A stretch of 33,954 nt of DNA from Candidatus Buchananbacteria bacterium RIFCSPHIGHO2_02_FULL_39_17 (GTDB lineage Bacteria > Patescibacteriota > Patescibacteriia > Buchananbacterales > UBA6539): assembly GCA_001817425.1 (NCBI GenBank), contig MHII01000023.1, positions 8,776-42,729 of the forward strand. Reading direction: 5' to 3'. Shown here piece after piece: positions 1-33,954 of this stretch; positions within the stretch are counted from its first letter, which is position 1, and every line of letters begins with the position of its first letter. Position numbers and translations under genes: made by a program. Under the pieces are notes generated by a model, which saw only the letters and a program-made list of their open reading frames with translations, made no database searches and was not told where the DNA came from.

Positions 1-45
1 GAAAAGCTTTAATTAAATTTAGCTTAGGTTAAATAAGCAACTAAA

Positions 46-2697
46 ATGGCTAACTTTGAAATCCCGAAAGCCTACGAGCCGCAAAAATATGAAGACTCTC
101 TCTACCAAAAATGGGAAGAGTCTGGTTTTTTTAATCCGGATAATCTCCCGGGGCGCCGACAAAAATCTTTTACGATTTCTTTGCCGCCGCCGAACGCGAC
201 CGGTGTTTTGCACATCGGTCACGCGGTGATGCTGGCGATTCAGGATTTAGTGATTCGCTTTCAGCGCCTGCAAGGCAAAAAAACTTTATGGCTGCCCGGG
301 ACTGATCATGCGGCCATTGCCACCCAAACAAAAGTGGAAAAATTAATAAAAGACAAGGAAGGCAAAACCCGATTTGATTTAGGCCGGGAGGACTTTTTAA
401 AGCGCGTTAATGATTATGTCAAAAAATCGCAAAACACGATTAAAAATCAGATTAGAAAAATGGGTTCAAGTTGTGACTGGTCGCGTGAACGATATACTTT
501 AGATCAAGGTTTAACTTTGGCGGTTCATACGGCCTTTGTTGAAATGTATCAGGACGGATTAATTTATCGCAGGGTGCGCGTGGTTAATTGGTGTCCGCGC
601 TGTCATTCAACATTGTCTGACGACGAAGTCGAATATCGGTCGGTTAAAGAAAAACTTTATTGGATTAAATATGGACCTTTTATTTTAGCCACGGCGCGTC
701 CGGAAACAAAACTGGGCGATACGGCGGTTGCTGTTCATCCAAGCGACAAGCGCTACACGAAATATGTTGGTCAAAAAATAATGATTCCCGGTGTTTTAGG
801 CGATTTTGAAATTACGGTCGTGGCGGATGGGGCGGTTGATCCCCAGTTCGGCAGCGGGGTGATTAAAGTAACGCCGGCTCACGATTTTACTGATTTTGAA
901 ATTGCGCAAAGGCACAATATTGCTTTCAAGCAAGTTATTGATGAAGATGGAAAAATGATGGCGAATTGCGGCAAGTATGCCGGAAAAACCACGTGGCAAT
1001 GCCGCCAGGCGATTGTGGCGGATATGCAAAAAATGGGTTTGATTGAAAAAATTGAAGACTATGACCACAATCTTTCCGTTTGCTATCGTTGTGAAACGCC
1101 GATTGAACCGATTCCTTCAAAACAATGGTTTATTAACGTCACCAAGCCAATCGATAAATTCGGCGGTAAAACTTTGAAAGATCAGGCCTTAGCGGTTGTT
1201 AAAGACGGTGAGATCAAGATTATTCCTGACCGGTTTGAAAAAGTCTATTATCATTGGCTGGAAAACTTGCGCGACTGGTGCATTTCCCGGCAGCTTTGGT
1301 TTGGCCATCGCATACCTGTTTACTATCGTAAACAGGCAAACTCTAAATCCGAAACCCTAAATCCGAAACAGCAGGAAGAAATTTATGTTGGTATTGAGCC
1401 GCCGAAAGGTGAGAGGTGGGTTCAAGATCCTGACACTTTAGACACTTGGTTTTCCTCCGGGCTTTGGACTTTTTCCACTCTTGGCTGGCCCGAAAAGACA
1501 AAAGATTTAACGACTTATCACCCGACTGATTTAATGGAAACTGGTTATGACATTTTATTTTTTTGGATTGCCCGGATGATTATCATGTCAACATATTTGT
1601 TAAACGATGTTCCATTCCGTACGGTTTATCTCCACGGTTTAGTCCGTGACGAGCAGGGGAGGAAGATGAGTAAGTCTTTAGAAAACACCATTGATCCTTT
1701 GGACATGATTAAAAAATACGGCGCCGACGCCACGCGTTTGAGTTTAATCATCGGCAATACGCCGGGCAATGACATGAATATTTCCGAAGCCAAAATCGCC
1801 GGTTATCGCAATTTCGTCAATAAACTTTGGAACATTTCGCGTTATATTTTAATGAGAGCCTCGTCTGTCCAGCTGATTGAAAAACCGCTCCAGCCCAAAA
1901 CCCTGGCGGACAATTGGATTTTATTTGAACTTGATAATTTAATTGATTTTGCCGCGAAAAATTTAAGTGAATATAATTTTTCCATTGTTGGTGAAAAAAT
2001 TTATGAATTTACTTGGTTAAAATTAGCTGATTGGTACGTCGAAATCTCAAAAGTCAAAAGTCAAAATTCAAAACTGACGGAAGAGATTCTTTTGTATATT
2101 TTGCAAGTTTTGCTTAAACTTTGGCACCCGTTTTGTCCTTTTGTCACGGAACAAATTTGGGGGCAGTTACATTCTAAAGAATTATTGATTGTTCAACCTT
2201 GGCCAAAACCATTAAACAAAATTAATCAAAAAGTGATTAAAGATTTTGATTTAATTCAAAACATTATTACGGCGATTAGGAATTTGAGGGTGGAAGTTAA
2301 ATTGGCGCCGGGGCAAAAAACGAAAGCAATTGTTATTTCTTCTAAGGCTAAATTAATATTAGGCCAGGTAGAAATTATTAAAAGTTTAGCGCGGCTAGAC
2401 GATCTAAAGATTTTAACCAAAAGCCAAAAGTTAGCCAAATCATTCTCCGCGATTATTGCCGGCGCCGAGATTTATTTGCCCGTTTCTGGTATGATGGATA
2501 TAGTTAAAGAAGTTAAAAGGTTAGAAGCAGAAGCGCAACAGGCTAAAAATTTTATTAGCCATTTACAGCAAAAATTAGAAAATAAAAGATTTTTAGAACG
2601 CGCGCCCAAAGAAATTATTAACGCGGAAAAAGACAAATTGGCAATTAATCAAAATCGTTTAGAAAAAATTGAACAGCAGCTAAAAACATTAAGATAA
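46..2697 (+). CDS. valS: Valyl-tRNA synthetase
   Basis: Cytoplasmic class I aminoacyl-tRNA synthetase that charges tRNA-Val with valine. The 883-residue length is normal for the family. The HIGH motif is exact at residues 56-59 (context PPPNATGVLHIGHA) and the KMSKS loop is exact at 540-544. Between them lies the inserted editing domain, starting after WCPRCHSTLSDDEVEY (about residue 184) with a second Cys pair, CYRC, near 348. These Cys pairs look like the zinc sites of bacterial ValRS. The anticodon-binding domain follows, and the last ~65 residues (from MMDIVKEVKRLEAEAQ) form the usual C-terminal coiled coil. The start is the first ATG in frame with the family N-terminus; no good Shine-Dalgarno is visible. 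Two stretches (ANSKSETLNPK near residue 437 and SKVKSQNSKL near 669) are encoded by short tandem repeats like those found between genes here. tyrS follows downstream. Confidence 0.97.
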   Translation: MANFEIPKAYEPQKYEDSLYQKWEESGFFNPDNLPGRRQKSFTISLPPPNATGVLHIGHAVMLAIQDLVIRFQRLQGKKTLWLPGTDHAAIATQTKVEKLIKDKEGKTRFDLGREDFLKRVNDYVKKSQNTIKNQIRKMGSSCDWSRERYTLDQGLTLAVHTAFVEMYQDGLIYRRVRVVNWCPRCHSTLSDDEVEYRSVKEKLYWIKYGPFILATARPETKLGDTAVAVHPSDKRYTKYVGQKIMIPGVLGDFEITVVADGAVDPQFGSGVIKVTPAHDFTDFEIAQRHNIAFKQVIDEDGKMMANCGKYAGKTTWQCRQAIVADMQKMGLIEKIEDYDHNLSVCYRCETPIEPIPSKQWFINVTKPIDKFGGKTLKDQALAVVKDGEIKIIPDRFEKVYYHWLENLRDWCISRQLWFGHRIPVYYRKQANSKSETLNPKQQEEIYVGIEPPKGERWVQDPDTLDTWFSSGLWTFSTLGWPEKTKDLTTYHPTDLMETGYDILFFWIARMIIMSTYLLNDVPFRTVYLHGLVRDEQGRKMSKSLENTIDPLDMIKKYGADATRLSLIIGNTPGNDMNISEAKIAGYRNFVNKLWNISRYILMRASSVQLIEKPLQPKTLADNWILFELDNLIDFAAKNLSEYNFSIVGEKIYEFTWLKLADWYVEISKVKSQNSKLTEEILLYILQVLLKLWHPFCPFVTEQIWGQLHSKELLIVQPWPKPLNKINQKVIKDFDLIQNIITAIRNLRVEVKLAPGQKTKAIVISSKAKLILGQVEIIKSLARLDDLKILTKSQKLAKSFSAIIAGAEIYLPVSGMMDIVKEVKRLEAEAQQAKNFISHLQQKLENKRFLERAPKEIINAEKDKLAINQNRLEKIEQQLKTLR
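1343..1369. repeat. Two 14-bp-period repeat units inside valS
   Basis: CTAAATCCGAAAC occurs at 1343-1355 and again at 1357-1369. It encodes a low-complexity stretch (SKSETLNPK) in the catalytic half of ValRS, at a place where relatives normally carry a short variable loop. It resembles repeat units typical of intergenic DNA in such genomes, so it probably entered the gene in frame. Confidence 0.6.
2047..2074. repeat. Four heptamer units (TCAAAAx) inside valS
   Basis: Four consecutive heptamers TCAAAAG, TCAAAAG, TCAAAAT and TCAAAAC. They encode SKVKSQNSKL in the anticodon-binding region of ValRS. The same heptamer type recurs in the non-coding DNA at 25446-25475 and, on the other strand, at 25520-25556. 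Confidence 0.6.
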
Positions 2698-2802
2698 TTA
2701 TGAATTTTGAAATTCGAATTTTGAATCAATTTTGAATGTTTTAATAATTCAATAATTAGAATTTGAATCAAAATTTAAAATTAGAAATTCGAAATTAAAA
2801 GT
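2698..2802. repeat. AT-rich micro-repeat spacer between valS and tyrS
   Basis: 105 bases built almost entirely from units such as AATTTTGAA and TTCAAAATT in both orientations. The left half (AATTTTGAAATTCGAATTTT) can pair with the right half (AAAATTAGAAATTCGAAATT, partly). No ORF, promoter hexamers or T-run terminator could be recognised. Confidence 0.5.
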
Positions 2803-3999
2803 ATGAGTAGCTTGCGAAATCAAAAAATTGAAGAAGTCTTAAGCCGCGGGGTGGAAAATATTTATCCCAACAAAGAAGCTTTGGAAAAAGTTTTATCAGC
2901 CGGTAAAAAGTTAAGAATTTTCACCGGCATTGATCCGACTGGCCCAAGCCTGCATTTAGGCCATGTCGCCGTGCTTTTAAAATTAAAGCAGCTTCAGGAT
3001 CTAGGCCATGAAGTTATAATTTTAATTGGCGATTTCACCGCTCAAATTGGCGACCCGACCGATAAAATGGCGGTCCGAAAACCGTTAACCAAAAAACAGG
3101 TCTTAACTAACGCTAAGGACTATAAAAAACAGGTTGGTCAGATTTTAGATTTAAAAAAAACCATTTTCAAATATAATTCAGCTTGGCTGGAAAAATTGAC
3201 TTTCACGGATTTTTTACAACTCTCCGCTTATTTTACCGCCCAGCAGACTTTGGCCCGCGGCATGTTTAAAGAAAGGCTGACCGCCGGTAAAGATTTATAT
3301 TTACACGAATTTTTTTATCCTTTAATGCAGGCTTATGATTCCGTGGCCATGGATGTGGATATGGAAATCGGCGGTAATGACCAGACTTTTAATATGCTCG
3401 CGGGGCGGACGCTAATGAAAAAAATGAAAAATAAGGAAAAGTTTGTTTTGGCGGTTAAGCTCCTTGAAGATCCGACGGGCGTTAAAATGGGCAAAACCCA
3501 AGGCAATATGGTGAGTTTGGCGGATCCGGCGCCGGCGATGTACGGCAAAATTATGAGTTGGCCTGATGATTTTATCGCCTTGGCTTTTGAATTAATTACC
3601 CCAGCGCCAACCGCCGAAGTTTCACAGGTTAAAAATGATTTGAAAGCCGGAAAAAACCCAAAAATTTTAAAAATGCTTTTAGCTTATAAAATCGTGGAAT
3701 TTTATTATGGGGCAAAAGCGGCGATTGCCGCTGAGGAAAATTTTCGTCAGGTTTTTGAAGAAGGGCTAAATCCGGATAAAATGCCAAAATTTAAAACTAA
3801 AAGCAAAAAATTAGTTGATATTTTATTGGAGACAAAACTTGCGACTTCTCGCACTGAAGCCCGACGTTTAATTAATCAGGGCGGAATCAGAGTTGACACA
3901 AAAAAAGTTACCGACGAAGATTATCAGATTGATAAAATTGATGCCGATGGTGTGGTCATTCAAAAAGGCAAGCGGCATTTCATTAAGATCGTTAATTAA
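2803..3999 (+). CDS. tyrS: Tyrosyl-tRNA synthetase
   Basis: Cytoplasmic class I synthetase that charges tRNA-Tyr. The 398-residue length fits the bacterial TyrRS group that carries a C-terminal S4 domain. The HIGH-type motif is HLGH at residues 51-54, in TGIDPTGPSLHLGH. The tyrosine-pocket motif YPLMQAYDS is near 172-180, and the KMSKS loop reads KMGKT at 228-232, a common variant in this subgroup. The S4 RNA-binding domain occupies roughly 336-398 (TSRTEARRLINQGGIRVDTK). The gene follows valS on the same strand after a 105-base repeat-rich spacer. No clear Shine-Dalgarno is visible, and this ATG fits the family N-terminus. Confidence 0.97.
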   Translation: MSSLRNQKIEEVLSRGVENIYPNKEALEKVLSAGKKLRIFTGIDPTGPSLHLGHVAVLLKLKQLQDLGHEVIILIGDFTAQIGDPTDKMAVRKPLTKKQVLTNAKDYKKQVGQILDLKKTIFKYNSAWLEKLTFTDFLQLSAYFTAQQTLARGMFKERLTAGKDLYLHEFFYPLMQAYDSVAMDVDMEIGGNDQTFNMLAGRTLMKKMKNKEKFVLAVKLLEDPTGVKMGKTQGNMVSLADPAPAMYGKIMSWPDDFIALAFELITPAPTAEVSQVKNDLKAGKNPKILKMLLAYKIVEFYYGAKAAIAAEENFRQVFEEGLNPDKMPKFKTKSKKLVDILLETKLATSRTEARRLINQGGIRVDTKKVTDEDYQIDKIDADGVVIQKGKRHFIKIVN

Positions 4000-4069
4000 G
4001 TAGATTCAGTAAATCAAGCAAATTCAGCTGACCCGCTGAATTTACTGAACTTGCTTAATTTATTGAAAT
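4000..4069. repeat. Imperfect inverted micro-repeat after tyrS
   Basis: TTCAGTAAATCAAGCAAATT (4005 onward) faces CTGAATTTACTGAACTTGCT and TTAATTTATTGAA, giving an imperfect hairpin of about 23 bases per arm. Similar TTTACTTGATTTACT-type units recur at about 6140-6172 and 31097-31170. There is no T-run, so it is a weak terminator at best. Confidence 0.45.
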
Positions 4070-4435
4070 ATGGGCAAAAAGAAAATTTTAATTATTGAAG
4101 ATGAGGTGGCTTTGATTAGAAATTTAGAGTTTGCCTTGAAAGATGATTATGAGGTTTTAACTGCGACTACTGGCCAAGCAGGTTTAGCTAAAGCCAAAAA
4201 AGAAAAACCCAATTTAATTTTATTAGATATTTTGTTGCCTGACACTGACGGCTTTACTATTCTACGAGAGCTGAAAACCAATAAACAAACTGATGATGTT
4301 TCGGTTATTGTTTTAACCAATTTAAGTGATAGTATTACGGTTAGTAAGATTATGGCGGCGGGCGGCACGGCTTATTTGATTAAAGCTGATTGGAGTATTG
4401 GTGATATTGTTAAAAAAATTGAAGAGAATATTTAG
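4070..4435 (+). CDS. Stand-alone response-regulator receiver domain
   Basis: A 121-residue protein that is only a CheY-like receiver domain, with no output domain. The acidic pocket is E10-D11-E12, the phospho-acceptor is D53 (LILLDILLPDTDG), the switch Thr is T83 (VIVLTN) and the conserved Lys is K105 (LIKAD). All key residues are present, so phosphorylation is plausible. No histidine kinase gene is in the window, so its partner is unknown. It starts 70 bases after tyrS on the same strand and may be cotranscribed with it. It probably acts by protein-protein contact. Confidence 0.93.
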   Translation: MGKKKILIIEDEVALIRNLEFALKDDYEVLTATTGQAGLAKAKKEKPNLILLDILLPDTDGFTILRELKTNKQTDDVSVIVLTNLSDSITVSKIMAAGGTAYLIKADWSIGDIVKKIEENI

Positions 4436-4448
4436 TTAATCAAGTGAA

Positions 4449-4583
4449 CCCCGCACCTTTAGACTATTTAGTTAATTTCCTCTTTGTTTTTTCCCATAAA
4501 ATATTTATTTATCAATTAAATTTTTTCAGGAAATAATCTCTAGCTTTGATTTTCAATCAAAGCGATAGTCTAAAGGTGCGGGG
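4449..4583. repeat. 135-bp segment bounded by perfect 19-bp inverted repeats
   Basis: CCCCGCACCTTTAGACTAT at 4449-4467 is the exact reverse complement of 4565-4583. The AT-rich interior holds a second hairpin (CTTTGATT...AATCAAAG, about 4544-4562) and a short AATTTCC/GGAAAT pair. No ORF is present. It looks like a small non-autonomous, MITE-like palindromic element. The CCCCGCACC core recurs at 6545 (complement), 15913 and 25254. Confidence 0.6.
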
Positions 4584-4599
4584 CGAATCAAGTCAATAT

Positions 4600-4631
4600 A
4601 AAAAAGACCAGCCCGATTTATTTTGGACTGG
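4600..4631 (-). terminator. Rho-independent terminator of the cysteine-cluster gene
   Basis: Read on the minus strand, CCAGTCC (4625-4631) pairs with GGGCTGG (4608-4614) across a 10-base loop and is followed by a T-rich tract (4600-4606). The stop codon of the minus-strand gene lies inside the loop, so stop and terminator are fused. Confidence 0.75.
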
Positions 4632-5241
4632 ATTTTTTGAATGATTTGATGAGTAACCAATGAAGCAAGGGAACGACGCCAAAAAATTTCTGGGCTTTGC
4701 TTCCTTGTTCCAAAATCAAATTGTTGGCCCAAGTTTCCGCTGGCCAAACAAAGCGTTTGACATCAGACCAGGTTGGGTTTTGGCAAACCGACGTGCTGTG
4801 ATAAGTTCGGCAGTCAATCGGTCGGGCCGGATAAACACGGCAATTGCCGCTCTCGTCTAAAAAAGCGCAAGGTTTGCCGTCCCAATATTCATTAGCCCAG
4901 ATAATTTTTTCGGCGGAGGTGATAACGGTACCTGTCAACTGATGTTGTTCCAGCCATTGTTGATACTCGGCCGCTCGTTTTCTGGCACGATTCAAAATCG
5001 TATCGCGTTGCCTTCTGGGCAAACTTAGAATATAAGTAATGATTTCGTCAAACTCGGCTTCGGTTGAGGTGACTAATTGGTGGCAGCAGGCACTACAGCC
5101 CTTGTGGCAGGCAAAACATTGTGGCTGACTTTGGCTTTGCGCTTCAACAACCTCGCTTAGAGCTTTATAGACGCTAGCGATAAATGACATTCCTTTTTTT
5201 GTTTTTCGTAAAACCAGATTTATGAATTCAGCTTCAGTCAT
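4618..5241 (-). CDS. YkgJ-family cysteine cluster protein
   Basis: A 207-residue protein with the cluster CFACHKGCSACCHQ near residues 42-55, followed by PCAFLDESGNCRVYPARPIDCRTYHS near 122-150. This Cys layout is that of the YkgJ/UPF0153 (FliB-like) CxxxCxxCC family. Members are thought to bind a metal or Fe-S cluster, and some are linked to protein methylation; the substrate here is unknown. The gene is convergent to the receiver gene and ends in its own terminator. A GGAGAAG sequence lies about 6 bases upstream of the ATG and supports the start. Confidence 0.85.
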   Translation of the reverse strand: MTEAEFINLVLRKTKKGMSFIASVYKALSEVVEAQSQSQPQCFACHKGCSACCHQLVTSTEAEFDEIITYILSLPRRQRDTILNRARKRAAEYQQWLEQHQLTGTVITSAEKIIWANEYWDGKPCAFLDESGNCRVYPARPIDCRTYHSTSVCQNPTWSDVKRFVWPAETWANNLILEQGSKAQKFFGVVPLLHWLLIKSFKKSSPK

Positions 5242-5312
5242 TGATCTTCTCCTTAATTAAAGAGCCGTGATTAAGTTAGCATTGTTTTTCTTCGCCGTCA
5301 AATTATCATTGA

Positions 5313-5349
5313 CCTGTTAAAATTTTTGTTTCACAAAAACTTAGTCAGG
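5313..5349. repeat. 37-nt palindromic element, copy 1
   Basis: A hairpin closed by CCTG/CAGG with inner TTTTTG/CAAAAA arms around a TTTC loop. A second 37-nt copy is at 28012-28048 with about 29 of 37 identities. Position 3/35 is a T-A pair here and a C-G pair there, which is a compensatory change. Confidence 0.6.
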
Positions 5350-5425
5350 CGAAATGAAGCATTGTTTTGGCCAAGAGAACAATTGAGAAAACCCGATGCT
5401 TGGTATAATGGTTGCGTGTATAGTT

Positions 5426-5454
5426 TTGACAAAAATATTGTTTTATGGTATATA
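5426..5454 (+). promoter_or_regulatory. Sigma-70-type promoter
   Basis: TTGACA at 5426-5431, a 17-base spacer, then TATATA at 5449-5454 (TATAAA is also available at 5453). It lies about 80 bases before the orphan gene at 5534. A second TATAAT at 5404-5409 has only a weak, badly spaced -35 (TTGAGA). Confidence 0.7.
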
Positions 5455-5533
5455 TAAAATAATAATAGTTTGTAGTTTTGGTTGGTGATTAAAACAAGAA
5501 TTGGTGGTCAAAACAGCGAAGAGGAGAGAAAGA

Positions 5534-5968
5534 ATGGGAACGCGGAAAGAAGTTAAGTCAATGTCGGCTGAAGAGGCTGAAGGGATGGAGGAGAGATATA
5601 TTCGGGCGCGGGAGGTCTATACAGCTGTCAGTATGTTGATGGCTCATCCGCCGGAGGGTCAAGAGGAGCGGCTCAAGGAAGTGGCCATTATTAAGGCAGC
5701 GGTTGAGGCTGACCAGTTTTCCTGGCCAGAAGTGTTACTGGCCGGGCTGAACGACAAGGTGGCTGATTGGCAGCGGGAGTTATTAGAGATGAATTCCGAT
5801 AATGAAATGCCGGTGATGCCAAATTTGATGCCAACCGTGACGCCAGTGGATTTCGAGTGCGGTCGAGGGAAAGCCGTAAGTGTTGGAGAAGATAATGCAC
5901 CGGAATTTTCCAGTGGCCAATGTCATTACCTGGGCCCAAGGAGCCGGGGGAAAGCCGTTAACCAGTAG
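5534..5968 (+). CDS. Orphan hypothetical protein, 144 aa
   Basis: No family recognised. The ATG at 5534 is chosen because GAGGAG (5521-5526) sits 7 bases upstream; an in-frame TTG at 5501 would add 11 residues without a Shine-Dalgarno. The N-terminal half is charged and probably helical (SAEEAEGMEERYIRAREVYT). The C-terminal third is Met/Pro-rich and then low in structure, with a short internal duplication (RGKAVS near 113, RGKAVN at the C-terminus). No signal peptide or membrane segment is visible. Base composition is clearly more GC-rich than the neighbouring genes, with few of the AT-ending codons common here, which suggests foreign origin or special selection. It is a single-gene unit with its own promoter and terminator. 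Confidence 0.65.
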   Translation: MGTRKEVKSMSAEEAEGMEERYIRAREVYTAVSMLMAHPPEGQEERLKEVAIIKAAVEADQFSWPEVLLAGLNDKVADWQRELLEMNSDNEMPVMPNLMPTVTPVDFECGRGKAVSVGEDNAPEFSSGQCHYLGPRSRGKAVNQ

Positions 5969-6004
5969 TAATCGTCCTTTGTTCTATTGAGTATTTTTTT
6001 CGAC

Positions 6005-6034
6005 GGACCGAATCAGTTTTCGGTCCATTTTTTT
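6005..6034 (+). terminator. Rho-independent terminator
   Basis: GGACCGA (6005-6011) pairs with TCGGTCC (6020-6026), followed by A and seven T. It ends the orphan transcription unit that starts at the 5426 promoter. Confidence 0.85.
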
Positions 6035-6177
6035 GTATACTAATGGCGATATGCGAACATCCCTCACCCTACCTTCTCCCCGAAAGAAGTTAAATCAATT
6101 TAAAGGGGGAGAGAGATATGATGGATAACGGATAGGAGTTAGCTTGATTAACTGGATTTACTTGATTTACTAATAAC

Positions 6178-6392
6178 AAAAAGGCAGGGGGCAACCCCGC
6201 CTTAATCGATTTTGTCGATTGAAGTAGGGCTAACCTGCCTTTTCTGAGTGTTGCCGATTCTGACCTTTGGCAACCTAATTAAGAAATTAAGAAAAACTGC
6301 TTGCCGGTGAGCGAAATACTCTGGTATTTTTGGTCTCGGAAACTCAATTTTGTGGTTTTTAGACCAGAACAGAATATTTACCCCCTGCATTA
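6178..6392 (-). ncRNA. Candidate structured non-coding RNA, about 215 nt
   Basis: Read on the minus strand, the ends pair: GCAGGGGG (6388-6381) with CCCCCTGC (6191-6184), directly followed by TTTTT (6182-6178). Inside are AAATATTCTG (6379-6370) with CAGAGTATTT (6323-6314), nested TGGTCT/AGACCA (6366-6361 with 6336-6331), GTTGCC/GGCAAC (6274-6269 with 6255-6250) and AATCGA/TCGATT (6220-6215 with 6209-6204). The 3' end also forms a terminator-like GGCGGGG-TTGC-CCCCTGCC hairpin, and AAAAGGCAGG (6243-6234) could compete for the same 3' strand. It does not show the conserved cores of RNase P, tmRNA or SRP RNA. A 62-codon ORF overlaps but has no ribosome binding site and no recognisable protein features. 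Expression is unproven. The rest of the 6035-6590 gap holds short TTTACTTGATTTACT-type repeats and the tandem repeats listed next. Confidence 0.55.
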
Positions 6393-6411
6393 ATTTAGAC
6401 GTATAAGACGT

Positions 6412-6589
6412 TTATTTGTTACCATGCACCATCCCCGCCGCTCGCGAGTAGCGGGAGATACGGGGTTTTATTTTCGTATAATAAAACATAAATTTTGCTA
6501 TTATTTGTTACCATGCACCATCCCCGCCGCTCGCGAGTAGCGGGAGGTGCGGGGTTTTATTTTCGTATAATAAAACATAAATTTTGCTA
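6412..6589. repeat. Two tandem 89-bp repeats with GC-rich hairpins
   Basis: Units at 6412-6500 and 6501-6589 differ at only two positions (GAGATACGGGG versus GAGGTGCGGGG). Each contains CCCCGC...GCGGGG with an inner CCGCT/AGCGG stem, followed by TTTTATTTT on the plus strand, so each could act as a plus-strand terminator. The second unit ends immediately before the stop codon of the minus-strand glycosyltransferase gene. Confidence 0.85.
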
Positions 6590-6590
6590 T

Positions 6591-7784
6591 TTAGTCAAGG
6601 GAAGCTTCGCACATTTTTTGATAAATTTTGATGAGCTGTCCGAACGCCTTGTCCCAGTCGCGACTTAAAGCCGTGTTTCTGGCATTTTGACCCATAATTT
6701 TTCTTTGGTCAGAATGTTGAATAAACTGGCTAATCGCTTCAGTAAAAGCGGTAATGTTGGGCTTGACGATTAAGCCGTTAATTTTATTTTTTACTAATTC
6801 TTTGGGTCCGCCGACATCAGTGACAATCACTGGTAAGCCGCTAGCCTGGGCTTCTAACACGGCGTTGCCAAAAGTGTCAGTCACTGACGGAAAAACAAAA
6901 AAATCAGCGCTGGCATAAACTTGGCTTAATTTTTTTCCGGTCAGGTAGCCCCAAAATTTTGCTTGGGGTAATTGTTTCATCAAACCAGTTTTGTAAGGTC
7001 CATCGCCAACTAACCAGAGGTCAACATTTTTTCTATTTTTCCAGACTTCAACCAAAAGGTCTAAATTTTTTTCCAGCGAAAGGCGGCCAACATATAGGGC
7101 GACTGGTTTTTTTGATTTTAATCTCTGGTTTTGCCAGACAGGATTAAAAATTTTTGTGTCCACTCCACGCGGGAATAAATCAAGTGGCCGATCTAAAAAT
7201 TTTAATTTTTTTTGAACCTCTCGGCTCGGGGCTAAAACTAAATCAGTCTTCGCATAAAACCATTTTAAAAACCGCCAGACCAGTCCCTGCGACATTTCAC
7301 CAAGCGGCGAGAGAAAAGTCAGCGATAATTTTTTTAAATTTATGGTCAGCCAATTTTGAGCATAATCAGCCAGCAGCGTGTGGAAAACGCCGATTTTTGG
7401 GATTGGTTGATGGGCAAAAATAATTCTGGCGGCGATGCCAAGTGAACCGGGAGTAGCTAAATGGATTAAATCATAATTACCTTTGGTTAATTTTTCTTTT
7501 AAGCCCGGGGAAATAATTCGGGCGTCAAAGGGCGGCAAGTCATAATAATATTTTACTGGCCAGACCGAAGCCAATTGATAAATATTCACCGTACCTTTTT
7601 TTTGATGATTTTCTTTTCTGCCGAGCGTAAAAATATCCAGTTGGATATTTTTACGCCGGCAATATATAGCTAACTCTTGATAAGTCCGGGAAACGCCGTT
7701 AACGGCAAAATAGGTGTCGGTAATGAGCGCAATTTTACCAGCAAAATTTGATTTGGTTTTTTCAAAAAATTTATTCTCAGGCAT
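6591..7784 (-). CDS. GT4-type glycosyltransferase (possibly mannosyltransferase)
   Basis: A 397-residue GT-B fold enzyme that transfers a sugar from a nucleotide donor, probably to a lipid or cell-envelope acceptor. The N-terminal glycine loop is DTYFAVNGVSRTYQE (23-37), and HLATPGSLG and FHTLLADY are near 108-141. RGVDTKIFNP is near 206-215. The donor half begins at LYVGRLSLEKNLDLL (230-244) and includes LVGDGPY near 258-264. The acidic D-x7-E motif of retaining GT4 enzymes is D303/E311 (SVTDTFGNAVLEAQASG). The layout resembles MgtA/PimB-like alpha-mannosyltransferases, but the substrate cannot be read from sequence. It stands alone on the minus strand. Confidence 0.9.
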   Translation of the reverse strand: MPENKFFEKTKSNFAGKIALITDTYFAVNGVSRTYQELAIYCRRKNIQLDIFTLGRKENHQKKGTVNIYQLASVWPVKYYYDLPPFDARIISPGLKEKLTKGNYDLIHLATPGSLGIAARIIFAHQPIPKIGVFHTLLADYAQNWLTINLKKLSLTFLSPLGEMSQGLVWRFLKWFYAKTDLVLAPSREVQKKLKFLDRPLDLFPRGVDTKIFNPVWQNQRLKSKKPVALYVGRLSLEKNLDLLVEVWKNRKNVDLWLVGDGPYKTGLMKQLPQAKFWGYLTGKKLSQVYASADFFVFPSVTDTFGNAVLEAQASGLPVIVTDVGGPKELVKNKINGLIVKPNITAFTEAISQFIQHSDQRKIMGQNARNTALSRDWDKAFGQLIKIYQKMCEASLD

Positions 7785-7899
7785 ATTATAAAAGTATTAT
7801 AGCATCTTAAACTAAGTCAGTTGAGTTGAATAGAGAGGAGACGGTTTAGCTTAAATAAGCCAAAAATTATGAAAAATTTTTTTTAGAAAAGCTCAATCC

Positions 7900-7927
7900 T
7901 TGACAAATTCAAAATTTTTCTTATAAT
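7900..7927 (+). promoter_or_regulatory. Strong promoter of the ATP synthase operon
   Basis: Perfect TTGACA (7900-7905), a 16-base spacer, then perfect TATAAT (7922-7927). The leader to atpI is about 67 bases and contains a hairpin (AGCAAAATT with AATTTTGCCT, about 7942-7986) that could affect translation or stability. Confidence 0.85.
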
Positions 7928-8000
7928 AGGGATATTTAAAATAGCAAAATTGTTTAATTTTCTATCCTAGCGCTAAATTTTGCCTAGAATATTTTAATTT

Positions 8001-8270
8001 ATGAAAGGTTACAATCAGTCAATTATTGTTTTCGGCGTGGCTTTAGCCTGGTGGTTGGCGGTGCCAATCGTGACGGCCATAATTATTGGTAATTTTTTTG
8101 ATCAACAATTTAATATTAAGCCGTGGGGGTTAGTGTTTGCCATTAGTTTTGCTTTTTTGGTTTCTAACGCCGGCATTATTCGGCAAGGCCTAAAATTAAT
8201 GAAACGTTTAGAGCAAGAAGACGCCCTAAAAAAAGATTTAATGAAAAAAGATAACCATGAGTCAAAATAA
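8001..8270 (+). CDS. atpI: ATP synthase-associated AtpI/AtpZ-like membrane protein
   Basis: An 89-residue protein with two hydrophobic segments (about 8-30 and 40-62) and a charged C-terminal tail (KRLEQEDALKKDLMKKDNHESK). Position and topology match the small AtpI/AtpZ family found at the head of F-ATP synthase operons. In other bacteria members help c-ring assembly or carry divalent cations. It is the first gene of the operon, and its 3' end overlaps atpB by 14 bases, suggesting translational coupling. Confidence 0.8.
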   Translation: MKGYNQSIIVFGVALAWWLAVPIVTAIIIGNFFDQQFNIKPWGLVFAISFAFLVSNAGIIRQGLKLMKRLEQEDALKKDLMKKDNHESK

Positions 8271-9165
8271 TCTGGAAAATTTAAGTGACGTTCAAGTTCA
8301 GGCCTCTTCGCCTACCGCAATTGAGGGAAATGCGGGAAAAGTTTATACTGAAGTTAAGCATCAGCCGACCCTATATGCCGAACCGGTGCTGAAGTTTAAA
8401 GATTTTACCGTCACTAATTCATTGCTTACTTCTTGGGTTGTAGTTGGTTTAATTGTGATTTTTTCTGTCATTATCCGTTTTAGAATCAGCCGGATCCCTC
8501 AAGGCTTTCAAAATTATTTAGAAGTGATGGTTGATGGCGCTTTGAAACTCGCCGACAGCGTGACGGGCAATCGTCAGAGTTCTTTAAAATTTTTGCCGAT
8601 TGTTTTTCCACTTTTTATTTTTATTTTGTTAAATAATTGGCTGGGTTTATTACCGGGTATTGGTTCGATCGGATATTTCGCGAACGAAGGTGGGCATCAA
8701 ATATTTATTCCTTTTTTTCGCGGCGGGACAGCGGATTTGAACACGACTTTGGCGCTTGCCATTTTGGCGGTGATTATGACTCATATTTTTGGGGTGATGA
8801 CGGTTAATTTTTGGCACCATTTTAATCGCTTTTTTGGCTTGAAATATTTTTTGGAGTTGCCGAAAAAAATTTTTAGGGATAGAGAATACACGGCGATTTT
8901 AATTCAGCCGATTAATTTTTTGGTCGGCTTAATTGAGCTGATCGGTGAATTAGCCAAAGTGGCTTCCCTCTCCTTCCGACTTTTTGGTAATGTTTTTGCC
9001 GGCGAAGTTTTATTGGGGGCAATAGCGTTGATTTTTGCCTACCTTTTGCCAATCCCATTTATTTTTTTAGAAATTTTGGTTGGTATCATTCAGGCCTTAA
9101 TTTTTGCCATGCTGACCTTGGTTTTTCTAACCGTGGCGACAGCTGACCATGGTTCAAGTCATTAA
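8257..9165 (+). CDS. atpB: F-ATP synthase subunit a
   Basis: Membrane stator subunit that forms the ion half-channels of Fo. It has 302 residues and several hydrophobic helices after a polar N-terminus of about 60 residues. The essential Arg of the family is R241 in SLSFRLFGN, followed by FAGEVLL as expected. The C-terminal helix pair ends in LTVATADHG. The long polar N-terminus (SSPTAIEGNAGKVYTE) is variable in the family. The start overlaps atpI. Confidence 0.96.
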   Translation: MSQNNLENLSDVQVQASSPTAIEGNAGKVYTEVKHQPTLYAEPVLKFKDFTVTNSLLTSWVVVGLIVIFSVIIRFRISRIPQGFQNYLEVMVDGALKLADSVTGNRQSSLKFLPIVFPLFIFILLNNWLGLLPGIGSIGYFANEGGHQIFIPFFRGGTADLNTTLALAILAVIMTHIFGVMTVNFWHHFNRFFGLKYFLELPKKIFRDREYTAILIQPINFLVGLIELIGELAKVASLSFRLFGNVFAGEVLLGAIALIFAYLLPIPFIFLEILVGIIQALIFAMLTLVFLTVATADHGSSH

Positions 9166-9444
<279 letters not shown>

Positions 9445-9472
9445 ATTTTGAGGTAGATCAAGGCTAAGTTTT

Positions 9473-9997
9473 ATGGAGTCAATTATTGCGACTTTTCACT
9501 TGGATTGGAAATTGGTTTTGGCGCAACTGGTTAATTTTGCGTTAGTCGTTTTTGTGCTGTGGTTTTTTGTTTTAAAGCCTTTAACTAAGGTGATGGGCGA
9601 GAGAAGTCAGGAAATTGAGAAAAGTTTAATCCAAACCAAAGAAATTGAAGAAAAGTTTAAAGAAGCCGAAAAGGAAAGGGCGGAAATTTTAAAAGAGAGC
9701 CGGCGTCAAGCCCAAAAAATTATTGCTCAAGCAAAAATTTTAGCTGACAGTGAACGGGAAAAAATTATTGAATCGGCAAGGCTAAAAGTAGAAAAAATCG
9801 TTGAGGATTCTAAAACCAATTTGGCTTTTCAAAAAAAACAGGTCTTGGCGGAAATTCATCAATATTTAGCGGATTTGGTGGTTGGCGCTTGCGAAAAAAT
9901 TTTGCCGTCAGTGATGGATAAAAAAATTGATCACGCCTTAGCCGATAAAGTTTTAGCCGAAGTGGAAAAGCAGGATTGGCAAAACAAAAAATTATGA
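9473..9997 (+). CDS. atpF: F-ATP synthase subunit b
   Basis: Peripheral-stalk subunit of 174 residues. It has a single N-terminal membrane helix (about 12-36, LAQLVNFALVVFVLWFFVLKP) followed by a long charged coiled coil rich in E, K, R and A (RSQEIEKSL... to the C-terminus). This is the standard b-subunit design. Its TGA stop overlaps the atpH start as ATGA, so the two genes are probably translationally coupled. Confidence 0.95.
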   Translation: MESIIATFHLDWKLVLAQLVNFALVVFVLWFFVLKPLTKVMGERSQEIEKSLIQTKEIEEKFKEAEKERAEILKESRRQAQKIIAQAKILADSEREKIIESARLKVEKIVEDSKTNLAFQKKQVLAEIHQYLADLVVGACEKILPSVMDKKIDHALADKVLAEVEKQDWQNKKL

Positions 9998-10416
9998 AAG
10001 TTTCCAGCAAACAATATGCCCAAAGTTTATATCAGGCGCTAGAACAAACGCCCCAAAATCACTGGGAAAATATTTTTAATAACTTTGTGGTATTACTGGC
10101 GAAAAATCATTTATTGAGCCAAGCGCCAAAAATTTTTATAGAATTTAAAAAATATTATAATGACCAAAAAGGCATTATCGAGTTCCAAGTTAAAACACCA
10201 GTGCCATTGAATAGTGAACAGCGCCAGAGCCTCACGCAGCGCCTAAAAGAAATTACCGGCCAAAAAATTGAGCTAATTGAGAGTTTAGACCGCGCCTTGA
10301 TCGGCGGTCTGGTTTTACAAACAGCGGATTTGTCAATTGACGGCAGCTTAAAAAATAATCTTCAAGATTTGAAAAAAGAGATTAGTTTAGATATTAATTA
10401 TTTGTCTGAAACTTAA
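9994..10416 (+). CDS. atpH: F-ATP synthase subunit delta
   Basis: A 140-residue soluble stator subunit that links the peripheral stalk to the top of F1. The ATG at 9994 is preferred because it forms an ATGA overlap with atpF and gives the family N-terminus MKVSSKQYAQSLYQAL. An in-frame TTG at 9976 would add six residues. The C-terminal part has the typical IELIESLDRALIGGLVLQ stretch. Divergent in sequence, as this subunit usually is, but order and motif make the call safe. Confidence 0.92.
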   Translation: MKVSSKQYAQSLYQALEQTPQNHWENIFNNFVVLLAKNHLLSQAPKIFIEFKKYYNDQKGIIEFQVKTPVPLNSEQRQSLTQRLKEITGQKIELIESLDRALIGGLVLQTADLSIDGSLKNNLQDLKKEISLDINYLSET

Positions 10417-10422
10417 AAAGGT

Positions 10423-11934
10423 ATGGATAAAAATCAGATTTTAGAAGCTTTAACGAAAAAAATTAAAGAACACGAAAGCCAGGTTAAGCTTGAGAAAACC
10501 GGCACGGTTTTTGAAGTCGGCGACGGAATTGCTAAAATTTCTGGTTTGACTCAAGCGATGGCTGGTGAAATGCTTGACTTTGGCCATGATGTTAGCGGGG
10601 TAGTTTTAAATTTAGAAGAGGACTTCGTGGGCGCTATTTTGCTCGGTGATTATAAATTAATTAGGGAAGGGTCATTGGTTAAAAGTACGGAACGGATTTT
10701 GTCTGTGCCGGTTGGTCCGGCGTTAATTGGTCGGGTCGTTGATCCTTTGGGGCAGGCCTTAGATGGTCGGGAACCAATTGTCGGTGATAAATTTTACCCG
10801 ATTGAAAAAATCGCGCCTCGCGTCATCACCCGCCAGCCGGTCAACACGCCCCTGCAAACCGGAATTAAAATAATTGATGCGATGATTCCCATTGGCCGGG
10901 GCCAGCGCGAATTGATTATTGGCGACCGGCAAACCGGAAAAACGGCCATTGCCATTGACACCATTATCAATCAAAAAGGTCAGAATGTGATTTGCCTTTA
11001 TGTCAGTATCGGTCAAAAGGAAGCTAAGTTGGCCAGAATTGTCAGTGAGCTGGCTGAACGTGGAGCCATGGAATATACCACGGTCGTGGCGGCTAATGCC
11101 TCTGATCCGGCATCGTTACTTTATTTAGCGCCATTTGCCGGCTGTGCCATGGGCGAATATTTTATGGACCAAGGCCAAGATGTTTTAGTGGTTTATGACG
11201 ATTTATCCAAGCACGCGGTTGCTTATCGGCAAGTTTCGCTTTTATTGCGCCGGCCGCCGGGGCGTGAAGCCTATCCAGGCGATATTTTTTATCTTCACTC
11301 GCGCTTATTAGAGCGGGCCGCCAGATTAAACGATGACCATGGCGGCGGTTCATTAACCGCTTTGCCGATTATTGAAACTCAAGCGGGCGATATCTCTGCT
11401 TATATTCCGACTAACGTAATTTCCATTACGGACGGCCAAATATTTTTAGAAACTGATTTATTCTATCAAGGCATTCGACCAGCGATGAATACCGGCCTTT
11501 CCGTTTCCCGCGTTGGTTCAGCCGCCCAGATTAAAGCGATGAAAAAAGTCGCGGGTCGGCTTAAGCTGGAAATGGCGCAATTTCGCGAATTGGCCACCTT
11601 TGCCCAGTTTGGTTCTGATTTAGATGAAATTACGAAGCGGCAGATTAATCGTGGCCGGCGTTTAACTGAAGTTTTAAAGCAAGGCCAGTATCAACCCATG
11701 CCTGTCGTGGAACAAGTCATCATCCTCTATGCCGTGACTCATGGTTTTTTGGATAATGTGCCGGTGGAAAAAGTCAGTGATTTTGAAAAAGATTTTTTGA
11801 GTTACTGCCAAATTCATGGCCAAAAACTTTTCGCTGATATGATCCAAACTAAAGAATTGACGGAGGGTCAGGAAGAAGAATTAAAAAAATTAATTGCCGA
11901 ATTTAAACAAACCCTTGATTATTTAGAAAGTTAA
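10423..11934 (+). CDS. atpA: F-ATP synthase subunit alpha
   Basis: Non-catalytic nucleotide-binding F1 subunit of 503 residues. The N-terminal beta barrel includes [16 protein letters not shown]. The Walker A motif is GDRQTGKT at 167-174, the Walker B region is [12 protein letters not shown] near 257-268, and the signature [17 protein letters not shown] contains the arginine finger R363. All expected elements are present at normal length. It begins six bases after the atpH stop. Confidence 0.97.
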
Positions 11935-11942
11935 GATTCGTT

Positions 11943-12875
11943 ATGGCTCAAACAACAAAAATTATTCGGCGGCGTTTGCGCTCAATTAATAATACCAAAA
12001 AAATTACTAAAGCGATGGAGATGGTGGCGGCGGTTAAAATGAGAAAAGCGACGATGGCCGCACTGGCCGCCCGGCCTTATGCTTTGGCGGGTTGGGAAAT
12101 GGCTTTACGTTTAGTGAGAAAAGTAGCGCTGGATCAGCACCCTTTATTAATCCAAGAAAATAAAAGTAAAAAAGTTTTACTGGTTCTTTTTTCCGGCAAT
12201 CGCGGTCTTTGCGGCGGCTTTAATAGCCGGATTGTTAGTCAAGCGATCCTTGAGGTTTTAGAAAGAAAAAACCAAGGCGCGAGCGAAATTGATTGGGTCA
12301 CCGTGGGCCGGAAGGGGACGGAATTTTTAATCCGTCAGCGGCAAAAGGTGATTGCCGAATTTGAAAAACCAGAAATTGCCGAGGAGATAACCGAAATTTT
12401 GGCTCTTACCCAAATGATTACTCAAGCCTACTTGGCGGGCGATTATGGTCACGTGGTGCTGGCTTACACCGATTTTATTAGTCCGCTGGTCCAAAAGCCA
12501 AGAATTAGACAATTATTGCCTTTTCTATTTCAACCTGATTTGGCGCTGGGAGCAGTCGGAGAGCAGAATGAGTCTGGGATTAATTTAAGTCAAAAAACAG
12601 GCGAAGCGAATTTTGAATTTTTATTTGAACCAAGTCCAATTCAAGTTTTAAATCAATTACTGCCGCGTTTAATTGAAATTCAATTATATCAAGCCTTATT
12701 GGAATCAAGCGCGAGCGAGCATTCGGCAAGAATGCTGGCCATGAAAAATGCGAGCGAAGCCGCAGTCGATCTGATTGAGGATTTAACTTTACTTTATAAT
12801 CAAGCCCGGCAGTCAAATATTACCCGGGAGATTGCTGAAATTTCCGTGGGCAAAGCCGCTTTAGAAAGTGAATAA
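11943..12875 (+). CDS. atpG: F-ATP synthase subunit gamma
   Basis: The rotating central shaft of F1, 310 residues. The N-terminal helix reads RRRLRSINNTKKITKAMEMVAAVKMRKA and the C-terminal helix SEHSARMLAMKNASEAAVDL to the end. These two helices form the conserved shaft. The middle Rossmann-like part (LVLFSGNRGLCGGFNSRI) is also typical. A repeat-rich 232-base spacer separates it from atpD, unlike the tight spacing elsewhere in the operon. Confidence 0.95.
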   Translation: MAQTTKIIRRRLRSINNTKKITKAMEMVAAVKMRKATMAALAARPYALAGWEMALRLVRKVALDQHPLLIQENKSKKVLLVLFSGNRGLCGGFNSRIVSQAILEVLERKNQGASEIDWVTVGRKGTEFLIRQRQKVIAEFEKPEIAEEITEILALTQMITQAYLAGDYGHVVLAYTDFISPLVQKPRIRQLLPFLFQPDLALGAVGEQNESGINLSQKTGEANFEFLFEPSPIQVLNQLLPRLIEIQLYQALLESSASEHSARMLAMKNASEAAVDLIEDLTLLYNQARQSNITREIAEISVGKAALESE

Positions 12876-14960
<2,085 letters not shown>

Positions 14961-15007
14961 TTAATTGGGAGAGAGGAAGGGCGATTAATTAAAAAAGGGA
15001 GAAAAAA

Positions 15008-15430
15008 ATGGCGAATCATGTCACCATGAATTCATTAGTCATTTGTTGTATTGATGGCCGGATGAAGCTTTCGGCTTTAGCGGAATTGTTTGCTCAAAAC
15101 AGCTTGCCCGAAGGCACTTATGATAAGGTTTTTTTGGCTGGTTCAGGCATGGCTTTAATTAAAGGCACGATGACCGAAGAGCAGGCCTTGCTTGAGCAAA
15201 TTAGATTGGCAAAAAAATTGCATCAGATTAATGAGGTGGTTGTGGTTTTGCATGATGATTGCGGCGCTTATAGAATTCATGATCCAATCGCGGAAGCTGA
15301 AGTTCAAGAAAAAGATTTGGTGACCATTGCCCAAAAGCTCAAAGGTATTTTTCTTAACTTAGGCGTCCGCGGAGGAATTATCAAGGGGACGGCCAGTGGG
15401 GAATTAAGCCTGGCATTAGAGATTTTATAG
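15008..15430 (+). CDS. Small beta-carbonic-anhydrase-like protein
   Basis: A 140-residue protein with the beta-class carbonic anhydrase signature C14-x-D16-x-R18 (CIDGRM) and the second zinc site H82-x-x-C85 (LHDDCGAY). The complete Cys-His-Cys zinc site and the Asp-Arg dyad are therefore present. It is much shorter than classical beta enzymes, so hydration of CO2 is plausible but not certain; related short proteins may act on other small molecules. The Shine-Dalgarno GGGAG (14998-15002) lies 5 bases before the ATG. It follows atpC by 47 bases with no terminator between them, so it is likely cotranscribed with the ATP synthase operon. Confidence 0.8.
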   Translation: MANHVTMNSLVICCIDGRMKLSALAELFAQNSLPEGTYDKVFLAGSGMALIKGTMTEEQALLEQIRLAKKLHQINEVVVVLHDDCGAYRIHDPIAEAEVQEKDLVTIAQKLKGIFLNLGVRGGIIKGTASGELSLALEIL

Positions 15431-15457
15431 GCAAGGAAATTTTCGCCTTTATCTATT

Positions 15458-15486
15458 GGATCGAGTTTTGCGCTCGATCCTTTTAA
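15458..15486 (+). terminator. Rho-independent terminator of the atp transcript
   Basis: GGATCGAG (15458-15465) and CTCGATCC (15473-15480) form a perfect 8-bp stem followed by TTTT. It closes the atpI-to-carbonic-anhydrase-like unit. Confidence 0.85.
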
Positions 15487-15530
15487 TAATTAAGAGCTTG
15501 AGGTTAACCCCGTCCGCAAGAGGGCCGGGG

Positions 15531-15559
15531 TTGACAAAAATCGCAACTTGTGCTAGACT
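15531..15559 (+). promoter_or_regulatory. Promoter of the zinc-ribbon gene
   Basis: TTGACA (15531-15536), a 17-base spacer, TAGACT (15554-15559). A GC-rich hairpin (AACCCCG/CGGGGTT, 15506-15532) abuts and overlaps the first bases of the -35. Confidence 0.65.
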
Positions 15560-15666
15560 GGGTTTAATAATTAATTAAGTATTTTGTCATTTAATTTTTC
15601 AAACAAGTCTAAACCAATTAGCTTTTTGAATTTTTAAATCAAGCAAAGTACATCAAGGTCAATTAG

Positions 15667-15840
15667 ATGGATAATCAAGGAAGCTTCGGTCCGCGGCAGA
15701 TGTTCAAAGGTAATTGGACTTGTTCCAATTGTGGAACAGAAATTACGGAACTGCCGTTTGAACCGGATGGTAGCCGGCCAATTTTTTGTCGGGATTGTCA
15801 CCGACAGCAACGGCAAGATCGGCCGCGTAAAAGATTCTAA
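15667..15840 (+). CDS. Small zinc-ribbon protein, 57 aa
   Basis: Encodes a 57-residue protein with two CxxC knuckles, CSNC (19-22) and CRDC (41-44), separated by 18 residues. A basic C-terminus follows (HRQQRQDRPRKRF). The spacing and the sequence around the knuckles (WTCSNCGTEITELPF, RPIFCRDC) resemble the CxxC-x17-CxxC zinc-ribbon family, small proteins common in CPR and deep-branching bacteria and of unproven role, perhaps nucleic-acid binding. It is a single-gene unit with its own promoter and a very strong terminator, which suggests high expression. Confidence 0.85.
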   Translation: MDNQGSFGPRQMFKGNWTCSNCGTEITELPFEPDGSRPIFCRDCHRQQRQDRPRKRF

Positions 15841-15874
15841 ATTTTTCTTGTAAAAATTTTATTAGAAGTCTTTT

Positions 15875-15911
15875 AAGAAAAGCCCCTGAATTGGGGCTTT
15901 TCTTTTTTTTG
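15875..15911 (+). terminator. Strong rho-independent terminator
   Basis: AGAAAAGCCCC pairs perfectly with GGGGCTTTTCT over a 6-base loop and is followed by a long T-run (to 15910). It ends the zinc-ribbon transcript. Confidence 0.92.
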
Positions 15912-15913
15912 AC

Positions 15914-15937
15914 CCCGCACCATGCGGGCATTTTTTT
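15914..15937 (+). terminator. Second hairpin with T-run
   Basis: CCCGC (15914-15918) and GCGGG (15924-15928), loop ACCAT, then CA and seven T. It is a back-up terminator immediately after the first one. Its CCCCGCACC core is shared with other repeats in the window. Confidence 0.7.
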
Positions 15938-16102
15938 GATTATATAATTTTGATTTAATTTACACTTTTTTAATTTGTGAGGGGCAAAAAAAGATTATTT
16001 TTAAAATTCTCTTTGATATACCCGCACGTTTTATTCTAAATAGAAATGCGACATAGGATGATATAATTACAAGGTATCTAACTAGTAATTATCGTCAAAA
16101 CT

Positions 16103-16533
16103 ATGCCGCACTATGATTCTATCACAAAGATCAAGATTTGTTGGAGTTTGTATCTAAATGGGGGTGTCTCCTGAAGAAATTCCAAAACAACTGGGAATTC
16201 ACAGGGCGACCATCTATCGTTGGCTTAACGGTATTAAATTGAAAGGGATCAATCAATTTATCAGGGATTACAAACAAGCCAAGAAAGGCAGAAGACAACC
16301 CAGAAAAACTAATCCAGTAATCAAGGCCAGAATTTACCAAATCAGAAAAGAAAAACATAATTGTTGTGGTGAAAAGATTAAATATTTCCTTAAAGCAGAA
16401 CATAACCAAGTAGTTTCCGTTTCAACAATCTATCGTATTTTAAATGAAAAATACCAACTAAGCTCAAAATGAAAAAAGTACTGTAAACGAGGGCATCTTA
16501 GAAAAGGCGAAAAACCAAGGGAATCTATTGTGT
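16103..16533 (+). pseudogene. Broken IS481-like transposase, N-terminal part only
   Basis: ATG at 16103 reads MPHYDSITKIKICWSLYLNG and then goes out of frame at a run of five G (16160-16164). The +1 frame from 16158 continues as GVSPEEIPKQLGIHRATIYRWLNG, a helix-turn-helix typical of IS481/IS3-like transposases, to LNEKYQLSSK. There a TGA (16470-16472) replaces an expected Trp codon (next residues KKYCKRGHLRKGEKPRES). Homology-like sequence stops near 16530, before the DDE catalytic core. An 8-bp inverted repeat (ATAATTAC/GTAATTAT, 16063-16092) precedes the gene. It is inactive: frameshift, nonsense codon and loss of the catalytic domain. Confidence 0.8.
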
Positions 16534-16534
16534 A

Positions 16535-16835
16535 TTGGAACAGCTGAAAGGAACTCAAAAAATGGTTGAATTCATATATAACCTATATGATGAAATTAAA
16601 TTATCATTTAAGCAAAATAAATCACCATACTTGGTGTCCTTTCTTGATTTTATATTTGCTAATCCTATGTTTATCGCAGCTCAAGCGACTAAAGAAATTA
16701 AAGCATCATCTAATTTTATAATTTAAGAGGTTAATTAAGACCTTCCAACAGGCAAAAATTATAGAAGATACTGGTGCCTTATTAAATAGATCTAAGCTTT
16801 ATACTTTTGAAGGTTTACTTAAAATACTAAAATAA
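16535..16835 (+). pseudogene. Remnant of a Fic-family protein, C-terminal part
   Basis: The first part reads SPYLVSFLDFIFANPMFIAAQATKEIKASSNFI and, after a frame change near 16724-16733, continues as LIKTFQQAKIIEDTGALLNRSKLYTFEGLLKIL and stops. This matches the C-terminal winged helix of Fic proteins (domain pattern: -YL--LLD-LF-NP--T---A---L-VS---A, then --L---GI-----G--RNR-Y-Y--LL-IL). The catalytic Fic core (HPFxxGNGR) is absent. The fragment is joined directly to the transposase remnant, so both are debris. The identification is from pattern recognition, not from an alignment. Confidence 0.6.
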
Positions 16836-16854
16836 AATTTGTTCGGAGAAAATC

Positions 16855-16883
16855 AAAAAACTACTCATACCGAGTAGTTTTTT
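16855..16883. terminator. Bidirectional terminator
   Basis: AAAAAACTACTC (16855-16866) pairs perfectly with GAGTAGTTTTTT (16872-16883). A-run and T-run make it work on both strands: for the Fic remnant and, potentially, for the minus-strand gene to its right. Confidence 0.85.
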
Positions 16884-16970
16884 GGTGGGGTCGGGAAAGG
16901 GACGACGTTAGAACTAAACTATTTACGATTATTGGGGAATTGAGAGATTTTTTTATCACGGATCATTTTA

Positions 16971-17717
16971 CTAAACTTGAAGTTTTTCCTTTAGGTATTG
17001 CTCCATTAAGCCGTTAATTACTTTTGAGGCTTTCACGGTCAAATCGGTGATAGTCTCAAGGACTTTATCAGCTTCGCCCGCCATGGTCATGCAGCTTTCT
17101 AAATATGATTGTATGGCCGCATCGGCATAGTAGTATCGAGTTTTATAAAAATTTGTTCCTTGAGCAGAATAATATGCTGGCTGATTTACGAATTTTTTAT
17201 AAAAATGATCTCTGAAGCCATTCGCTAATGGTTTGCCAGCGCCATAGTAATGAAAGGTTACATTTGCCCTAATTTGTATTAGCATTTTTTTAAACACTTC
17301 GATTCTCTCATCAGAAAGTTTGGTTGGATGTATTTTGGTAACTTCCAAAAATAAATCCCAAATACTCTTATCTTGTCGTGACAGTTGTTGTTCATATCGA
17401 TTAATAGGGTCTGTGTTAATTATATTTTTATACTCTTCGAGAACGTTTAAAAATTCAGACAATATTGCAGCAAGTAGTTTAATTCTTTGTAATTTTATTC
17501 CATGCCACTCACCCGCATGACCAGAGATTTCTTCTTTTTGTGGTTCTCGATATTCATGTAACCAATTATCAAAAAAAACCAAACCTTTAATATCATTAAA
17601 CATCAAAGCCATTATCAAAAAGAAGCGATCAACATCTCTGTCATTGCTTGGATTATCATCAATTAAGCTAAGTGGTTTTTTATGTCTTAAAGCTCCTAAT
17701 TGAAATTCTTTTTTCAT
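16971..17717 (-). CDS. Hypothetical protein with an RxxxxxH-type motif, 248 aa
   Basis: No family assigned. It looks mainly helical and soluble, with no signal peptide or membrane segment. The stretch IQIRANVTFHYY (about residues 150-161) resembles the R-N-x-x-x-F-H motif seen in several HEPN-like nuclease or helical-bundle families, but this is only suggestive. The ATG at 17717 is preferred. The alternative at 17747 would add MAGQKEKINN and run 25 bases into the upstream gene, and AAGGA lies upstream of 17717, although rather distant. It follows the YHYH gene on the same strand and may be cotranscribed. It is AT-rich like the rest of the island. Confidence 0.7.
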   Translation of the reverse strand: MKKEFQLGALRHKKPLSLIDDNPSNDRDVDRFFLIMALMFNDIKGLVFFDNWLHEYREPQKEEISGHAGEWHGIKLQRIKLLAAILSEFLNVLEEYKNIINTDPINRYEQQLSRQDKSIWDLFLEVTKIHPTKLSDERIEVFKKMLIQIRANVTFHYYGAGKPLANGFRDHFYKKFVNQPAYYSAQGTNFYKTRYYYADAAIQSYLESCMTMAGEADKVLETITDLTVKASKVINGLMEQYLKEKLQV

Positions 17718-17722
17718 ATTAT

Positions 17723-18181
17723 TTATTTTTTCCTTCTGGCCAGCCAATATCCTCCAGCACCGGCGGCACCAAGGCCAATGAGCCAGCCAAGCCAGCTATT
17801 ATCTTCTTCGGTTGATGGTTCATTGTATTCCGTGCCTAATATTTGAGGATTTGGATTATTATTTATATTGCTATTAACCCCGGAGTTGATATCTGCATTA
17901 TTATAGTTAATGTTATCGTTAACTGGTATTGGCTTTTTGTATTCTGGCGCAGGATCTGTATGACCGGTGCCACCAGCACCATAGGTGCTTTTAATCGGTT
18001 CTTCTGGTTGCGGCAAAGCCTTGGCATTATGGCAATGGTATTCACCTGTGCTTAAGCCCCATGATGCACAATTCGTTCGGCATGTATGACAACCATAAGA
18101 ATCAGTTCGGCCGGGGTGAGCTAAACTGGCTAGAGGCCAAAATAATATAATAAAAAGCGCTATGTTGATTAATTTTTTCAT
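17723..18181 (-). CDS. YHYH-type exported protein with C-terminal membrane anchor
   Basis: 152 residues. An N-terminal signal peptide (MKKLINIALFIILFWPLASLA, cleavage likely after LASLA) is followed by HPGRTDSYGCHTCRTNC and STGEYHCHN, the His/Cys-rich pattern of YHYH-domain proteins, probably a metal site. A long Asn/Pro-rich linker (NDNINYNNADINSGVNSN) leads to a C-terminal hydrophobic helix and basic tail (WLGWLIGLGAAGAGGYWLARRKK), a sorting- or anchor-like end. The mature domain is therefore likely displayed at the cell surface. The role is unknown; similar domains are often linked to phages or host contact. Confidence 0.85.
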   Translation of the reverse strand: MKKLINIALFIILFWPLASLAHPGRTDSYGCHTCRTNCASWGLSTGEYHCHNAKALPQPEEPIKSTYGAGGTGHTDPAPEYKKPIPVNDNINYNNADINSGVNSNINNNPNPQILGTEYNEPSTEEDNSWLGWLIGLGAAGAGGYWLARRKK

Positions 18182-18245
18182 GTAATTTTATATTCCTACT
18201 TTTGTTAAAAAGTGTCAAATAAAAAATCACCGAACAGGTAATTTT

Positions 18246-18274
18246 TTGTAACAGAAGAAATTGGGCTGTATAAT
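18246..18274 (+). promoter_or_regulatory. Promoter with almost no leader
   Basis: TTGTAA (18246-18251), a 17-base spacer, perfect TATAAT (18269-18274). The ATG at 18283 is only 8 bases beyond the -10 box, so the mRNA would be leaderless or nearly so. Confidence 0.7.
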
Positions 18275-18282
18275 CATTATAT

Positions 18283-18984
18283 ATGACCAGAGAACAACAT
18301 GGAACGATAATTTTTTTTCTTCAATCACCTCCCAAGAACAACCATATTGATAATTGCTTTGAAAGAAAAATATTGGAGATATTAGTTACCACTAAGCTAT
18401 TTCCTATGTTGGTACTTGATAATAAAGCTCAAATCAACATTAACGGTGCCCATGTCTTAAAAGGTTATGACCACATTTCTATACCCCCAGACTTACGAAT
18501 TCACTTGACCAGTAATACTAATGATAAAAAACATTTGTTTTCTAATTTGACGTTAGTTGATAATTCTTCAGGTTTATTAACAGATGAACACTTTCACTTG
18601 TTTACTTTTATAACAAAACCGTTACGGGCATTTGAGAGATTTCAAGGTAAGGTAGAGAGGCATCAAGCAGAGATAATATCTCTACCTAATAATTTTGATG
18701 ATGATGCCTCATTATACATTGATTTTTTTGTTCACAGCAGAAGAGATGAAAATTTAAAAGATTTAATAAATAATATAAGCATTCCCAGACAACCAAAATA
18801 TGAGATTGGATCTTATGAGTTTAAGGAAGTGCTACGTGGAAAGTTTTCAATCAATCCAAATTTTTATTTTACCATTGTATTTGGATATGTGGACAGTAAA
18901 AGTAATGAGGATGAATATATTTTTATGTCTAAATATTTTGGTAATGTGCAAGATGATACTTCTGTTATTGAATTAATGCTTTAA
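18283..18984 (+). CDS. Hypothetical protein, 233 aa
   Basis: No family recognised. It looks soluble and of mixed alpha/beta type, with no signal peptide, membrane helix or obvious catalytic motif. Charged stretches include SNTNDKKHLF and HSRRDENLKDLINN, and there is a beta-rich C-terminal part (FYFTIVFGYVDSK). Codon use is AT-rich like the surrounding island. The start is supported by the promoter placed immediately upstream; there is no Shine-Dalgarno. It is divergent from the YHYH gene. It lies next to the antitoxin module and could be cargo of the island. Confidence 0.7.
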   Translation: MTREQHGTIIFFLQSPPKNNHIDNCFERKILEILVTTKLFPMLVLDNKAQININGAHVLKGYDHISIPPDLRIHLTSNTNDKKHLFSNLTLVDNSSGLLTDEHFHLFTFITKPLRAFERFQGKVERHQAEIISLPNNFDDDASLYIDFFVHSRRDENLKDLINNISIPRQPKYEIGSYEFKEVLRGKFSINPNFYFTIVFGYVDSKSNEDEYIFMSKYFGNVQDDTSVIELML

Positions 18985-19000
18985 TATTTTTATAACCTTG

Positions 19001-19034
19001 GTTAATATAATATTAACAATACTTGTGGTATAAT
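19001..19034 (+). promoter_or_regulatory. Extended -10 promoter with a palindromic operator
   Basis: GTTAATATAATATTAAC (19001-19017) is an 8-bp inverted repeat around one central base. It lies where the -35 contacts would be for the extended -10 element TGGTATAAT (TATAAT at 19029-19034). There is no good -35 hexamer. This layout suits autorepression of the downstream toxin-antitoxin-like pair by a dimeric DNA-binding protein; this is inferred. Confidence 0.55.
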
Positions 19035-19118
19035 GACTATCAGTCAGGCAATATGTTGATAACTTACTATAAAACCCGTAAATATTTAATAATTTAGGGG
19101 ATTTTTATTTATATAGAT

Positions 19119-19604
19119 ATGTCTAAAAAAAACAAAACTTTACAAATCGCTAACTATTTTATTTATAAAAATAACAACGATCCAAAACCTAATTTTACTA
19201 ATAAAAAATTACAGAAATTACTTTATTACTCTCAGGCGTGGAGTTTAGTTATCAATAATAAAAAATTATTTGACGATAAAATAGAGGCATGGATACACGG
19301 CCCAAGTGTGCCAAGTATTTATTTAGAATTTAAAAAGTTTGGTTTTAGTGAAATTAAACAAGATATTAAAGAATCCGACTTTTCAGATATTACGACTCAA
19401 GAGAAGGCAGTATTAGATGCCGTATGGAATGTTTATGGTAAATATGATGCAAATTATTTAGAAGCCTTAACGCATAATGAAGAACCTTGGCTAAAAGCCC
19501 GAGCTGGATTGATGCCTTATGAAGCTTCTTCTGCAGAAATTTCAACTGACGAAATGAGAAGTTTTTATGAGCAAAAATCAAAACGATCCAATCAAGAAGC
19601 TTAA
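19119..19604 (+). CDS. Panacea-domain (SocA/DUF4065-like) antitoxin candidate
   Basis: 161 residues. The Panacea/SocA/GepA-like domain covers roughly 10-125. It is recognised by FTNKKLQKLLYYSQAWSL (25-42), then AWIHGPSVPSIYLEFKKFG (57-75) and the later helix region VLDAVWNVYGKYDANYLEALTHNEEPW. In known systems this domain neutralises many unrelated toxins encoded next to it; some members instead act as proteolysis adaptors. The gene overlaps the next one by 38 bases, a typical arrangement for a coupled toxin-antitoxin pair. A leader of about 80 bases separates it from the promoter/operator. It lies in the mobile island, as such modules often do. Confidence 0.85.
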   Translation: MSKKNKTLQIANYFIYKNNNDPKPNFTNKKLQKLLYYSQAWSLVINNKKLFDDKIEAWIHGPSVPSIYLEFKKFGFSEIKQDIKESDFSDITTQEKAVLDAVWNVYGKYDANYLEALTHNEEPWLKARAGLMPYEASSAEISTDEMRSFYEQKSKRSNQEA

Positions 19605-20079
19605 AGCTCAGTTATGGAATCTTCTTAGCGGGCAGGGGAATCAAAAGAAAGTAAAAGAGATAGAAAGGATTGTAAATATACCAGATGATAAGTTTACAGG
19701 GTTAATTAGCCCCACTCAAGCCATTAACGAAGATATACCAGAGATAGACGAGCAAGGAAAAAGAAAAATCGTAGTAGTATTTAAAAACTATAATCAGGCA
19801 GAGTGTGAACTTTATAAATTAGATGCAACACTGGCAAGATCACTAACATCTAAATTGAAACATTTAACTTCTATTACTATAAAGGAATTACCGAGCAGTG
19901 GTTTAATTAGAGATGATGTAGATGAGAGTGGTGACTACCAAGCTCTCTATAATAATCTTGGACGAGATGTTACACTGAAAGAGGTTAAGTTCGCCGATGA
20001 ATCAAGATTTTTTGGTTTTTTTATAAATGAATATTTTTCATTGATCACGGTTTGGGTTAAACACCCCAATTTACATTAG
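19567..20079 (+). CDS. Unknown partner of the Panacea antitoxin, possible toxin, 170 aa
   Basis: No known domain recognised. The N-terminus is charged and helical (KKLKAQLWNLLSGQGNQKKVKEIERIV). The middle contains a beta-strand region (KRKIVVVFKNYNQAECELYKLDATLARSL), and the C-terminus is hydrophobic and aromatic (DESRFFGFFINEYFSLITVWVKHP). There is no signal peptide or clear membrane helix. It starts inside the antitoxin gene (38-base overlap) and is followed by a hairpin, so the two genes form one unit. By position it is the candidate toxin or target of the Panacea protein; nothing in the sequence itself proves toxicity. Confidence 0.65.
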   Translation: MSKNQNDPIKKLKAQLWNLLSGQGNQKKVKEIERIVNIPDDKFTGLISPTQAINEDIPEIDEQGKRKIVVVFKNYNQAECELYKLDATLARSLTSKLKHLTSITIKELPSSGLIRDDVDESGDYQALYNNLGRDVTLKEVKFADESRFFGFFINEYFSLITVWVKHPNLH

Positions 20080-20106
20080 CTTAACATAGCACGATAAAGC
20101 ACTAAA

Positions 20107-20139
20107 CTTAAAACTCCTCCAAGTAAGAGGGGTTTTAAG
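20107..20139 (+). terminator. Hairpin after the antitoxin/partner pair
   Basis: CTTAAAACTCCTC (20107-20119) pairs with GAGGGGTTTTAAG (20127-20139) with a single A/T-to-G deviation. The following TTCATTT is only a weak T-run, so termination is likely but imperfect. Confidence 0.65.
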
Positions 20140-20219
20140 TTCATTTAAAAAACAATGCTAATTAAATAATAAAGATTTCAAGCTCCACTTCAACTACTAC
20201 CTTAACAACCTATAGATAC

Positions 20220-20248
20220 TTGACAAATAATTCTACTTGGTATACAAT
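20220..20248 (+). promoter_or_regulatory. Promoter of the 20283 gene
   Basis: TTGACA (20220-20225), a 17-base spacer, TACAAT (20243-20248). The following leader is about 28 bases without a clear Shine-Dalgarno. Confidence 0.75.
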
Positions 20249-20282
20249 GTAATTAGAGTTATCCATAATTTTATAAAAATAT

Positions 20283-20609
20283 ATGGCAAAAGATAAAAAA
20301 CCAACAAAATGGGAAAAAGAGGACATTCGTAAGTTACCCTTGAATCTCCAGAGAGTATTGCAGGTATTTATTGATAAAAAGACTAATTTACTGACTTTTC
20401 AGGACATTGCCACTGCTTTAGGTGCTAAAACGGGTGAAGGCAAGGGAATCGGTGGTAGTTTAGCCGGTTTCTCTAAGATTAAGAAGAAAGACCCTCTTGT
20501 TCAGAGGATTTCACGCGAAGAGTGGCTGCTAAATGTCGACTACAGAGAATTGGTTATTAAGAGTCTTAATGAACTAAACGAATTACGTAAAAAAGCAAAA
20601 ATTAGATAG
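20283..20609 (+). CDS. Small basic protein, possible winged helix, 108 aa
   Basis: Not assigned to a family. It is strongly basic at both ends. The middle (NLLTFQDIATALGAKTGEGKGIGGSLAGFSKIKKKDPLVQRI) has the helix-turn-helix plus wing rhythm of small winged-helix DNA-binding proteins, so a regulator of the island is a reasonable guess. It has its own promoter, and an imperfect hairpin (AAAACCAAAAGAC at 20619-20631 with GTCTTAAGGTTTT at 20649-20661) follows as a probable terminator. Confidence 0.65.
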   Translation: MAKDKKPTKWEKEDIRKLPLNLQRVLQVFIDKKTNLLTFQDIATALGAKTGEGKGIGGSLAGFSKIKKKDPLVQRISREEWLLNVDYRELVIKSLNELNELRKKAKIR

Positions 20610-20712
20610 ATTTTAGTTAAAACCAAAAGACCCCGCGATGAAGCAAGAGTCTTAAGGTTTTGCAACGTAGTTAAACTAAGCTGCTTTTATATTCTAACAT
20701 TTTTATCAAATT

Positions 20713-20889
20713 ATGCAATTACCAGAGGAGGCAATTGAAGAATTTAAACGGGTTTATTATGAAGAATATGATAAAAGGTTATCAGATCAAGAAACTTTAA
20801 TTATAATAAAAAATTTAATAGAGATATTTAAAATCGTTTATAAACCGGTTTTGAATAATCAACTAAGAGAGGATAAAAAATATGGATAA
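20713..20889 (+). CDS. Small helical protein of the replication module, 58 aa
   Basis: Starts MQLPEEAIEEFKRVYYEEY and continues KRLSDQETLIIIKNLIEIFKIVYKP. The pattern (EEFK--Y--EY---LSD-E-------L---FK--Y-P) is one I associate with small proteins carried on CPR mobile elements next to recombinases; their function is unknown. The last codons overlap the start of the next gene by 8 bases (ATGGATAA), implying coupled translation. It is shorter than usual gene-finding limits, but the overlap and protein pattern support it. Confidence 0.65.
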   Translation: MQLPEEAIEEFKRVYYEEYDKRLSDQETLIIIKNLIEIFKIVYKPVLNNQLREDKKYG

Positions 20890-21421
20890 GAATAATGAAG
20901 AAATAAATGTTAAAACAATTAAAGGTTCAATAAGAAGAATGATCTGGTCAACGATATGGGAATCAAAACAGGTTGCTCGCCTAAAGCCTTTGGAAGTAAT
21001 ACTTTATATTGGCACGATATCAATTTCGGATGATGAAGGTAGATTTAATGCAGATAGTCAGATACTTAAAGCAAAAATTTTTCCTCGGCGAAAAAATGTT
21101 AGTCCAAAGATGATTGATGGTATGAAAAAGAGTATTCAAAGAGAACAGCTCATACCATTTTATAGGGTAGACGATGAGGAGTATGGCTATCACCCTAATT
21201 GGGATAAATATCAGAGTCTTAGAAATGATAGGCGTAAAATAAGTAAAATTCCACCCCCCTTTGGCAATCCTGAGAACCAATCGCCAACCAACTACCAACC
21301 AGATGATGACAAAATGGCTCCTCAACAGAATATAACCAAACCGAACTCAAGCCAAGCTAAACTAACCGAACCAAGCATTTCGGGGTTTAAAAAATTATTT
21401 ATAAAAGACCATGCCTTATAA
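20882..21421 (+). CDS. Phage replisome-organiser-like replication protein
   Basis: 179 residues. The N-terminal ~110 residues match the pattern of phage replisome organiser/DnaD-like N-terminal winged-helix domains: RRMIWSTIWESKQVARLKPL, then EVILYIGTISISDDEGRF, an AKIFPRRKNVSPKMIDGMKK segment, IPFYRVDDEEYGYHPNWDKY. The C-terminal part is a polar, Pro/Gln/Asn-rich linker without a recognised domain, ending in a short helix. Such proteins load a helicase at phage or plasmid origins. It overlaps the genes before and after it, forming a three-gene operon. The adjacent 21672-22210 gap is a candidate origin. Confidence 0.7.
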   Translation: MDKNNEEINVKTIKGSIRRMIWSTIWESKQVARLKPLEVILYIGTISISDDEGRFNADSQILKAKIFPRRKNVSPKMIDGMKKSIQREQLIPFYRVDDEEYGYHPNWDKYQSLRNDRRKISKIPPPFGNPENQSPTNYQPDDDKMAPQQNITKPNSSQAKLTEPSISGFKKLFIKDHAL

Positions 21422-21671
21422 ACCACGAATACTGGTAGCAGGATTCATGCCTGAAAACTCTGCGCAGGATCGTTGTTTGCAAATAGCTCTATATGTCGGG
21501 GAAACACACATGGATTATTTATTAGCCGCTGAACGTAAATGTGGTTTGTCTATTATAGAAGCTGCTTTTGGCGAATTTAAAGAGATAGAAACAATTGAAA
21601 ATAAAAAGGGCGAAAAAATTGATAATAGGCCGGCACTATTGAATTCTTTAATTGAAAAAAAGTTGAAGTAA
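21411..21671 (+). CDS. Hypothetical protein of the replication module, 86 aa
   Basis: Unrecognised. Its ATG overlaps the end of the replisome-organiser-like gene by 11 bases, so it is part of the same operon. The sequence MPYKPRILVAGFMPENSAQD, then LAAERKCGLSIIEAAFGEFKEIETIEN, suggests a short alpha/beta protein without membrane segments. Association with replication or partition is inferred only from position. Confidence 0.6.
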   Translation: MPYKPRILVAGFMPENSAQDRCLQIALYVGETHMDYLLAAERKCGLSIIEAAFGEFKEIETIENKKGEKIDNRPALLNSLIEKKLK

Positions 21672-22210
21672 TGTCCGTAGACACCCTACACTATCGTAAA
21701 AATTTACTCTTATCTCACTTATCTTATATTAATTTTTTTCTTTTTTAAGTAATTTTAGAGCAAATTTAGCTGATTTGGTATGTTCATAATTAATCGAATT
21801 TTGGACAATTTTTGGACTTTTATCTATGTTTTTACTAAAGTTTTAATCGGGTTGATAAATACGTTTATCATTATATTTTACAACGGGGGATTGCTTGATA
21901 AAGAAAACAATTTTATAACCTTTTAAAAAACTTTAACGGGCTCACGAATGCGTAATTTTTTACTTTTTATATAAGGGAGACCCCATAGTTTTTCAAAATC
22001 GGATTTTTCAAGCCAGCACTACCCCTATTCTGGATATAAAAATTAGCTTTTGATCTTTACAAAATCCCTTAATAAAGCTAAAATTGAAACATAATTAAAT
22101 ACGAGCGCTAACAATTATGATGCCCTCATCAGGCCTTGTTAGCGCTCGGAACGGGGAAACCCGTTAAAACTGGTGAGGGCTTTATAGTGCTCACCGATTT
22201 GAAAATTTTT
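21672..22210. other. Non-coding, origin-like region of the island
   Basis: A gap of about 540 bases with no supported ORF, very AT-rich. It holds a small palindrome GATAAATACGTTTATC (about 21855-21870), two TTGATAAA boxes (about 21854 and 21896), a direct repeat of TTTTGGAC (about 21800-21821), and the large inverted repeat at 22103-22147. It lies directly downstream of the replication-type gene, as plasmid or phage origins often do. No iteron array or clear DnaA boxes were seen. Confidence 0.4.
22103..22147. repeat. Perfect 12-bp inverted repeat with inner hairpin
   Basis: GAGCGCTAACAA (22103-22114) and TTGTTAGCGCTC (22136-22147) pair perfectly around a 21-base loop that itself contains GATG/CATC and GGCC. 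There is no T-run, so it is not a standard terminator. It is a candidate oriT, single-strand origin or protein-binding site of the island. Confidence 0.65.
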
Positions 22211-22510
22211 ATGAGTAAAAAATTTTGGTTTTCTTGGACAGTAACCGTTTGGGCAGCTTTTTTAGTGTTTCTTGGATTATTTTATTATGTTAATTGGTAT
22301 ATGCCGCATGGGCCGAGTTATCCGACAGGGGATTACGATTGTATGTTTGATGGAGAAGGTCCATGCGGAGAAATATACAAAGAGGATTTAAGCGTAGTAG
22401 ATATTCCTAACTGGGCAAAATTTTTAAGAGCTAATGGCATTTTCTTTTTTACCGGGTTGCCAATTTTGGGCCTTATTTTAATTGCAAAGATCAAAAAGAC
22501 AGAGGAATAA
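22211..22510 (+). CDS. Small two-helix membrane protein, 99 aa
   Basis: The ATG at 22211 is chosen; the longer frame from a TTG at 22136 would run through the inverted repeat and adds an unconvincing N-terminus. Two hydrophobic segments (about 8-28, WTVTVWAAFLVFLGLFYYV, and about 76-93, FFFTGLPILGLILIA) enclose an outward loop with two Cys (YDCMFDGEGPC) that could form a disulfide. The family is unknown. It precedes another membrane protein and the recombinase. Confidence 0.65.
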   Translation: MSKKFWFSWTVTVWAAFLVFLGLFYYVNWYMPHGPSYPTGDYDCMFDGEGPCGEIYKEDLSVVDIPNWAKFLRANGIFFFTGLPILGLILIAKIKKTEE

Positions 22511-22529
22511 TAATAAAAATAAAATTTTT

Positions 22530-22952
22530 ATGACTATAAAATTTATTCAATTACAAACTATTTATATATCGTTGGTTATTCTTTTAAGTTGGATTTTTGG
22601 TTTTACCAAAGACGATTACAACTTCGGTCATTTTTATTTTTTACTCTGGTATTATTCTTTTCTCATGCTGGTAGTTTTTGCGCCCCTAATTTTTCTTTAT
22701 TATGCCAGTAAATCTGACAAGATTGTCGTAGGGAAAATTTTTAGAGGTTTCGTTTGGTTTTCTATTTTAGTATTTTTAGTCATTGCCGGATTGGATTTTT
22801 ACCTAACAACATTAGAATCATTTAATCTAACTGTTTTAAGAGAGTTTGGAGTAATAAATTTTCTAACAATGCTTGCGCCGTATTTGGTCTATCTAACTTT
22901 AATTATTTTAATGTTTGCCGTAATTAGGGTAAACAGGAAATATGAAAAATAG
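22530..22952 (+). CDS. Four-helix membrane protein, 140 aa
   Basis: The ATG at 22530 (MTIKFIQLQTIY) is preferred over an in-frame upstream start at 22482 that overlaps the previous gene. About four hydrophobic helices are visible (near 8-25, 36-60, 75-92, 110-135) with a short basic C-terminus (RVNRKYEK). No family recognised. It overlaps the recombinase gene by 11 bases, so the two are probably translationally coupled; cotransport with the element is likely. Confidence 0.7.
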   Translation: MTIKFIQLQTIYISLVILLSWIFGFTKDDYNFGHFYFLLWYYSFLMLVVFAPLIFLYYASKSDKIVVGKIFRGFVWFSILVFLVIAGLDFYLTTLESFNLTVLREFGVINFLTMLAPYLVYLTLIILMFAVIRVNRKYEK

Positions 22953-24558
22953 CTCGGATAAAATTAAATATTTTATCTACGCCCGGAAGTCAACCGAGTC
23001 AGAAGACCGGCAGGTTTTGTCTATCAGCTCACAAATTGACGATTCTAAAAAAGTTGCCGATAAATTTAATCTTAAAGTTGCCAAAGTATTTTCTGAATCA
23101 AAGTCTGCCAAACAGCCGGGCCGGGAAGTATTTAATGAGATTATAGAAAGAATAAAAAGCGGCGAGGTTCAAGGCATAATCTGTTGGAAGTTAGATCGTC
23201 TGGCCAGAAACCCCGTAGATGGCGGTCAGATATCATGGCTTTTACAGAATGGCATTATTAAGCATATAAAGACGCCAGAGCACGATTATTATCCCGAAGA
23301 CAACGTTATACTCATGAATGTTGAGTTTGGCATGGCTAATCAGTTTATTATAGATCTCAAAACAAATACCAAAAGGGGTCTGATGGCAAAGGTTAATCAA
23401 GGTTGGAATCCTTGTGTTGCTAAGCCGGGTTATATGGGCGACAAATTTAGTTTGAAAGGAGAGAAAAAGATTCTAAAAGACCCAGAGAGGTTTGATTTAT
23501 TAAAAAAAACATTTGAGCTACTACTGACTGGTTTATATTCTCCTCCACAGGTATTAGATAAACTTAATAACGAATGGGGTTATCGCACGCCGGTTAAAAA
23601 GAGGAGAGGTGGCAAACTAATGAGTCAAAGTTCATTTTATAGAATATTAGCTGACCCTTTTAATTATGGCCGGTTTGAGTATCCAGTTGGTAGTGGTGAT
23701 TGGCATGACGGCAAACACGAAAAAATGATAACAGAATCAGAATACTGGCAAATTCAGGAACTATTAGGCCGTAAGGGAAAAGCACGGCCCCAGAAGCATG
23801 TGTTTGCTTTTACCGGAATGATTAGGTGCGGGGAGTGCGGATCAATGATTACTGCAGAAGAAAAATTTAAAACCAACAAAGGCAATGGCCATGTTCGTCA
23901 TTACACTTATTATCGCTGCACTAAAAGAGTTAAAACTGCCCAAAAGTGCAGTCAGAAACCGATTGAGGTTAAAGATTTAGAATTACAGATAATCAACCAG
24001 CTAATAAAGATTAAAATGCCGGAAAACTTTAAGGATATAGCGCTTGAATATCTTGATAAAATAAATGACACAGAAACCGAAGACCGCCAGAAGATTTACG
24101 AAAACCAACAAAGAACTTGTGACAGTCTTGAAAAGCAGTTGGATAATTTGTTAAATATGAAGATAAAAGATCAGATCAATGATGAACAATACAAACAGAA
24201 GAAAATTGAATTAACCGGCCAGCTGAATAAAATTAGGGAAGCAATCCGGGGGACAGAACACCGGGCAGACAACTGGCGCGAGCTGGCCAAAAAGACTTTT
24301 GATTTTGCCTGTAATGCCACCTATAAGTTTGAACACGGCGATTTAGAGACCAAAAAGGCCATCTTGGCGACAATAGGTTCGGACCTCACCCTAAAAGACA
24401 AAAAACTCACTATTCAACTCAAAAAACATTTCTCTATCGTTGAGGACGGCTTAGTTGCGATTCTCAAGTATAGCCGTTGGTTAGAACCTGCCAGTAATAG
24501 CTCTATTAACGCACAAACCGGCACTTTCATGCCGGCTTATGCGCAAAGGGGTGGCTAG
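22942..24558 (+). CDS. Large serine recombinase (integrase of the island)
   Basis: 538 residues. The N-terminal resolvase domain (about 8-150) has the nucleophile S17 in YARKSTE and the catalytic Arg motif WKLDRLAR near 90. The Recombinase domain spans about 165-260. A zinc ribbon follows with IRCGECGSM near 294 and YYRCTKR...CSQKP, then a coiled coil (about 375-440). Such enzymes integrate or excise DNA at short attachment sites. The final residues (QTGTFMPAYAQRGG) are encoded next to and inside tRNA-His: the TAG stop (24556-24558) lies within the 3' end of that convergent tRNA gene. This is consistent with integration there. It is coupled to the preceding membrane-protein gene. Confidence 0.95.
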   Translation: MKNSSDKIKYFIYARKSTESEDRQVLSISSQIDDSKKVADKFNLKVAKVFSESKSAKQPGREVFNEIIERIKSGEVQGIICWKLDRLARNPVDGGQISWLLQNGIIKHIKTPEHDYYPEDNVILMNVEFGMANQFIIDLKTNTKRGLMAKVNQGWNPCVAKPGYMGDKFSLKGEKKILKDPERFDLLKKTFELLLTGLYSPPQVLDKLNNEWGYRTPVKKRRGGKLMSQSSFYRILADPFNYGRFEYPVGSGDWHDGKHEKMITESEYWQIQELLGRKGKARPQKHVFAFTGMIRCGECGSMITAEEKFKTNKGNGHVRHYTYYRCTKRVKTAQKCSQKPIEVKDLELQIINQLIKIKMPENFKDIALEYLDKINDTETEDRQKIYENQQRTCDSLEKQLDNLLNMKIKDQINDEQYKQKKIELTGQLNKIREAIRGTEHRADNWRELAKKTFDFACNATYKFEHGDLETKKAILATIGSDLTLKDKKLTIQLKKHFSIVEDGLVAILKYSRWLEPASNSSINAQTGTFMPAYAQRGG

Positions 24559-24621
24559 AGGGAATCGAACCCTCACCAACGGGACCACAACCCGCTGTTC
24601 TACCACTAAACTATAGCCACC
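24550..24621 (-). tRNA. tRNA-His (GTG)
   Basis: On the minus strand GTGGCTA pairs with TAGCCAC; the extra G(-1) at 24621 faces C73 at 24550, a hallmark of tRNA-His. The anticodon loop TTGTGGT sits on a GCGGG/CCCGT stem, and the T arm is GAGGG-TTCGATT-CCCTC. CCA is not encoded. The last bases of the 3' side overlap the end of the serine recombinase gene. A perfect GGTCGCC-TTC-GGCGACC hairpin (about 24626-24642) lies just upstream of the tRNA. Confidence 0.95.
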
Positions 24622-24864
24622 ATGAGGTCGCCTTCGGCGACCTAAAATAAAAATTTAAAAATCAAATCTCAAAATTTTTGTATCCGCCCCTGGCGGCTTC
24701 TATAATTTTTATTTTTTAGATTTAATTTTTTATTTTGAGCGAAGCGAATCGCGCCTAGCAGGATTTGTCCCGACATAAAGTCGGGATTCCGACTTTCTTA
24801 TTTTTTAAAAAATATAGTGCGTCGGGAAACCTGCATCTTAGGCTCCGTTCTGCCATCTTTTACG
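24622..24864. repeat. Palindrome-rich spacer between tRNA-His and tRNA-Arg(CCG)
   Basis: Contains GGTCGCC/GGCGACC (about 24626-24642), CCGCC-CCT-GGCGG (about 24684-24696), TCCCGAC-ATAAA-GTCGGGA (about 24768-24786) and two facing AT-rich tracts. The last palindrome resembles CCCGAC-TTAAC-GTCGGG inside the split tRNA at 25406-25422. No gene is supported; the longest frame (24765-24983) only runs through repeats and the tRNA. Confidence 0.6.
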
Positions 24865-24938
24865 TGCGCCCGGTGCGAATTGAACGCACAGTCTTCGGCT
24901 CCGGAGGCCGACGCTTTATCCAATTAAGCTACGGGCGC
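24865..24938 (-). tRNA. tRNA-Arg (CCG)
   Basis: On the minus strand GCGCCCG pairs with CGGGCGC, discriminator A. The anticodon stem is TCGGC/GCCGA with loop CTCCGGA, giving anticodon CCG. The T arm is TGCG-TTCAATT-CGCA (about). CCA is not encoded. Confidence 0.95.
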
Positions 24939-25003
24939 CCAATTTTTACGAAATATATAAATTTGTTAATAGTTAATGGTTAATTGTTAAAAGTTGATTT
25001 AGT

Positions 25004-25435
25004 ACCCCCGGATGGAATCCCCGCCAAAGGCGGGTCCGCTTTTTATAATTTAATAATATGGCGAAGAACCACCATTAAAGGCTCCCCCGCCCGCATCGCT
25101 AACGCGAAGCATTGGCGGGCGCGGTAGAAGTTCCTTATTCCCCGCCTGCCATTGCCAATACCCCCGGGTGGAATCGAACCACCATCAAAGGCTTAGAAGT
25201 CCCTTATTCTATCCATTGAACTACGGGGGCGCTGGCAATGGCGGGTGGATTAGCCCCGCACCAAGCCAATAACTTAATTTCTAATTCTATATTTGTAAGC
25301 CGGAGGCGTTTTTGTGCCCACTAAACAATAATTTAGTTTTAAGTTTTTCGCGGGCTTTAGTGCGGTGGTATCCATTTGTCCCGGTCGCCGTAGGCGACCG
25401 AGGATCCCGACTTAACGTCGGGAAACTACGGGGGC
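25004..25435 (-). pseudogene. tRNA-Arg (TCT) copy split into five pieces by four palindromic insertions
   Basis: Five blocks in the right order rebuild a full tRNA nearly identical to the intact tRNA-Arg(TCT) at 25159-25230. They are 25004-25020 (3' acceptor and T arm), 25066-25083, 25125-25140, 25369-25376 and 25422-25435 (5' acceptor). The insertions are 25021-25065 (45 bp, in the T loop between positions 56 and 57), 25084-25124 (41 bp, anticodon loop between 37 and 38), 25141-25368 (228 bp, D arm at 21/22, containing the intact tRNA) and about 25377-25421 (45 bp, at 13/14). Each insert is largely self-complementary (CCCGCC/GGCGGG, CGCCCGC/GCGGGCG, CGGTCGCC/GGCGACCG). The reconstructed anticodon stem has extra mismatches, so a dead gene is more likely than a spliced one. 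Confidence 0.8.
25159..25230 (-). tRNA. tRNA-Arg (TCT)
   Basis: On the minus strand GCCCCCG pairs with CGGGGGT (G1-U72 at the end), discriminator A. The anticodon loop is CTTCTAA with anticodon TCT; the stem AGGGA/GCCTT has a G-U and an A-G at position 31/39. The T arm GGTGG-TTCGATT-CCACC is perfect. At 72 bases it is slightly short. It sits inside an inverted repeat (CCCGCC...ATTGCCA, 25141-25157, with TGGCAATGGCGGG, 25233-25245) that is itself inserted in a second tRNA-Arg copy. Confidence 0.88.
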
Positions 25436-25440
25436 GTAAT

Positions 25441-25560
25441 AAAAATTCAAAATTCAAAAATCAAAAGTCAAAATTGTGGAAGTTGCCTTTGGCAACTAAA
25501 AACTTTTAATTTTTACTTGTATTTTTGACTTTTAACTTTTGACTTTTAACTTTAGTAAAC
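25441..25560. repeat. Heptamer repeats facing each other around a hairpin
   Basis: AAAATTCAAAATTCAAAAATC-type units (to about 25475) face TTTTTGACTTTTAACTTTTG-type units (about 25520-25556) around AGTTGCC-TTT-GGCAACT (about 25480-25497). The same TCAAAAx heptamer occurs inside valS. No gene. The nearby 25236-25368 stretch is treated as part of the split tRNA insert. Confidence 0.6.
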
Positions 25561-25598
25561 ATAATACCAAATGATTATATCACTAATTTTGCTAAAAG

Positions 25599-26522
25599 TC
25601 AATTCTTTTTTTTACTCTTTCTTCTTTGATGGAACGCTTGGTAGACTTCTTTTAATTGTTGATTAGTGATATGGGTGTAAATTTGAGTCGTGGTGATGGA
25701 AGAATGGCCCAACATGGCCTGAACCGAACGGATATCGGCGCCGTTAATCAGTAGATCTGTGGCAAAACTATGGCGCATGGTGTGCGGGGTCACGGTTTTT
25801 GTAATGCCGCTGGCTTTGGCATATTTTTTAATTAAACGTTGGATGCTTCGGGGCGTTAAATTTTTTGATTCAGCTCGGCTGCGAGCTTTATCGTGGCGGA
25901 TAAAAAGATAAACTGCTAAATCTTTCCTCGCGGCCAAATATTGTTTAAGCCAGTGCTTAGTTTGATTAGACAAAAAAACCACTCGTAGCTTATCGCCCTT
26001 GCCTCGAACCGTAAATTCATCTTTTTCTAAATTAACCTGATCTTTTTTGAGCGTGCTTAATTCGGAAACGCGTAGGCCAGTTGAAAAAAGCAGTTCCAAG
26101 ATTGCTTTGTCGCGCCATTGAATAATTTTTGCTTCCGTATCTTTGAGGGGCGCTCCGAGTAACCTTTCCAAGTCACTGCCCTCCAAAAAATCAACTTGTC
26201 GGGCTGGCATTTTGGCCAGTTCAATTTTTTCCGGGGCTAATGAATTGACGTCGCGCTTTGCTAAATATTTTAAAAAGGAACGTAAAGCGATTAAATAATA
26301 ATTCTGGGTGGATTTTTTAAGTGGTCGGCCGGATTGGTCAGTCTGGCGGTTTAACCAAAGCCGGTAGTTTCTGACTAATTCCGCGGTAATTTTTTCGGGC
26401 TTGTCAACTTTTGCCCATTTTAAAAACCGAGTTAAATAAAACCCGTAATTATTGATGGTGTTTAAACTGCGGCCTTTTTCCACTTCCAAGTATTCTAAAA
26501 ATTGACGAAGGAATTTATCCAT
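25599..26522 (-). CDS. XerC/XerD-family tyrosine recombinase
   Basis: 307 residues, the usual Xer length. The SAM-like N-terminal domain (about 1-90) is followed by the catalytic domain. The active-site set is complete: R151 (STGLRVSEL), a Lys in GKGDK (174/176), H247 and R250 (HTMRHSF), H273 (MLGHSS) and nucleophile Y282 (QIYTHI). It probably resolves chromosome dimers at a dif site, as the single Xer protein of many small genomes does; a role with mobile elements cannot be excluded. No dif-like site was identified in the window. A basic tail (RKSKKKN) ends the protein. Confidence 0.94.
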   Translation of the reverse strand: MDKFLRQFLEYLEVEKGRSLNTINNYGFYLTRFLKWAKVDKPEKITAELVRNYRLWLNRQTDQSGRPLKKSTQNYYLIALRSFLKYLAKRDVNSLAPEKIELAKMPARQVDFLEGSDLERLLGAPLKDTEAKIIQWRDKAILELLFSTGLRVSELSTLKKDQVNLEKDEFTVRGKGDKLRVVFLSNQTKHWLKQYLAARKDLAVYLFIRHDKARSRAESKNLTPRSIQRLIKKYAKASGITKTVTPHTMRHSFATDLLINGADIRSVQAMLGHSSITTTQIYTHITNQQLKEVYQAFHQRRKSKKKN

Positions 26523-26526
26523 AGAT

Positions 26527-26694
26527 TTTTGTCATTGCGAGCGATCCCGAGCTTGCCCGCTTTGACTCGCCCGCTTCGCCGAATCGAGGCGAGCGCTCGG
26601 CGAGGCAGGTCGAGGGAGGGTGAAGCAATCTGCGAGATCCTTCATCCCGCCGTTGGCGGGATTCAGGATGACAGAAGGGCTGCCCCTTCTGTCA
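26527..26694. repeat. Palindromic repeat cluster upstream of xer
   Basis: Begins GTCATTGCGAGCGATC and contains GAAGCAATCTGCGAGATCC, the halves of a widespread repeat type (GTCATTGCGAGCGAAGC, GAAGCAATCT). It also contains CCCGCC-GTT-GGCGGG (about 26646-26660) and TGACAGAAGGG/CCCTTCTGTCA (26669-26694), the last followed by TTTT. GC-rich and non-coding. Confidence 0.7.
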
Positions 26695-26731
26695 TTTTAC
26701 GACACTTAATCAACTTTGCCAACCCTTAATA

Positions 26732-27121
26732 ATGAAAGCTATAATTCAGCGGATGTGGCAGAGTTTAGTTAGTAAACCTAACCCGGAATGGCTAAAACTT
26801 AGAGCAGCCTTCTTACTTATTTTACTCATTGCAGTTTTTATGGTCGCTTTTTATGGGCACAGTGGAAGAATTCGTATCTTGGAAAATGAACTTCAGATTA
26901 CCAACGGTCAGATTAAGGGCTTGATTGAAAATTTGGTGACTTCTTTAGTTGCGGAAAAAAAAAGAGGGAAATAAGAAACAAGCGGCCGCTCAAGATTTTA
27001 TTATGATGTCAAAGGGGTATTTACCTATGTAATGATTTTTGACCCTAAGTCGGGCAGAATTTTTATCCGGCAAGGGACGCCTGCCGGCCAAGCTTATCTG
27101 ACAATCATTGATTCGCATTGA
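26732..27121 (+). pseudogene. Broken gene for a small membrane-anchored protein
   Basis: The first 80 codons encode MKAIIQRMWQ..., a single membrane helix (about 24-42, LRAAFLLILLIAVFMVAFYG) and a coiled-coil-like stretch (RIRILENELQITNGQIKGL), then a TAA at about 26972. Beyond it, in the same frame, YYDVKGVFTYVMIFDPKSGR and IFIRQGTPAGQAYLTIIDSH read like real protein up to a TGA at 27119-27121. A nine-A run (26955-26963) lies just before the stop. In the +1 frame it continues EGNKKQAAAQDF, so a pair of homopolymer slips (A-run and the T-run near 26996) would join everything into one protein. It may be a decayed gene, a sequencing error, or one using slippage. If only the first part is made, it is an 80-residue membrane protein. 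No Shine-Dalgarno is visible. Confidence 0.5.
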
Positions 27122-27144
27122 CTAAACGAAAGGAGGTGGCCGTT

Positions 27145-27423
27145 ATGGCTGATCAAGACAGGGAAGTTAAAAAAGTTGTTGATTTTTTTCAGAGTGCAGT
27201 TTTAAAAGGATATAGCATACTTGGAAAAAAATTTGTTCTTACCGTTGATGATGGGCAGGGAGGTGAAAGGACAGTAGAGGTGGTTGTAAAAGGAGCGCGC
27301 CTGACAAGTGATTCAAAAGAATTTGCGCTAATCGTTTTAGCAGATGGCCTTCATATTACTTTTGAGACTGATCCTCGACGGGCGATATTAGGTAGCGAGA
27401 TAGTTGCTGTCACAGAGAAGTGA
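27145..27423 (+). CDS. Hypothetical protein, 92 aa
   Basis: Unrecognised small soluble protein. The ATG at 27145 is chosen because a near-perfect AAGGAGGT (27130-27137) lies 7 bases upstream; an in-frame TTG at 27118 is not needed. An N-terminal helix (REVKKVVDFFQSAVLKGYS) is followed by a beta-rich domain (KFVLTVDDGQGGERTVEVVVKG, FALIVLADGLHITFETD). It has the strongest ribosome binding site in the window and its own terminator, which suggests good expression. The 27000-27121 stretch upstream belongs to the broken gene. Confidence 0.72.
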   Translation: MADQDREVKKVVDFFQSAVLKGYSILGKKFVLTVDDGQGGERTVEVVVKGARLTSDSKEFALIVLADGLHITFETDPRRAILGSEIVAVTEK

Positions 27424-27456
27424 CAGTTGAAGTGACAAGTTGTCCTTTTGATTCTT

Positions 27457-27483
27457 GAGTTCTGGGAACAGAACTCTTTTTTT
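27457..27483 (+). terminator. Rho-independent terminator
   Basis: GAGTTCTG (27457-27464), loop GGAA, CAGAACTC (27469-27476), then seven T. It separates the 92-aa gene from rpsO. Confidence 0.92.
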
Positions 27484-27491
27484 AACCAAGA

Positions 27492-27520
27492 TTGACAATA
27501 GAATTAGGATGTGATATTAT
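27492..27520 (+). promoter_or_regulatory. Promoter of rpsO
   Basis: TTGACA (27492-27497), a 17-base spacer, TATTAT (27515-27520). The transcript would start near 27527, giving a leader of about 88 bases if translation starts at 27615. Confidence 0.8.
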
Positions 27521-27526
27521 CTAAGC

Positions 27527-27614
27527 AGTTTAAATAATTAAGATGGACGGTTTCTCGGATTTGCCTAATTCAGACAAGTCTTGGAAAGCCGTTAGAGTTA
27601 GGGCCAAGCGAAAT
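27527..27614 (+). promoter_or_regulatory. Possible S15 autoregulatory leader
   Basis: The leader can close on itself by ACGGTTT (about 27546) with AAAGCCGT (about 27587), with one bulged base, enclosing smaller pairings. rpsO leaders in several bacteria fold into structures bound by S15 itself. The alternative is that this stretch is coding, from an ATG at 27543 (24 extra residues, MDGFSDLPNSDKSWKAVRVR). Confidence 0.35.
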
Positions 27615-27971
27615 ATGTTAGACAAAAAGAAGAAAGAAAAAATCATCGCCAAATTTAAAACCCATACGAGCGACACGGGTTCAAGCCAGGTCCAAGTCGC
27701 AATTTTAACCGAGGAAATCAAAGATTTAACCAAACATTTGAAGTCCCACAAAAAGGACTTTTCTTCCCGGCGGGGACTTTTGAAAAAAGTGGCCGAACGA
27801 CGGCGACTTTTAAGTTATTTAAAAAGGGAAGATGAAAAAGGCTATGAGAAATTAATCAAAGATTTAAAAATCAAAGTCGTGGCGCCGGAAGCTGAAGAGC
27901 AGGAAACAGTTGAACCGGATTTTATCGCTACTCCAGAAGCGGAAAAAGCCACAGAAGAGCCAGTGGCTTAA
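27615..27971 (+). CDS. rpsO: 30S ribosomal protein S15 with acidic tail
   Basis: Binds 16S rRNA in the platform of the small subunit. The core (MLDKKKKEKIIAKFKTHTSD, then TGSSQVQVAILTEEIKDLTK, HLKSHKKDFSSRRGLLKKV, RRRLLSYLKRED) matches S15 over its whole length. The start at 27615 is chosen because it gives the family N-terminus; an in-frame ATG at 27543 would add 24 residues. The protein is longer than the usual ~89 residues because of an acidic, Glu/Pro-rich C-terminal tail of about 30 residues (APEAEEQETVEPDF...). Own promoter and possible structured leader upstream. pnp lies downstream, as in the classic rpsO-pnp pair, but here a NYN gene intervenes. Confidence 0.93.
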   Translation: MLDKKKKEKIIAKFKTHTSDTGSSQVQVAILTEEIKDLTKHLKSHKKDFSSRRGLLKKVAERRRLLSYLKREDEKGYEKLIKDLKIKVVAPEAEEQETVEPDFIATPEAEKATEEPVA

Positions 27972-28011
27972 GTTTAAAATTGTTTTTCAAGTTATACTTA
28001 TCATTAAGCAC

Positions 28012-28048
28012 CCCGCCAAAGTTTTTGTTTCGCAAAAATTTAGGCGGG
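28012..28048. repeat. 37-nt palindromic element, copy 2
   Basis: CCCGCC/GGCGGG closing stem with inner TTTTTG/CAAAAA arms around TTTCG. Same length as the copy at 5313-5349, about 29 of 37 identities, with the closing pair changed in a compensatory way. Lies between rpsO and the NYN gene. Confidence 0.65.
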
Positions 28049-28113
28049 CAAGACTCAAATTTTTAAAGGTCAGATTTTTTAAAGCAGTCAGCTAATTTAA
28101 AAAGTATTTATCT

Positions 28114-28665
28114 ATGATCAAGCATAAAGAGCAGCGAGTCGGGATTTTTGTCGATGTGGCTAATATGTACCACTCGGCTAAAAATCTTTATCATGCCAAA
28201 GTTAATTTTAAGGAAGTTTTAAGACAGGCGGTTGCGGGACGAAAATTAATTCGCGCCATTGCTTATGCCATTCGTTCGGAGTCAGAAGAAGAAAAAGGTT
28301 TTTTTGGCGCTTTGGGCGGCCAAGGCTTTGAAGTTAAGGCCAAAGATTTGCAGGTTTTCGCCGGTGGTGCCAAAAAAGCAGATTGGGATGTGGGCATTGC
28401 TATTGATGCGATTAAAATGGCGGATAAGTTAGACTGTATTATTTTGGTTTCTGGCGACGGTGACTATGCGCCGCTCGTGACCTATTTAAAAGAGAATAAA
28501 GGATGCCAAGTTGAAATTTTGGCGTTTGGTAAAACCACTTCTTCAAAATTAGTTGATTTAATTGATGACTTTACCGATTTAGGCCAGGATCCAAAAAAAT
28601 ACTTAATTACTGATGAGCGAAAATTTAAATTGATTCCAGACATTAGTCGTTTAACAAAAAGATAA
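28114..28665 (+). CDS. NYN-domain (LabA/DUF88-type) putative ribonuclease
   Basis: 183 residues forming one PIN-like NYN domain. The acidic metal-binding sites are visible: D in GIFVDVANMY (about 11-20), D in DWDVGIAIDAIKMAD (about 90-104) and SGDGDYAPLV (about 113-122). FGKTTSSKLVDLIDDFTDL follows as in LabA-like proteins. The family cleaves RNA, with metal-dependent catalysis. Its place between rpsO and pnp suggests a role in RNA processing or turnover with PNPase. No clear Shine-Dalgarno. Confidence 0.88.
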   Translation: MIKHKEQRVGIFVDVANMYHSAKNLYHAKVNFKEVLRQAVAGRKLIRAIAYAIRSESEEEKGFFGALGGQGFEVKAKDLQVFAGGAKKADWDVGIAIDAIKMADKLDCIILVSGDGDYAPLVTYLKENKGCQVEILAFGKTTSSKLVDLIDDFTDLGQDPKKYLITDERKFKLIPDISRLTKR

Positions 28666-28876
28666 ATAATTTTTACTGATTTATCTAACAGCGTTGTTAG
28701 TAGCTATTAAGATATAATATTTGATATCCCCGCAGCTCTGCTGCGGTTGGGTAATTCATTGCAAATCTACAAATGATATGCGAATACTTCAAATCTATTC
28801 GTATCATTCGTATAAATTCGCATCCTTAGCATTATATTTTAATAAGTACTAGTAACGTCAACCGGTAGATCAGCAA
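28666..28876. repeat. Repeat-rich spacer before pnp
   Basis: Holds CCGCAGC/GCTGCGG (about 28729-28745) and units of the ATTCGTAT type in both orientations (AATGATATGCGAATA near 28773, TATTCGTATCATT near 28796, CGTATAAATTCGCAT near 28808). No confident promoter could be fixed for pnp here. Confidence 0.55.
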
Positions 28877-28891
28877 TTGAGGAGAAAAAGT

Positions 28892-31093
28892 ATGGCAAAA
28901 AAGACTTTTGAGACTGATTTTGCCGGAAAAAAATTAATTATTGAAACTAATGAACTGGCGCAGCAAGCCAATGGTTCCTGCACGGTTCGTTATGGCGACA
29001 CGGTGGTTTTAGCCACCGCGGTCATGGGTTCAGTCCGTGAAGGAGTGGACTTTTTTCCGTTAGCGGTTGATTATGAGGAACGGCTTTATGCCGCCGGAAA
29101 AATTAAAGGCAGTCGTTGGATTAAGCGGGAAGGCCGGCCGTCAGATGAGGCGGTGCTGACTTCACGTTTAGTTGACCGTTGCATCCGTCCGCTTTTCCCC
29201 AAAGATTTGAAAAATGAAGTTCAGATTATTTTAACCGTGCTGTCTTTTGACGCGGAAAATGATTCTGATGTCGTTGGCTTAATTGCGGCTTCAACCGCCT
29301 TGGCTATTTCTAATATTCCTTGGCAGGGACCATTGGGCGGATTAAGATTGGGCCGAGTGGAGGGCGAATGGATCATTAATCCGACCTTTACCGCTCGGGA
29401 AAAAAGCGAATTTGATTTAGTCGTGGCCGGTTTAGCTGATAAAGTTTTAATGCTTGAAGCTGAAGGCAATCAGGTGGGCGAGGTTATTGTCTACGAGGCC
29501 ATTGAATTTTCTTTGAAGCATATTAAAAAAATAATTAGTTTTATTAATGAAGTCGTGGCGGCGGTGGGTGATAAAAAAGTTATACCTAAAACGCAAACCA
29601 CTGAAAGTGAAGAGGAAACGCCGCAGGCAAGGCTTGAATTAGAACAGAAGGCGAGTAATTGGATTAAAAAAAATGTGCCTCAGATTTTATTTGATCAAAC
29701 GCTAAAATCAAAAGCCGAGCGGAAAGCCGTTTTGGCCAAAGCCCAGCAAGATTTAATGGTTGATTTAGAAAAACAGGGCGTGGGTAAAGAACGACGGAAA
29801 AAAGCCATGAGTTTAGTGGAAGAGTTTATTGAAAGAGAAGTTTCCCGGGCGATTGTAGAAGAAAAATTACGGGTTGATGGCCGAAAAATTAATCAAGTGC
29901 GGCCGCTTGATGTTCAGATTGGCGTTTTGCCGCGGACTCACGGTTCAGGGCTTTTTAGCCGAGGCGAAACCCAAGTGCTTTCCATTGTCACTTTGGGGGC
30001 GCCGGGTGATGAGCAATTTTTGGAAGGGTTAGAGGAAAGCGGTCGTAAGCGCTTTATGCATCATTACAATTTTCCGCCCTATTCGGTTGGTGAAGCCGGT
30101 CGGCTGGGTTCACCGGGCCGCCGCGAAATTGGCCACGGAGCGCTTGCCGAAAAAGCGATTCGGCCCTTAATGCCGGCTAAAGAAAATTTTCCTTATACGA
30201 TTCGAGTGGTTTCCGAAGTTTTGAGTTCTAATGGTTCATCGTCTATGGCTTCAGTTTGCGGTTCAAGCTTAGCCTTGATGGACGCGGGTGTGCCGATTAG
30301 TAAAGCAGTCGCCGGCATTGCCATGGGCTTAGCTTCTGATGAGGCTAAAAATAAATATCAAGTTATCACTGATCTGCAAGATTTGGAGGATGGTGATGGC
30401 GGCATGGACTTTAAAATTGCCGGCACTAAAGATGGCATTACCGCCATTCAGTTAGACACAAAAACTCACGGCTTACCCTTAACGGTTGTCAAACAAACTT
30501 TAGAGCAGGGTTTAGCCGCCCGTTTGGAAATTTTAGGCGCTATGGAAAAAGTTATCACCGAATCGCGGACAAATTTATCGCCTTATGCGCCGAGAATAAT
30601 TTCTTTTAAGATTAATCCGGAAAAAATTCGTGAAGTCATTGGTCCGGGCGGAAAAGTGATTAATAAAATCATTGAAGAAACCGGGGTGCAAATTGACATT
30701 GAGCCAGACGGTATGGTGATGATTACGGCAATGGCTGAAGATGGTGGTCAAAAAGCGGCGGAAATCATTAAAAATATCGTTCGGGAAGTAGTGGTTGGTG
30801 AGGTTTTTACCGGTAAAGTCAGCCGTTTATTTGATTTTGGCGCTATGGTTGAAATTTTGCCTAATCAAGAAGGTATGATTCATATTTCTGAATTAGACCA
30901 CCAGCGGGTCAATCGGGTGAGTGATGTTGTCAATGTGGGTGATGTGGTGACGGTTAAGGTGATTAAAATTGACGAAAAGGGCCGAGTGAATTTGTCTTTA
31001 AAAGCAATGAAAGAGGGCCAAGGTCCAAGTGGTTTAGCTGACCAGCCGCGCGAGAAAAGACCATTTTTTCGTCCAAAAAAGAAAAGATTTTAA
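28892..31093 (+). CDS. pnp: Polyribonucleotide nucleotidyltransferase (PNPase)
   Basis: Phosphorolytic 3'-to-5' exoribonuclease of RNA turnover; forms a trimeric ring. The 733 residues contain the first RNase PH domain (GDTVVLATAV; GSRWIKREGRPSDEAVLTSR), the linker helices and the second RNase PH domain (DGRKINQVRPLDVQIGVLPR; GSGLFSRGETQVL; SVGEAGRLGSPGRREIGHG). GDGGMDFKIAGT carries the catalytic acids. The KH domain has GPGG near residue 584 and the S1 domain spans about 644-712 (GMIHISELDHQRVNRVSDVV). The ATG at 28892 is chosen because GAGGAG lies 7 bases upstream; an in-frame TTG at 28877 overlaps that site. A basic tail (REKRPFFRPKKKRF) ends the protein. Confidence 0.97.
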   Translation: MAKKTFETDFAGKKLIIETNELAQQANGSCTVRYGDTVVLATAVMGSVREGVDFFPLAVDYEERLYAAGKIKGSRWIKREGRPSDEAVLTSRLVDRCIRPLFPKDLKNEVQIILTVLSFDAENDSDVVGLIAASTALAISNIPWQGPLGGLRLGRVEGEWIINPTFTAREKSEFDLVVAGLADKVLMLEAEGNQVGEVIVYEAIEFSLKHIKKIISFINEVVAAVGDKKVIPKTQTTESEEETPQARLELEQKASNWIKKNVPQILFDQTLKSKAERKAVLAKAQQDLMVDLEKQGVGKERRKKAMSLVEEFIEREVSRAIVEEKLRVDGRKINQVRPLDVQIGVLPRTHGSGLFSRGETQVLSIVTLGAPGDEQFLEGLEESGRKRFMHHYNFPPYSVGEAGRLGSPGRREIGHGALAEKAIRPLMPAKENFPYTIRVVSEVLSSNGSSSMASVCGSSLALMDAGVPISKAVAGIAMGLASDEAKNKYQVITDLQDLEDGDGGMDFKIAGTKDGITAIQLDTKTHGLPLTVVKQTLEQGLAARLEILGAMEKVITESRTNLSPYAPRIISFKINPEKIREVIGPGGKVINKIIEETGVQIDIEPDGMVMITAMAEDGGQKAAEIIKNIVREVVVGEVFTGKVSRLFDFGAMVEILPNQEGMIHISELDHQRVNRVSDVVNVGDVVTVKVIKIDEKGRVNLSLKAMKEGQGPSGLADQPREKRPFFRPKKKRF

Positions 31094-31171
31094 ATGAGTT
31101 AGTCAGTAAAATCAGTAAATTAAATTAAGCCTCTTGGTTAAATTTACTCATTAGCTTCATTTACTATTATT

Positions 31172-32644
31172 ATGGAAGATCCCTTCCAGATGATTAAGCA
31201 ACAAAACCAAGTAACGATTAAATCATCACGGTTTAAAAAATTAGGTTGGTTGCTGATTGGTGGTGGGGTTTTTTTTATTTTACTTTTTAGCAGTTTATTT
31301 TATTGGTGGTATCAGTTTGACACTACTGATAATTTGATTAAGCTGGTGCCAGTTGATTCAGTTTTTTATTTTTCTTTAAAAGATGCTGGTCCTTTTGGCC
31401 AAAAAAATTTAGCGCTCATGCTGCCACCCCAGCCGTTTTTCAAAAATTTAAATATTAACGATGAATTATGGCAAAAGGCAAAAAGTTTTGCTCTGATTTC
31501 TTTTCCAACGGCCAGTGCGTCGACAACCCAAGAATTTAATCTGGTTTATTTATTTGAATTAAAAACATTACCCGCGTCAAACTCTTTGGTATCTTCAAAA
31601 AAGTATCTTATTTTGCCAAACAATTTTTTAGTCTTAGCCGACAGCGATGCGGCTTTAGTTAAAGTGAAACAAGTTTATAACCACGAGATTTTTTCTTTAG
31701 CCAATCAAATTGATGATAAAAATTTTAAAAATTGGCCAGTTCATTTTTTTATTTCCAAAAATAACCTAATAAAATTTTTAAATCAAAATAATAATGGCTT
31801 GAATACAATTTTTACTCACCTGATGGCTGATGATTTATATCTTTCGGCCCGAGCCAGGGACCAGGGCTGGCAGTTTGAATTTTCGGGGCGTAATTGGCCG
31901 GTTGGTGAAAGCACGCCGTCGGTTGAATTTTTACCCCAGAACTTTATCTTTTATGCCTCCGGGATTAATCTTTGGGCAATTTTTAATCAACTAAAAGACA
32001 GTGAACCGGCAGTTTTTGATTTTTGGCAGGGACTAGTCAGTTTTAGTCAGGAGGTTTATCAGTTTGATTTAGAAACTTTAAGCCAAAACCTTTTCCAAAG
32101 GCCGGCTAATTTGATTATTTTTAATGGGGAAAGCCAGAACGAAAACCGGTATCACTATATTTTGATTCAGCCGCTGGCCGAAAGTAAGCTAGCTGATGAT
32201 TTTCGCCAAGCAATTAGCATTGTTTTAGCTCAAATTTTACCCACGGAAAAGCCCAAACGTTTAGCCGATGGGACTTTTGTGACGGAGCTTTTGGCTCAAG
32301 CGCAAGCTTGGCCATGGCAAAAAGAAATTAATCCGCAAGGTCTAGAGATTAATTATTTAAATATCCCGCCCTGGAATCTTGAAATCAATTATTTAATTAA
32401 AGATCATTATCTTTTTATCAGTTCCAGCCGTTCTTATCTAAATAATTTTTTAACTGATTTTAGTTTGGCGGTTGTTGACTTAAAGAAAAATTGTTCTTTA
32501 GGCGGTTTTAATCAGCCAAAAAATTTGATCATCATTAATGGTTTGGGCTTGCCCGAAGCTCTTAAGCCATATTTTTTTCCGGACTTAACCTTCCTTGGCT
32601 TGTTTAAGGGAAAAACTTCTGGTTGCAATTTTGTTTTAGAATAG
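31172..32644 (+). CDS. Membrane-anchored protein of unknown function (DUF3352-like?)
   Basis: 490 residues. A short cytoplasmic N-terminus (to about 23) is followed by one strong membrane helix (about 24-47, LGWLLIGGGVFFILLFSS) and a large extracytoplasmic domain. Its start, LIKLVPVDSVFYFSLKD, resembles DUF3352-type proteins, which begin with a similar 'P-D---Y--L' segment after a membrane anchor. No enzyme motif was found. It follows pnp by 78 bases of micro-repeat DNA (TCAGTAAATTAAATT units) and probably shares its transcript. The role is unknown; a cell-envelope function is likely from topology. Confidence 0.75.
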   Translation: MEDPFQMIKQQNQVTIKSSRFKKLGWLLIGGGVFFILLFSSLFYWWYQFDTTDNLIKLVPVDSVFYFSLKDAGPFGQKNLALMLPPQPFFKNLNINDELWQKAKSFALISFPTASASTTQEFNLVYLFELKTLPASNSLVSSKKYLILPNNFLVLADSDAALVKVKQVYNHEIFSLANQIDDKNFKNWPVHFFISKNNLIKFLNQNNNGLNTIFTHLMADDLYLSARARDQGWQFEFSGRNWPVGESTPSVEFLPQNFIFYASGINLWAIFNQLKDSEPAVFDFWQGLVSFSQEVYQFDLETLSQNLFQRPANLIIFNGESQNENRYHYILIQPLAESKLADDFRQAISIVLAQILPTEKPKRLADGTFVTELLAQAQAWPWQKEINPQGLEINYLNIPPWNLEINYLIKDHYLFISSSRSYLNNFLTDFSLAVVDLKKNCSLGGFNQPKNLIIINGLGLPEALKPYFFPDLTFLGLFKGKTSGCNFVLE

Positions 32645-32754
32645 CTGTGGATAAGATGTTAATAGTGTTAAAAAATTAAGACAAAAAAATGATTATTTGC
32701 AAAGAGAAAAAAATTGCTAAAATAAAGCATTTTTTTATTTTTTCAGCTTAAATA

Positions 32755-32783
32755 TTGACATAATTATTTATCTGTGATATAGT
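32755..32783 (+). promoter_or_regulatory. Strong promoter of the candidate ncRNA
   Basis: Perfect TTGACA (32755-32760), a 17-base spacer, TATAGT (32778-32783). The predicted start is near 32790. No long ORF follows before the terminator at 33130. Confidence 0.85.
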
Positions 32784-32789
32784 AGTAGT

Positions 32790-33153
32790 AGAAAATGTCT
32801 ATATTGAAAACTGAATTTAGAAAAGTTTCCCCAAAATATAGTTTTGGAGAAATTTTTTTCTTCTCTACTAATCTTTTTTTCTGGGATATAAAACTGACTA
32901 TTTCCCACAAAAACAAAAACAAAATCTGGTTGAAGGACCTATAAAAGAGTTCTAACCAAAGAGGGGTAGAGGAGAGCTTCAGTCAGTAGAAGCAATTTTG
33001 CCGCTTTTAGTGGCTAATGTCTGTGCGTTCAGTAGAGGGAAAATCTTAAAAGGTTTTCTGCCTACTGGGCGTATAGGCGTCCGCTGAAAGCTTTAAGGCG
33101 CGGGCGTCATACATCAACAATGTATTTAGGGCGCGACAACCGCGCCTTTTTTT
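32790..33153 (+). ncRNA. Candidate structured non-coding RNA, about 360 nt
   Basis: Framed by the promoter at 32755 and a strong terminator (GGCGCG-ACAAC-CGCGCC, 33130-33146, then seven T). Visible pairings: TTTC-C-CCAAAA with TTTTGG-A-GAAA (about 32826-32852); CTTCTCTAC (32860-32868) with GTAGAGGAG (32966-32974), nine pairs with one G-U; TGGTT with AACCA inside it (about 32929-32958). Also GCTTCAG (32976-32982) with CTGAAAGC (33084-33091), CAGTAG (33030-33035) with CTACTG (33062-33067), and ATACAT-CAACA-ATGTAT (about 33110-33126). Lacks the conserved cores of RNase P and tmRNA. 6S RNA and the raiA motif were considered but could not be tested by eye. A 49-codon frame (32795-32944) without a ribosome binding site is probably chance. 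This covers most of the gap between the 31172 gene and comM. Confidence 0.65.
33130..33153 (+). terminator. Rho-independent terminator of the candidate ncRNA
   Basis: GGCGCG (33130-33135), loop ACAAC, CGCGCC (33141-33146), then TTTTTTT (33147-33153). Confidence 0.92.
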
Positions 33154-33395
33154 ATTCTCCTTCGCCGAATACCCGATGGTTTTGCCGTGGTGATGCCCGG
33201 CCTTGGCAGTCGAAGCGGTTGCTTCGGCGGAATAGGCAAGGCGAGGAGAATAACCCTTCCGAAACTCGTCTTCGGCGAGCGAAGGAGGGTATTTGGCTAC
33301 GGAAGAATTCCGCTCGTGATACCCTGCGCCTTTGGCGCCGGGAGCTTCATCGCTTAAAAAGATTTTTTCAGTTTAGTTTTTGGTGGCGCTTTAAT
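33152..33395. repeat. Palindromic repeat cluster before comM
   Basis: TATTCTCCTTCGCC (33152-33165) faces GGCGAGGAGAATA (33239-33251) around a GC-rich interior. A second one (CCCTTCC...GGAGGG, about 33253-33290) and GCGCC-TTT-GGCGC (about 33328-33340) follow. GC-rich, no gene supported; the frame 33120-33467 simply reads through these palindromes. Confidence 0.65.
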
Positions 33396-33953
33396 TTATT
33401 CAACCTTAGGGCGGTACTGAAGAGCTTCTGCCACGTGTTCAAGCTTAATTTGTTCTTGACCGGTTAAATCGGCAATGGTCCGGGCGATTTTTAATAAACG
33501 AAAGTAGGACCGGGCGGATAAATTAAGTTGGGTGACGGCTTGCCGCAGCAGATCTAAAGTTTTTTGATCCACCGCACAGAATTCTTTGGTCTGGCGCGAC
33601 GACATTTCGGAATTAGTAATTAAATTTATCCCTGAAAAACGTTTGAGCTGAATCGCCCGAGCCGCTAAAACCCGTTTTCTAATTTCAATTGAACTCTCCG
33701 CCGGTTGATCGCTGGTCAATTTTTCAAATTTGACTTTTGGCACTTCAACATGCAAATCAATCCGATCAATGAGCGGCCCGGAAATTTTTTTCTGGTATTT
33801 AATAATCGCTGAAGGAAAACAGCTACAGTTGCGTTCCGGGTCGGTTAGGTAGCCACAAGGGCAAGGATTCATGGCGGCCACCAAAATAAATTTCGCCGGG
33901 AAACGTAGACTGCCGGCGGCTCTTGAAACACAAACCAGACCGTCTTCTAACGG
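33396..33953 (-). CDS. comM: ComM/YifB-type Mg-chelatase-like AAA+ ATPase, C-terminal part
   Basis: The gene enters from the right edge; only the last ~186 residues are present. The visible part reads PLEDGLVCVSRAAGSLRFPA, FILVAAMNPCPCGYLTDPER, a Cys cluster (NCSC), SGPLIDRIDLHVEVP with the sensor/arginine-finger region, and the C-terminal Mg_chelatase_C helical domain (MSSRQTKEFC, LNLSARSYFRLLKIARTIAD). Walker motifs lie outside the window. ComM is a hexameric branch-migration helicase that helps integrate incoming DNA during natural transformation, a capacity often kept in CPR bacteria. The gene is convergent to the candidate ncRNA. Confidence 0.94.
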   Translation of the reverse strand, partial: PLEDGLVCVSRAAGSLRFPAKFILVAAMNPCPCGYLTDPERNCSCFPSAIIKYQKKISGPLIDRIDLHVEVPKVKFEKLTSDQPAESSIEIRKRVLAARAIQLKRFSGINLITNSEMSSRQTKEFCAVDQKTLDLLRQAVTQLNLSARSYFRLLKIARTIADLTGQEQIKLEHVAEALQYRPKVE

Positions 33954-33954
33954 C

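Follow-up and report, generated by a model that had tools for sequence, protein, structure and literature searches.

This locus raises the question of why a tRNA-Arg(TCT) gene should lie in pieces around an intact tRNA gene with the same anticodon. The locus occupies the minus strand at 25003-25436 of the window, by which we mean the whole stretch of DNA analyzed, 33,954 nucleotides from Candidatus Buchananbacteria bacterium RIFCSPHIGHO2_02_FULL_39_17 (GCA_001817425.1, contig MHII01000023.1); this source genome is referred to as G000, the broken outer tRNA as the host, and the intact nested tRNA as the cargo. The original prediction that five collinear blocks rebuild a tRNA nearly identical to the intact tRNA-Arg(TCT) was borne out by alignment, with 69 of 73 positions identical to 25159-25230 and a collinear chain score of 48, far above the maximum of 22.5 among 1000 shuffles. 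The same chain scored 13 and 15.5 with the other two tRNAs of the window. In the order of the tRNA, the locus reads as follows.

25424..25436, minus strand: host block 1, acceptor 5' strand to D stem, 13/13 identical to the intact tRNA
25378..25423, minus strand: insert at 12/13, a double hairpin TCCCGACGTTAAGTCGGGA + CGGTCGCC...GGCGACCG without a tRNA
25369..25377, minus strand: host block 2, D loop AATGGATA, 8/9 identical
25249..25368, minus strand: outer part of the insert at 21/22, a palindromic repeat CCACCGCACTAAAGCCC...GGCTTGGTGCGGGG without a tRNA
25231..25248, minus strand: left palindromic arm of the cassette, CCACCCGCCATTGCCAGC as read on this strand, inverted repeat I3
25159..25230, minus strand: cargo, intact tRNA-Arg(TCT) (ARAGORN; Rfam RF00005, 61.7 bits)
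25141..25158, minus strand: right palindromic arm of the cassette, TTGGCAATGGCAGGCGGG as read on this strand, inverted repeat I3
25125..25140, minus strand: host block 3, D stem 3' strand to anticodon loop position 37, 15/16 identical
25084..25124, minus strand: insert at 37/38, a palindrome CCGCGCCCGCCAATGC...GCGATGCGGGCGGG without a tRNA
25066..25083, minus strand: host block 4, anticodon stem 3' strand to T loop, 17/18 identical
25020..25065, minus strand: insert at 56/57 (T loop), a hairpin CCCGCCTTTGGCGGG with an AT-rich linker
25003..25019, minus strand: host block 5, T stem 3' strand and acceptor 3' strand, 16/17 identical

Three of the four insert sites originally given (21/22, 37/38 and 56/57) stand, and the fourth, given as 13/14, becomes 12/13 in standard numbering, with an ambiguity of one base. 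The intact tRNA had been placed in the third insertion, which is correct when counted from the left on the plus strand; in tRNA order it lies in the second, at 21/22. That first reading also passed over the second palindromic repeat in the 21/22 insert, the arms that directly bracket the intact tRNA, and its status as a cargo. These 17-18-nt inverted arms directly adjoin the acceptor stem; the core of the left arm is common to many genomes, and the right arm terminates in GGCAGGCGGG, the right end of the F1 family described below. The remaining inserts have relatives as well. A stretch of 40 nt from the 12/13 insert recurs at 98% identity inside a dead tRNA-Thr, in its T loop (C10:5210-5249), with additional copies on other contigs of G000, and the outer palindromic repeat of the 21/22 insert has a 75% match at C13:7498-7615 of the same genome. 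A like insert occupies the same 37/38 site in a locus from a different family (L198), and inserts built like that at 56/57 are found in the T loops of broken tRNAs in G006, a genome of the same family (L006, contig C6).

The reconstructed host carries one more anticodon-stem mismatch than the intact copy, as had been claimed; having lost this stem pair, the interrupted copy is very probably dead. The uninterrupted locus expected in related genomes was found in G006, where tRNA-Arg(TCT) has an adjacent XerD (G006:C6 is presumed, from its identical length, to be the contig of the XerD at L043).

Three observations were made nearby or in this relative. At 24750-24850 on the minus strand of the window, the 3' part of a broken tRNA-Arg(CCG), with a T-loop palindrome TTTGTCCCGAC...GTCGGGA, adjoins an intact tRNA-Arg(CCG), and in G006 (L006) two T-loop double-hairpin inserts in broken tRNA 3' parts lie near an intact Arg(CCG). 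At 22942-24558 on the plus strand, the 3' end of an open reading frame for a large serine recombinase overlaps the 3' end of tRNA-His (24548-24620), and the region upstream of this overlap looks like an integrated element using tRNA-His.

The window is not the only such locus in its genome, and a look at its other tRNAs, as had been proposed, turned up further nested cases. On contig C10, an intact tRNA-Thr(TGT) framed by CCCCGCACCATTTGCCA/TGGCAAATGGTGCGGGG lies inside the anticodon loop of a broken tRNA-Thr, and among the tRNA loci read there are nests of Thr(CGT), Leu(CAA), Leu(CAG), Val(CAC), Pro(CGG), Pro(GGG), Ala(GGC), Ala(TGC) and Gly(GCC), the last with cargo and host near-identical up to the insertion point. 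When the rejoined flanks were aligned without bias to a tRNA library, Val(CAC) scored 42, Thr(TGT) 46.5, Thr(CGT) 40.5, Leu(CAA) 36 and Pro(CGG) 37.5, against a shuffled maximum of 17.5; the Pro(GGG), Leu(CAG), both Ala and the Gly nests were read by eye. At 1330-1800 of L121 (contig C21), Thr(CGT) is apparently doubly nested, an intact tRNA lying in a broken Thr that itself lies between the remnants of a third tRNA.

To follow the arms across genomes, F1 was defined by the outer-arm pattern CCTGCCCGCC-N84-114-GGCAGGCGGG, with the reversed pattern as a control. The pattern occurred in 46 of 381 genomes of the class and in 9 of 211 genomes of a phylum sample, including seven from other classes, and the reversed control had no match in either set; because the searches demanded exact arms, these frequencies are lower bounds biased toward young copies. 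An earlier inner-arm pattern had already recovered tRNAs of many types. The 72 distinct F1 elements include 58 that enclose a tRNA called by ARAGORN, with 22 different anticodons, and a masked tRNA-Ile inside the element at L284 brings the tRNA-bearing share to 59/72. The F1 cassettes are 104-123 bp long and contain the tRNA only, with no integrase gene in any of them. The flanks of all 58 are tRNA halves, although for a few with low scores this was judged by eye only, and none of the 58 cassettes lies outside a tRNA gene. Chance, misassembly and ordinary pseudogene decay are excluded by the recurrence of nested loci in dozens of assemblies made independently, among them contigs of 0.74-0.86 Mb, and the collinearity far above shuffles and zero control matches argue in the same direction; the window mismatches would be compatible with a pseudogene, and we nevertheless give this whole group of explanations a negligible probability.

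Host and cargo agree in identity. The rejoined hosts scored above 24 against the tRNA library in 51 of 58 cases, with a maximum of 17.5 in 60 shuffles and 3 of 150 random genomic places above 24, these possibly being tRNA loci themselves; a null of mismatched flanks was unsuitable, as such flanks are tRNA halves anyway, and the genomic and shuffled nulls were used instead. For 50 of the 51 well-scoring hosts the best library tRNA was of the cargo isotype; in the remaining one (L261), ARAGORN reads both host and cargo as Val(GAC). After excision of the cassette, ARAGORN still recognized 25 of the 58 hosts, and the anticodons of host and cargo were the same in 22 of these, the three others being one host with an eight-base loop and two damaged ones. 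Chance agreement at the observed anticodon frequencies would be 8%, giving a P of about 2e-21 with cases treated as independent, which they are not fully.

One explanation for this match is homologous recombination of loci that were already nested, in which transformed DNA would recombine through the host halves. It would account both for the anticodon identity and for the repeated use of one site per tRNA, as in the Thr(CGT) nests at 21-24 in several families. The homology available is just 20-55 nt per side, however, one cassette lineage is found at different sites, and the many combinations of tRNA and site would still require independent origins, and we consider this explanation quite unlikely. 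Related Thr(GGT) cassettes, arms and tRNA together, lie in hosts of different families, in the D arm at L250, L258 and L283 and in the anticodon loop at L277. A Pro(CGG) nest is shared, at roughly the same position, by two species of one genus (G120 and G142), showing that nests can be inherited.

Two further Arg(TCT) loci were recorded. The nest at G049:C1:274000 (L014/L252) shows a partial tandem duplication of the cargo 3' half and right arm, apparently from recombination between cargo and host. Each end of a 6582-bp contig (L199, G007:C33) bears the same tRNA-Arg(TCT) between palindromes, with copies on two other contigs; the contig is either a circular element or a repeat-bounded contig.

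Three parts of the tRNA receive F1 cassettes: the D arm (21/22 or 23/24), the anticodon loop (34-38) and the T loop. The preceding base is A in 42 of 58 cases and the following one G in 37 of 58. Palindromic elements thus do enter tRNA genes repeatedly, as had been proposed, and mainly in these three places; the proposal that all inserts lie at loops is true as a tendency and not as a rule, the 23/24 D-arm sites being inside a stem. No target-site duplication was found at F1 cassettes, and recognized hosts rejoin without duplicated or lost bases. Nor is there an attL/attR direct repeat of the kind left by partial tRNA duplication, since the whole tRNA is nested and both host halves are single. 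The arms are reversed relative to the tRNA in 7 of 58 cassettes, all seven in the anticodon loop, and the cargo has the orientation of its host in every F1 case, as would be expected if it needs the host's promoter. Several excised hosts lack one half, and many dead hosts, the window host among them, hold extra tRNA-free palindromes.

The comparison of host with cargo bears on where the cargo came from. Identity between host and cargo is 71-96% in sixteen clean pairs, with differences at 1-10 stem pairs, in most of them at 6-10 compensated ones, and no broken pair on either side. As all stems are paired on both sides despite these differences, the cargo is in most cases a distinct, apparently functional tRNA and not a fresh copy of the host; copying of the host followed by its decay would predict broken host pairs, of which the clean pairs show none. 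Compared with the native gene in three genomes of the same family, the Thr(CGT) host of G148 is 93% identical and its cargo 79%, and one of the three (G200) has an uninterrupted Thr(CGT) whose downstream DNA is collinear with G148. Host fragments in family f9 are likewise native-like, at 89-94% vs 65-79% for the cargo. Counting against the cassette reading, relatives of G165 and G226 are closer to the cargo than to the decayed host. The near-identity of host and cargo in the window (69/73) fits local copying or gene conversion equally with insertion of a foreign cassette, so that either such copying or conversion must also occur, or the window cassette came from a close relative.

Complete pairing in the 16 clean hosts is also what would be seen if the inserts were removable, the host tRNA being spliced or rejoined so that host and nested tRNA both function, as the original prediction had offered as an alternative. 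Sites mostly in loops or at loop boundaries fit this as well, as does the predicted fold of the whole window RNA, in which the host acceptor stem closes around the nested cloverleaf (z -7.4). Hosts, however, range from perfect to badly decayed, with 33 of 58 not recognized as tRNAs after excision and several minus a half; the window host has lost its anticodon-stem pair, the sites vary, an intact copy is nearly always inside, and the patchy distribution fits recent insertions into hosts that are still fresh. We know of no bacterial enzymes for such tRNA splicing, and removable inserts appear very unlikely.

The same arms also exist without a tRNA. G000 contains 24 copies of CCTGCCCGCC (reversed control 0) and about 13 tRNA-free F1 elements with the ends CCTGCCCGCCAATGCC.../...GGCAGGCGGG, the same as those of the Leu(CAA) and Leu(CAG) cassettes, so that a tRNA cassette is an F1 element in which a tRNA gene takes the place of the interior. 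The tRNA-free elements are roughly 100 bp long, with an AT-rich interior and AT-rich flanks in which no tRNA halves are visible. A decayed tRNA was considered as the source of this interior and rejected, similarity not exceeding that of shuffles except in the masked case at L284, and no short-loop F1 palindrome lacking cargo (gap 0-30) was found in the 381 genomes. An unrelated arm pair, F2 (CCCCGCACC/GGTGCGGGG), likewise has both forms: G038 holds 21 copies without a tRNA, and copies that carry one were found in other genomes. Most of the 14 tRNA-bearing F2 copies examined adjoin halves of the same tRNA, 2 of 14 having no clear host; the host match is less clean than for F1, which also counts against the cassette reading. 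At G111:C11:17710 (L372), the anticodon loop of a tRNA-Gln(TTG)-like gene is interrupted by a tRNA-free F2 element. Without a tRNA, both F1 (in G000) and F2 (in G038) form dispersed copies with shared terminal inverted repeats, as in a MITE-like family.

Among the 72 distinct F1 elements, only 2 of the 13 without a tRNA lie inside a tRNA, compared with all of the tRNA-bearing ones (Fisher P 2.6e-11), and this confinement of the cassettes is odd for a freely moving element. It is what would be expected of capture in place, in which a tRNA-free MITE enters a tRNA gene and a same-anticodon tRNA from a sister chromosome, a paralogue or transformed DNA is then recombined into its center, the cassette itself never being mobile. 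The existence of tRNA-free F1 MITEs with the same ends, the variable orientation of cargo relative to arms (7/58 reversed), and the near-identity of host and cargo in the window and up to the insertion point in the G000 Gly(GCC) nest all agree with such a course. It would, however, require two rare events per case, and neither the 6-10 compensated stem-pair differences in most clean pairs nor the related Thr(GGT) cassettes at different sites in hosts of different families fit it well. We regard capture in place as unlikely.

The reading that we favor, with moderate confidence, is that palindrome-armed tRNA cassettes replace same-anticodon tRNA genes, whose dead shells then gather more palindromes. 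In the window, a native tRNA-Arg(TCT) would have been invaded in the D arm at 21/22, without a recognizable target duplication, by a short palindrome-armed cassette that carried a complete tRNA of the same anticodon and presumably moved as one unit. The insertion would inactivate the host, and the cassette's own tRNA, presumably functional and expressed from the host promoter, would take over, being released by cleavage from a transcript whose start remains at the host's position. At 12/13, 37/38 and 56/57, the dead shell would later have gained its further palindromic repeats. Across Patescibacteria, the same arms would constitute both a tRNA-free MITE-like family and cassettes that occur only in same-anticodon tRNA genes. 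It counts against this reading that no transposase or integrase linked to the arms was found, the candidate compared being the only Y1_Tnp gene of G000. This Y1_Tnp/REP transposase was rejected as the driver, as it has its own inverted repeats with unrelated ends; the gene (G000:C23:88549, L214) is framed by GGTGTCAGGAACC inverted repeats and forms its own REP-type unit.

The anticodon match itself could come from homology-guided insertion or from the survival of rescued cells only. Survival alone would explain the match for essential tRNAs but does not explain why F1 cassettes with a tRNA are found only in tRNA genes while tRNA-free copies are common outside them; this restriction would be explained by guidance through the cargo sequence or by capture of the tRNA in place. 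As a tentative extension, which we hold to be possible though doubtful, the cassette's own tRNA, as DNA or RNA, may guide it to the native gene with the same anticodon, so that insertion would at once destroy and replace that gene and make the element unlosable.

If the favored reading is true, it describes how a minimal mobile element can make itself indispensable and how foreign tRNA genes could directly supplant native ones where a genome has about one gene per anticodon. It would also account for the broken tRNA debris in Patescibacteria, call for caution in tRNA annotation pipelines, and make the recognition of tRNA genes as targets directly testable. Within the limited literature covered, we found no prior description of tRNA genes nested in same-anticodon tRNA genes, and an element that carries a whole same-anticodon tRNA into a tRNA gene is, judged on this limited library, apparently new.

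Its parts nevertheless resemble several known systems. Like MITEs, REP sequences and the Rickettsia palindromic elements, the tRNA-free F1 and F2 elements have short GC-rich palindromic ends and are dispersed and non-coding, but we know of none of these with a tRNA cargo or with insertion in same-anticodon tRNA genes. The original comparison with the Rickettsia elements accordingly missed the main point, that the insert carries a complete tRNA with the anticodon of the gene it breaks. The repetitive and double hairpin elements of mitochondria are potentially mobile and intergenic and are also found in the structured RNA gene rnl (PMC2800124); single and double hairpins, also within a structured RNA gene, are shared with our elements, whereas the mitochondrial ones are without a tRNA cargo and belong to organelle genomes. 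The transposed tRNA introns of Thermoproteales, as summarized in PMC10714607, are mobile inserts that move between archaeal tRNAs; they resemble the present inserts in being mobile inserts in tRNA genes and differ in being spliced, in leaving the host tRNA functional and in having no nested tRNA. The genomic islands, ICEs and prophages in tRNA genes restore their target by means of an integrase and a partial tRNA copy (Islander, PMC4383910; PMC9897764). Here too the target is a tRNA, often at the anticodon or T loop, and a working tRNA is restored while a fragment is left behind. Those islands, however, supply a tRNA fragment and encode an integrase, whereas here a gene-free element of ~105 bp carries a whole tRNA and displaces both host halves without a direct repeat.
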